A stretch of 64,000 bases of DNA from Actinomycetes bacterium (GTDB taxonomy: Bacteria; Actinomycetota; Actinomycetes; Streptosporangiales; Streptosporangiaceae), in contig JAJYTW010000001.1 of assembly GCA_021792855.1 (NCBI GenBank), positions 1-64,000 on the forward strand, in the 5' to 3' direction. Of this stretch, positions 1 to 64,000 are shown in pieces. Within the stretch, counting starts at the first letter, position 1, and each line of letters opens with the position of its first letter. Position numbers and translations under genes: made by a program. The notes under the pieces were generated by a model. That model was not told the origin of the DNA. It did not search any database and worked only from the letters and a program-made list of their open reading frames with translations.

Positions 1-582
1 GGGAAGCAGGCCGGTGACGGCAAGCAGGCCGGTGACGGCAACAGCGACGCGGCGGTGATGCTCGCCGAGCGGACGGCGGACCTGCAGCGGCTGCAGGCCG
101 AGTACGCCAACTACCGCAAGCGGGTTGAGCGGGACCGGGCTGCCGTGCGCGAGCAGGCGCTCGCCAGCGTTCTCGCCGAACTGCTGCCGGTCCTTGACGA
201 CATCGGCCGGGCCCGCGAGCACGACGAGCTGACCGGCGGGTTCAAGTCGGTGGCCGACTCACTGGAGTCGACCGCGGTCAAGCTGGGCCTGACGATGTTC
301 GGCGAGGCCGGGGAGCCGTTCGACCCGAACGTGCACGAAGCGCTGATGCATTCGTACTCGCCCGATGTGGCCGAGACGACCTGCGTCCAGATCCTCCAGC
401 CCGGCTACAAGGTGGGCGAGCGGATCCTGCGCCCGGCCCGGGTCGCGGTGGCCGAGCCGTCCGACCCGGCGGGCGCCCGCCCGGCTGCCTGCCAGGCGGC
501 GGATGACCCGGACGGGACCGAGACCGGCGGCGCCGCCGAGGAGAACCCGAACGATGACCAGGCGCCTGATGGCGCTGACTGA
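1..582 (+). CDS. grpE: Nucleotide exchange factor GrpE, 5' truncated by window edge
   Basis: Frame open to position 1; GrpE signatures LQRLQAEYANYRKRVERDR, LLPVLDDIGRA, FDPNVHEALMH, GYKVGERILRPARVAVAE; followed by dnaJ. Confidence 0.95.
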   Translation, partial: GKQAGDGKQAGDGNSDAAVMLAERTADLQRLQAEYANYRKRVERDRAAVREQALASVLAELLPVLDDIGRAREHDELTGGFKSVADSLESTAVKLGLTMFGEAGEPFDPNVHEALMHSYSPDVAETTCVQILQPGYKVGERILRPARVAVAEPSDPAGARPAACQAADDPDGTETGGAAEENPNDDQAPDGAD

Positions 583-603
583 CCCCCGATCAGGAGATGG
601 CCG

Positions 604-1758
604 TTGAGTACCAAGGACTTCCTCGAGAAGGACTATTACAAGGCTCTCGGTGTCTCCAAGGGCGCGTCGGCCGACGAGATCAAGAAGTCCTACCGGAAGC
701 TGGCCAGGAAGTACCACCCGGACGCGAACAAGGGTGATCCATCGGCCGAGGAACGGTTCAAGGAGATCTCAGAGGCCTACAACGTCCTGTCGGACCCGAA
801 GCGGCGGGCCGAGTACGACGAGGCCCGGAGCCTCTTCGGCGCGGGCGGCCCCCGGATGCCGGGCGGAGCCGGCGGCCAGTTCGGCGGCTTCGACCTCGGC
901 GACATCTTCGGGTCCACCGGGTCCGGGGGCAGGCTCGGCGACATCCTCGGCGGCATGTTCGGCGGCGGTGGCGGCGGCCGGACCGCTCAGGCCCGGCCCC
1001 GCCGCGGCGCCGACGTGGAGACCGAGGCCGCACTGTCGTTCAGCGACGCGATCGACGGCACCACCGTCCCGCTCCGGCTGACCGACGAGGGGCCGTGCAA
1101 GGTCTGCCGCGGCACCGGGGCCAAGGCCGGCACCGTCCCCAAGGTCTGCCCGACCTGCCAGGGCAGCGGCCAGTCCAGCCGCGACCTGGGGAACTTCGCG
1201 TTCTCCGAGCCGTGCGCGACCTGCCGGGGCCGGGGCCTGGTCGTCGACGACCCGTGCCAGGCCTGCGGCGGGAGCGGCCGGGCGATGAGCGCCCGGACGA
1301 TCCAGGCCCGGATACCCGCCGGGGTCGCCGACGGCCAGCGGATCAAGCTCAGGGGCAAGGGAGCGCCCGGCGAGCGCGGCGGGCCGGCTGGCGACCTGTA
1401 CGTGCGCGTGCACGTCGCCAAGCACCCGGTGTTCGGCCGGTCCGGCCACAACCTGACCGTGACCGTTCCGGTCACCTTCGCCGAGGCGGCGCTCGGGGCC
1501 GACATCAAGGTCCCGTCGCACCGCGGCCTGCCGGTCAACGTGCGGATCCCGGCCGGGACGCCCAATGGCCGGACCTTCCGGGTCCGCGGCCGGGGCGTCC
1601 GGCGGTCCGACGGCACCGTCGGGGACCTGCTCGTAAAGGTAGAGGTGCAGGTGCCCAAGACGCTGAACGACGAGGCCAGGGCGGCCCTGGAGAAGTTCCG
1701 CGCGGAGACCGCGGGCGAGGATCCGCGGGCCACGCTGCTGCGCGAGGGCGGCCTGTGA
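604..1758 (+). CDS. dnaJ: Molecular chaperone DnaJ
   Basis: J domain [38 protein letters not shown] region, four CxxCxGxG zinc repeats. Confidence 0.97.
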
Positions 1759-2276
1759 TGAGCAGGCCGCCCGGGCCGGGGCCGGGGCGAGACGACCTGC
1801 CCGGCGACTTCGAGCTGACCGACGACACGCCGGTCTACGTCATCTCGGTCGCCGCGCAGTTGTCCGGGATGCACCCGCAGACGCTGCGTGCCTACGACCG
1901 GCTCGGCCTGGTCTCGCCGGGCCGGGCCGCCGGCCGCGGCCGCCGTTACTCACTGCGCGACATCCTGATCCTGCGGGAGGTTCAGCGGCTGTCCCAGGAG
2001 GAGGGCGTCAACCTGTCCGGCATCAAGCGGATCCTCGAGCTTGAGACCGAATGGCAGCGCAGCCGGCTGATGCTCGCGGAGATGCACGCCGAGATCAGCC
2101 AGTTGCGGGCGGAGCTTGAGTCCACCCGGGCGGTGGCGGCCAGGCTCGCCGCGCTGCTGCGGTCGCGCACCGAGGGCGGCGCCCTGGTTCCGGTCCGCTC
2201 CACCACCGGATCCGGCCCGGCCGGGCCGCGGCCCGCCGACCGGGACGCGGCGGGCGAGACCGCCGCGCAGCCTTAG
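1758..2276 (+). CDS. hspR: MerR-family heat-shock repressor HspR
   Basis: YVISVAAQLSGMHPQTLRAYDRLGLVSPGRAAGRGRRYSLRDI; start overlaps dnaJ stop (GTGATG; start 1755 or 1758). Confidence 0.93.
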   Translation: MSRPPGPGPGRDDLPGDFELTDDTPVYVISVAAQLSGMHPQTLRAYDRLGLVSPGRAAGRGRRYSLRDILILREVQRLSQEEGVNLSGIKRILELETEWQRSRLMLAEMHAEISQLRAELESTRAVAARLAALLRSRTEGGALVPVRSTTGSGPAGPRPADRDAAGETAAQP

Positions 2277-2433
2277 CGAGGCGCTCCGGGCCCGGCCGCG
2301 CACCCCGGGCCGCGCAGGCGGGGCCGACACGAGCGCAGGGCCAGCACACGGCCCGCACTGATACAGAGCTGAAGCCGATAGCGGACCGGAGGGGGCCGGA
2401 TGCGGTCGGCGCGATAACGGGAGGCACCAGATA

Positions 2434-5205
<2,772 letters not shown>

Positions 5206-5243
5206 GGCCGCAGGTGGGCCCAGGCCGGGTCCGGCGGGCGCGC

Positions 5244-5828
5244 TCAGTCGCTGAGCATCCGGTCGTAATCGTCCTCCGGCAACCGCAGGTCGTTCCTGAT
5301 CCGGTACCGCAGACGGAGCAGATCCCGCAGTCCCGAGCCGGGGTCCTCGCGCGGGTCCGGCACGTCCTCGCCGGATCCGCGCGGCGCGTTTCGCAGGACG
5401 TACTCAACCCCGGCGTCAGCCCACTCCAGTGCACCCGGCAGATCGGACTGCTCGACCAGGGCCTCCATCACCATGTCGCAGGTGCGCGGGTCGGTCCTGC
5501 CATCCTCCTTCACCCGGCCGAGCAGCGCGTAGGCCTCCTCAGGCTGGCCAAGCTGAAAGAGCGCCCGGCACAGCGGCACCCGCGGATCGATCTCCACCGG
5601 CCCGCCGTCGGCGATCGCCAGCCGGAAGCTCCGCGCGGCCTCCAGCGCGTTGTCGGCGAGCAGCCACTGCTCCCCCGCCCGGACGAACGCCTCGGCACGG
5701 GCCAGCGACAGGCTCTCCGTACCGCTTCTGGCAAGCATGAGCATCCGCTCCGCGGCGGCCTCATGCTCACCGGTGGACGCCGCGTCAAATTCAATGGCGT
5801 CAAATTCCTCGCGACTCAGCACCGACAC
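5244..5828 (-). CDS. Tetratricopeptide-repeat-like protein, conserved actinobacterial hypothetical
   Basis: Full-length ORF with TPR-like helical repeats (FVRAGEQWLLADNALEAARSFRLAI, ALFQLGQPEEAYALLGRV). Confidence 0.75.
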   Translation of the reverse strand: MSVLSREEFDAIEFDAASTGEHEAAAERMLMLARSGTESLSLARAEAFVRAGEQWLLADNALEAARSFRLAIADGGPVEIDPRVPLCRALFQLGQPEEAYALLGRVKEDGRTDPRTCDMVMEALVEQSDLPGALEWADAGVEYVLRNAPRGSGEDVPDPREDPGSGLRDLLRLRYRIRNDLRLPEDDYDRMLSD

Positions 5829-5888
5829 GTCCCCTACCTACCCAGCGAATCGACGGCTCAACACCGGCGGGAGGCGTCCGGAAACGGT

Positions 5889-8603
5889 CTACCGTCGCGC
5901 GTTTTCCAACGCCTCCCAGAATCCGCGACGCAGTGAATGGCGGACCTCGTCATGCAGCAGCGAGTCGATTGGCAAGGCGGATCCCTGCAGCAACCTCGCC
6001 TCCAGATCCGACGGCATCCGCGGCTTGCGCGCGAGCACCGCCTCCAGCCAGAGGCCGGGGGCGTCCCGGCCGACCGACTCGCCGAAGCCGAAGCCCTCGG
6101 CGTGCGCCGCCCGCACCGCGTCCGGCAGCGACATCGGCGCCGGCTGGGCCGGGCGGGCGGCCGGCACCTGGGCCACCTCCTGGCCGGGGTACTGCGCCTG
6201 GTACTGGCCGGGCGGAGCGAACCCGCCGCCCGGCTGACCCTGGCCCGGCCCAGATCCGGGCCGGATCGGCTCGCCCGCAGCCGACCCTGGGTACGGAGCC
6301 TGCTCATACGGCCGGTACGGCGGGTACTGCCCCGGCACCGGGGCCGCCTCGAAACCTTGCCCGCTACCCGGTCTGGCCTGCTGCGATGCGCCAGCACTCG
6401 GGCCCCCGACCGCTGGCTGGTAGCCGCCGAACGGAGCGGCGCCCGCCTGGTGCGGGCCACCCTGGTAGGGGCCGGTCTGCGGGGATCCCGTTGAATACCC
6501 GTTCTGCGCCCCGGCCGGATAGCCGTTCTGGAAACCTGACTGGGCGGGGGCGCCGGGAGCGCCAGGGTGGCCACCCGGCCGCGCCCCTGACTGCCCGGCG
6601 CCGCCCGGCGCCGCTCCTGGCTGATAAGGGCCGCCGACCTGCGGGCCGACCTGGTAGGAAGCCGATCCGTTCTGGCTGGGGCCATTCTGCTGCGGCGAGT
6701 TCTGGCCAAAGCCGTTCTGCCGCGAGCCGTTGCCTAGCGCGCCATTCTGGCGGTCTCCGCCCGCGGTTCCGTTCTGGCGTGAATTAAATCCGTTCTGCTC
6801 GGTACCAGCGCCATTTCGATCCGCGCCGTTCTGGTATGGCCCGACGTAAGTCGTGTCGGCCTGATATCCGTTCATCGCTATATCAGACGACGCACCGGCC
6901 GGACCGCCCACTCGGTAGGAGCCGTTCGGTGACTGGCCGTTCTGGCCATGCCCGTTACCCTGCGCGCCCGAGGTCCCGTCGCCCGGCGCGGCACCGGCAT
7001 ACGGGCCGGAGTACTGGCCGGTGCCGTACGAGCCGGTGCCGTACGAGCCGGTGCCGTACGAGCCGGTGCCGTTCTGGCCCACGTCGCTATGACCAGCGTC
7101 GTACTGGCCGGCCCCATTCGAGCCCGTTACGCTCTGGCCGTAGCCGTTGTGATCCGCGCCGTTTGAACTCGCGCCAGGCTGGCCCGGGGAGTTCTGGCCG
7201 ACCCCGTTCCCGCCCGCAGTAGCCTGGCCAGCGCCGTGCTGGCCAGCGCCGTGCTGGCCAGCGCTGGTCGGGCCTGCGCCGCCGTAGCCGCCATTCGCCT
7301 GGCCGACACCGTTCGGAGTGGCCGTTGACTGGCCCCCGCCGAACTGCCCCGTACCCGGGTACCCGGCCACGCCGGGGTAACCCGCCGCAGGGAGCGCCTG
7401 CTGCCCGCCGCCTGCCTGGGCCGAGCCGGGATGGGCCGGAACCCCGCCCGGGAAACCCTGGCCAGCCTGGGCCGCACCGGGCGTGCCCTGCCCGGAGGGG
7501 ACGCCTGCACCGGCGCGACCCGCAACGTCGGCCTGCGCCGGAGCAGGCTGGCCGCCGCTGTCCTGCCCGGTGCTGCTAACACCGGTGCCGCTAACACCGG
7601 TGCCGCTAACACCGGTGCCGCTAACACCGGCGCCGTCGGCGTCACCAGACCGGCCGGCGGTCATTGCTCCCGCTCCGGTGCTGCGCGACCCGCCGTCGCC
7701 GTAAGGTTGGTCCCCGAAGCGGTACCCCGGTGCGGTACCCAGCCCGTAACCATCCGTCGTGGGCATTGTCCCACCCGGTGCCGACGTTCCCGCGCCAGCG
7801 GTGCTTCCGGCAGGCGCGGGAAGCGCGGCCGGCTGCCTGCCGCCCGCAGCACCATGCGTTCCGCCCGAGGCCGCGGGGACGAACGCACCGGCCCCACCAG
7901 CACCCGCACCAGCCGCACCGGCGAAGACCGCCGCGGCGCCCAGCAAACCGGGATCGCTCGCTCCCGCACCCGCGCGCACGGAGCCCGCCCCGGCGTACTC
8001 GCCGCCGCCGAGCGACGCCCCCGCGGGCGCCCGCCCGTACTCCTCATCGGGCCCGGTCGGCTCGGCACCCCGGATCAGTTCCACATGCGGCCGGAGATGA
8101 ACCCCGGAGATCTCGACAATGTCGTCGCATTCCTGGCGCAGCGCCTGCGGAATCGTCCACCCGTCGTTGGCCGAGATGTGCAGGATGACCACCCGGATGC
8201 CGAGGTCCTGCACCTCCGCGACAATCTCCGCCACGTGCTCGTCCGCGCTCGCGACGAACGCATCGCTGATCGCGCCGTTCTTCGCCAGGGTTAGCAGGTC
8301 GCGCCGCAGCTGGCTTTCGATGCCCTCGCGCCGGCCCGGCCGGGAATCGACCAGCCGGAGCTTCAGGCCCGGAATCTCGGCGAGCGCGTCGTGCTCGACT
8401 GTCCGTGCCCCGTCCGCTACGGTCTCGTACCAGTAGCAGCGGAGCACCGGAAGGCCGGTGCGGTCCCTCGCGAGCCCGGCCAGTAGTTTCAGCAAGCCTG
8501 CGTGATCCCAGGAGACGGAGTCCTGGCGGCGCGTGCCATGAACGGCCATCGCGCCGTCGGCTAGCGCGTAGCCGGCATCAACGAAGAGCGCGCAGCGATC
8601 CAC
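5889..8603 (-). CDS. NYN (PIN-like nuclease) domain protein with long G/Q/N/Y-rich low-complexity region and conserved C-terminal helical segment
   Basis: N-terminus MDRCALFVDAGYALADGAMAVHG...DAFVASADEHVAEIVAEVQDLGIRVVILHIS typical of NYN domains; middle ~600 aa low complexity (QNG, GTGSY, GTGVS repeats); C-terminus LPDAVRAAHAEGFGFGESVGRDAPGLWLEAVLARKPRMPSDLEARLLQGS. Confidence 0.85.
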   Translation of the reverse strand: MDRCALFVDAGYALADGAMAVHGTRRQDSVSWDHAGLLKLLAGLARDRTGLPVLRCYWYETVADGARTVEHDALAEIPGLKLRLVDSRPGRREGIESQLRRDLLTLAKNGAISDAFVASADEHVAEIVAEVQDLGIRVVILHISANDGWTIPQALRQECDDIVEISGVHLRPHVELIRGAEPTGPDEEYGRAPAGASLGGGEYAGAGSVRAGAGASDPGLLGAAAVFAGAAGAGAGGAGAFVPAASGGTHGAAGGRQPAALPAPAGSTAGAGTSAPGGTMPTTDGYGLGTAPGYRFGDQPYGDGGSRSTGAGAMTAGRSGDADGAGVSGTGVSGTGVSGTGVSSTGQDSGGQPAPAQADVAGRAGAGVPSGQGTPGAAQAGQGFPGGVPAHPGSAQAGGGQQALPAAGYPGVAGYPGTGQFGGGQSTATPNGVGQANGGYGGAGPTSAGQHGAGQHGAGQATAGGNGVGQNSPGQPGASSNGADHNGYGQSVTGSNGAGQYDAGHSDVGQNGTGSYGTGSYGTGSYGTGQYSGPYAGAAPGDGTSGAQGNGHGQNGQSPNGSYRVGGPAGASSDIAMNGYQADTTYVGPYQNGADRNGAGTEQNGFNSRQNGTAGGDRQNGALGNGSRQNGFGQNSPQQNGPSQNGSASYQVGPQVGGPYQPGAAPGGAGQSGARPGGHPGAPGAPAQSGFQNGYPAGAQNGYSTGSPQTGPYQGGPHQAGAAPFGGYQPAVGGPSAGASQQARPGSGQGFEAAPVPGQYPPYRPYEQAPYPGSAAGEPIRPGSGPGQGQPGGGFAPPGQYQAQYPGQEVAQVPAARPAQPAPMSLPDAVRAAHAEGFGFGESVGRDAPGLWLEAVLARKPRMPSDLEARLLQGSALPIDSLLHDEVRHSLRRGFWEALENARR
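7021..7065. repeat. Minisatellite: 3 perfect copies of the 15-bp unit GTGCCGTACGAGCCG (encodes GTGSY on minus strand)
   Basis: Direct reading of 7021-7035, 7036-7050, 7051-7065. Confidence 0.95.
7224..7264. repeat. 15-bp unit CTGGCCAGCGCCGTG, 2 full copies plus partial third
   Basis: Direct reading. Confidence 0.9.
7576..7635. repeat. Minisatellite: 4 copies of the 15-bp unit CTAACACCGGTGCCG (last copy with one substitution; encodes GTGVS on minus strand)
   Basis: Direct reading of 7576-7590, 7591-7605, 7606-7620, 7621-7635. Confidence 0.95.
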
Positions 8604-8826
8604 GCGGCACCATCCTTTCCCCTGACGCGAGACGTTACCAGCGCCCGGTGGCCTTCGTCCGGCATAGCGCAGATCATGGACCTTTGCCGGACGAGACTGC
8701 CGAGAACCGCCGTTATCGCTGCTAATCGAGCCGCCAGCAACTGTTCCGCGACCGCTCTGAGCAGGTCATCGCGCAACCTCGCCGAGTCGCCGGGCAGCAC
8801 CGGCGATGCTCGCTGACCTGCCCCGG

Positions 8827-8832
8827 TAGGCT
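8827..8832 (+). promoter_or_regulatory. Candidate -10 element TAGGCT of a leaderless pyrE promoter
   Basis: TANNNT 8 nt before the pyrE ATG, no obvious SD; the same 17-mer occurs before purD. Confidence 0.5.
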
Positions 8833-8840
8833 CGGCAGCC

Positions 8841-9380
8841 ATGACCGATGACCGGACCGCGCTGCTCGCGGAAATCAGTTCCAAGGCCGTCATCCACGGC
8901 GCGGTAACGTTGTCTTCCGGCCGCCGCGCCGACTGGTACATCGATCTGCGCCGGGTGACCCTCAGCGGGCCGGCCGCCCGACTGGCCGGCCGGGTGATGC
9001 TCGAGGTCACCGCGGACCTCGACTACGCGGCGGTCGGCGGACTGACCCTCGGCGCCGACCCGGTCGCTACCGCCATGATGCACGCCGCCAACGAGCAGGG
9101 TCGGCCGCTAGACGCGTTCGTCGTGCGCAAGGAGGGAAAGGCCCACGGCCTGCAGCGCAGGATCGAGGGCCCGGAGGTGGCGGGCAGGCGAGTGCTCGCC
9201 GTGGAGGACACCTCCACAACCGGGCAGTCGGTCCTGACCGCCGTGGACGCCCTCGTCGAGGCGGGCGCCGTGGTCGCGGGCGTCGCGGTGATCGTGGACC
9301 GAGGTGCGCGAGCAGCGGTGGAGGAACGCGGCCTGCCCTACCTTGCCGCCTTCGACCTGGCCGATCTGGGCCTGGCCTGA
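8841..9380 (+). CDS. pyrE: Orotate phosphoribosyltransferase
   Basis: SSGRRADWYIDLRRVTLSGPAARL, PRPP motif VLAVEDTSTTGQSVLTAVDAL. Confidence 0.93.
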   Translation: MTDDRTALLAEISSKAVIHGAVTLSSGRRADWYIDLRRVTLSGPAARLAGRVMLEVTADLDYAAVGGLTLGADPVATAMMHAANEQGRPLDAFVVRKEGKAHGLQRRIEGPEVAGRRVLAVEDTSTTGQSVLTAVDALVEAGAVVAGVAVIVDRGARAAVEERGLPYLAAFDLADLGLA

Positions 9381-9476
9381 TCCGCCGATTCCCGCGGAGG
9401 TCCGGACAGCCTCCCGCGCCGGGCGGGCGGGCGGAGAGATACTTGGTACACGCCCGACAAGAGGGAGCGACAACTC

Positions 9477-10496
9477 ATGCCGATCGCCACACCAGAGATC
9501 TACGCCCAGATGCTCGACCGGGCGAAGGAGAACGGCTTCGCCTACCCGGCCATCAATGTCACCTCGAGCCAGACGCTCAACGCCGCCCTACGCGGATTCG
9601 CCGAGGCGAACAGCGATGGCATCATCCAGGTATCGACCGGCGGCGCCGAGTACCTCTCCGGGTCGGTCAAGGAGATGGTGACCGGCGCGGTCGCACTGGC
9701 GGAGTTCGCCCGGGTGGTCGCGGCCAAGTTTGACGTGCACATCGCCCTGCACACCGACCACTGCCCGAAGGACAAGCTGGACGGCCTGATGCGGCCCCTG
9801 CTGGAGATCTCCAAGGAGCGAGTGGCCCGCGGCGAGGAACCGTTGTTCCAGTCCCACATGTGGGACGGCTCGGCGGTGCCCCTGGACGAGAACCTGCGGA
9901 TCGCCAGCGAACTGCTGGACGATTGCGCGAGCGCCAGGACCGTGATGGAACTGGAGATCGGCGTGGTCGGCGGCGAGGAAGACGGGATCGTCGGCGAGAT
10001 CAACGAAAAGCTCTACAGCACGCCGCAGGATGCCCTGGCAACCGCCGAGGCACTAGGCCTCGGTGAGCGCGGGCGGTACATCCTGGCTGCCACGTTCGGC
10101 AACGTGCACGGCGTCTACAAGCCAGGTCACGTCAAGCTGCGGCCCGCCGTGCTGAAGGAGATCCAGGACGAGGTCGGCGCCGCGCACGGCAAGACCAAGC
10201 CGTTCGACCTGGTGTTCCACGGCGGCTCGGGCTCGGCGCTTGAGGAGATCCGCGAGGCGATCTCCTACGGCGTGGTGAAGATGAACGTGGACACCGACAC
10301 CCAGTACGCGTTCACCAGGCCGGTCGCCGGTCACATGTTCACGAACTACGACGGCGTGCTGAAGATCGACGGCGAGGTCGGCAACAAGAAGGCCTACGAC
10401 CCGCGGGCGTGGGGCAAGGCCGGCGAGGCCTCGATGGCCGCACGCGTTGTCCGGGCCTGCGAAGACCTGCTCTCGGCCGGCCAGCACATGAGCTGA
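9477..10496 (+). CDS. fbaA: Class II fructose-bisphosphate aldolase
   Basis: FAYPAINVTSSQTLNAALRGFAEANSDGIIQVSTGGAEY, ALHTDHCPKDKLD, VFHGGSGS. Confidence 0.96.
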   Translation: MPIATPEIYAQMLDRAKENGFAYPAINVTSSQTLNAALRGFAEANSDGIIQVSTGGAEYLSGSVKEMVTGAVALAEFARVVAAKFDVHIALHTDHCPKDKLDGLMRPLLEISKERVARGEEPLFQSHMWDGSAVPLDENLRIASELLDDCASARTVMELEIGVVGGEEDGIVGEINEKLYSTPQDALATAEALGLGERGRYILAATFGNVHGVYKPGHVKLRPAVLKEIQDEVGAAHGKTKPFDLVFHGGSGSALEEIREAISYGVVKMNVDTDTQYAFTRPVAGHMFTNYDGVLKIDGEVGNKKAYDPRAWGKAGEASMAARVVRACEDLLSAGQHMS

Positions 10497-10514
10497 CCCT
10501 GCTGGCGATCGGCG

Positions 10515-10542
10515 GCGGCCGGGCTCGGATTGGCCCGGCCGC
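10515..10542. terminator. Stem-loop downstream of fbaA
   Basis: GCGGCCGGGC/GCCCGGCCGC perfect 10-bp stem, 8-nt loop, 19 nt after the fbaA stop. Confidence 0.65.
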
Positions 10543-10662
10543 GAGGGATCCGATGCGCGGGCAGCGGGGCTGGGCTGACGAGGCGATGAACGGGATCGAG
10601 CCGTTGCGCCCGGTGATCCTGACTTTCCCGGCGAGCGCGGCTAGCGCGGCGGGGCCAGTTGG

Positions 10663-11616
10663 CTACGGCCGACAGCCGGCGCGCTGGAACGACTCCCGGA
10701 TCGCTGCGACGACCTGCGCAGGCGTGAGCGTGAGCTGCCGCCAGCCAAAGTGCACGACCTCGAAGCCGGCCGCCCGGAGGCGGCTATCCCCGCCTAGCTG
10801 AGCGCGGGCCAGCAGCGGGTTGGCGTACTTCGCGACCCCGTCGGCCTCGGCTATCGTCCGGTACCTGCGCCAGAGGAAATCCACCCGGCCGGCGGCGGTC
10901 TCGCTGCCCACCCACACCTGTAGGTCCGGCGATGGTAGACCGCCGTCCCTGAAAACGACCCGGGCGAGCGACTCGAACGCGGACTCTGACCTTTCATCGC
11001 TGAAGTCGGCGACCGCGCGTGCCCGGGGGATGCCAGGCCAGCGAGCGCAATCGGCGATCACCGCCCGGAGTTCCGCCTTGGACGCCAGTCCCCGGCGCAG
11101 CGCCGAGTCGGCGGCGACGACGCCGGCAGCGAAGGAATTCGCGCGGGCCAGGTCGGCGACCGTTCTGGCGCCGCTCGTCACCCGGATTCCCCGGCGCACC
11201 GTCACGTGCCCGGGCGGCAGCGCGGCCAGCCGCAGGCAGACCCCGGGCTTCGAGGATCTGCTCCCCGGCGCGCCGGGCGGCCGGGTCAGCCTGACCGGGG
11301 CGGTCAGCGGATTGCCTGATGGCCGGTCAAGCAGATCGATGCCGAGCACCAGTGCGGCGTCCTCATGGCTGACCGCGGACTCGGGGCCGGCCGCGGTCAG
11401 GACCGCCGCGATCCGCACCAGGCGCTGGTCCCGGTCGGCGCCGCGCGGCGAACCGCCTGGCCCGGGCACCACGTACATCCCGCGCCGGATCGGCACGAGC
11501 TCACCTGACCGGATCAGGGCCCGGCGGGTAGATCGCGGGCAATTCGCCGCCCATAGCTCTGCGGCGGTCACGAGTCCGCCTAAGCGCCCGGAGACCGGCA
11601 CACGTGCGGGGTCCAT
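10663..11616 (-). CDS. AbiEi-like winged-helix N-terminus plus DUF559/Vsr-like endonuclease C-terminus
   Basis: STRRALIRSGELVPIRRGMYVVPG (AbiEi-like) and VDFLWRRYRTIAEADGVAKYANP...LRAAGFEVVHFGWRQL (DUF559-like). Confidence 0.7.
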   Translation of the reverse strand: MDPARVPVSGRLGGLVTAAELWAANCPRSTRRALIRSGELVPIRRGMYVVPGPGGSPRGADRDQRLVRIAAVLTAAGPESAVSHEDAALVLGIDLLDRPSGNPLTAPVRLTRPPGAPGSRSSKPGVCLRLAALPPGHVTVRRGIRVTSGARTVADLARANSFAAGVVAADSALRRGLASKAELRAVIADCARWPGIPRARAVADFSDERSESAFESLARVVFRDGGLPSPDLQVWVGSETAAGRVDFLWRRYRTIAEADGVAKYANPLLARAQLGGDSRLRAAGFEVVHFGWRQLTLTPAQVVAAIRESFQRAGCRP

Positions 11617-11742
11617 GACGGCAGGATCACAGCAGGCACCGACAGGGTGGATCTCAGCCGCAACGTACCACCCGTTAGGCCCATGATCACGCCCGGAATG
11701 CCGGGAATGTGAAGCCACAAGGGGTGGTAGGTGGGTGGCCGA

Positions 11743-11778
11743 GGCCCGGTCAGCGGGGCGGGCCCGGTCAGCGGGGCG
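11743..11778. repeat. Intergenic tandem direct repeat, 2 x GGCCCGGTCAGCGGGGCG
   Basis: Direct reading. Confidence 0.85.
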
Positions 11779-11907
11779 GGCCCGGCGGCTCGGCTCGGCC
11801 GGGCGACCACGCGCGGGCCGGGGCCGGGCGAGTCAGCGGGGCCTGAACGCGGGCCCAGGCGGGCCCGGGACCAGGATCTGGCACCGGGCCCGCCGTCGCG
11901 GGGGCGG

Positions 11908-12774
11908 TTAGGCCGCCAGGCCGGACATCTCCTCGTACTGCTCGTCGGTCAGGTCGACCGCCGCGGCGGCCACGTTTTCCTCCAGGTGCGCGACCGAGCC
12001 CGTGCCGGGGATCGGCAGCATCACCGGGGACCGGCGGAGCAGCCATGCCAGCGCGAGCTGGGCCGGCGTCGCGCCTGCGGCGCTGGCGATCCGCGCCAGC
12101 GGGCCGCCCGGGCGGGCCAGCTGACCGGTCGCGACCGGGAACCACGGGATGAAGCCGAGGCCCTCCTTCGTCGCGTACTCGAGCACGTCCTCGGACTGCC
12201 GGTTGACCACGTTGTAGAGGTTCTGCACGGAGGCGATCGGGGCGAGCAGCCGCGCCTGGACGATCTCGTCCACGCTGACCTCCGACAGGCCGATCAGCGC
12301 GATCTTGCCCTCGTTGCGCATGTCGTCGAGCACGCCGATCTGGTCGGCCAGCGGTACCTGCGGGTCGATCCGATGCAGCTGGTACAGCGGGATCGTGTCG
12401 ATCCCGAGCCGCCGCAGGCTCATCTCGACGCACTGACGTAGGTACTCGGGCCGGCCCACCGGATGCCACTCGTCCGGGCCGGTCCGCACCAGGCCGCCCT
12501 TAGTAGCGATCGTCACCCCGTCGTACGGATGCAGCGCCTTCCTGATCAGGTCCTCGCTCACGAACGGACCGTAGGAGTCCGCCGTGTCGATGAAGTCGAC
12601 CCCCAGTTCCACGGCGCGGCGGAGAACGGCGATCGCCTCTGACTCGTCCCGTGGTGCTCCCCAGATGCCGGGGCCGGTGATCCGCATGGCGCCGAACCCG
12701 AGCCTGGTGACCGGGATCTGACCGCCGAGCGTGAACTGGCCGCTGGCCTGGGCCTGAATGTTGGCTTGCGTCAT
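11908..12774 (-). CDS. Aldo/keto reductase
   Basis: [67 protein letters not shown]; start placed at MTQANIQ. Confidence 0.93.
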
Positions 12775-12892
12775 GCCTCTTAACCTACCGGCCTCGTCCC
12801 GGCGGGCCGGATGGCCGCCCCATGGCCCGGGGCAGTGCGCAAGATGACGGCCCAGCCAACGCCGGCCCGTCCCAAGGCGGCAGGATAGTTCC

Positions 12893-13321
12893 ATGAGGCA
12901 TGAGAACCTGCTCGCCAGCGCCACGCCGCCGCCCACGTACCTGCCCGAGGACAACGGGGGTGACGCGGCACTGCGTGCCGGGGATGACCCGGCGACGGTT
13001 GCCGCCAGGTATCCGTCGTGCTGCGCCGCCTGGGCCGCCCTCGCCGAGCAGTCGATCGGCACCGACCCGGTCGCCGCCTACGCCTATGCCAGGACCGGCT
13101 ACCACCGCGGGCTTGACCAGTTGCGGCGGGCAGGCTGGCGCGGCAACGGCCCGATCCCCTGGGAGCACGAGCCGAACCGCGGCTTCCTCCGCGCGCTGCA
13201 TCTGCTCGGCCTCGCGGCGGGCAAGATCGGTGAGGACGACGAGGCGACCAGGATCGCGGTGTTCCTGCGCGAGTCGAGTCCCACCGCGGCCTCCGTGCTC
13301 CGGCCCGAGCCGGCGAGCTAG
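12893..13321 (+). CDS. DUF3151 family protein
   Basis: [38 protein letters not shown]...[40 protein letters not shown]. Confidence 0.85.
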
Positions 13322-13410
13322 CCCGATGACCGCCCAGACCGGCGTCCGGACCCGCGGCCGGGTCCCGCGGCCCGGCATGGCTGCGCCACGACCCGCGTAC
13401 CGAACGGTAG

Positions 13411-14730
<1,320 letters not shown>

Positions 14731-14746
14731 TCCGATCAGGTCGGGC

Positions 14747-14926
14747 TCAGTAGCCGGCCGGCTGCTGGTTCGACTGGCTCTTGGTCTTGGCCGGGGCTGC
14801 GTGGCCCGGCCCGCAGGCGGCCAGTCCGACCGCCATCGCGGCGACCGCGATCGCGCCCGCGATCCGCCGCGCGATCCGCGCGGAGCGCGGATGGACTACT
14901 GCTGTCTGATTCATCTTCGTATCCAT
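14747..14926 (-). CDS. Tiny predicted lipoprotein (59 aa)
   Basis: Basic N-terminus, hydrophobic core and lipobox AIAVAAMAVGLAAC; begins 23 nt after the MFS-ASST stop, same strand; alternative start at 14914. Confidence 0.6.
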   Translation of the reverse strand: MDTKMNQTAVVHPRSARIARRIAGAIAVAAMAVGLAACGPGHAAPAKTKSQSNQQPAGY

Positions 14927-14949
14927 CCTGATGAGGAACCTGGCTACCG

Positions 14950-17925
14950 TCACCCGAACACCCGCGACGTGCCGAGCACGCGGCCACTGGCGTCCAGGGC
15001 CTGGATCTCGTACGCGTGGTAGCCGGAACGGACGGCGATGGCCGTCTCGAAGCCCGACTTCGGCGCGGTCGCGATCGGAGCGAGGTTGCCCGGGTCCCGG
15101 CCGCCGAGCACGCGCCAGGACCGCACCCGCGTCGCGCCGTTCCAGCTTGCGTAGACCGTCGTCACGCCGTGCGCGCGGCGGACGGCGCCGCTGGGCGGAT
15201 ACAGCGGAAGCCCGACCCAGGTGGCCACCTGCTTGGCCCGGTAGCTCAGGTCGGGTCCCGGCAAGACGCCGTCCAGCACCTTCCGGCCGGACCGGGTGAA
15301 CTCGGTGAAGTACGGCAGGTCGCCCCAGCCAACGAAGACGTTCCCGTTCGGCAGGATCTGGGTGCTGCCCATGTAGGCGGCCGACTCGCCGCCATGCTGG
15401 TAGGCGGCCACCAGGCGGACGGTGCGGGCAGCCGGATCGAGCTTGAGCAGCATCGCCCGGGACGGCCCGGCCGGTGCCAGGTAGGTGCCAGCGCCGGTGA
15501 TCTGGCAGCAGTTGTCGTTGAACATCGCGACCGTGGTCGGACTGGGCATGGTGACGTCGTGCTGCCACTCGAAGGTCGCGTCGGACGGGATGGCGAAGCT
15601 CGAGTGCTTGCCGCCCAGGGTCCAGTCGATCTTTCCGGTAGCCGGGTTGATCAGGTACGCGGCCCAGGTGTTCCGCATCGACACGATTAGCCTGCCGTTC
15701 CCGGCCAGGCTGATCGAGTTCACGTGGTAGACGTCCCATGGGAAGCCGTTCACCGGCGGGTTGGCGTAGGAGTCGGTCAGCGGAATATGCCGGTAGGCGT
15801 CCCAGGACCGGACCAGCCGGCCGGTCTTCAGGTTGTACTCCTGCACGGCCGAGTCCACGATCGCGCCGTTCGCCGCCCCGCCGTACCTGGTCAGGTTCAT
15901 TGGGACGTTCTTGTTCGCGGTCACCCAGGCGTCCTGACCGTCGATGACCAGCGAGTGCAGCGTCAGCACCCAGCCGTCCGCGCCCTTCAGCGTCGCGATC
16001 GTCTGGTAGTGCTGATTGACGACGACGTACTCGCCGCTCTCGGTCGCGCCGGTGCTGGTGATCGTGCCCTGCCACCAGGACAGCGCGGGCTTGCCCTGGT
16101 AGGTCTGCAGCGCCAGGTCCGAGGCGACGTCATCGACCGGTACCGGCCGGAACCAGACCGGGCTCAGGTCGTTGTTGACGATCAGCGGCCCGCTCTGGCC
16201 GATCATCGGATGCTGGGTCAGGTCGTAGAAGTTGGTCAGCAGGATGTATCCGGGGGCGAGGTCCGACTTCTCGGTCGCGATGTCGGTGCCGAGCTTCGGC
16301 GGGTGCAGGCCGGGAGCGGACACGAAGGTGTAGGCGCCCCTGGCGGTGTAGGCGCCGATCGGCGCCGCCGGCGCGCCCGCCGCGGTGGCGTCCACGAGCA
16401 CGAACACGACGATCAGCACGCCAGCGCCGAGCGGCAGCCGAAGCCGGGCACGAAGCGGGCGGCCCGCGTGGTCGTGCGCCGGGAGCAGCACCCCGGCGAC
16501 CACGGCGGCCGCCGCGGCCAGAGCCGCGCCGATGAAATAGGCGAGCCGGAATCCGCTGGTCAGCGCCTGAGACACGACCTGGTTCTGACCGATCAGATGG
16601 CTGGTGTACTGCGTTGCCATCGAGATCAGCACGGCGATCCCGAGCGACCCTCCGACCTGCCGGGAGGTGTTCACCAGGCCGGAGGCCAGGCCGGCGTTGC
16701 CAGCCCCGGCGAGTTGGGTCGCCGCGATCGTGGACGGCACGACGGATAGCCCGATCCCGGCCGCGACGAGCAGTCCGGGGAGCACCACGAAGCCGAGCGC
16801 GCTGCCGCTCGGTCCGATCCTGGTGAAGATCAGCATGCCGCTGGTCAGCAGGCACAAGCCGGTGGTCAGCACCGCCCGGACACCGAACCGGCCGATCAGC
16901 CGGTGCGCCTGCCCGGCGGACAGCACGACCATCAGGGCCATCGGGAAGAAGGCCAGGCCGGCGTCCAGCGGCGACAGCCCGAGCACCTGCTGCAGGTACA
17001 GCGAGCTTACGTACCACATCGGGAACAGTGTCGCGCTGAACAGCAGCACGATCAGGTTCGCGATCCGGAGTGGCCGGGTGAACGCGCCGGGCGGCACCAG
17101 CGGCGCCGCCGCGAGGCGGGTCTCGACCACCGGGAACATGGCAAGCAGCGCGACGCCGGCCACGATCGGGATCAGCGCCAGCGGGGCGGTCCAGCCCACC
17201 GCGCTGGCGTTGACGATCCCGTAGACCAGCACCATCAGGCCGCCGGTGAGCGACAGCGCGCCGCCGAAGTCGAACTTCGCGCCGGCGCCTTCCTTCCGCT
17301 TATCGGTGATGACGATCATCGCGACGATCGCCGCTGCGATGCCGACCGGCGGGTTGATCAGCAGCACCCAGCGCCAGCCGAATTCCTGGGTGATGATGCC
17401 GCCGAACAGCGCGCCGGCCGCGCCGCCCGCGCCGTTCATCGCCCCCCACAGCCCGATCGCCCGGTGCCTGGGCGGGCCGGGCGGGAACGCGGAGGTGATG
17501 GCGGCAAGGGAGGCGGCCGCCATCAGCGCTCCGCTCAGTCCCTGCACCGTGCGGGCGGAGACCAGCATGAACTGGCTGATAGCGGTGCCGCCGGCCAGCG
17601 AGGTGAGCGCGAACAGGGCGAGCGCCGTGCTGAGCGTGCGCCGCGCTCCGAACTGGTCGGCGAACCGCCCGCCCAGCATCAGGAACCCGGCGAACGCGAT
17701 CGCGTAGGCGTCCACCACCCACTGCAGGTTGATGGCCGAGAAGCCGAGGTCGGCCTGGATCGACGGCAACGCCACATTGACGATGGTCAGGTCCAGGATG
17801 ACCATGAACTGCGCGACGCAGGCGACGAGCAGCAGCCACGACTGGCGGGAGGAACGGATCGTCCCCTCGGCCGGCAGCGACTGCCGCTCGGCCCCGCGCC
17901 GCGGTACGCCGGCGCGAATGCTCAT
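14950..17925 (-). CDS. Fusion protein: N-terminal DHA2-family MFS exporter plus C-terminal arylsulfotransferase (ASST) domain
   Basis: Uninterrupted ORF. MFS: MVILDLTIVNVALPSIQADLGFSAINLQWVVDAYAIAFAGFLMLGGRFADQFGARR. ASST: YHVNSISLAGNGRLIVSMRNTWAAYLINPATGKIDWTLGGKHSSF, FEWQHDVTMPSPTTVAMFNDN. Start at MSIRAG overlaps the upstream gene by 4 nt. Confidence 0.88.
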   Translation of the reverse strand: MSIRAGVPRRGAERQSLPAEGTIRSSRQSWLLLVACVAQFMVILDLTIVNVALPSIQADLGFSAINLQWVVDAYAIAFAGFLMLGGRFADQFGARRTLSTALALFALTSLAGGTAISQFMLVSARTVQGLSGALMAAASLAAITSAFPPGPPRHRAIGLWGAMNGAGGAAGALFGGIITQEFGWRWVLLINPPVGIAAAIVAMIVITDKRKEGAGAKFDFGGALSLTGGLMVLVYGIVNASAVGWTAPLALIPIVAGVALLAMFPVVETRLAAAPLVPPGAFTRPLRIANLIVLLFSATLFPMWYVSSLYLQQVLGLSPLDAGLAFFPMALMVVLSAGQAHRLIGRFGVRAVLTTGLCLLTSGMLIFTRIGPSGSALGFVVLPGLLVAAGIGLSVVPSTIAATQLAGAGNAGLASGLVNTSRQVGGSLGIAVLISMATQYTSHLIGQNQVVSQALTSGFRLAYFIGAALAAAAAVVAGVLLPAHDHAGRPLRARLRLPLGAGVLIVVFVLVDATAAGAPAAPIGAYTARGAYTFVSAPGLHPPKLGTDIATEKSDLAPGYILLTNFYDLTQHPMIGQSGPLIVNNDLSPVWFRPVPVDDVASDLALQTYQGKPALSWWQGTITSTGATESGEYVVVNQHYQTIATLKGADGWVLTLHSLVIDGQDAWVTANKNVPMNLTRYGGAANGAIVDSAVQEYNLKTGRLVRSWDAYRHIPLTDSYANPPVNGFPWDVYHVNSISLAGNGRLIVSMRNTWAAYLINPATGKIDWTLGGKHSSFAIPSDATFEWQHDVTMPSPTTVAMFNDNCCQITGAGTYLAPAGPSRAMLLKLDPAARTVRLVAAYQHGGESAAYMGSTQILPNGNVFVGWGDLPYFTEFTRSGRKVLDGVLPGPDLSYRAKQVATWVGLPLYPPSGAVRRAHGVTTVYASWNGATRVRSWRVLGGRDPGNLAPIATAPKSGFETAIAVRSGYHAYEIQALDASGRVLGTSRVFG

Positions 17926-18626
17926 GAGCCTGCTGTGGCGGACTGCTGCTGCCACCGCGTGACGGCGTCGAGGCTGGCGTCGATGATCCGGCCGGCGAAC
18001 GTCGCGGAGTCGTTGACATGCGGCAGCGGCGCCTGCGGAACCGGGACCTCCAGGAACGCGCAGAGCGGTTCCCAGCCGTCTGCGGGCGACCATTCGAGCA
18101 GTCGGTCCTTCGGCACGAACTGCCGGACCGACTCGTTGTGCCCCTCCATCGCCCGCGCCATCTCGTCGGCGTCGAATTCGCCCTCAAGGGTTCCGAGCAG
18201 ACCGCTCTTGCGCCACATCGCCGTCAGCAGGTCGATGTAGTTCTGCCACCGCGGGTCGATCCTGGCCCGCGCCTCGGACATGTAGCGCTGGAGCGAGTCG
18301 CCGTAGAACACGTCCCAGATGGTGTCGCGCATGCTCCGCGCCCAGGCGGCGCCGTCGCGCACGCTGAGCAGGACCTTAGCGTCCGGGAACGCGGTGACCA
18401 GTTCGCGGTAGAAGAACGAGCCTGGCCAGTCCACGGTCGACTGGCTGTCGCCGAACATCGCGGTCCAGTCGACGTTGGTGTCGAACGCGTCGGCCCAGCG
18501 GGGCACCAGATCGAGGTCGGACAGGATGTTGACCATGTGGTAGCAGGGCCCGAAGCCCAGCATCTCTAGCGCGATCTTCTGCGTCAGGGTAGCTGTCCGG
18601 GGGAGGCCAGCTCCGATGATTTTCAT
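17922..18626 (-). CDS. Sulfotransferase family protein (Sulfotransfer_4-like)
   Basis: IIGAGLPRTATLTQKIALEMLGFGPCYHM (PAPS 5'-phosphosulfate loop-like), LLSVRDGAAWARSMRDTIWDVFYGDS; AAGGAG SD before ATG at 18626. Confidence 0.88.
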   Translation of the reverse strand: MKIIGAGLPRTATLTQKIALEMLGFGPCYHMVNILSDLDLVPRWADAFDTNVDWTAMFGDSQSTVDWPGSFFYRELVTAFPDAKVLLSVRDGAAWARSMRDTIWDVFYGDSLQRYMSEARARIDPRWQNYIDLLTAMWRKSGLLGTLEGEFDADEMARAMEGHNESVRQFVPKDRLLEWSPADGWEPLCAFLEVPVPQAPLPHVNDSATFAGRIIDASLDAVTRWQQQSATAGS

Positions 18627-18655
18627 GAAGTTATTTCTCCTTTGGGCAACATAAC

Positions 18656-18672
18656 CGATATCTGACATATCG
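18656..18672. promoter_or_regulatory. Candidate operator CGATAT-CTGAC-ATATCG upstream of the sulfotransferase/MFS-ASST operon
   Basis: Perfect 6-bp inverted repeat with 5-bp spacer in a locally AT-rich stretch, 30 bp upstream of the start. Confidence 0.45.
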
Positions 18673-18797
18673 ATCATCTTGGGAACCGTGCCCACCTCGC
18701 TGATCGATCAGGCCGCTCCCCGGGAGTCCGGGGCGGGCGCCGCGTCATCGGTACGCGGTGCCCGTTTTGTAGTGCGGTGATCTCCCCAACGAGGTTT

Positions 18798-18842
18798 AGG
18801 GGATTACAGCCTTGTTTTAACCGATGATCAGCGGAATCCCCT
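18798..18842. repeat. Inverted repeat AGGGGATT...AATCCCCT in the divergent intergenic region
   Basis: 8-bp perfect arms at 798-805 and 835-842, 29-nt spacer. Confidence 0.6.
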
Positions 18843-19035
18843 GCTCAGCGGATTGCGGGAGGATAACAAGTTCCGGCTCTCGCGGGGAAGCGAACGCGCG
18901 GTCTTTCGCCCAGATGGCCCCGGCGAGGCCACCCGAGAGCCATCTCCTCGCGGCTCCGTGACCGGACAATGACGTTTTGTAAACTTGGCGGCCGCCCGCG
19001 AGCAGCGTCCGAACTCCCGCGCGGACCCACCCCGG

Positions 19036-19041
19036 TAGGCT
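19036..19041 (+). promoter_or_regulatory. Candidate -10 element TAGGCT of a leaderless purD promoter
   Basis: TAGGCT 6 nt before the GTG start; part of a 17-mer identical to that before pyrE. Confidence 0.5.
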
Positions 19042-19047
19042 CGGCAC

Positions 19048-20289
19048 GTGCGAGTCCTCCTCCTCGGCTCCGGCGGCCGCGAGCACGCACTCGCCCGGGC
19101 CCTGGCCAGCGACAGCGCTGTCACGGCGCTGCACGCGGCCCCGGGCAATCCCGGCATCGGCCAGCTAGCCGAGCGGCATGACATCGCCATCGCCAATCCG
19201 CGCGAGGTCACCGACCTGGCCCGGCGTACCGCCGCCGACCTGGTGGTGATCGGCCCCGAGGCCCCGCTGATCGCCGGGGTGGCCGATGCGTTGCGCGCCG
19301 ACGGAGTCGCCTGCTTCGGGCCGGACGTCGCCGCGGCGATGATCGAGGGCTCGAAGTCGTTCGCCAAGCAGATCATGCTGGCGGCCGGTGTCCCGACCGC
19401 CAGCGCGCATAGCTGCCAGGACGACGCGGGCGTCGAGGCCGCCCTGGATGAGTTCGGTCCGCCGTATGTGGTCAAGGCCGACGGCCTGGCCGCCGGGAAG
19501 GGCGTCGTGGTCACGCCGGACCGGGCCGCGGCGATCGGGCACGCCAGGGCCTGCGGCCAGGTCGTGATCGAGGAGTACCTGGCCGGGCCCGAGGTGTCGG
19601 TGTTCGCGCTGGCCGACGGGACCCGCGCCATTCCGCTGCTGCCCGCGCAGGATTTCAAGCGGGCGCACGACGGTGACGCCGGTCCGAACACCGGCGGCAT
19701 GGGGGCCTACGCCCCGCTGCCATGGGCGCCGCCCGGCCTGGCCGAGGACGTGATCACCGCGGTCATCGAGCCGACCCTGGCCGAACTGCGGCGGCGGGGC
19801 AGTCCGTACCGTGGGCTGCTGTACGCCGGACTGGCCCTCACCCCTGCCGGGCTTCGGGTCATCGAGTTCAACGCCAGGTTCGGCGATCCGGAGACCCAGG
19901 TGGTGCTCGACCGGCTGGCCACCCCGCTGGCCGGGCTGCTGGCGGCCTCGGCGCACGGCGACCTGGCCGGGACCGGACCGCTGACCTGGCGGGATGGCGC
20001 CGCCGTCACGGTCGTGATCGCCGCCGAGGGCTACCCGGGCAGGCCGGCCACCGGGGTTCCGATCGATGGCATCGAGGCGGCCGAACGCACCCCCGGCGCC
20101 TACGTCTTGCACGCCGGCACGACCCGGCGGGACGGGGAGCTTCGGTCAAGCGGCGGCCGGGTGCTCGATGTCGTCGGCGCCGGCCCCGATCTGACCGCTG
20201 CCCGGGCGGCGGCGTACGCGGCGGCGGGCCAGATCACGATGCCGGGTGGCTGGTACCGGACCGACATCGCGGCCGGCGTCGGCGGATGA
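19048..20289 (+). CDS. purD: Phosphoribosylamine-glycine ligase
   Basis: MRVLLLGSGGREHALARAL, APGNPGIG, ATP-grasp VVKADGLAAGKGVVV, RFGDPETQVVL. Confidence 0.97.
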   Translation: MRVLLLGSGGREHALARALASDSAVTALHAAPGNPGIGQLAERHDIAIANPREVTDLARRTAADLVVIGPEAPLIAGVADALRADGVACFGPDVAAAMIEGSKSFAKQIMLAAGVPTASAHSCQDDAGVEAALDEFGPPYVVKADGLAAGKGVVVTPDRAAAIGHARACGQVVIEEYLAGPEVSVFALADGTRAIPLLPAQDFKRAHDGDAGPNTGGMGAYAPLPWAPPGLAEDVITAVIEPTLAELRRRGSPYRGLLYAGLALTPAGLRVIEFNARFGDPETQVVLDRLATPLAGLLAASAHGDLAGTGPLTWRDGAAVTVVIAAEGYPGRPATGVPIDGIEAAERTPGAYVLHAGTTRRDGELRSSGGRVLDVVGAGPDLTAARAAAYAAAGQITMPGGWYRTDIAAGVGG

Positions 20290-20404
20290 GGCCACGGGTG
20301 GCCGCAGCGGCCCGGCAACCGGGTGCGGGTTCCCGGCTAGCCGCGGCGCCGACGTGGGTACTCCAGCAAGTCCAGAGCCGCGGGCAGATGGAGAGAGCAG
20401 TCAG

Positions 20405-21742
20405 GTGATCGAGCGGTACACGCTGCCCGAGATGGGCCGCATCTGGAGCGAGAGCCACAAGTACGAACTGTGGTGCCAGGTCGAGGCGCTTGTCCTTGAG
20501 GCGAACGCGGCCGCCGGGGTCGTCCCGGCCGACAGCGTTGATCCGGTTCGGGCCGCGCCGCCGCCGACCCCGGAGGCCGTCGCCGCGATCGAGGCGGTGA
20601 CCAATCATGACGTGATCGCCTTCCTGACCGCGTGGGCCGACAACACCACGCCGCGCGAGGCCGCGGCGTACGTCCATTTCGGCATGACCTCATCCGACCT
20701 GCTGGACACCGCGCTCGCGGTGCAGCTAACCGAGGCGAGTGACCTGCTGATCTCCCGGGCCACGGCACTGACCGCCGCGCTGCGCGAGCACGCCCTGGCG
20801 CACCGGGACACCCTGCGGGTCGGCCGGACTCACGGCATCCACGCCGAACCCGACGTGTGGGGTCACCGGGTGGCCGACTTCGCCTTCGCGATGAACCGGT
20901 GCGTGGCCCGCCTGCGGCGGGCCAGGGCGGCCGTCGCGGTGGGCAAGCTGTCCGGCCCGGTGGGCACCTACTCCAGCATCGACCCGGCCATCGAGGCGGC
21001 GGTGATGACCGGCCTCGGACTGCGGCCCGCCGACGTCGCGACCCAGGTCGTGCTGCGCGACGGGATCGCCGAGTGGGTCGGCGCGCTGGCCATCGTGGCC
21101 ACCGTCTGCGACGCGATCGCGCTCGAGGTCCGGCACGGGCAGCGGACCGAGGTCCGGGAACTGGCCGAGGCGTTCACGTCCGGCCAGAAGGGCTCCTCCG
21201 CCATGCCGCACAAGAAGAATCCGGTCCGCTCGGAGCGGATCTGCGGCCTGGCGCGGGTCGTGCGGGCGCAGATCGTTCCGGTCCTTGAGGGGATTCCGCT
21301 CTGGCACGAGCGGGACATCTCGCACTCGTCGACCGAGCGGGTGGCGCTGCCGGACGCGGCGATCGCGACCGACTACCTGCTGGACCAGACGCTCGGCCTG
21401 ATCACCGGACTGGTGGTGGACCGGGCCAGGATGCTGGCGAACCTGGAGTCGACCGGCGGCCTGATCTACTCCTCCGCCGTCCTGCTCGAACTGGTCGAGT
21501 CCGGGATGTCACGAGAGGACGCCTACGCCCTGGTGCAGGAGGCCGCGATGGCCACCTGGTCGACCGGCCAGCCGTTCCGGCGGACGCTCGCCGAGCAGGC
21601 GGCCGGGCGCGGCCTGACCCTGGAGGAGTCCCGACTGGACGCGGTCTGCCGCCCGGAGCGCTACGTGGCGCGACTCGGCGGGGTGTTCGAGCGACTGGAG
21701 CGGATGTCGCCCGGTGCGGACCCGTCCGGGGGGCTCGCCTGA
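20405..21742 (+). CDS. purB: Adenylosuccinate lyase
   Basis: [60 protein letters not shown] start. Confidence 0.96.
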
Positions 21743-22602
21743 TGCTCACGCACCTGTATTCGGGCAAGGTCCGCGAGGTCTACCGGGCCGACGACGGCTC
21801 GCTGGTGATCGTCGCGAGCGACCGGATCTCGGCGTTCGACTTCATCCTGGACACGCCGATCCCTGACAAGGGCAAGATCCTCACCCAGATGTCGCTGTGG
21901 TGGTTCGACCGACTGGCCGACGTGGTGCCCAATCATCTGGTGGACGCCGTCATTCCGGCGGAATTCGCCGGCCGCGCAATGGCCTGCATGCCGCTGCGAA
22001 TGGTTCCGTTCGAGTGCGTGGCGCGTGGTTACCTGACCGGATCCGGGCTGGCCGAGTACCGGCGGGACGGCCGGGTCTGCGGAGTCAGCCTGCCGCCCGG
22101 GCTGACCGACGGTTCGCGGCTGCCTGAGCCCATCTTCACCCCGGCGACCAAGGCCGCGCAGGGCGAGCACGACGAGAACATCACCTTCGACCAGCTTGCC
22201 GATACCGTCGGCGCCGAGCTTGCCGCCGAGCTTCGGCGGATCACGCTGGCGGTCTACCAGCGGGGCGCCGCCGTGGCCGCGGACCGGGGGATCATCGTGG
22301 CCGACACCAAGATCGAGCTTGGCTTCGACTCCGACGGCGCCCTCAGGCTCGGCGACGAGGTCCTCACCCCGGACTCGTCCAGGTTCTGGCCCGCCGATCG
22401 CTGGGAACCCGGACACAGCCAGCCCTCGTTCGACAAGCAGTATGTCCGCGACTGGCTGACCTCGCCGGAGTCTGGCTGGGACCGGGACGCGGGCGGCCCC
22501 CCGCCGCCGCTGCCGGATTACGTCATCAGCCGGACGAGAACGGCATACCTGGAGGCATATCAACGGATCACCGGAGCGGCGTGGATTGACCGGACCCACT
22601 GA
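21742..22602 (+). CDS. purC: Phosphoribosylaminoimidazole-succinocarboxamide synthase
   Basis: [42 protein letters not shown] overlaps purB stop. Confidence 0.96.
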
Positions 22603-22827
22603 TTACTGCGCGAGATTGATCGACTACTTTAAGTGATGACGTCGTCATCGTCCGGGGAGCGGGAAGCAGTGGAATACTTGACAACGCGCGAAATTGGCGG
22701 GACCCAGACGGCGGACCCGACCCAGGCTCTACCGAAACTGCCGGGCGTCGTGCTCGATCCGGACAGGGCACTCACCGCAAGCCGGGATAATGATGTCCCG
22801 CCCCCCAGGGACAGGAGTTCTACCGAA

Positions 22828-24111
22828 ATGACCAGCGGTCTCCAGACCTGCTACCGCGTCACGGGCGGCAATCCCCTGCAGGGAACCGTCTTCGTCCAGG
22901 GAGCCAAGAACGCGGCGCTCAAGATGATCGCCGCATCCCTGCTCGCCGAGAAGGGCCGGACCGTCCTCCGGAACGTACCGGTGATCGAGGACGTCCGGCG
23001 GGCGGTGGAACTGGCGCAGGCGGTCGGCGCCGTGGTCAAGTTCCACGAGGCGGAGCGGACCCTGGTGGTCGACGCGTCCGAGCTGACCAGCCCGGTGCTG
23101 CCCGGTGAGATCACCCGCCAGTTCCGGGGTTCGGTGCTATTCATCCCGGCACTGCTGCACCGGCTTGGCGAGGCGGTGCTCGAGGCCGTCGGCGGCTGCA
23201 ACCTGGGCAGCCGCCAGCTTGACTTCCACTACCGCGGCTTCGCCCGTCTCGGCGCCACGGTCGAGGAGGGCGAGAGCCAGATCCGGGTCAAGGCCGACGG
23301 GTTGCGCGGCGCGCACCTGTACCTGGACACGCCGTCGCACACCGGCACCGAGAACCTGATCATGGCGGCTTCGCTGGCCCCCGGGGTCACGATCATCGAC
23401 AACACCGCCCAGGAGCCCGAGGTCCAGGACGTCATCGCGTTCCTGTCCAAGATGGGCGCGCGGATCAGCGGCGGCGGCACCGGCTTTATCACCGTCGAGG
23501 GCGTCAGCCAGCTTGCCGCGGTCGAGCACACGGTGATGCCGGACCGGATCGACGCCGCCGTGTTCGCGATGGCGGCGGCCATCACCGGCGGGGAGATCAG
23601 CCTGGTCGGCGCGTCCCTTGAGCACATGGGCGTGGTGCGCTGGAAGCTTGAGCAGATGGGCGTGGAGTTCGCCACGCAGGGCGCCGTACTGCAGGTCCGT
23701 CAGGACAAGCAGCTTCGCCCGATCAACGTGATCACGAGTCCGTACCCGGGCTTCGCCACCGACCTGCAGTCCCCGATCATGGCGGTTAGCTGCCTGGCCG
23801 ACGGGACCAGCTACATCAGGGAGACCATCTTCGACGGCCGGTACACGCTGGCCGGCGAACTGAACAAGATGGGCGCGAAGGTCGAGGTGGCCGACAACCT
23901 CGCTCTCGTGCACGGGCCGACGCCGCTGCACGGCGCCGAGGTCACCGCGCATGACCTGCGCACCGGGATCGCGCTCGTGCTGGCCGGCCTGGCCGCCGAG
24001 GGCGAGACCGTGGTCTCGCCCGGCTACCCGATCGACCGCGGGCATGCGGCCGTCGCAACCAGGCTGGCCGCCCTGGGCGCCGACATCAGCGTCGAGGACT
24101 GGAACGGCTAG
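22828..24111 (+). CDS. murA: UDP-N-acetylglucosamine 1-carboxyvinyltransferase
   Basis: GTVFVQGAKNAALKMIAASLLAE, YPGFATDLQSPIMAVSCLADGTSYIRETIFDGRY; ACAGGAG SD upstream of ATG 22828. Confidence 0.95.
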   Translation: MTSGLQTCYRVTGGNPLQGTVFVQGAKNAALKMIAASLLAEKGRTVLRNVPVIEDVRRAVELAQAVGAVVKFHEAERTLVVDASELTSPVLPGEITRQFRGSVLFIPALLHRLGEAVLEAVGGCNLGSRQLDFHYRGFARLGATVEEGESQIRVKADGLRGAHLYLDTPSHTGTENLIMAASLAPGVTIIDNTAQEPEVQDVIAFLSKMGARISGGGTGFITVEGVSQLAAVEHTVMPDRIDAAVFAMAAAITGGEISLVGASLEHMGVVRWKLEQMGVEFATQGAVLQVRQDKQLRPINVITSPYPGFATDLQSPIMAVSCLADGTSYIRETIFDGRYTLAGELNKMGAKVEVADNLALVHGPTPLHGAEVTAHDLRTGIALVLAGLAAEGETVVSPGYPIDRGHAAVATRLAALGADISVEDWNG

Positions 24112-24141
24112 CCGCCGCGTCGGCCGGTCAAGCCCGGCCGG

Positions 24142-25290
24142 TCAGGCCCGGCCCGGATAGGCCTGCGCGACCTCGAGGAACACGTCGTTCGCGGCCACCT
24201 CGCCGATCGACACCCGGACGCCCTCGTCCGCGAACGGCCGGGTGCTGATCCCGGCCCGGTCGCAGGCGGCCGCGAAGTTCACCGTGTCCGCGCCGAGCCG
24301 CAGCCAAACGAAGTTCGCCTCGGTCGGCGGCACCGCCCAGCCCATCGCGAGCAGCGCGTCCCTGACCCGCTGCCGCTCGGCGACCACGGCGTCGACTCGC
24401 TCCATCAACTCGGACTCGGCGGCGAGCGAGGCGATGGCAGCCGCCTGCGCCACCGTGCTGACCGTGAAGGTCAGCATCGTCTTGCGCGCGGCCGCCGCCA
24501 CCGGTTCGGGCCCGATCAGGTAACCGACCCGGAGCCCGGCCAGGCCGTAGGCCTTGGAGAACGTCCGCAGCACCGCCACGTTCGGCCGGTCCCGGTACAT
24601 CTCGACGCCGTCCGGAGCCGCCGGGTCGCGCACATACTGCACATAGGCCTCGTCCAGCACCACCAGGCAATCGGCGGGCACCTGGTCGAGGAACCGGCCA
24701 AGCTCGCCCCGGTCGACGATGGTGCCGGTCGGGTTGTTCGGGGTACAGACGAAGATCAGCCTGGTTGCCGGCGTGATCGCGGCGGCCATGGCGTCAAGGT
24801 CATGTCCCTCACCGCGCAACGGCACGCGCACCGACGTCCCGCCCGCCAGGTCGGCCAGGTACGGGTAGGCCTCGAAGGACCGCCACGCGTAGAGCACCTC
24901 GGCGCCCGGGTCACAAACCGCCTCAAGCAACTGCTGCACCAGTCCGACGGAGCCGCAGCCGACGGCGACGTGCGCGGCGGGGACGCCGTGCCGGGCGGCG
25001 ATCGCCTCGGTCAGTTCGACCGCGTTGTTGTCCGGATACCGGTTGGCGCTTCCGGCCGCCGCCGCGATGGCCGCGGCGACCGACGGCAGCGGCCCGTAGG
25101 GGGATTCGTTGGAGGAGAGCTTGTATCCCGGCCCGTCCTGCGCGGAGGGCTTCTTGCCCGGCTTGTATGGCGCGAACCGGTCAAGCACCGGCCGGAATCT
25201 CGGCGTGACGGCGGGCTGCGGTGACTGTTCGGGCAACGTCGTCCTCCGGTTTGCATCGACGGCATGCTCAAAATAGCGGTATACGGCCAT
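24142..25290 (-). CDS. HisC/Pat-like class I/II aminotransferase
   Basis: [57 protein letters not shown]. Confidence 0.9.
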
Positions 25291-25291
25291 C

Positions 25292-26053
25292 TCAGGCGAC
25301 GGGCGTCCGGTTCGCGCCCACCAGCAGGCTCGCGTCCGCGACGACCGCGGCGGGGCCGTCCGGGATCTCCGGGGCCACCGCCCCGGCCGACCGCGTCCTG
25401 GGCCGCAGCATCGGCGGGTGCAGCAGGTCGGCGTCGCCACGGCGGTACAACTGCGCCGGTCGCCCGCCCGATGAGCTCATCGAGCCGGTCTCGACCAGGA
25501 ACCGCTGCGCGCCGGTCACCTTGCGATGGAAGTTCCTCGGGTCCAGCCGGGTATCCCAGACGATCTCGTATACCCGCCGGAGTTCGGCCACGGTGAACTC
25601 GTCCCGGCAGAACGCGGCGCCAAGCGAGGTGTACTCGAGTTTCGCGCGGGCCCGCTCCACCCCGTCCTGGAGGATGTGGTGGTGGTCGAAGGCCAGTTCG
25701 GTCAGGCCGCCGACCGGCTGCCAGCTCATCTGCGGCTGATCCGGGGCCGGCAGGTCCGGCGCCAGGCCCAGGTAGGCGACCGAGACCACACGCTGCCGGG
25801 GATCCCGGTCCGGATAGCCATAGGTCCGCAGTTGCTCCAGGTGCACCGGCGCGTCCGGCAGTCCGGCCCGCTCGGAGAGCACCCGGGCGGCGGTCGCTGG
25901 CAGATCCTCTTCCAGCCGGATGAAGCCGCCGGGCAGCGCCCAGAGCCCGCGATGCGGACCAGCGTGCCGCCGCCAGACCAGCGCGGACAGGTGACTCTCG
26001 CGAACGGTGAGGATCACGAGATCGACGCTGACCGCGACTCTGGGCACCTCCAT
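25292..26053 (-). CDS. NUDIX-domain, NrtR-like transcriptional regulator
   Basis: [30 protein letters not shown] (degenerate Nudix box) plus C-terminal winged helix [27 protein letters not shown]. Confidence 0.82.
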
Positions 26054-26135
26054 ACCGGCAACCTAGCGCGCCCGCCGGAGTTCCCGCGCCACCGCGCGCG
26101 TCCGGGCTACGCCCCCGCGCGGCAGGCGGGCCGGA

Positions 26136-26657
26136 TCAGGGCCTGGCGGCGAAAGCCCGCTCGAACGCCACCCGTGCCGCGCCGCTGAACAGCACGAAGC
26201 GCGCCAGATCAACGCTGCTAACCGCGGATCGCACCGCCGTCAGGGCGATCCGGGCCGCGTCGTCCATCGGCCAGCCGTACGCCCCGGTCGAGATCGCCGG
26301 GAAAGCCACGGTGCGCGCGCCGACCTCGTCGGCCACCCGCAGCGACTCGGTGTAGCAGGAGGCGAGCAGCGCGGACCGGTCGGCCTGCGGCGAGTACACC
26401 GGGCCGACGGTGTGGATCACCCAGCGGGCGGCCAGTCGTCCTGCGGTGGTCGCCACGGCCTGGCCGGCGGGCAGGCCGTCACGGAACGCCCCGGCCCGCA
26501 GTTCCCGGCAGGCCGCCAGGATCTCCGGTCCGCCCCGCGCGTGGATGGCCCCATCCACGCCGCCGCCGCCGAGCAGCGTGGAGTTGGCTGCGTTGACGAC
26601 GGCGTCCACGTCCTGCTCGGTGATGTCGCCGCGGACAATCGTGATTTCCATCGGCAT
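26136..26657 (-). CDS. Macrodomain (ADP-ribose-binding/deacetylase) protein
   Basis: [43 protein letters not shown]-type region, [12 protein letters not shown]. Confidence 0.93.
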   Translation of the reverse strand: [173 protein letters not shown]

Positions 26658-26783
26658 TCCTCGATCTGCGGGTGTTATCGCTGGTCACGAGCGGCACCTC
26701 CGGCGGGCCGCCACCGGAGGCACCGGGCCGGATGCCGGCGGCCTGACTATGTGCTCGCCGGCATTGTCTCCTATTGTGAGAGC

Positions 26784-27149
26784 ATGAACCGGCTTGGAGA
26801 GCTTGAGCGGGCCATCATGGAGGTCCTGTGGGAGTCCGACGACCCCATGACCGTCCGCCAGGTAGGTATCTGCCTCACTGACCGGGAACTGGCCCACACC
26901 ACCGTCATGACGGTGCTGGACCGGCTTACCAAGAAGGGCTTCGTACGGCGGCAGCGCGCCGGGCGCGCCTGGCGGTACCGCCCGGCCGAGAGCCGCGAGG
27001 CCTACGTTGCCGAACTCATGCTGACCGCGCTCGACCAGACCGGTGACCGGCAGGCCGCGCTCACCAGGTTCGCCCGCAGCGTGTCGGGGGCTGAGGCGGC
27101 CGCGCTGCGCGCGGCACTCGAGGCCCTCGGCGGGAGCCGCAGGGACTGA
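26784..27149 (+). CDS. BlaI/MecI family transcriptional repressor
   Basis: LGELERAIMEVLWESDDPMTVRQV, AHTTVMTVLDRLTKKGFVRRQRAGRAWRY. Confidence 0.92.
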   Translation: MNRLGELERAIMEVLWESDDPMTVRQVGICLTDRELAHTTVMTVLDRLTKKGFVRRQRAGRAWRYRPAESREAYVAELMLTALDQTGDRQAALTRFARSVSGAEAAALRAALEALGGSRRD

Positions 27150-27155
27150 TCTTCC

Positions 27156-28199
27156 GTGCCGGTCGCCGTCATCGTGCTCGGCGCAGTCGCCATCGGCTGC
27201 GTTCCCGCAGCACACCTGCTCGCCAGCGCGCAATGGCCGCGCCGGTCGCCTGCCGTTGCCATCGCACTGTGGCAGGCACTCGGCCTTGGCTGGGGCGTGG
27301 CGACGGTCGGGGCGCTTGCCGGGTTCGGCGTGGCCGGCCTGGAAGCAGGGCAGGCCGGGCGGCGGCCGCTGCTGACCACCGGGGTGAGCACGCTGGCCAG
27401 GACCTCGCGGGGCGGCGTCACGACGGCCCCCCGGAGCGGCCCAGGCGCGAGCGTGGCGACCGCCACCGAGCGCGCCGCACGCGAACTGTTCGGATCCGCC
27501 GGGCCGGCGGCCAGGTTCTCGAACGCCATGTACGATCTGCGGCTGGTGTCGCTGATGGCGAGCGTGCTGCTGCTCGCGGTGCTCTGCTGGATCCTGCTCG
27601 CTGCGGTCCAGGGCGTGCTCCGCGCGCGGCACCGCCAGATGGCGCTGCTGAAACTGCTGGCGCACGGCGACCCAAAGGTTCCCGGCGCCCTGGTCGTCGA
27701 CCATCCGGCAGCTACCGCGTACTGCGTGCCAGGGCTGCGGTCGGCGATCGTGATCAGCGCCGGCACCCTGAACCTGCTCGACCAGGCCGAGCTAGCTGCG
27801 GTGCTCGAGCACGAGCGAGCTCACCTGCGGGCCAGGCACGATCTGGTGCTGCTCCCGTTCACCGCCCTGCTGCGGGCCTTCCGCTGGTCGGCCACGGCCA
27901 GGGAGGCCAACCGGGCGGTGTCGCTGCTGGTCGAGATGATGGCCGATGACCGGGCCCGCAGGCACCGCCCGGCCAGGGAACTGGCGACCGCGCTGCTGCG
28001 GGTCGGCGTCTCCGGCGGCGGTCAGGCGCCCACCGGCGCGCTGGCCGCGGCCGACCAGCCAGGCGGCGACCTCGCGGCCCGGGTGACCCGGCTGCTCCGG
28101 CCGCCGCCCGACCTGCCGCTGTACTCGGCGGTGCTGCTGTGCTCGGTGGCCGCGCTGGTCGTGATCGCGCCGACCGCGGCGATGCTGCTGCCGCTGTAA
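27156..28199 (+). CDS. M56 family membrane metallopeptidase
   Basis: Multiple TM segments, AYCVPGLRSAIVISAGTLNLLDQAELAAVLEHERAHLRARHD; adjacent to the BlaI gene. Confidence 0.9.
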   Translation: MPVAVIVLGAVAIGCVPAAHLLASAQWPRRSPAVAIALWQALGLGWGVATVGALAGFGVAGLEAGQAGRRPLLTTGVSTLARTSRGGVTTAPRSGPGASVATATERAARELFGSAGPAARFSNAMYDLRLVSLMASVLLLAVLCWILLAAVQGVLRARHRQMALLKLLAHGDPKVPGALVVDHPAATAYCVPGLRSAIVISAGTLNLLDQAELAAVLEHERAHLRARHDLVLLPFTALLRAFRWSATAREANRAVSLLVEMMADDRARRHRPARELATALLRVGVSGGGQAPTGALAAADQPGGDLAARVTRLLRPPPDLPLYSAVLLCSVAALVVIAPTAAMLLPL

Positions 28200-28204
28200 C
28201 GCAG

Positions 28205-28936
28205 TCAGTCCGCGATGCGAATCCGCAGCCGCCGGAAGCCCTTGCCCTTGTTCTCCACCTTGACGACCTCGATCCGGCCGATCTGCGCGGTGGAGGCGAC
28301 GTGCGTTCCGCCGTCGGCCTGCTGGTCCAGGCCCACGATGTCGACGATCCGGACGTCCTTCACCTCGGCCGGGACCAGGTTCGTCGCGGTGCGGATGATG
28401 TCCGGGATCTCGAACGCCTCATCCCGCGGCAGCACCCGCACGTCGATCCGGCGGCCAACGGCGATCTCGGCGTTGCAGGCGGCTTCCACGGCTTCCTTGA
28501 AGCCCGGCGGGACCTCCGGCAGGTTGAAGTCCATCCGGGCGGTACCCGGCTCCATGTTGCCGCCGGTGACCAGCGAGCCATAGTCCCGGAACACCACGCC
28601 GCACAGCACATGCAGGCCCGAGTGCGTGCGCATCAGGGCGGTCCGCCGGTCGTCTTCCACCGCGCCGCGGACCGCGGTGCCCGGCGGCGGGACCGGGTCG
28701 CCCTCGGCCGGGATCAGGAAGAGATCATCGCCCTTGCGGGCATCGACAATGCGGGTCTGCACACCGCCCCAGAGCAGTACGCCGTGGTCCGGTGGCTGAC
28801 CCCCGCCGCCCGGGTAGAACGCCGAGCGGTCGAGCACGATCCCGTCCTCGCCGGAGGCGAGCACGACCGCGTCCCACTCGCGCAGGGTCTGGTCGTCGAG
28901 TTCGAGCCGGTGCGTCCGCCACTCATCCTGGCTCAT
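28205..28936 (-). CDS. Alanyl-tRNA editing protein, AlaX-like
   Basis: VVLDRSAFYPGGGGQPPDHG-type motif, RTALMRTHSGLHVLCGVV, DGGTHVASTAQIG. Confidence 0.88.
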   Translation of the reverse strand: MSQDEWRTHRLELDDQTLREWDAVVLASGEDGIVLDRSAFYPGGGGQPPDHGVLLWGGVQTRIVDARKGDDLFLIPAEGDPVPPPGTAVRGAVEDDRRTALMRTHSGLHVLCGVVFRDYGSLVTGGNMEPGTARMDFNLPEVPPGFKEAVEAACNAEIAVGRRIDVRVLPRDEAFEIPDIIRTATNLVPAEVKDVRIVDIVGLDQQADGGTHVASTAQIGRIEVVKVENKGKGFRRLRIRIAD

Positions 28937-28970
28937 CGCGTTATCACCACGACCGGCAGCATAGTGCGGG

Positions 28971-29324
28971 TCACCAGGGTCCGTACGGGCCGTTCCCCGA
29001 CGACCCGCCGCGGCCGATCTGGCTGACCTTCGGCCGGACGTCGGTCAGGTACACCGCCGCCGCCACGAACGCGGCGACCTCCAGGATGTTCAGCGCGGAG
29101 AAGCCGCCGCTGGCGACGCCGGCCAGGCCGATCACCGCGGCCACGCCCAGGATGATCAGCCATAGCGACTTGGTCTGCTTGCCGACCGCGGGAAACGCCG
29201 CGGTCGGCCTGCGGACCGCGTCGATGAACGCCCAGACCTCGACCCCGAACGCGGCCAGGCCAAGCACCCAGAAGAACCAGGAGAGCGGCGTATACGCGTT
29301 AAATGATGAGAACACGTCAGGCAA
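28971..29324 (-). CDS. DUF2516 family membrane protein
   Basis: LSWFFWVLGLAAFGVEVWAFIDAVRRPTAAFPAVGKQTKSLWLIIL. Confidence 0.85.
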   Translation of the reverse strand: MPDVFSSFNAYTPLSWFFWVLGLAAFGVEVWAFIDAVRRPTAAFPAVGKQTKSLWLIILGVAAVIGLAGVASGGFSALNILEVAAFVAAAVYLTDVRPKVSQIGRGGSSGNGPYGPW

Positions 29325-29325
29325 C

Positions 29326-29877
29326 CTATCTGCTTGTGGCGTCCGACCACACCGTGGATGGATCGGTTGGCTCTACCTCGTCCGCCTGGCTGGCATCGCC
29401 GGGCTCAGCGGGATCGCCGGGCCTGGCCGACTCGCCGGGTTCCCCGGGGTGCTGAGCCGAGTCTGCCGTACCGGCGTCCGCGCCGGGGGCCGCCGGCCCG
29501 GATTCGGCTGTCCCCGACCCGCCAGCCGCGTCCGCGGCCCTGACCTCGCGGCGGAACGACTCGTAGATGTCGATCAGCATCTGCTTCTGCCGCTCGGTGA
29601 TCTCCGGATCGGCCATGATCGCGTCGACCACGGTGGTGTCGCCAGGCCGGTCTTCCAGGATGCCCGCCTGGACGTACAGCGCCTCGGCGGAGATCCGCAG
29701 GCCCTTGGCGATCTGCTGGAGGATGTCCGCGCTCGGCCGCCGCAGGCCGCGCTCGACCTGGCTGAGGTACGGGTTCGACACGCCGGCGGCCTGGGCAAGC
29801 TGGCGAATCGAGATCTTCGCCTGTTCCCGTTGCTCGCGAATGTAGGACCCGATACTGCTGACGTTGACCGGACTCAT
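29326..29877 (-). CDS. XRE-family helix-turn-helix regulator
   Basis: IGSYIREQREQAKISIRQLAQAAGVSNPYLSQVERGLRRPSADILQQIAKGLRI. Confidence 0.9.
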   Translation of the reverse strand: MSPVNVSSIGSYIREQREQAKISIRQLAQAAGVSNPYLSQVERGLRRPSADILQQIAKGLRISAEALYVQAGILEDRPGDTTVVDAIMADPEITERQKQMLIDIYESFRREVRAADAAGGSGTAESGPAAPGADAGTADSAQHPGEPGESARPGDPAEPGDASQADEVEPTDPSTVWSDATSR

Positions 29878-29950
29878 GCGCCCAGTGTCACCGGTAGTGC
29901 TTGCAATAGCAAATCAGCCTGCAAGCACAACCGGGCCGTGGCCCGGCCAA

Positions 29951-30937
29951 CTAGCCGAGCACCGGGCGGATCTCGCCGACCGGCTGGCCGGCCCCGAGGA
30001 CCGGCTCGGCGGCCAGCCGGTCCAGCACGGCCAGATCGGTCCCTGGCAGGTCGGCGGCCAGGTCCCGGAGCACCGCGGCCATCACCACCGGCACCGCGCG
30101 CGCGTTGCCGTCGTCGATCTTGACCGCCGCGGCCCGCCCGTCCGGCAGCGCGAACGCGCAGACCCCCTCGGCGCCGCCCTTCATCAGCAGTCCGGGCACG
30201 GCCGTCATCAGGATCGCGTCCGACCGCCCAGTCCCCGACATGACCAGCGGATGCGCCCGCATGGCGTCGGCCACCCGGCGCTCCGGCGAGCCTGGCTCGG
30301 CGAGCACCACCGCGCGGAACGCCCGGGCCAGCCCGACCGGCGTCAGCGCCATCAGCGGCGCGCCGCAGCCGTCCACCCCGATCGCCGTGACCGGCTCACC
30401 GGCCAGGTCCTCGACGACCTGCCGGATCAGGCGCTGCAACGGGTGCTCGGGGTCGCGGTAGCTGGCCGTCGGCCACCCCGCGGCGACGCAGGACGCCAGC
30501 ATCCCGGCGTGCTTGCCCGAGCAGTTCATGTGGATCCGGTCCGGCTGGGCACCCGACCGCACCATCGCGGCCCGCGCGGCCGAGTTCAGCGGCAGGTCCG
30601 GCGGGCACTGCAGGTCGTCCTCGGTCAAACCGGCCCCGGCCAGGATCTCCCGCGCGCCGGCGACGTGGAAGTCCTCGCCGGAGTGGCTGGCGGAGGCCAG
30701 CGCGAGCAGTCGGTCGGGCAGGTCAAGGCCGGCCCGGAGCATTCCGGCCGCCTGCATCGGCTTGTTCGACGACCGCGGGAACATCGGCCGGTCAATCGCC
30801 CCGGCCGCCATCGCGGGCGCACCGTCCTGGCCGAGCACGACCAGCGAACCCCGGTGCACGGACTCGGTGAAGCCGGACCGGACCACCTCGGCGAGCACCG
30901 GGTTCGCCGGGCCGGCCGCCATCGACAACTCGGTCAC
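29951..30937 (-). CDS. Asparaginase (PF06089-like)
   Basis: VLAEVVRSGFTESVHRGSLVVL, FPRSSNKPMQAAGML, HMNCSGKHAGMLASC; GTG start overlaps upstream stop (GTGA). Confidence 0.9.
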   Translation of the reverse strand: MTELSMAAGPANPVLAEVVRSGFTESVHRGSLVVLGQDGAPAMAAGAIDRPMFPRSSNKPMQAAGMLRAGLDLPDRLLALASASHSGEDFHVAGAREILAGAGLTEDDLQCPPDLPLNSAARAAMVRSGAQPDRIHMNCSGKHAGMLASCVAAGWPTASYRDPEHPLQRLIRQVVEDLAGEPVTAIGVDGCGAPLMALTPVGLARAFRAVVLAEPGSPERRVADAMRAHPLVMSGTGRSDAILMTAVPGLLMKGGAEGVCAFALPDGRAAAVKIDDGNARAVPVVMAAVLRDLAADLPGTDLAVLDRLAAEPVLGAGQPVGEIRPVLG

Positions 30938-31809
30938 TGACCTGCTCCCGGCCGGGCCTGCATGCCGAGCAAGACCCGGGCCTGGTCGGGCGTCAGCGGG
31001 GGCCGCTGGGCGTGCCCGGCCAGCGTCGCCGCCCGCTCGACAAGCTCGGCGTTGCCGGTCACCGGGCGGCCGCGGGAGAACGTGACCGTGTCCTCCATCC
31101 CGACCCGCAGGTGCCCGCCGGCGGCGAGTGCGGCGAACATCACCGGCAGGGTGGTCCGACCGATCCCAGTCGCCGACCAGGTCGCACCGGGCGGCAGCGC
31201 GGACACCGCCTGGACCAGTGTGGCCGCGTCGCCTGGCATCCCGCCGGGCACGCCCATCACCAGGTCGCAGTGCACGTGCCCGCCGTGCGGCGGGCCGTAC
31301 TTGTCGAGCAGCCGGTGCAGCGACGCGATGTGGCCGAAGTCGAACAACTCGAACTCGGGCACCACGCCAAGCTCCTGGGTGCGCACGTATAGCTCGGTCA
31401 TGAACGACCACGGATTCATGAACACGTCGTCGCCGAAGTTCACCGTCCCGCAGGTGAGCGAGCAGCCGTCGGGGGCCGCGTCGAGCACCGCCAGCCGCCG
31501 GTCGAAGCTGTCGGTGACCGCGCCACCGGTGGATAGCTGCACGATCAGGTCGGTGGACTCGCGGAGCGCCGCGACGGTGTCCTTCAGGCGGCCCAGGTCC
31601 AGCGTCGGCTGGGTGTCGGCGTCCCTGATGTGCACGTGGATCACCGCGGCGCCGGCCGCGCGGCACTCGACCGCGGTGGCGACAAGCTCGTCGAGGGTGA
31701 CCGGAAGCGCGGGGACGTCCGCCTTGGCCGACTCCGCGCCGGTCGGAGCGACGGTGATCAGGGTTGCGGCCGCGGGGATCGCGGGCCGACTTGTGCCGTG
31801 TTCGGTCAT
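30934..31809 (-). CDS. Beta-keto acid cleavage enzyme (BKACE/DUF849)
   Basis: [58 protein letters not shown]. Confidence 0.9.
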
Positions 31810-31966
31810 AGCGTGCGAGCGCCTTTCCGGACATTCCTCGCCTGGGAGGCGACCAGGACGGTCGGTGGGAATCATGCACACGCTAGCGGACCGGCCCTGG
31901 CCGGTCGGCGCGCGGCCGGCCGGGCGTGCCAGCGGGCCGCAGCCGGGCGTGCGAGAATCCCATCCC

Positions 31967-32392
31967 GTGCGAGTAGTTGTGCAGCGGGCGAGCGAGGCGA
32001 GCGTCACGGTCGATGGCGCGGTGGTCGGCAAGCTGCCGGCTCCGGGGCTGGTGATCCTGGTCGGGGTGACGCACGATGACACTCCGGCCCAGGCGGCGGC
32101 GCTGGCCGCCAAGGTCTACAACCTGCGGATCATGGCCGGCGAGCGGTCCTGCGCCGACCTGGGCGCCCCGGTCCTGGTCGTCAGCCAGTTCACGCTGTAC
32201 GCCGAGACCGCCAAGGGACGGCGGCCGACCTGGCAGGCTGCGGCGCCCGGGCCGGTGGCCCGGCCCCTAGTGGACGCCTTCGCCGACGCACTGCGCGGAC
32301 TCGGCGCGCACGTCGAGACCGGTGTGTTCGGCGCCGACATGGCGGTCGCGCTGGTCAACGACGGGCCGGTCACGCTCATTCTCGAGGCGTAA
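31967..32392 (+). CDS. dtd: D-aminoacyl-tRNA deacylase
   Basis: [58 protein letters not shown]. Confidence 0.95.
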
Positions 32393-32396
32393 CGAA

Positions 32397-33239
32397 TCAG
32401 CCGACCGGGCTCGCCGACGGCAGGTGCGCCCGGGCGAACGCCAGCGACTCGGCCAGGTCCGCGAGCCGCTCCTGGCTATTTAGCGCCCGGCGGGTGCTGA
32501 TCTCCACCACCACTGTGCCGGTGAATCCGGTGCCGGGCAGCCGCTCAAGCAACTCGGCGCACGGCTGGGTGCCCCGGCCGGGCACCAGGTGCTCGTCGGG
32601 CAGGCCGGTCTTGGTGCCGTCGGTCAGGTGCACGTGCACCAGTCGGTCGCCGAGGTCCTCGGCCATTTCGAGCGCGTCGGTCCCGGCCACCGCCGTGTGC
32701 GACAGGTCGAGGGTGACGTGCGCGCAGTCGAGCCTGCGCGGGTCCCAGTGCGGCGCGTACGCCGCGACCTCGGTACCCCTGGGCCGGAGCGGATACAGGT
32801 TCTCCACCGCGAAGATCATGTCCCGCCGCGACTCCAGCCGCTTCAGGCCGGCCTCGAAGTCACGCGCGTATTCGCGCTGCCAGCGGAACGGCGGATGCAC
32901 CACGACGACCCCGGCGCCGAGCGCGCTGGCCAGGTCAGCGGTGCGCTCCAGCTTGCCCCACGGCTCGCGGCCCCAGACCCGCTGGGTGATCAGCAGGTTC
33001 GGCGCGTGCACGGCGAGCACGGGCAGGTGGTGGTAGTCGGATAGCCGACCAAGCACCTCGGCATCCTGGCTGACCGGATCGGCCGTAACCATCACCTCGA
33101 CGCCGTCATAGCCCAGCCTGGCGGCGATCTCGAAGGCGTCCGGTGTCCGTTCGGGAAAGACCGATGACGTGGACAGCGCGACCGGAATGGCGCGTGCGGC
33201 CCCCGGTGTTCCCGCGACTGCGGGCCCGGCCTGTGCCAA
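32397..33239 (-). CDS. Sugar phosphate isomerase/epimerase (xylose isomerase-like TIM barrel)
   Basis: [48 protein letters not shown]. Confidence 0.85.
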
Positions 33240-33340
33240 GGCGCATCCCTCCCTCGGTCACCGAGCTACATCGGTCACCCGTGCCAGCTTATGCGCCGCG
33301 CGTGGCGGCGCTGTCGGTACCCACCGGTACCGTGCGTGCC

Positions 33341-34744
33341 GTGGCGAAGACCTCGGCGGGCTCAGTTTTCCGCTGCTCAGAGTGCGGCTGGCAGACCAGC
33401 AAGTGGGTTGGCCGGTGCGGCGAGTGCCAGTCCTGGGGGACGGTCGGGCAGGTCGCGGTGGCCGGTCCTGGCGGCCGGGCGGGCCGGGCCGTCCTGCGCG
33501 GCATTCCCGGGCCGCGGGCCGCCGCGCCGGCGATCCCGATCTCCCGGGTGGACGCCGCGTCGGCGGCGGCGCGGCCGACCGGCATGGACGAGCTTGACCG
33601 GGTGCTCGGCGGCGGCCTGGTGCCGGGCACGGTCGCGCTGCTGTCCGGCGAGCCCGGGGTGGGCAAGTCCACCCTGCTGCTCGAGGCCGGAGCGCTGGCC
33701 GCCGAGCGATCGCCGGTGCTGTACGTCACCGGCGAGGAGTCCGCGGCCCAGGTGCGGCAGCGAGCCGACCGGATCGGCGCGGTCAGCGAGAATCTGTTCC
33801 TGGCCGCCGAGACCGACCTCGACGCGATGCTCGCGCACGTGGCGGCGGTGAATCCGGCGCTGCTGATCGTGGACTCGGTGCAGACCATCACCGCGGCCGG
33901 GACCGAGGGCGCGCCGGGCGGGGTTACCCAGGTGCGCGAGATCACCTCCGCGCTGGTCAGCCTCGCCAAGCAGCGCGAGCTGACCACGGTGCTTGTGGGG
34001 CACGTGACGAAGGACGGCTCGATCGCCGGGCCGCGCTCGCTGGAGCATCTGGTCGACGTGGTGCTGCAGTTCGAGGGCGACAGCCGGGGCCGGCTCCGGA
34101 TGATCCGGGCGCTGAAGAACCGGTTCGGGCCGACCGACGAGGTCGGGTGCTTCGAACTCGGCGAGTTCGGGCTGATCGGCCTGCCCGATCCGAGCGGGCT
34201 GTTCCTGTCCAGGCAGCACGGGCCGGTGCCGGGCACCTGCGTGACGGTGACACTGGAGGGCCGGCGCCCGCTGGTCGCCGAGGTGCAGACGCTGGTCTGC
34301 CCGGTCGAGGGGGCCGAGCCGTCCCGGCGGGTGACCTCGGGGCTCGACCCGGCCAGGGTCGGCATGGTGATCGCGGTGCTGCAGCAGCGGGCCAGGGTCA
34401 GGCTCGGCCGGGCCGACATCTACGCGGCGACGGTCGGCGGGGTCAGGCTCGCCGAGCCGTCGGTCGACCTGGCGGTGGCGCTGGCACTGGCGGGCGCGCT
34501 GGCGAACCTGTCCGTGCCGATGGATGTGGTCGCGTTCGGCGAAGTCGGACTGGCGGGCGAGATCCGGACGGTGGCGGGCGTCGGCCGCAGGCTCAGCGAG
34601 GCGAGCCGGATGGGGTTCCGCCGGGCGGTCGTCCCGGCCGGCACCGAGGTCGGCCCGGCCGCGGAGATGATGGAGGTGGTCGCGGTGCCCGATATCGCCG
34701 CCGCCATCTCCGCCACGTTCGGCGCGGGCCGGGCGACCGGCTGA
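33341..34744 (+). CDS. radA: DNA repair protein RadA
   Basis: Zinc finger FRCSECGWQTSKWVGRCGECQSWG, Walker A GEPGVGKST, KNRFG motif, Lon-like C-terminus. Confidence 0.96.
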   Translation: MAKTSAGSVFRCSECGWQTSKWVGRCGECQSWGTVGQVAVAGPGGRAGRAVLRGIPGPRAAAPAIPISRVDAASAAARPTGMDELDRVLGGGLVPGTVALLSGEPGVGKSTLLLEAGALAAERSPVLYVTGEESAAQVRQRADRIGAVSENLFLAAETDLDAMLAHVAAVNPALLIVDSVQTITAAGTEGAPGGVTQVREITSALVSLAKQRELTTVLVGHVTKDGSIAGPRSLEHLVDVVLQFEGDSRGRLRMIRALKNRFGPTDEVGCFELGEFGLIGLPDPSGLFLSRQHGPVPGTCVTVTLEGRRPLVAEVQTLVCPVEGAEPSRRVTSGLDPARVGMVIAVLQQRARVRLGRADIYAATVGGVRLAEPSVDLAVALALAGALANLSVPMDVVAFGEVGLAGEIRTVAGVGRRLSEASRMGFRRAVVPAGTEVGPAAEMMEVVAVPDIAAAISATFGAGRATG

Positions 34745-34755
34745 GCGCCGCCCGG

Positions 34756-35535
34756 TCAGCCCAGCCGGAACGTCACCGGCGCGCTGACCAGCGAGCCGTC
34801 GACAGCGGTGACCGTGTACGTGCCTGCCGGGACCCGGCGGCGGCGGCCGGCGCAACCCGGCGCGGCGGTCAGCCGGTCCCAGGACATCGAGACCACCGTG
34901 GGCACGCCGCGCATCAGCGGCGTGATCAGGCTGCCGGACCCGTCCGTGCAGTAGGACGAGTTCCAGATCGTCGCCGAGCCCTCCTTGATGACCAGCGCGA
35001 CGTGCCCGGACCCCACGTTGAATGAGCAGGTCGTCGGCTGGGTGGAGACGATGTTGATGCTGAAGCTGGGCGCCTGGCCGGCCGCGAACCTGGCCTGCGG
35101 GCTGAACACGCTCAGCACGATGCTCGACTTGGCGCAGAACGCGGGCTTGAACTGGAACTGCCCGGACGTCTTCCCCGGCCGTCGCGACCGGGATGACAGC
35201 GGCCTGGACGTGGCGACGGCGCCCTTGCCCTGACCGCCGTGCCCGGTTCCCGCCTTCGCGTGGCGGCCGGCCGTGCCCGTCGCGGTCGGGTGCCGCGGAC
35301 TGGACTGCGCGGTCGGGGTCGGCCCGGTGGCCGACGCTCCCGGAGAGGCGCCGGCCGAGGCGCCGTGCCCGGTCCCAGCGGGTCCGGTGGCACCCGCTGG
35401 GACCTTGAGCGCGGTGGAGAGACCCCAGGCGGCGGCGCCGAACACGGCGAGGCCGATCAGGAGAACCATGAAGCGCCGACGCCAGTACAACCCGGCCGCG
35501 CGCTCGGGCTGGTAACGGAACGTGTTCCCCCCCAT
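34756..35535 (-). CDS. Membrane-anchored extracytoplasmic protein of unknown function
   Basis: N-terminal TM (RRRFMVLLIGLAVFGAAAWGLSTAL), long G/A/T/P/S-rich linker, C-terminal beta-rich domain with Cys pairs. Confidence 0.7.
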   Translation of the reverse strand: MGGNTFRYQPERAAGLYWRRRFMVLLIGLAVFGAAAWGLSTALKVPAGATGPAGTGHGASAGASPGASATGPTPTAQSSPRHPTATGTAGRHAKAGTGHGGQGKGAVATSRPLSSRSRRPGKTSGQFQFKPAFCAKSSIVLSVFSPQARFAAGQAPSFSINIVSTQPTTCSFNVGSGHVALVIKEGSATIWNSSYCTDGSGSLITPLMRGVPTVVSMSWDRLTAAPGCAGRRRRVPAGTYTVTAVDGSLVSAPVTFRLG

Positions 35536-35686
35536 GTCCTTTGAGTATGCAAGAGCATGCCCGGCCCGCGGGGATGCCTCGCCGCTATCTCCGGAGCGTG
35601 TTTTCGCAGGCAGGAGACTTGCGGAGGGCTTGCCCGCATTCCTAGTGACGTGCCGCCGACGGCGGTCATGGCAGGATCGATCCGTC

Positions 35687-36586
35687 ATGACCACCAGATT
35701 CGAACGGCCGATCGCCGACTGGTTCGCGACCTGCGCAAGGGACCTGCCGTGGCGGGCGCCGGACGCCGGGCCCTGGGCGATCATGGTTAGCGAGTTCATG
35801 CTCCAGCAGACCCCGGTGTCGCGGGTGCTTCCGGCCTACCGGGCCTGGCTGGAGCGCTGGCCGACGCCCGCAGCCCTCGCCGCCGCCACCCCGGCCGACG
35901 CGGTCCGACAGTGGGACCGGCTTGGCTACCCGCGCCGGGCTATCCGCCTGCATGCCGCGGCGACGTTGATCGCGGACCGGCACGGCGGGTCGGTCCCTGC
36001 GTCGCTCGACGACCTGCGCGCGCTGCCCGGTGTGGGCGACTACACGGCGGCCGCGATTGCCAGTTTCGCCTTCGGCCAGCGACATCCCGTGCTCGACGTG
36101 AACATCCGCCGGGTCCTGGCCCGCCTGGTGACCGGGCGGGATCTGGGCGGCGGGTCGGTCAGCGGCACCGAGACGGCGCTGGCGGCCGCACTGCTGCCAC
36201 CGGCCAGCGACGGCCGCGCTGCCCGCTGGAACGCCGCGGTGATGGAACTTGGCGCCCTGGTCTGCACCGCTGCCCGGCCGGCCTGCGATCGGTGCCCGGT
36301 GGCAGTCTCGTGCGCCTGGCTGGCTGGCGGCAGGCCACCGGCCGACCGGCCCCGGCGCAGCCAGACCTACCTGGGCAGCGACCGGCAGTGCCGGGGCGCG
36401 CTGCTCGCCGTGCTGCGGTCCGCCGCCGGGCCGGTGCCGGTCACCGCCTTCGACGGCTGCTGGCCGGACGCCGGCCAGCGGGTAAGGGTCCTGGCCGGAC
36501 TGGTCGGAGACGGCCTGGTGACGCTGTCGGAGAGCGGACTGGCCAGCCTGCCCGGCGAGGGAGCGGCGATTCCCGGCGCCGGGTAA
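35687..36586 (+). CDS. mutY: A/G-specific adenine glycosylase
   Basis: WRAPDAGPWAIMVSEFMLQQTPVSRVLPAYRAWLERWPT, LPGVGDYTAAAIASFAFG, 4Fe-4S motif C-X6-C-X2-C-X5-C. Confidence 0.94.
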   Translation: MTTRFERPIADWFATCARDLPWRAPDAGPWAIMVSEFMLQQTPVSRVLPAYRAWLERWPTPAALAAATPADAVRQWDRLGYPRRAIRLHAAATLIADRHGGSVPASLDDLRALPGVGDYTAAAIASFAFGQRHPVLDVNIRRVLARLVTGRDLGGGSVSGTETALAAALLPPASDGRAARWNAAVMELGALVCTAARPACDRCPVAVSCAWLAGGRPPADRPRRSQTYLGSDRQCRGALLAVLRSAAGPVPVTAFDGCWPDAGQRVRVLAGLVGDGLVTLSESGLASLPGEGAAIPGAG

Positions 36587-36657
36587 GGCAGCCAGGTCTC
36601 CGGGAGCCAGGTGCGAGGACCGCACTTCACCGCCGCCGGATCCGGCGCCGGTGAAAG

Positions 36658-36699
36658 CCGAGGTGGCCGGCCCGGCAGATGCCGGGCCGGCCACCTCGG
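36658..36699. terminator. Bidirectional terminator between convergent mutY and clpC
   Basis: CCGAGGTGGCCGGCCCGGC-AGAT-GCCGGGCCGGCCACCTCGG: perfect 19-bp stem, 4-nt loop. Confidence 0.88.
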
Positions 36700-36719
36700 A
36701 CAGGCTGGGGATTCCCCGG

Positions 36720-39281
<2,562 letters not shown>

Positions 39282-39481
39282 TCGTCGCTCCCTCACCTAG
39301 CGGTGGGGACGGGCCTTCGCAGTCGCCCGTCCCTGCCGCGCGCTAGCCCTGGTGCCAGGCAAGGCGCCGACTGTGGCACATCGCGTCAGCGAGCGATCCA
39401 CCACACTCCAGAACAACCTTCCCCGGCTGACGGGCGTTCACCCTCATCCAACCGGCCGCGGGGAAACAGTGTTCCCAGGTA

Positions 39482-39495
39482 CGCCGCCAGCGAAC
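39482..39495 (-). promoter_or_regulatory. ClgR-like box 1: GTTCGC-TGGCG-GCG
   Basis: Reverse complement of cgccgccagcgaac; matches remembered ClgR consensus GTTCGC-N5-GCG. Confidence 0.6.
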
Positions 39496-39506
39496 GCCGG
39501 TCCGTA

Positions 39507-39520
39507 CGCTGCCAGCGAAC
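39507..39520 (-). promoter_or_regulatory. ClgR-like box 2: GTTCGC-TGGCA-GCG
   Basis: Reverse complement of cgctgccagcgaac; 25 bp from box 1. Confidence 0.6.
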
Positions 39521-39522
39521 AT

Positions 39523-39578
39523 GCAACGGCTGGCGACATACCGGCGATGTCGCCTGATGGTATGTCGTCAGCCGTTGC
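39523..39578. terminator. Long inverted repeat/hairpin between lsr2 stop and clpC promoter region
   Basis: GCAACGGCTGGCGACATACC (523-542) pairs with GGTATGTCGTCAGCCGTTGC (559-578), one mismatch (G.U in plus-strand RNA); loop holds GGCGA-TG-TCGCC. Confidence 0.65.
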
Positions 39579-39735
39579 CGAGCGATGACTCACGCTGCGA
39601 AAGCCCCATCCAGCACCAGCCGCCGACGCACCGCCGCGTGACTGCCGGTGCCGGTCTGGCAGTACCGGGACTGGCCGCACGGCGGGCGCCGTGCCAGGGG
39701 CTCTCGGGCCGGAAAGCTTCTCCGGGCCTTGAGAG

Positions 39736-40068
39736 CTAGTGGGCCGCTTCGTACTCGGCGATGATGTTCGCGGGAATGCGGCCGCGCTCACTTACCTTGT
39801 GCCCACGCTGCCGCGCCCACTCCCTGATCTCGGAACTGCGCTCACGGCCCGGGCCACTGCGTGCCTTGCGGCGCCGTCCGCCCGCCGATGCCCGGCGGGC
39901 GTGGTCTGCGAATACGCCGACCTTCTCGCGAAGTTCCTTGCTGTGCGGGCCGCACAGATCGATTTCGTACGCGTTGCCATCAAAAGCGAACGATACCGAC
40001 TCGCTGCCTTCGACCTCTCCATCGTGCGGTAGGTCGCACACTACCGTCACTACTGTCTTGTGAGCCAT
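39736..40068 (-). CDS. lsr2: Lsr2 family nucleoid-associated protein
   Basis: [58 protein letters not shown]...[30 protein letters not shown]. Confidence 0.97.
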
Positions 40069-40233
40069 GCTCGTGAACCTTTCTGTTACCTCAGCTATTT
40101 AAGAAGCTTAAGCTTAACCTATCCTAGCAAGTGCGCCGATGACAATTCACGGTGCCCGAAACGAGGCGCAGTTCGAGAGTAGCGTTCCCGCGTACTACTT
40201 GAAACCCCGGAGTAACTCTCCGTAATCAGCACA

Positions 40234-40500
40234 TCAGTTACCAGGCTTAGTACCGACATCGTCCTTATCATCGGCACCCGCCGGCCGACCACGTTCGGCA
40301 CCTCTCGATCGGCTTGATGGATTCTGAGGCTTAGCTGAAAGATGCCGATCCGTCGAATCTGGTGCCGATTGATCGCGTCCCTCGTCGTCTGCCGCGTTCT
40401 TGCCGCGGCGCATCTCATGCCTGAGGAATGCTCCCACCGCGAACAGGAACACGGCAGCGACCAAAAAGGGAGGAGCTAGCACAGTCAGATCGTTGACCAC
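40234..40500 (-). CDS. Small single-TM orphan protein (88 aa)
   Basis: GTG start 6 nt after GGAGG; VVNDLTVLAPPFLVAAVFLFAVGAFLRHEMRRG then charged tail; start overlaps upstream stop (TAGTG). Confidence 0.5.
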   Translation of the reverse strand: MVNDLTVLAPPFLVAAVFLFAVGAFLRHEMRRGKNAADDEGRDQSAPDSTDRHLSAKPQNPSSRSRGAERGRPAGADDKDDVGTKPGN

Positions 40501-41024
40501 TACCAACCTCCGTGCCATGTCGGACTCATGAGCACCGCCCGCGCGGTCGCCAGGCCCGCGCCGACCAGTTCCGCGGTCACCGAACCGGTGACCGCGGGGC
40601 GGATCGACGGCCACCAGGACGGGCCCTGCCAGGCACTACCCGGCGGGACAGCAGCATCCGCCCCCCACGCCGGACCTTGGCCGAACCGGCCCTGGTCGCG
40701 GGGATCAGCGACATTTCGCTGCGGCGGCACAGCTTTCTTGTCGACCTTTCCGACCGCAGGCGTCCAGCGACCAGGCGATCCGCCGATGTCCCCCGGACCA
40801 GACACATTTGTCGGGGTGCGGGCCGGACAGGAACGGCCACGCCGGGATACGACGTCCGGCCATCCGCGCCGGTAAGTCCGCGACCACGGACTTCCTGACC
40901 GCCAGTCGCATACGATGGCAATCATCGAGCCAGCACGACGCTGGCTGCGGCGCTCCCGCGAGGCGAGGAAATTCCGGAACCTCGCCAGATTGAGCCCGGT
41001 GCGATCTGCTCTGGAATCGGCCAT
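40500..41024 (-). CDS. Hypothetical orphan protein (174 aa)
   Basis: Strong SD GGAGGAGGAAACG before ATG; MADSRADRTGLNLARFRNFLASRERRSQRR; moderately high GC3. Confidence 0.45.
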   Translation of the reverse strand: MADSRADRTGLNLARFRNFLASRERRSQRRAGSMIAIVCDWRSGSPWSRTYRRGWPDVVSRRGRSCPARTPTNVSGPGDIGGSPGRWTPAVGKVDKKAVPPQRNVADPRDQGRFGQGPAWGADAAVPPGSAWQGPSWWPSIRPAVTGSVTAELVGAGLATARAVLMSPTWHGGW

Positions 41025-41472
41025 CGTTTCCTCCTCCTCCCAGCGTGTCACAGTGTCAGCCGGGCCATACATTCCGGCAGAAACCGAGCGAGTAGCACGA
41101 ACTCCGCCACATCTACGCCGCCTGCGTCTACCATTGCGTCCTAACCAGTCCCGGTCGGGCCATATTCACCAGGCTACGTCATGCCCGGCACCCGGCCGCC
41201 GCGATGCCCGGTGTGCATCGGCCGGACCTAATCCTGCACGGTGCAACCGCCCTTCACGGATTTGCGTGCCGCGCGCAACCGGGCGACCCGGATATCAGCA
41301 CCCTCCCTGTCGGTCTTATCCGAGCTATCATGTAAAGGTGCCTCCAGAAGCCAGCTGACCGGTTAATACCCGGCCGCGCGGTTCCCCGGCATCCGCTTCT
41401 CGCGATTCGATGTCGGCCGAATCTCCCTGGGCACCCCGGTGAACAGTGCCCGCGCGGAACACCGGCGGACCT

Positions 41473-41504
41473 GTGATGGGGTGATGGGGTGATGGGGTGA
41501 TGGG
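41473..41504. repeat. Octanucleotide tandem repeat (GTGATGGG)x4, putative G-quadruplex
   Basis: Four perfect copies; GGGG-TGAT-GGGG-TGAT-GGGG-TGAT-GGG. Confidence 0.95.
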
Positions 41505-42226
41505 CCCTCCCAGCCACCGGGCCATACCAAGCGGTGCGCCGCCAGACGCATGGTCGCGGGTTTGCGATCGGCCTTACCGGGCCGACGCGGCCATGCGGTG
41601 ACTCGGATAACGATCCGGGCCAGGCGTAGTGTCCTGCCGAACAAATTTAGGCCATCCTTATTTTCAAAATTCGGCCGTGCCGAACACGTCAACCGTGGCG
41701 CGTGCGGGAAAGCAAAACGTGACACGCTATCTGCCCGGCACCTAGGCGCACACCCGCCGGGTAGTCCACGCCCCGGTAAGTGTTCTCGCCCACTTACCTG
41801 ACGCACTGGCGTCCGTCCTGTTCCGCGGCATTGGGAGGGTCGGCCCGGAGGTCGGGAGGCGCCTAAGTCACTTAGCGTGATCGAATATGTACTCATGGTT
41901 TTAAGCGTCCCTTACCGGTCTGTGATTCGGCTTAACCACAGATCACGGCGCGATCACCGGCTTGTATCAGGTTCGTTGACACGCGCTCTGAACTGCGAAA
42001 ACGCACTCGCTGCCGGGGGCGGGCAGGGCCCCGGAGCACCATGGTCACATGTTCGGAACGGGCAGGCGTGCCGACAGTCATGTGCTGGATCTCACCGACC
42101 GCCGGCCAAGTTTCCGGGTCGGATGTACACGCAAGCGTTCCGTCCATTATTGTCCATCGCTGTCACTCCCGTTCCCCGTCGCCTCGTCCGCGGTAAGGAC
42201 AGGCGGCCGTAGAGAGGAGCGCGCAC

Positions 42227-43300
42227 GTGGAGGGCTCGCCAGGAGGTAGGCACTCCCGCCACCAAACCAGGGCGACTCGCGCCCGGAACCGGCCGCGCCG
42301 GTGGACCGCGCGAGCACGGCTCGGCAGGCGCCTAGCGGCCACAATCGGCGTTACGACCGCTCTCAGCCTGCTTATCCCCGCCGCGGCGGCGGGGGCCGCT
42401 GTCGACGCCCACGGCAGCGCCCCAGTCGGCCTGAGGACGCTGCTCGCCCGGGCGGCGAAGCTATCCGCCGAGATCGACAACCTCAGCCAGTCGGTTGACG
42501 CGCTCCGGATTCAGCTCAGCCAGGCCAGGCAGCAGGTCAGCCTCTCGCGCCTGACAATCCGGCGGGATCAGCGACTGTTGACGACCGATCAGTACGCACT
42601 CGGCATGATCGCCGCTGCCGGGTACATGAGCGGGGGGATCAATCCGTCGCTGCAACTCCTCCAGAGCAGCAACCCGCAGGCGATGCTGAACCGGGCGTCG
42701 ATCCTGAGCCAGCTACAGAACGAGAACGGCACCAAGCTCAGCCTCGTCGCCGCGGCCCGCGCCGCTGCCATCCGGGCCCGACTGGTGGCTCTCCAGCAGG
42801 AGCGCCGGGCAGCCCGGCTCTCCGCCGCGATGCGGGTCAAGGTCGCCCGGATCCAGGCTAAGGAGAACTTGCTCAACAGCGCCGCGTTCGCTCGCGCCAT
42901 GACCATCTACCAGCAGACCGGCGCGTACCCGGCGGTCCAGGTCGCCGGCAACTCGGTCGGCGTCCAGGCGCTCAGGTACGCGCTCACCCGGGTGGGTGAT
43001 CCGTACGTATGGGGCGCGGCCGGGCCGAACGCCTTCGACTGCTCGGGACTGGTCGTCTGGGCGTACGCGCAGATAGGCATCTCTCTACCGCATTACACCG
43101 GCTACCTGTGGAATTCCGGCGTGCACATCTCCCGATCCCAGCTTGAGCCCGGCGACCTGGTGTTCTTCTTCCCCGACATCGGTCATGTGGGGATCTACGT
43201 CGGCGGCGGGATGATGGTGGACGCGCCCACCTACGGCCAGCCGGTCCAGGTCCAGCCGGTGTTCTGGAGCGCCTACGTGGGCGCCGTCCGGATCGCCTGA
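42227..43300 (+). CDS. NlpC/P60 family peptidoglycan hydrolase with coiled-coil region
   Basis: Signal-like N-terminus ATIGVTTALSLLIPAAAAGAA; coiled coil; GDPYVWGAAGPNAFDCSGLVVWAYAQIGISLPHYTGYLW, GDLVFFFPDIGHVGIYVG. Confidence 0.92.
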   Translation: MEGSPGGRHSRHQTRATRARNRPRRWTARARLGRRLAATIGVTTALSLLIPAAAAGAAVDAHGSAPVGLRTLLARAAKLSAEIDNLSQSVDALRIQLSQARQQVSLSRLTIRRDQRLLTTDQYALGMIAAAGYMSGGINPSLQLLQSSNPQAMLNRASILSQLQNENGTKLSLVAAARAAAIRARLVALQQERRAARLSAAMRVKVARIQAKENLLNSAAFARAMTIYQQTGAYPAVQVAGNSVGVQALRYALTRVGDPYVWGAAGPNAFDCSGLVVWAYAQIGISLPHYTGYLWNSGVHISRSQLEPGDLVFFFPDIGHVGIYVGGGMMVDAPTYGQPVQVQPVFWSAYVGAVRIA

Positions 43301-43311
43301 TCCGGACGGCG
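43282..43311. terminator. Stem-loop spanning the NlpC/P60 stop
   Basis: CGCCGTCCGGATC-GCCT-GATCCGGACGGCG: perfect 13-bp stem, 4-nt loop. Confidence 0.75.
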
Positions 43312-43317
43312 TCGCGG

Positions 43318-43341
43318 GTGACCGCAGGAGCGGGCGGTCAC
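43318..43341. terminator. Second stem-loop at the lysS 3' end
   Basis: GTGACCGC-AGGAGCGG-GCGGTCAC: perfect 8-bp stem. Confidence 0.5.
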
Positions 43342-44819
43342 ACCGGCCGGACGAGTGGGAACAGGATGGTCTCCCGGATCGATGCGCCGGTCAGCATGAT
43401 CAGGACCCGGTCGATGCCCATTCCCATTCCGCCGGTCGGCGGCATCCCGTGCTCCAGGGCACGCAGGAACTCCTCGTCCAGTTGCATCGCCTCGGCGTCA
43501 CCGCCGGCCGCGAGCAGCGACTGCGCCGTCAGCCGCGCCCGCTGCTCGATCGGATCGACAAGCTCGGAGTAGCCGGTTCCGATCTCCGCCCCGAACGCGA
43601 CCAGGTCCCAGCGCTCGGCCAGTCGGGGATCGGTCCGGTGCGCCCGGGTCAGCGGCGAGACCTCGACCGGGAAGTCCCGGTAGAACGTCGGCAGCACGGT
43701 CCGCGCCTCCACCAGGTGCTCGTACATCTCGAGCACCACCTGGCCGGCGTTCCAGGACGGCTCAAGGCTGATCCCCGCCTGCCCGGCCAGCTTGCGCAGG
43801 GCGTCCTCGGACGTGTCCGGCGTGACCTCCTCGCCGAGCGCGAGCGAGATGGCCTCGTGCACCCCGATGGACGCCCACGGCCCGCCGATGTCGTGCTCGG
43901 ACCCATCGGCCCGGCGGATCACCGTGCCGCCCACGCCGGCCCTGGCCGCGGCGAGCACCAGGCTGCGGGTTAGCTCGCCGATGGTGTTGTAGTCCCCGTA
44001 GGCCTGATAGGCCTCAAGCATGGTGAACTCGGGGTTGTGGGTCGCGTCGACGCCCTCGTTCCGGAAATTCCTGCCGATCTCGTAGACCCGCTCGATGCCG
44101 CCGACGACCAGCCGCTTGAGGTATAGCTCGATCGCGATCCGCAGGTACAACTGCATGTCGTAGGCGTTGATGTGGGTGATGAACGGCCGGGCGTTGGCGC
44201 CGCCGTGCAGAGTCTGCAGCATCGGCGTCTCAGCCTCGAGATAGCCCTGGGCGTGCAGTTCCTCCCGGATCGCCCGGGTGACGGCGGCCCGAAGCTCGGC
44301 CAGTCGCCGGGCTTCGGGGTTGACGATCAGATCGACGTAACGCATCCGCACCCGGGACTGCGGATCGGTGAGGCCGGCGTGCTTGTCCGGCAGCGGCCTG
44401 AGCGCCTTGGCGGTGATCGCGAAGGAATCGGCGAGCACCGATAGCTCCCCGCTGCGGGAGGTGATCACCTCGCCGGTGATACCGACATGGTCACCGAGGT
44501 CGACGTCGGACTTCCAGGATGCCAGGGCCTGCTCGCCGACCTTGTCCCTGGACACCATCACCTGGATGTCACCGGAGCCGTCCCTGATCGTCGCGAAGCA
44601 GAGCTTCCCGCCGGTGCGGTACAGCATCACCCGGCCGGTCACACCGACCCGGTCGCCGGTGGCCGTGTCGGCCGGCAGATCGGCATGGGCCTGCCGCACC
44701 TGCTCGATGGTGTAAGTGCGCGGGTAGCCCACCGGATAGGGGTCAGCACCGGCGGCTCGCAACCGCTCGACCTTGGCCAGCCGGACCCGGGTCTGCTCGG
44801 ACAGTTCTTCGTCGTTCAC
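43338..44819 (-). CDS. lysS: Lysyl-tRNA synthetase, class II
   Basis: [83 protein letters not shown]. Confidence 0.97.
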
Positions 44820-44875
44820 CTGCGACAGGCTACCGGCGGCGCGTGCCGGGCTGCGACCGAGATCCGGCTCGGCCG

Positions 44876-45664
44876 TCAGCCGACGATATTGCGCTCGAAC
44901 ACCAGCCGGAGGCCGATCAGGGTGAGCCACGGCTCGTAGGCGTCGATGATTTTCACTTCCTCGATGACCAGCGGCGCCAGGCCGCCGGTGGCGATCACGG
45001 TCACCGCGCTCGGGTCCTCCGGGGATAGCTCGGCCGCCATCCGGCGGGCGATCCCCTCGACCTGACCGGCGAACCCGTAGATGATCCCGGACTGGAGCGC
45101 CTCCACGGTGTTCTTGCCGACCACCCGGCCCGGCCTGGTCAGCTCGACCTTGAGCAGCTGCGCGGCCCGCCGGGACAGCGCGTCCACCGAGATCTCGATT
45201 CCCGGCGCCAGCGCGCCACCGACGAACTCGCCCTTGGCGCTGACCGCGTCAAAGTTGGTCGAGGTGCCGAAGTCGACCACGATCGCCGGGCCGCCGTACA
45301 GGTGCACCGCCGCCACGGTGTTCATGATCCGGTCGGTGCCGACCTCCTTCGGGTTGTCCATCCGGACCGATACGCCGGTCTTGACCCCCGGCTCAACGAT
45401 CAGGGTCGGCAGGTCGTAGTGGTAGCGCCGGAGCATCTCGCGCATCTCGTGCAGCACGGACGGGACCGTGGAGCAGAGCGCAATGCCGTTGATGTTCTGC
45501 TTGTCGTACCGCGGGTTCTGGGACAGCAGCCCGTTCAGCGTGACGGCAAGCTCGTCGGCGGTCCGGACCGGATCGGTGGCGATCCGCCAGTGCTCGATGA
45601 CCTGGTCGCCGTCGAAGATGACCAGGACCGTGTTGGTGTTACCGACGTCGATTGTGAGCAGCAT
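44876..45664 (-). CDS. coaX: Type III pantothenate kinase
   Basis: MLLTIDVGNTNTVLVIFDGD, VGTDRIMNTVAAVHLYGGPAIVVDFGTSTNFDAV, GGALAPGIEIS. Confidence 0.96.
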   Translation of the reverse strand: MLLTIDVGNTNTVLVIFDGDQVIEHWRIATDPVRTADELAVTLNGLLSQNPRYDKQNINGIALCSTVPSVLHEMREMLRRYHYDLPTLIVEPGVKTGVSVRMDNPKEVGTDRIMNTVAAVHLYGGPAIVVDFGTSTNFDAVSAKGEFVGGALAPGIEISVDALSRRAAQLLKVELTRPGRVVGKNTVEALQSGIIYGFAGQVEGIARRMAAELSPEDPSAVTVIATGGLAPLVIEEVKIIDAYEPWLTLIGLRLVFERNIVG

Positions 45665-45671
45665 CTGCTAC

Positions 45672-46598
45672 CTATCCGGCCCTGAGCAGGTCAAGGCCAA
45701 TGTCGAGGGCTGGCGCGGAGTGGGTCAGGGCACCGATGGCGAGATAGTCGACTCCGGTCGCCGCCACCTGCGCGGCGTTCTCCAGCCGGAGCCCGCCGCT
45801 CGCCTCGAGCAGGGCACGGCCGGCGGTCGCGGCGACCGCGACCCTGAGCTGCGGCACGGTGAAGTTGTCCAGCAGGATCAGGCTCGCCCCGGCGGCGACC
45901 GCCTCGGCGGCCTGATCGGGCGTATCGCACTCCACCTCGACCGGCAGGCCGGGTGCCAGCCGCCGGACCGCCTCGAACGCGGCGGTCACCGATCCGGCGG
46001 CGGCCACGTGATTGTCCTTGATCAGCGCGGCGTCCGAGAGCGACATCCGGTGGTTGACTCCGCCGCCGCAGCGGACCGCGTACTTCTCCAGCGACCGCAG
46101 ACCGGGCAGGGTCTTCCTGGTGTCCCTGATCCTGGCCCGGGTGCCCTCGACGGCGTCCGCCCACCGCCGGGTGAGGGTGGCCACGCCGGACAGGTGAGTC
46201 AGCAGGTTCAGTGCCGTTCGCTCCGCGGTCAGGATCGCTGGCAGCGGACCGTCGACAGTCGCCAGCACCTGGCCGACCGTGACCCGATCGCCGTCCGCCA
46301 CCCGGTGCCGGACGCTGATGACCGGGCCGTCCTCACCGGCCAGTTCGAACACCGCCTCGGCGACGGCAAGGCCGGCCACCACGCCGTCGGCGCGGGTGAC
46401 GAACTCGGCCGTGCCCCGCTCGGCCGGGGAAATGGTGGCCCGGGTAGTGACGTCCGGCCCGCCGCCGAGGTCCTCGGCCAGCGCCGTCTGGACCACCCGC
46501 ACCACGTCGGCGGGATCGAGTCCGAGCCTGATCAGTCTCAGCCCAAGGTCGGCCGAGAGCCGGCCGGCCGCGGGTGTGTCGTTCTGCTGCTGCGTCAC
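45672..46598 (-). CDS. nadC: Nicotinate-nucleotide pyrophosphorylase (carboxylating)
   Basis: ALAEDLGGGPDVTTRA, LTHLSGVATLTRRW, DTRKTLPGLRSLEKYAVRCGGGVNHRMSLSDAALIKDNH. Confidence 0.97.
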   Translation of the reverse strand: MTQQQNDTPAAGRLSADLGLRLIRLGLDPADVVRVVQTALAEDLGGGPDVTTRATISPAERGTAEFVTRADGVVAGLAVAEAVFELAGEDGPVISVRHRVADGDRVTVGQVLATVDGPLPAILTAERTALNLLTHLSGVATLTRRWADAVEGTRARIRDTRKTLPGLRSLEKYAVRCGGGVNHRMSLSDAALIKDNHVAAAGSVTAAFEAVRRLAPGLPVEVECDTPDQAAEAVAAGASLILLDNFTVPQLRVAVAATAGRALLEASGGLRLENAAQVAATGVDYLAIGALTHSAPALDIGLDLLRAG

Positions 46599-48319
46599 TG
46601 CCGGTGTCCTGCCGATCGGTCGGGCCGCGGGTCTGGCTCATAGTGCACGGTCAATCCGTCGGCGGGCACCTCCGGATGGGATTTCCAGCCGCCGGGCCCG
46701 TCCCCGGCCGCGCCAAGCGTCACGATCAGGTGCCCGATCCAGTCGTCCGACGGATCAGGGAAGTCCTGCCGCCAGTGGCTGCCCCGGGTTTCGGTGCGGG
46801 CCGTCGCGGCGGCGACCAGCGCGGACGCGACCAGGTGCAGGTTCGTCGCCTCCCAGGCGGCCACGGCAGGCTGGTTGGACTGCCGGTCGCCGATCGCGCG
46901 CAGTTCGGTCGCCGCCGCGGCCAGTCCCTCGCCGGAGCGGAGCACCCCGGCCCGCTCCGACATCAGGTGCTGGATCTGCTCGATCGCGCCGGGGCCGACC
47001 AGGCCGGGCGGCCGGTCATCCGGGGCCGGTGGCGCGGACGGCGGCAGCCCGGCAGCGATGTCTGCGGCGATCCGCTCGGCGAAGACCAGGCCCTCGAGCA
47101 GCGAGTTGGACGCAAGCCGGTTGGCGCCGTGCACCCCGGTGCAGGCGGTCTCGCCGCAGGCGTACAGGCCGGGCACGCTGGTCCGGCCGCGCAGGTCGGT
47201 GCGGACCCCGCCGCTGGCGTAGTGCGCGGCGGGGACCACCGGGATCGGATCGGTGACCGGGTCGATGCCGTGCGCCAGGCAGCTTGCCCGGATGGTGGGA
47301 AACCGCTGTTCCCACACCTGCGCACCGAGGTACCGGCCGTCCAGGTACACGTGATCGGCGCCGGTCTGGCGCATGACGGTCATGATCGCCTTAGCCACCA
47401 CGTCTCGCGGCGCGAGGTCGGCCAGCGGGTGCCTGCCGGTCATGAATCTGCGCCCGGACCCGTCGATCAGGAAGGCCCCCTCACCGCGGACCGCCTCGGA
47501 GATCAGCGGCTGCCTGCCGCGCGCCCCGGGGCCGAGCCACATCACGGTCGGGTGGAACTGGACGAACTCCAGGTCCGCGGCCGTGGCCCCGGCCCGCATG
47601 GCCAGCGCTAGGCCGTCGCCGGTCGAGACGGCGGGGTTCGTGGTCGCAGAGTACACCTGGCCCATCCCGCCGGTTCCCAGCACCACGACCGGAGCGTGCA
47701 CGGCGCCGACTCCGTCCTGCTGCCCGGTCCCGATCACGTGCAGGGTCAGGCCGGCCACCTGGCGGTCCGCGGTGAGCAGCAGGTCGAGCGACATGGCATG
47801 CTCAATCACGTCGATCCCGGCCCGGTCCTCGGCGCCGCCGCCCGCCCCGGCCAGGGCGAGCAGCAGCGCACGGGAGATCTCCGCTCCGGTCGCGTCGCCG
47901 CCCGCGTGCGCGATCCGCCGCCGGAGGTGGCCGCCCTCCCTGGTCAGCGCGAGGTCGCCGCCCGCATCGGAGTCGAACCTGGCGCCGATCCCGATCAGCG
48001 CCCGGACCGCGCCCGGACCGTCCGTCACCAGGGCACGGACCGCATCGGCGTCGCAGATCCCGGCACCCGCGACCAGGGTGTCGGTCAGATGCTGGCCCGG
48101 CGTGTCTCCCGGCCCGAGGGCCGCGGCGATCCCGCCCTGCGCCCACTTGGTCGAGCCCTCGTCCAGCACCGTCTTGGTGATCAGCAGGATTTTCCGGTCC
48201 GGCAGGTACCGGTGCACGTTCAGCGCGGTGGTCACCCCGGCGATGCCCGATCCGACCACCACAACGTCGGCGGTCCGGACCCAGCCCGGCTCCGGCGCCA
48301 GCAACCGGCGCGCGATCAC
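46595..48319 (-). CDS. nadB: L-aspartate oxidase
   Basis: VVVVGSGIAGVTTALNVHR, KWAQGGIAAALGPGDTPGQHLTDTLVAGAGICD, CGETACTGVHGANRLASNSLLEGLVFAERIA; GTG start overlaps upstream stop (GTGA). Confidence 0.95.
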   Translation of the reverse strand: MIARRLLAPEPGWVRTADVVVVGSGIAGVTTALNVHRYLPDRKILLITKTVLDEGSTKWAQGGIAAALGPGDTPGQHLTDTLVAGAGICDADAVRALVTDGPGAVRALIGIGARFDSDAGGDLALTREGGHLRRRIAHAGGDATGAEISRALLLALAGAGGGAEDRAGIDVIEHAMSLDLLLTADRQVAGLTLHVIGTGQQDGVGAVHAPVVVLGTGGMGQVYSATTNPAVSTGDGLALAMRAGATAADLEFVQFHPTVMWLGPGARGRQPLISEAVRGEGAFLIDGSGRRFMTGRHPLADLAPRDVVAKAIMTVMRQTGADHVYLDGRYLGAQVWEQRFPTIRASCLAHGIDPVTDPIPVVPAAHYASGGVRTDLRGRTSVPGLYACGETACTGVHGANRLASNSLLEGLVFAERIAADIAAGLPPSAPPAPDDRPPGLVGPGAIEQIQHLMSERAGVLRSGEGLAAAATELRAIGDRQSNQPAVAAWEATNLHLVASALVAAATARTETRGSHWRQDFPDPSDDWIGHLIVTLGAAGDGPGGWKSHPEVPADGLTVHYEPDPRPDRSAGHRQ

Positions 48320-49245
48320 CGCCGTCCCCGTCCACGCTGCCCGATCATCCCGATTCCCCCCTGACGGTCGCCGAAGCGGTCCGGCGTCGATCCCCGTCCT
48401 GGCCGTCCCCCCACGGTCAGCCACGCGCTGTCGATCAGCCTGATGCCGCCAACCGCGCCGGCCACCAGCATGATCGCCGGACCGCCGAAGCCCGGCCGCA
48501 CCGGCTCGAAGGTGGCCGGGTCGACGACCGCCAGGTATTCGGTGACCAGCGGGGGCCGTGCGGCCGCCGCCGCGTCGAGTTCCGCCCGCGCTCGGTCGAG
48601 CGCTGCCTGCGCGCCATCGGCGGCCGCTCGCTGGCCGGCCAGCAGGGCCCGCGGGACGGCGAGCGCGGCCGCCCGCTCGGCGGCCGAGAGCCGGGCGCTC
48701 CGTCCGGAGGCCGGGAGACCGTCCTGGTCCCTGGCGTCGGCCGCGGCGACAATCGTGACCGGCAGGTCAAGGTCCGCCACCATCTGCCTGACCAGGAACA
48801 GCCGCTGGGCGTCCCGGTCGCCGATGACGGCCGCGTCCGGTCTGATCAGGCTGAAGATCCGCAGCAGCACGGTCAGGTAACCGCCGAGGTCGGCCGGGCC
48901 GCCGGATCCCTCGAACACCCGGCCGACCCGGCCGGGGTCCACCGTGACCCGCCCCGGCGCGGTGATCAGCTGATCCGGCCGGGGCACGAACATCAGGTCC
49001 ACGTCCTCCGCCGCGCAGAGCGCGAAGTCGCGCTCGGCGGCGTGCTCCCCGCCGTCCGGCCGTTCGCCGCCGACCAGGGCCACGACCACCGACCCGGCCG
49101 GACCCGCGTACCGTCTGGCCACCCGGATCAGGGCCCGGTGCCCGTCATCCAGCGCATCGATCACCGGGACCAGCACGACAGGCCGGCCGATGGCCGGCCG
49201 GGCAGCGGCGAGCCCGGTCCTGGTGCGCGCAAGGATCGGCGTCAC
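48316..49245 (-). CDS. PanC-like (pantoate-beta-alanine ligase fold) protein with degenerate catalytic motifs
   Basis: Aligns by eye with PanC: VVLVPVIDALDDGHRALIRVAR, GGYLTVLLRIFSLIRPDAAVIGDRDAQRLFLVRQMVADLDLPV, DQDGLPASGRSARLSAAERAAA. Confidence 0.75.
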   Translation of the reverse strand: MTPILARTRTGLAAARPAIGRPVVLVPVIDALDDGHRALIRVARRYAGPAGSVVVALVGGERPDGGEHAAERDFALCAAEDVDLMFVPRPDQLITAPGRVTVDPGRVGRVFEGSGGPADLGGYLTVLLRIFSLIRPDAAVIGDRDAQRLFLVRQMVADLDLPVTIVAAADARDQDGLPASGRSARLSAAERAAALAVPRALLAGQRAAADGAQAALDRARAELDAAAAARPPLVTEYLAVVDPATFEPVRPGFGGPAIMLVAGAVGGIRLIDSAWLTVGGRPGRGSTPDRFGDRQGGIGMIGQRGRGRR

Positions 49246-50171
49246 TCCGGCCGTCCCCCGAGCACGCCGAGCAGCCGCTGCGCGTCCGACGGGCGGAGCG
49301 CGCCGACCGCCAGGGCCCGGTCCGCGGTCAGCCGGGCCAGCGCCAGGTAGGCACCGAGGCTGGCGGGCGCGGCGGCCCGGATCGCGGCGACATCGGTGGC
49401 GACCGTCTCGGCATCGCCGCGCGCGGCCGGCCCGGTCAGCGCCGCGTCCCCCAGCGCCAGCGCGTTATCCAGCGCCGCCGACAGCAGCGGGCCGAGCATC
49501 CTGGCCGGGTCAGCGACCCCGGCCGAGCGCAGCAGGTCGGCGGCCGTGGCGACCAGCGTGATCAGGTGACTGGCCGTGCCGTCGAGCGCGGCGTGATAGC
49601 GGGCCCGCACCTGCTCGTCGATGAAGACCGGCTCACCGCCCATCTCGACGACCAGTGCATCGGCCACCGGCCTGAGCGGCTCTGGCGCGGTCACCCCGAA
49701 GCAGATCCCGGCCATCTTCTCCACGTCGTCGGGTCGCCCGCTGAACGTCATCGCCGGATGCAGGGCGAGCGGCAGCGCGCCCTGCGCGGTGGCCGGCTCG
49801 AGCACCGCCAGCCCGTGCCTGCCGCTGGCGTGCGCGAGCAACCGACCCCGTACCGGGACACCGGCCGCGACCAGGCCGCGGACCAGGCCGGGCAGCGCGT
49901 CGTCCGGAACCGTCAGCAGGACCAGGTCGGCCCGGGGGATCAGCTCCTCCGGGCGCAGCACCGGGACCGCCGGCAGGCTGCGGCCGATCCGGCTCAGCGC
50001 CGTGTCGGACACCGCGGACACCGCGACCACGCGATGCCCGGCCCTGGCCAGAGCGACGCCCAGCGCCGTTCCCACCCGTCCGGCGCCGACGATCCCGACC
50101 GCGAGTTGCGCGGGATGCGCGAGCGCGTCGGGCGCCGGGCCGGCGCCGCGGCTGGGGTTGTCTTCTCGCAT
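49242..50171 (-). CDS. Rossmann-like/DUF2520 domain protein
   Basis: AVGIVGAGRVGTALGVALARAGHRVVAVSAVSD, LHPAMTFSG, ALDGTASHLITLVATAADLLRSAGV. Confidence 0.85.
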   Translation of the reverse strand: MREDNPSRGAGPAPDALAHPAQLAVGIVGAGRVGTALGVALARAGHRVVAVSAVSDTALSRIGRSLPAVPVLRPEELIPRADLVLLTVPDDALPGLVRGLVAAGVPVRGRLLAHASGRHGLAVLEPATAQGALPLALHPAMTFSGRPDDVEKMAGICFGVTAPEPLRPVADALVVEMGGEPVFIDEQVRARYHAALDGTASHLITLVATAADLLRSAGVADPARMLGPLLSAALDNALALGDAALTGPAARGDAETVATDVAAIRAAAPASLGAYLALARLTADRALAVGALRPSDAQRLLGVLGGRPE

Positions 50172-50235
50172 CCAGATCTGGTCCTTCTCAGGTACCGGTC
50201 GGCCACCCGCGAGCATAGCCAGGCGGCGGCGCCAA

Positions 50236-50724
50236 TCAGGGCTTACCGCTGCGCTGGCCGTTCATGGACGGCAGGTCATCGTCGTCATCCGGTGGCTCGG
50301 GCGCGCGGCAGGACCGTTCGAGGTAGAGGGCGGCGAGGATCAGGGCCAGCGCGGCGACCGCCGTCACCGCCCCGGCTACCGCATCGTGCCTGGGCACCGG
50401 CTTTTCCAGCATGGTCACGGTGTACCCGACCAGGCCGAGTGCCAGCCCACCGAAGATCGCCCCGGCCAGCGAACTGGCCTTGGCCAGGGCCACCACCCGC
50501 GGCACCGACATCGGCTGCACCGGCTTGGCCCCGGGCCGCCCGCTGAGCCGCACCCGCAGGTTCCGGCCGATCAGAAACTCCCCGGCGGCCAGCAGGGTCA
50601 GCGCGGGCACGGCCGTCCAGGGCAGCGGCGCCATCGCGGCGAAGGTGGCGGTCAGGATCAGCCAGGCCACGACCCCGCTGATCACGACCGCCGCTACCAG
50701 CGTCCACGGCTTAGTCGGCTGCAT
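50236..50724 (-). CDS. DUF3180 family membrane protein
   Basis: MQPTKPWTLVAAVVISGVVAWLILT, MSVPRVVALAKASSLAGAIFGGLALGLVGYTV. Confidence 0.85.
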   Translation of the reverse strand: MQPTKPWTLVAAVVISGVVAWLILTATFAAMAPLPWTAVPALTLLAAGEFLIGRNLRVRLSGRPGAKPVQPMSVPRVVALAKASSLAGAIFGGLALGLVGYTVTMLEKPVPRHDAVAGAVTAVAALALILAALYLERSCRAPEPPDDDDDLPSMNGQRSGKP

Positions 50725-50773
50725 CTGCTCGCGTCACCTCTGGTCGGCAGACTGTCTGGTCACCGGTCCCTCA

Positions 50774-51337
50774 TCAGCTGTTCCCGCCTGAGTGCGGTTC
50801 TACCGCTCGCGGCACCCCGTCAGGCGGCCCCAGGCGCAGGCCGGGACCCGGCAGGCGGTCGACTCCCGTACGCCCAGTATCCGCCAGTAGTTCAGCCACC
50901 GGGCCGCGCCCCGGAATCCGGGCGCCCGGATCGACCTCATGCCAGGGCACCAGCACGAAGCCGCGCTCGTGCGCCCGCGGATGCGGCAGGGTCAGTTCCG
51001 GATCGGCGCTGACCTCGTCACCGCACACGATCACGTCCACGTCCAGCGTGCGCGGTCCCCAGCGCACCGTCCGCACCCGGTGCAGCGCCTGCTCGGCGGC
51101 CTGGCAGCGGGCCAGGATCGCCCGGCCGCCGAGCGCGCTGCTGGCCAGCAGCACCGCGTTCAGGTAGTCCGGCTGCTCCGGGCCGCCGACCGGGCTGGTC
51201 TGGTACACCGCCGACACCGCCGTGCAGCGCAGATCGGGATCCCCGCACAGGATGTCCACGCCGCGCTGCAGATTGCCCAGCCGGTCGCCCAGGTTGCTGC
51301 CGAGCGCCAGCACCACCCGCCGCGGCAGGTCGGTCAA
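50774..51337 (-). CDS. folK: 2-amino-4-hydroxy-6-hydroxymethyldihydropteridine diphosphokinase
   Basis: VVLALGSNLGDRLGNLQRGVD, RWGPRTLDVDVIVCGDE, LPHPRAHERGFVLVPWHEVDP; TTG start overlapping folB stop (TTGA). Confidence 0.94.
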   Translation of the reverse strand: MTDLPRRVVLALGSNLGDRLGNLQRGVDILCGDPDLRCTAVSAVYQTSPVGGPEQPDYLNAVLLASSALGGRAILARCQAAEQALHRVRTVRWGPRTLDVDVIVCGDEVSADPELTLPHPRAHERGFVLVPWHEVDPGARIPGRGPVAELLADTGRTGVDRLPGPGLRLGPPDGVPRAVEPHSGGNS

Positions 51338-51702
51338 GCCCGGCTCCGCCGGATGGTGACGCTCATGTCCCGGAACGGCACGGTCACCGGGGCGTGCGGC
51401 TTGTGCACGGTGATCTCCACCTCGGCGACCCGCTCGTCGGCCAGGCAGGTCGCCGCCAGCCGGCCGGCCAGGGTCTCGATCAGCGCGACCGGCTCGCCGG
51501 AGATCACATCGGACAGCCTGGCGGCCAGGGTGCCGTAGTCGGCGGTGAGCGACAGGTCGTCGGCGGCCGCCGCGGCCCGGGTGTCCACCCATAGCACGGC
51601 GTCGGCGACGAACTCCTGGCCCTGCTCGCGCTCGCTCGGCAGCACCCCGTGCCGCCCGTAGGCCCGCAGCCCGAGCAGGCTGATCCGGTCAAGCTGACTC
51701 AT
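51334..51702 (-). CDS. folB: Dihydroneopterin aldolase
   Basis: MSQLDRISLLGLRAYGRHGVLPSEREQGQEFVADAVLWVDTRAAAAADDLSLTADYG. Confidence 0.95.
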   Translation of the reverse strand: MSQLDRISLLGLRAYGRHGVLPSEREQGQEFVADAVLWVDTRAAAAADDLSLTADYGTLAARLSDVISGEPVALIETLAGRLAATCLADERVAEVEITVHKPHAPVTVPFRDMSVTIRRSRA

Positions 51703-52573
51703 GCACGCTCTCCTCATTCCAGCGCGCGGCCACCCGGACCGCGTCGGCGTTCCCCGGCACCGCGTGCACCCGCACGCACCACGCCCCGGCGGCGGCGGCC
51801 AGTGCGGTCATCGCGACGGTCGCGTCGTCGCACTCCAGCGGCGGGCGGGGGGCGCCGGTGCCGGACGCCAGCAGCCGGCCGATGAAGCGCTTGCGGGAGG
51901 CACCGACCAGCACCGGGAACGGCCCGGCCGGGTGGTCGAGCGCGGCCAGCGCGGTCAGCCTGGCCAGCAGCGCCCAGTTGTGGCTGGGCAGCTTGGCGAA
52001 TCCGAGACCAGGGTCGATGATGAGCTGGGTGGGCCGGACCCCGGCGGCCGTCAGCGCCGCGACCCGCTGCGATAGCTCGTCCCGCACCTCGGCCACGACG
52101 TCCTCATAGACAGCCAGTTCCTGCATGGTCGCGCTCGGCCCGCGCCAGTGCACCACGATGTAGGGCACTCCGGTCCGCGCGATCAGGCCGGCCATGGCCG
52201 GGTCGGCCAGGCCGCCGCTCACGTCGTTGACAATCCGGGCTCCGACCGCCAGTGCGCGCTCGGCGACGACCGCCCGGGTGGTATCGACGCTGACCGTGAT
52301 GCCTGACTGCACCAGCGCGGTCACGACCGGTTCGGTCCTGGCAAGTTCCTCGGCTTCGGTGATCCGCTCGGCACCCGGCCTGGTGGACTCACCGCCCACG
52401 TCCACGATGTCCGCGCCCTCGGCGGCAAGCTGCAAGCCGTGCGCGATCGCCGCGGTCGTGCCGAACCATCGTCCGCCATCGGAGAACGAGTCGGGCGTCA
52501 CGTTGACCACGCCCATGACCAGGCACCGGGAGGCGGCCGGGAGGCCGGGCAGGCGCACTGCGGGACCGGACAT
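51689..52573 (-). CDS. folP: Dihydropteroate synthase
   Basis: LVMGVVNVTPDSFSDGGRW, ADIVDVGGESTRPGAERI, VDTTRAVVAERALAVGARIVNDVSGG, VGASRKRFIG. Confidence 0.96.
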   Translation of the reverse strand: MSGPAVRLPGLPAASRCLVMGVVNVTPDSFSDGGRWFGTTAAIAHGLQLAAEGADIVDVGGESTRPGAERITEAEELARTEPVVTALVQSGITVSVDTTRAVVAERALAVGARIVNDVSGGLADPAMAGLIARTGVPYIVVHWRGPSATMQELAVYEDVVAEVRDELSQRVAALTAAGVRPTQLIIDPGLGFAKLPSHNWALLARLTALAALDHPAGPFPVLVGASRKRFIGRLLASGTGAPRPPLECDDATVAMTALAAAAGAWCVRVHAVPGNADAVRVAARWNEESVHESA

Positions 52574-52578
52574 GACGG

Positions 52579-54519
52579 TTAATCTACATCGTCGCCGGCT
52601 CGGTCCCGCCGGGGTGATCGCAGCCTGTCCCTGGCCTTCCGGAGCACCCTGCGGACCTCGATCGTGGGCCAGACCAGAAAGGCCTCGGCTTCCAGCGCGG
52701 CGAGTCCGATCCGCACCGCGTCACCTGGCCCGGGGAAGACCATGAACCTGGGCACCCACTCGGGGCTGAACTTCGCGTTGAATCGGTACAGCGACTCGAT
52801 CTGGAACCAGCGGGACAGGAACAGCAGGATCCGGCGCCAGGCCCGGAGCACCGGACCGGCGCCGATCCGCTCACCACGTTCCAGCGCGGCCCGGAACATC
52901 GCGAAGTTGAGCGACATCCGCTTCACGCCGAGGTCGTTCGCCGCCTTGATGGCCGCCACGATCATGAAGTCGTTCAGGCCCGGCTGAGCCGACCTGTCCC
53001 GGCGCATCAGGTCGAGCGACAGCCCGTCGCTGCCCCACGGGACGAAGTGCAGCAGTGCCCGCACCACGCCGTCCTGGGTCGCGGTCGCGATCACGCACTG
53101 GTCATCGCCGGGACCGCCGATCCGGCCCAGCGCCATCGAGAAGCCACGCTCGGTCGGATTGCCCCGCCAGGTGTCGGCCTGGCGCACCAGGGCCGCGATC
53201 TCGGACGGCCGCATGTCGCCCACCCGGCGCACCTCCGCCACATAGCCGGCCCGCTGCACCCGGGAGACCATCTGGCGCACGTTCCGCATCTGGCGCCCCT
53301 GCAGGCTGAAGTCGGTCGTGCTGATGATCGCCTCATCCCCGAGTTCCAGCGCGGTCAGGCCGCCGGACCGGCACCACACCTCGGCGCCAAGCTCGCTGCA
53401 GCCCATTACCGCCGGCACCCACGCATGCCGGGACGCCTCGTCCAGGAACGCCTCGATCGCTCCCGGCCAGGCCTCCGGGTCACCGAGCGGGTCACCGCTG
53501 GCCAGCATCACCCCCGACAGCACCCGGTAGCCGATGGCGGCCTTGCGGGTCGCGGACCAGATCACGTTCTTGTCGTCGCGGAGCGCGAAGTACCCGAGCG
53601 AGTCCGCCTCGCCGTGCCGGGCGAGGATCTCCCTGATCCCCTCGGCGTCCTCCCGGCTCAGCCGGCCTACCGGCTCCGCCGGGCGCAGGAACACGTACGC
53701 GGTCACTAGGGCGGTGAGCAGGCCCAGCGCACCGGTCATGATCCCGAAGAAGTCCCCGCGCACCTCCTGTGCCGAACTGAACTGCACCGGGCCGGTCGCC
53801 CCGACCAGCCCGTAGAGCACCGTTTGCACGCGCTCGGCCAGGCTGAAGCTGCCGGCCAGGCCACGCGGCGCGATATAGGCCAAGCCGATGACGATGTCGG
53901 CGGCCAGCAACCCTACGAAAACCCCGAACGCCCGCCAACGGGAGCGCGGGTCACCGATCGCGTAGAACTCGCCGCGGTAGTACCAGCCGAAGCCGATCAG
54001 CAGCGCGGTGATCGCAAACCCGACCGGAGGCACCGACCGGCCGAAGGTGATCACGATGTGGTGCAGCCTGATCAGGTTCACCACGGCGGCGAGGATCAGC
54101 AGCGCCATGGCCTCCTGCCAGGCACGCCGCTTCCGCCGTCGCAGGCCATGCGACAGCATCAGCAGCAGCAGGCCGATCACGACCAGTGCCAGCCTGGTCA
54201 GGCTGGAGGTGTAGCCGAGCGTGAACGGCGCGGCGCCGGAGATCCGGTGCAGCCGGCTGTGCGGGTGCAGGTGCAGCGCCAGGTACAGGTTGGAGTCGAT
54301 GCCGACCGCGATGAAGCCAAGCGCCACGACCATCACCACGAGGCTGGCCGCCCTGGGCACCCACCTGCGCTGCTGCCTGCGATCGGCGTGCGGCTGCCCG
54401 TTCCTGCCGCGCCCGGCACGGGCGTCGCCAGAGCCGGCCGCCGGGTGGGCGGCCGGCTGCGCTCTCGTCGGTGTGGCCTGCGCTCGCACAGGTCCGTTGA
54501 GGTCCGTCATCTCCGGCAA
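52579..54519 (-). CDS. MprF/LysX-type membrane protein with DUF2156 (aminoacyl-phosphatidylglycerol synthase-like) domain
   Basis: Multi-TM N-terminal half; C-terminal FLDEASRHAWVPAVMGCSELGAEVWCRSGGLTALELGDEAIISTTDFSLQGRQMRNVRQMVSRVQRAGY, SLDLMRRDRSAQPGLNDFMI. Confidence 0.88.
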   Translation of the reverse strand: MPEMTDLNGPVRAQATPTRAQPAAHPAAGSGDARAGRGRNGQPHADRRQQRRWVPRAASLVVMVVALGFIAVGIDSNLYLALHLHPHSRLHRISGAAPFTLGYTSSLTRLALVVIGLLLLMLSHGLRRRKRRAWQEAMALLILAAVVNLIRLHHIVITFGRSVPPVGFAITALLIGFGWYYRGEFYAIGDPRSRWRAFGVFVGLLAADIVIGLAYIAPRGLAGSFSLAERVQTVLYGLVGATGPVQFSSAQEVRGDFFGIMTGALGLLTALVTAYVFLRPAEPVGRLSREDAEGIREILARHGEADSLGYFALRDDKNVIWSATRKAAIGYRVLSGVMLASGDPLGDPEAWPGAIEAFLDEASRHAWVPAVMGCSELGAEVWCRSGGLTALELGDEAIISTTDFSLQGRQMRNVRQMVSRVQRAGYVAEVRRVGDMRPSEIAALVRQADTWRGNPTERGFSMALGRIGGPGDDQCVIATATQDGVVRALLHFVPWGSDGLSLDLMRRDRSAQPGLNDFMIVAAIKAANDLGVKRMSLNFAMFRAALERGERIGAGPVLRAWRRILLFLSRWFQIESLYRFNAKFSPEWVPRFMVFPGPGDAVRIGLAALEAEAFLVWPTIEVRRVLRKARDRLRSPRRDRAGDDVD

Positions 54520-54596
54520 ATCGGTGCGGCCCCGGGTCTCGGGGGAATCAGCCTGGTAACAAAGCGACGGCCACCGGGCCCGAAGCCGCCTGTTCG

Positions 54597-55171
54597 CTAC
54601 CGGCGATTCATGAGCAGGCTCATGGCTTCCGCCCTCGTCGCATCTGAGCTGCGGAAGCAGCCTCGAACCGCCGAGGTGACCGTCTTGGCGCCCGGCTTAC
54701 GCACTCCGCGCATCGCCATGCACAGGTGTTCAGCCTCCACCACAACGATAACGCCCCGGGGTTCCAGAACGTTCACGAGCGAATCGGCGATCTGACTCGT
54801 CATCCGTTCCTGCACCTGGGGACGCTTGGCGTAGACATCCACCAGCCTGGCAAGTTTCGACAAGCCGGTGATCTGCCCCTGCTCGTTTGGGATGTAGCCA
54901 ATATGGGCGTACCCGAAAAACGGCACCAGATGATGCTCGCAGGTGGAGAACATCTCGATGTCCCGCACCAGCACCATCTCATCGTGGTCGGCGTCGAACA
55001 CCGTGGTCAGCACATCTTCCGGGCGCTGCCGGAGTCCGGCGAACTGCTCGGCATACGCCCTGGCCACCCGGCTCGGCGTGTCCTTGATGCCGTCCCTGGC
55101 CGGATCCTCGCCGATCGCGATCAGGATCTCGCGCACGGCGCGCTCAACGCGCGCGAGATCCACCGGCGGCA

Positions 55172-55175
<4 letters not shown>
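54597..55175 (-). CDS. folE: GTP cyclohydrolase I
   Basis: [85 protein letters not shown]. Confidence 0.97.
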
Positions 55176-57274
<2,099 letters not shown>

Positions 57275-57565
57275 CGATGAGCGGCCCTGCGAGCCGGGCC
57301 GTTACCTCCTGCCGAGCCTCGTGTCCCGCCGCCTTCCGGCAGGAGCGCATTGCGTCCGAGAGCATTCCCTGCGCGGTATTCCCGTTCTCGCCCGCGATAA
57401 CGCGGGGAAACTGACGGTACACCGAGCCGAGTAGCACCAGCACGTAGGCGGCACTCGGGAAGCCGCGTGCCCTATGCTCCGCCTCTACCCCATCTCAACG
57501 CCATCCAACTCGCGATGTGTTCCCGGCCGCGGAGCGCGGCCTCGGGGGGCAGCGGCGGAGCCGCC

Positions 57566-58120
57566 TCAGTTGCCGTACATGTGCGGGGCGAGTGTACCGA
57601 TGAATGGCAGGTTCCTGTACCGCTCGGCGTAGTCGAGCCCGTACCCGATGACGAACTCGTCGTCGATCTCGAACCCGGTGTAGGCCACCTCCACGGGCAT
57701 CTGGGCAGCGGCCCGCTTCCGCAGCAGCACGCACACCCGCACCGAGGCCGGCTCCCTGGACTGCAGGTTGTGCACCAGGTAGGACAGCGTCAGGCCGGAG
57801 TCCACGATGTCCTCCACGACCAGCACGTGCTTGCCGGTGATGTCGGCATCGAGATCCTTCAGGATCCGGACCACACCGGATGAGGTGGTAGACGACCCGT
57901 AGGAGGAGATCGCCATCCAGTCCATCTCAACCGGCAGGTGGACGGCGCGGGCCAGGTCGGCCATCACCATCACCGCGCCCTTGAGCACGCCGACCAGCAG
58001 AAGTTCGCGGCCGGCGTAATCGGCGTCGATCTGGGCCGCTAGCTCGCGGATCCGCTGCTGTAGCTGATCGGGCGTGATCAGCACGTTGAGCAGGTCAGGT
58101 CCCATGTCCGTGGCATCCAC
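57566..58120 (-). CDS. hpt: Hypoxanthine phosphoribosyltransferase
   Basis: ELLLVGVLKGAVMVMADLARAVHLPVEMDWMAISSYG, VLVVEDIVDSGLTLSYLVHNL. Confidence 0.96.
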   Translation of the reverse strand: MDATDMGPDLLNVLITPDQLQQRIRELAAQIDADYAGRELLLVGVLKGAVMVMADLARAVHLPVEMDWMAISSYGSSTTSSGVVRILKDLDADITGKHVLVVEDIVDSGLTLSYLVHNLQSREPASVRVCVLLRKRAAAQMPVEVAYTGFEIDDEFVIGYGLDYAERYRNLPFIGTLAPHMYGN

Positions 58121-58132
58121 CGCGGCCTCCGT

Positions 58133-59131
58133 TCAGGTTCGGGCGGTGAAGTGCAGCCTGCCATACCGCCGGGAGCACCGTAGCCCCCCTGGCAGGTCCG
58201 TACCGCGCTGCCCTCGCCACCCGGTCACCAGCGCGTCCAGGCCGGCCACATGCGCGGCGGTCAGCGATCCGGCCGGCGCGCCGGCCGCCACCGCCGCGCG
58301 CCGCAGCAGCCTGGTCCGGATCGGGCCGGGCAGGGCAGCCAGCGCCGCAACCTCCAGTCCGGCCCGGTCGGCGCCGGGCGACCCGATCCGCTCCCCGGCC
58401 GCATCGGTTAGCTCGTCGAGCAGATCGGCGTCGGCCCGGATCTGATCGGCGGTCCTGGCCAGCGCCTCGATCACGCCCGGGCCCAGCAGGTCCGCCAGCA
58501 TCGGCAGGACCCGCTGGCGCACCCGGGTCCTGGCGAACGCCGGATCGTCGTTCTGCGGGTCGTCCCAGGGCGCCAGGCCCGCCGCCGCGCAGGCCGCACG
58601 GGTCTGCTCCCGGCGCAGCCCGAGCAGCGGCCTCCGGTACCGGCCGCTGACCGGCGCCATGCCGGCGATCGATCGCGGCCCGGAGCCCCGGACCAAGCCA
58701 AGCAGCACCGTCTCCGCCTGATCGTCCATGGTGTGTCCGAGCAGGATCACCGCGGCGCCGAGGTCCGCCGCCGCGGCGTCCAGGGCCGCGTACCTAGCCT
58801 GCCTGGCGGCTCCCTCCGGGCCGGGGTAGCCGGGTTCGCCACGGGCCGCTACCGCGACCCGGACCGCCCGCACCGGATCGAGGCCGAGTCCGGTGAGCGT
58901 CGCTCGCACCCGGGCGGCCTGCGCCGCCGAGCCCGGCTGCAGGCCGTGGTCGACCGTGACCGCGCCACCGCGCAGACCGAGCCTGGACGCCTCGAAGCCG
59001 AGCGCGGCAGCCAGCGCGAGCGAGTCAGGCCCGCCGGAGCAGGCGGCGAGAACCAGGTCCCCGGGCCGGGCGTCGGCCAGGCAGCGGCGGACGGCAAGAC
59101 GCGCGGCGGCGACCGCCGGATCCGGGCCCAC
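58133..59131 (-). CDS. tilS: tRNA(Ile)-lysidine synthetase
   Basis: LVLAACSGGPDSLALAAAL P-loop, VDHGLQPGSAAQA, ILLGHTMDDQAETVLLGLVRGSG. Confidence 0.95.
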   Translation of the reverse strand: MGPDPAVAAARLAVRRCLADARPGDLVLAACSGGPDSLALAAALGFEASRLGLRGGAVTVDHGLQPGSAAQAARVRATLTGLGLDPVRAVRVAVAARGEPGYPGPEGAARQARYAALDAAAADLGAAVILLGHTMDDQAETVLLGLVRGSGPRSIAGMAPVSGRYRRPLLGLRREQTRAACAAAGLAPWDDPQNDDPAFARTRVRQRVLPMLADLLGPGVIEALARTADQIRADADLLDELTDAAGERIGSPGADRAGLEVAALAALPGPIRTRLLRRAAVAAGAPAGSLTAAHVAGLDALVTGWRGQRGTDLPGGLRCSRRYGRLHFTART

Positions 59132-59137
59132 CGTCGC

Positions 59138-60238
59138 TCAGCGGGGCGGCCGGGTGCCGTCCACCCGCGCCAGCCAGCGCAGCGGGGAGTCGAACTCGTC
59201 CCTGGTCGGCAGCGTCTCCGGCGAGGTCCAGACCTGGTTGAAGGCCGCCATCCCGGCCTCGTCCACGACCGCCCGGACGAACGCCGAACCCTGCTGGTAC
59301 TGGCGCATCTTCAGGTCGATGCCGAGGATCCTGCGGATCGCCTGCTCACCCCGGGTCGCCGAGGTCCGCCGGGCATTGAAGGCGGCCCTGATCCGCTCGA
59401 CCGACGGGACCACCGCCGGGCCGACCGCGTCCATGACATAGTCGCCGTGCCCCTCGACCAGCGTCATGACGGAGGTCAGCCGGTCCAGGATCTCGCGCTG
59501 GCGCGGAGTCTGCATCACCTCGATCAGGCTGGCGCCGTCACCGCCGCGGACCGCGCCGGACACCACGCCGGCCACCGAGCGGAGCCGGTTCAGGATGGAT
59601 GCCGGGTCAAGATCGGAGGCGAGCAGGAACTCCGTCATCTGCTGCTGCACATATGGCCTTAGCCAGGGCACCGAGGTGAACTGGGTCCGGTGCGTCTCCT
59701 CGTGCAGGCAGACCCAGCGCCGGAAGTCGTGCGGGTCCACCCCGAGTTCCCGCTCCACCATCACGATGTTGGGCGCCACCAGGGTGAGCCGCCCGGGCGG
59801 CGCCTGGTCGACCGGGCGGTCCGGGTCTGGCGGCAGGAACAACTCGTACTGGCCGAGCACCCGGCTAGCCAGATAGACCAGGATCAGGCCCGCCTGCATG
59901 CCGGTCACCCGGGAGCCGACCGCGGTCACGACCGAGCCGCCGGGCGGCGCGACGCCGACCTCCCGCATGTGCTCGACCAGCGGGTCAAGCACGACCTGGA
60001 AGCCGGAGATGTTGGCCCGGATCCAGCCGGGCCGGTCCACCACCGCGACGGCGCCGCCGTCGTCCCCGCCGGATAGGCCGGTGACCTCGCGCACCGGCTC
60101 GGCCACCACAGCCGCCTGGTCGCGCAGTTCGGCCACGACCTGACGGGCCTGCGCGATGCTGACCTGCGGGCCTGGCCTGACCCACCGGATGGCGGTCGAG
60201 GCGGCAACGTTCCAGTCGATCATCTGCGAGCTGCTCAC
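59138..60238 (-). CDS. DUF2342 zinc-dependent metalloprotease-like protein
   Basis: PNIVMVERELGVDPHDFRRWVCLHEETHRTQFTSVPWLRPYV (HExxH), FNQVWTSPETLPTRDEFDSPLRWLARV. Confidence 0.9.
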   Translation of the reverse strand: MSSSQMIDWNVAASTAIRWVRPGPQVSIAQARQVVAELRDQAAVVAEPVREVTGLSGGDDGGAVAVVDRPGWIRANISGFQVVLDPLVEHMREVGVAPPGGSVVTAVGSRVTGMQAGLILVYLASRVLGQYELFLPPDPDRPVDQAPPGRLTLVAPNIVMVERELGVDPHDFRRWVCLHEETHRTQFTSVPWLRPYVQQQMTEFLLASDLDPASILNRLRSVAGVVSGAVRGGDGASLIEVMQTPRQREILDRLTSVMTLVEGHGDYVMDAVGPAVVPSVERIRAAFNARRTSATRGEQAIRRILGIDLKMRQYQQGSAFVRAVVDEAGMAAFNQVWTSPETLPTRDEFDSPLRWLARVDGTRPPR

Positions 60239-60271
60239 CCTCCCACCGTACGTGGCGGCGGGCGATATCGG

Positions 60272-61729
60272 TTACCCGCAGCCGCAGCCGGCCACCGCAC
60301 TAGCCAGTTGCGCCAGCGTCGACATGGCCAGCAGCAGGTGCTTCTTCGCGAAGCTGTCGCCCATGAAGACGAAACCGAGCAACTGCCCGCCACGGGTGTA
60401 GGCGATCCCGGCCATCGCCGCGACCGAGGACAGATTCCCGGTCTTGGCCCGGACCGTGCCGAGGGCCGCCGGGGAGAACGGGCCGAAGTAGCTGCCGGGC
60501 GCGAGCGTCCCGGAGAACCCGGCGACCGGGGCACCGATGATCACGGACCGGAACCGTGGCCTGGCCAGCGCCAGCCGGAGCAGCCGGATCAGCGCCCGCG
60601 GCGTGATCGAGTTCAGCGGGGACAGCCCGCTGCCGTCGTAGATGCGGATGCCCCGCACGCCCAGCCGCGCATCCACCGCCATCACCGCGGCAGCGCCGCC
60701 GCTGAACGTGGCCGGCCGACCGGTCGCGATCGCGACCTGCCTGGCCAGCGTCTCGGCGATGACGTTGTTGCTCTCGACCAGCATCTGGCCGATGATCTGG
60801 GTCAGCGGCGGCGAGGTGACCGCCGCCAGCAAGCGGCCGCGCCCGGCCCTGGGGACCGCGGCCGGCTGGCCGAAAACCGTGATGCCGTCCCTGGCCAGCC
60901 AGGTGGCGTAGGCCCGGGCGGCGTCCAGCCCCGGGGTCATCGACCTGGGCAGGAAGTTGACCGGATCGTCGGAGTTCTCCGGGGTGCCCTGCGAGGTCAG
61001 CCTGCCCTGGTCCACCTCCAGGCCGGTGATCGGCGCGACGTTGCCGGTGCTGATGTAGTTGTCCTTGGCGCCGAGCGCGGGCCAGCCGGCGGCCTGCACC
61101 GGGCCGCTGAACAGCGCCTGGTCGTAGCCGAGCCGGACCGAGCGCACGCCGCTAGCTCGCAGTGCCCGTGCGGTCCGGGCGGCCAGCGCGGCCAGGGTGG
61201 CCGGCTGCGGGTAGTCCGCGGCCGGGAACGGCGCGGCGGCGAGCGTCGGGTCACCGCCGCCGATCAGCACGATCCTGGCGCCACGCGCGGTCAGCGGGCC
61301 CGCGGCACGCACCGAGGTGGTGAAGGTGGCCGCCGGGCCGAGCACCGCCAGGGCGGCGGTCGCGGTGGCCAGCTTGGTGGTCGATGCGGGCGTGAAGCCG
61401 GTGGACGCGTTCTGCGCGTACAGCACCCGCCCGGTCGTCAGGTTGGTCACCAGCACCCCGACGTGCGGCCCGAGTCCGCCCCCGGCGATCAGCCCGGAAA
61501 GGGCGCTGGCGACCCCGGCGGAGGTGGCGCCGACGGCGCGGCCCGGCAGGATCCCGGTGGCGGGCCGCGGCCCGGGGCCGGCCGCGGTGACCGGCGCACC
61601 GGACACCCTGGGCACCGCCAGGCGGGCCAGCCTGGCCGGAAGCATCTTGGCGACCGCCACACCGGCGCCTACCGTGAAGAGACCGAGCACCGCGAGCGTC
61701 GCGACAGCCATCCGTGCCAGCCGGTTCAC
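60272..61729 (-). CDS. dacB: D-alanyl-D-alanine carboxypeptidase/endopeptidase (PBP4-type)
   Basis: [23 protein letters not shown] (SxxK), [16 protein letters not shown] (SxN), [16 protein letters not shown] (KTG). Confidence 0.95.
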
Positions 61730-61850
61730 CGTCCGCGCTCTCCTTGATGCCAGGTCCCGCCGGGACGGGTCGTTGACACCAGAGGGTATACATCAGGGCG
61801 GGGGGCGTACGCCGAGGCAGCAGAAACTACGTTGGGCAGGAGACCGGTTC

Positions 61851-62363
61851 GTGGTATTCGATGTCGTTATAGAGATCCCTAAGGGTCAGCGCAACAAGTA
61901 CGAGATGGATCACGAGACCGGCCGGATCCGGCTGGACCGGATGCTTTTCACCTCGACCAGGTACCCGGCCGATTACGGGTTCATCGAGCACACGTTGGCC
62001 GGCGACGGCGATCCGCTGGACGCGCTGGTCCTGCTGGACGAGCCCACGTTTCCCGGCTGCCTGATCTACTGCCGGGCGATCGGGATGTTCCGGATGCGCG
62101 ATGAGAAGGGCGCCGACGACAAGGTGCTCTGCGTTCCGGCCACCGATCCGCGGATGGCGCACCTGACCGACATCGAGGACGTCCCGGAGTACGACCGACT
62201 GGAAATTCAGCACTTCTTCGAGGTGTACAAGGCGCTCGAGCCTGGTAAGGAAGTCGAGGCCGCGAAGTGGGTGGGGAGGCAAGCCGCCGATGATGAGATC
62301 GAGGCATGCCGGCAGCGGCTCGCGCGGGCCGAGGGCCGGGCGGAGGACTCTGGTGACGGCTGA
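61851..62363 (+). CDS. ppa: Inorganic pyrophosphatase
   Basis: [65 protein letters not shown] start after AGGAGACC. Confidence 0.97.
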
Positions 62364-63156
62364 CCGGTCGTCCGCCGCCCGGCCGGCGGACGACCCAGCG
62401 CGACCCGCCAGCGACGTGCCGCGATCCGGCGAGGCCGGGGCCGGCGCGGAGACCAGGCCGACCCGGCCGCTCAGCGACGCCGAGGCGCTTGGCCTGCGCA
62501 ACGAACCGCTGCTGCGGGACCTGAACGAGGACGACGCGATCACGATCCGGCCGCACGTCCAGGTGACCGCCCTGCAACGGGGCGATCGGCTGTACGGTCA
62601 GGGCGATCTCGGTGACCGGCTCTACGTGGTGATCGACGGCAAGGTCAAGCTCACCAGGACCGCGCCGGACGGCCGGGAGGTCCTGGTCCGGGTGGAGGGG
62701 CCGGGCGGCATGTTCGGCGAGCTTGCCATGTTCGACCCCGAACTGCGGACCGCCACGGCGACCGCGGTAACCGACGCGACGCTGGCCGGTCTGGCGCACG
62801 AGGACTTCCGGCAGGTGCTCGAGACCCGTCCCGGCGTGGCGATGCACATGCTGAAGGCGCTCGCGCAGCGACTGCGCGAGGTGACCGAGACCAACACGAA
62901 CCTGATCTTCACCGACGTGCCCGGCCGGGTCGCCAAGGCGCTGCTCGAACTCGGCGACCGGTTCGGCGTCGAGCAGGACGACGGAATCCTGGTCAGCCAC
63001 GACCTAACCCAGGAGGAACTCGCCCAGCTTGTCGGCGCCTCCCGCGAGACGGTGAACAAGGCGCTCGCCGACTTCGCGACCCGGGGCTGGATCCAGCTTT
63101 CCGCCAAGTCGGTGCTGCTGCTCGACCCCGACCGGCTCCGGCGCCGGGCCAGGTAG
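62353..63156 (+). CDS. Crp/Fnr-family transcriptional regulator
   Basis: cNMP-binding fold ([48 protein letters not shown]) plus [34 protein letters not shown]. Confidence 0.94.
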
Positions 63157-63183
63157 GCCCGGACGCTACCTGGCGAACCGGAA

Positions 63184-64000
63184 TCAGCCGGAATCCCGCG
63201 GCCTGCCGAAGCCGTCCGGAAGCTCGCCAAGCTCGCCCAGGTAGGCGAGCTGAGCCCGGACCGAGTACTCGGCGACCTGCCACAGCGCCCGGTCCACGTC
63301 GGCGTACACGCGGGCCACGATCTCGGCCGCCGACCGGTCCCCGGCCGCCAGCGCGGCCCTGATCTCGGCGAGTCGCTCCGCGCGATGCGTTAGGTAGTAA
63401 TCGAGGGTTCCCGCCGGGTCGGCGAGCAGCGGTCCGTGACCCGGCAGCAGCGTCGCGAGCGGCGCGCTGTCGGCCAAGGTCCGGAGCCGGTCCAGCGAAG
63501 CCAGGTAGTCGCGCAGGCTGCCGTCGCCAGCGATCACGGTGGTGCCTCGGCCGAGCACCGTGTCGCCGGTCAGCACGGCCCGGTCGGCCCGCAGGTACAG
63601 GCTCACCGAGTCGGCCGTGTGACCGGGCGTGCCCAGCACCTCGATCTCGCAGCCGCCGTCGGTGACCACCGTGCCGGGCGGCAGGCCCTCGCTGCCCAAC
63701 CGGAACGCCGGATCGACCGCGCGGACGCCGGCCCCGGTCAGGCGGGCCAGGGTGCGGGCGCCGGCCGAGTGATCGAGATGACCGTGGGTGAGGATGATCG
63801 CCGCGATCCGCTGCCCGGCGCGCTCGGCGGTCGCGCGCACCCGCAGCAGATGCGCCTCGTCATCCGGCCCGGGATCCACCACGACCGCGGTAGTCGAGCC
63901 AGGCTCGGCGATCAGGTAGCTGTTGGTGCCGTCCAGCGTCATCGGGGATGGGTTGGGCGCGAGCACGCAGCGCGCCCGCGCGGTGCCCGAGCCGTCGATC
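63184..64000 (-). CDS. MBL-fold metallo-hydrolase, 5' end beyond window
   Basis: NPSPMTLDGTNSYLIAEPGSTTAVVVDPGP, ILTHGHLDHSAGARTLARL; frame open to window end. Confidence 0.88.
   Translation of the reverse strand, partial: IDGSGTARARCVLAPNPSPMTLDGTNSYLIAEPGSTTAVVVDPGPDDEAHLLRVRATAERAGQRIAAIILTHGHLDHSAGARTLARLTGAGVRAVDPAFRLGSEGLPPGTVVTDGGCEIEVLGTPGHTADSVSLYLRADRAVLTGDTVLGRGTTVIAGDGSLRDYLASLDRLRTLADSAPLATLLPGHGPLLADPAGTLDYYLTHRAERLAEIRAALAAGDRSAAEIVARVYADVDRALWQVAEYSVRAQLAYLGELGELPDGFGRPRDSG

What the first reader, a model, noticed from the sequence alone, without database searches (positions are those of the whole stretch)
14950..17925. Single-polypeptide fusion of a DHA2-type MFS exporter with an arylsulfate sulfotransferase domain
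One uninterrupted ORF encodes a full MFS drug:H+ antiporter (N-terminal half, about 17925-16440), an extra hydrophobic segment (LPLGAGVLIVVFVLVDATAAG, about 16380-16440), then a complete-looking ASST domain (about 16370-14950) with recognisable HvNSi...NTWAAYLINPATGKIDWTLGG and WQHDVTM...FNDN blocks. DHA2 proteins usually have 14 TM helices with both ends cytoplasmic. A 15th TM would place the ASST domain outside the membrane, where the bacterial enzyme AssT is known to act without PAPS. Inference: a vectorial enzyme that exports a (phenolic/lipophilic) acceptor or aryl-sulfate donor and performs sulfate transfer at the outer face. I do not know a described MFS-ASST fusion.
Basis: partly seen in the sequence, partly recalled or inferred. 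Interest (0 to 1): 0.86.

Follow-up and report, generated by a model that had tools for sequence, protein, structure and literature searches.

The report
Exporter fused to extracellular sulfate-transferring enzyme
A soil actinobacterium makes one protein that joins a drug-type export pump to an enzyme that moves sulfate groups between molecules on the outer face of the membrane; the same fusion is conserved in at least 14 other genomes, often beside a gene for a classical sulfate-attaching enzyme, so it looks like a built-in relay for sulfating things outside the cell.

Summary
The fusion is real. ORF 17925-14950(-), 991 aa, encodes a 14-helix DHA2-type MFS exporter, a 15th helix (aa 491-515) and an arylsulfotransferase (PF14269). 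An AlphaFold2 model built on 73 sequences has mean pLDDT 91 and pTM 0.86. Its best solved match is Cpz4, the PAPS-independent sulfotransferase of caprazamycin biosynthesis; the MFS half matches EfpA and QacA. The active-site residues of E. coli AssT are kept. The uninterrupted fusion occurs in 14 further Actinomycetota assemblies. Each half forms one clade, so one fusion event is likely. The closest stand-alone relatives carry an ordinary secretion signal exactly where helix 15 lies, and loop charges alternate as expected, so the enzyme faces outside. A PAPS-dependent-type sulfotransferase gene (PF17784) overlaps the fusion start by 4 bp in seven of eight species with a complete junction. Most likely mechanism: that enzyme sulfates a phenol inside, the pump exports it, and the outer domain uses it to sulfate an external acceptor. 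Architecture, predicted topology and operon are shown; donor, acceptor and direction are inferred. No published MFS-ASST fusion was found. Whether signal peptidase cuts helix 15 is open.

The parts
14950..17925 (-). MFS-TM15-ASST fusion gene, 991 aa, ATG start to TGA stop
   Evidence: 14 other assemblies with the same single ORF
16480..17925 (-). DHA2-type MFS exporter, 14 predicted TM helices (aa 1-482)
   Evidence: PF07690; 14 helices in the model; Foldseek EfpA/QacA/EmrB
16381..16455 (-). TM15 (aa 491-515), internal signal-anchor in the place of the secretion signal of stand-alone relatives
14953..16380 (-). Cpz4-like arylsulfotransferase domain, predicted extracytoplasmic (aa 516-991)
   Evidence: PF14269 and PF05935; Cpz4 structures 9kf4/9kf6, TM-score 0.91-0.92 by target length, 35-36% identity
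15955..15957 (-). His657, counterpart of E. coli AssT His252 by order and motif
   Evidence: invariant in 15 fused proteins and in 33 ASSTs
15724..15726 (-). His734 (AssT His356; H-x-N motif with Asn736)
15673..15675 (-). Arg751 (AssT Arg374)
15559..15561 (-). His789, expected sulfated nucleophile (AssT His436)
   Evidence: aligned directly to His436 of 3elq; the 4p04 chain reads N at the same column
17922..18626 (-). PAPS-dependent-type sulfotransferase gene (PF17784 Sulfotransfer_4), overlaps the fusion start by 4 bp
   Evidence: only PF17784 copy found in its genome

Best explanation
An operon-encoded sulfation relay across the membrane. Step 1, cytoplasm: the PF17784 enzyme transfers sulfate from PAPS to a small phenolic carrier. 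Step 2: the DHA2-like exporter moves the aryl sulfate out (or moves the acceptor out; the first is favoured). Step 3: the Cpz4-like domain, carried to the outer face by TM15, takes the sulfate onto His789 and passes it to an external acceptor (exported metabolite, envelope glycan or lipid); extra ASSTs beside the gene may use the same donor pool. Shown: one polypeptide, domains, active-site residues, 15 helices, outside topology (prediction plus secretion signals on relatives), conserved overlapping operon, single clade. Inferred: activity, carrier and acceptor identity, transport direction, hand-over between the two domains.
For: Domains. Model pLDDT 91.1 and pTM 0.86, with 14 + 1 helices then an all-beta domain. 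Foldseek ranks 1-2 are Cpz4 structures, one titled as a reaction intermediate, then EfpA and QacA. Catalytic residues kept. Positive-inside rule: 3.0 K/R per predicted inside loop against 0.6 outside. Secretion signals on the nearest stand-alone ASSTs end right before the shared P[IV]GxYT start of the domain; neighbouring paralogues have Tat-lipoprotein-like signals. Same architecture in 15 assemblies, one clade for each half, the halves co-vary. The PF17784 gene overlaps by 4 bp in 7 of 8 species; G001 and G004, in which the fusion was not found, also lack PF17784. An APS kinase is present. In at least eight other genomes a stand-alone ASST sits with a PF17784 gene and a type III PKS, the gene set of the caprazamycin two-step sulfation (described in PMC4257720 and PMC6731281).
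Against: No type III PKS near the fusion or in the 93%-complete genome, so the carrier made in the caprazamycin pathway is not expected here. Five fused genes (L083-L086, L093) have no PF17784 gene found in the stretch of contig before them. DHA2 exporters are broad, so the cargo cannot be read from sequence. No experimental data.
Confidence: 0.6

Rival explanations
1. Detoxification unit: the PF17784 enzyme sulfates toxic phenols (plentiful in peat), the exporter expels them, and the outer ASST merely recycles or shuffles sulfate among phenols outside; no dedicated acceptor.
For: Several of the MAGs are labelled bog, fen or palsa; the exporter belongs to a multidrug family; no biosynthetic cluster is obvious around the window gene.
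Against: Detoxification does not need an ASST; the fused ASST is retained over deep divergence with every catalytic residue, and extra ASST copies often lie next to it.
Confidence: 0.22
2. The exporter carries the sulfate acceptor, and the donor comes from elsewhere (environmental aryl sulfates).
For: A solirubrobacterial branch of fusions has no PF17784 gene found next to it (L083-L086, L093).
Against: The overlapping PF17784 gene in the other branch, and the ASST-PKS-PF17784 cassettes elsewhere.
Confidence: 0.2
3. TM15 still works as a signal peptide: signal peptidase cuts after it and the ASST is released, so the fusion only couples expression.
For: TM15 aligns with cleavable signal peptides; small residues at -3/-1 remain in most members (for example AFA|G, ATA|G, AVG|G).
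Against: L081 has Arg in the -3 place; the predicted helix is about 25 residues, long for a cleavable h-region.
Confidence: 0.2
4. Assembly artefact, or topology with the ASST in the cytoplasm.
For: The genome is a fragmented MAG in 380 contigs.
Against: Fifteen assemblies agree; secretion signals on relatives; charge alternation.
Confidence: 0.03

Closest known systems
Cpz4, PAPS-independent sulfotransferase of caprazamycin biosynthesis (PDB 9kf4, 9kf6)
   Same: Same fold and family over the whole ASST domain, 35-36% identity, same catalytic residues
   Different: No exporter fused to it in the solved chain; works in a nucleoside-antibiotic pathway with a triketide-pyrone donor
Two-step sulfation Cpz8 (PAPS-dependent) to Cpz4 (PMC4257720, PMC6731281)
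   Same: A PF17784 enzyme next to a Cpz4-like enzyme; the closest PDB relative of the PF17784 gene is 9kf1/9kf2, numbered next to the Cpz4 entries (that it is Cpz8 was not verified)
   Different: No type III PKS here; the ASST is fused to an exporter and predicted outside
EfpA / QacA / EmrB, DHA2 exporters
   Same: 14-helix MFS fold, 22-30% identity
   Different: No C-terminal enzyme domain is known to me in any of these
E. coli AssT (PDB 3elq)
   Same: Periplasmic ping-pong enzyme; His356, Asn358, Arg374 and His436 align (PMC13426309)
   Different: Different Pfam family (PF05935), soluble, disulfide dependent, no transporter
LplT-Aas type MFS-acyltransferase fusions (from memory, not tested)
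   Same: MFS carrier fused to the enzyme that handles its cargo
   Different: There the enzyme is cytoplasmic; here it is predicted on the outer face and needs an odd 15th helix

Membership tests
Cpz4-like arylsulfotransferase (PF14269) | Domain profile above curated cut-off | tested here: met
   130.7 bits against a cut-off of 27
Cpz4-like arylsulfotransferase (PF14269) | Nucleophilic His and its His/Asn/Arg neighbours | tested here: met
Cpz4-like arylsulfotransferase (PF14269) | Propeller fold like solved Cpz4 | tested here: met
   TM-score 0.92 by target length
Cpz4-like arylsulfotransferase (PF14269) | PAPS-independent transfer activity | not testable with these tools
   needs an assay
DHA2 drug:H+ antiporter | 14 TM helices | tested here: met
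DHA2 drug:H+ antiporter | EmrB subfamily profile TIGR00711 over its cut-off | tested here: not met
   210 bits, cut-off 230.2; MFS_1 is far over its own cut-off, so a DHA2-like MFS rather than a filed EmrB member
DHA2 drug:H+ antiporter | Proton-coupled export | not testable with these tools
   needs a transport assay
Caprazamycin-type two-step sulfation | PAPS-dependent sulfotransferase beside the ASST | tested here: met
   PF17784 gene, 4-bp overlap; PAPS use itself not tested
Caprazamycin-type two-step sulfation | Type III PKS supplying the sulfate carrier | tested here: not met
   none found in the genome, which is 93% complete
Caprazamycin-type two-step sulfation | Aryl sulfate passes from the first to the second enzyme | not testable with these tools
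   needs reconstitution

The most novel reading that the evidence does not exclude
A dedicated trans-membrane sulfation machine: an aryl sulfate made inside from PAPS is exported by the MFS half and handed straight to the fused ASST, giving bacteria an activated sulfate carrier outside the cell for sulfating envelope glycans or exported metabolites, where PAPS is not available.
Probability: 0.35. Interest if true: 0.88.

Novelty: new variant of a known kind. Interest (0 to 1): 0.7.

Why it matters
Natural acceptors and physiological roles are unknown for most PAPS-independent sulfotransferases (PMC13426309). A conserved gene pair that joins a PAPS-dependent-type enzyme, an exporter and a PAPS-independent enzyme makes the question directly testable: how activated sulfate gets across a membrane. 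It also shows an export pump gaining an outward-facing enzyme by keeping the enzyme's signal peptide as an extra helix.

Tried and rejected
Frameshift or misassembly: rejected by 14 further assemblies. Two proteins from an internal start: no start with a ribosome site is conserved across the junction, although L079 and L093 each have one weak candidate; L086 has no internal start there at all, and the junction of L076 was not fully scanned. Type III PKS as local donor source: none in this genome. Fusion on plasmids: only ASST matches under 40% identity were found, the best of them an unfused gene. Other MFS-ASST fusions in 398 genomes spread over the phylum: none beyond this clade; other long ORFs that were fetched have non-MFS N-terminal parts. 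The first AlphaFold job with 4 sequences was useless (pLDDT 36). A first sulfotransferase query was cut in the wrong frame and was redone. The name search for 'SgdX2' returned mostly unrelated hits.

Full report
Observation. The ORF ends at 14950 on the - strand and is open to beyond 18093; the conserved start is ATG 17925. It overlaps the stop of the upstream gene as ATGA. The 991-aa product holds MFS_1 at 36-429 and Arylsulfotran_2 at 610-885. Coding periodicity does not break at the junction.

Conservation. A search of relatives found the fusion in two of four other genomes of the genus (67% identity in G002; 59% and 65% for the two parts in G003) and in another genus of the family. A scan of GTDB species genomes returned fusions in MAGs labelled Acidimicrobiales, Solirubrobacterales, Streptosporangiales and others. 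Stop-to-stop reading gave uninterrupted MFS-ASST ORFs in L075-L079, L081-L086, L092 and L093, and in L080 with an N run. L092, L081 and L076 are the same loci as G002, G003 and G352. L087, L096 and L097 are cut or broken (L087 is labelled Chlamydiae) and were not counted. Organism labels are those of the MAG records and were not checked.

Origin. In the ASST tree the fused proteins, the truncated L087 and four solirubrobacterial stand-alone enzymes form one clade with support 100; within it the fused set with L087 has support 93 (quick method). In the MFS tree the fused set is one clade at 100/100. Pairwise identities of the two halves correlate, r 0.87. One fusion followed by spread or loss is the simplest reading. 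Within the genus three of five held genomes have it.

Helix 15. The four stand-alone sisters have classical secretion-signal-like N-termini that end directly before the motif PIG-type start of the domain, the point at which TM15 ends in the fusion. Other ASSTs next to the fusions have twin-arginine lipoprotein-like signals. So the enzyme was probably extracytoplasmic before it was fused, and the fused gene kept the signal as an anchor. Hydropathy peaks across the family and the model agree on 14 + 1 helices, and K/R counts alternate as expected.

Structure. With 73 sequences AlphaFold2 gave mean pLDDT 91.1 and pTM 0.86. Foldseek ranks Cpz4 first, including an entry titled as its reaction intermediate, then the DHA2 pumps EfpA, QacA and EmrB. 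A profile of 33 ASSTs reaches E. coli AssT and aligns its His356, Asn358, Arg374 and His436 with His734, Asn736, Arg751 and His789 here; His657 matches His252 by order. Their roles in E. coli AssT are taken from PMC13426309.

Partner gene. The upstream PF17784 gene is present in every fused locus of one branch whose contig reaches far enough (window, L075-L079, L081, L092, and the broken L096). The 4-bp overlap is ATGA or GTGA in seven of eight; L076 has a 111-bp gap. It was not found before the fusion in the solirubrobacterial branch (L083-L086, L093). Its closest solved relatives are 9kf1/9kf2, numbered next to the Cpz4 entries, and SgdX2. Stand-alone ASSTs of other genomes, including Actinomadura and Actinoallomurus, sit with a type III PKS and a PF17784 gene, which mirrors caprazamycin two-step sulfation. 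This genome has an APS kinase, no type III PKS and a single PF17784 copy.

Verdict. Fusion, predicted topology and operon are well supported. The relay is the best reading, at about 0.6. The library searched (open-licence PMC only) gave no paper describing an MFS-ASST fusion, which does not exclude one elsewhere. Processing at TM15, the cargo and the acceptor remain open.

Noticed in passing
window 14747-14914 (-): Small ORF of 55 aa with a lipoprotein-like N-terminus (RRIAGAIAVAAMAVGLAACG) just downstream of the fusion; no Pfam match.
   Followed up: partly
L037 4250-7313 (own genome, contig C323): Two further ASST genes in tandem with twin-arginine lipoprotein-like signals, next to another MFS gene.
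   Followed up: partly
L073 7009-19930 (G352, contig C542): Tandem Tat-signal ASSTs beside two Sulfotransfer_1-like genes, a Sulfotransfer_3 gene, a tryptophan-halogenase-like gene and an NRPS condensation-thioesterase protein: looks like a sulfated and possibly halogenated metabolite cluster.
   Followed up: partly
L098, L099, L129, L131-L134, L142, L146: ASST + type III PKS + PF17784 cassettes, like the caprazamycin sulfation genes, in Actinomadura/Actinoallomurus-type genomes (L098 and L134 appear to be the same genome).
   Followed up: partly
L089-L091: Secreted stand-alone sister ASSTs lie near DegT aminotransferase and polysaccharide-synthesis (Polysacc_synt_2) genes, hinting at glycan acceptors.
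   Followed up: partly
window 15505-15510 (-), aa 806-807: Vicinal Cys-Cys pair invariant in all 15 fused proteins, on the predicted outer face.
   Followed up: no
L084 712-2 (-): A second, unfused secretion-signal copy of the same ASST subfamily (55% identity, cut by the contig end of the locus) lies a few kb from the fusion, so both forms occur in one genome.
   Followed up: no
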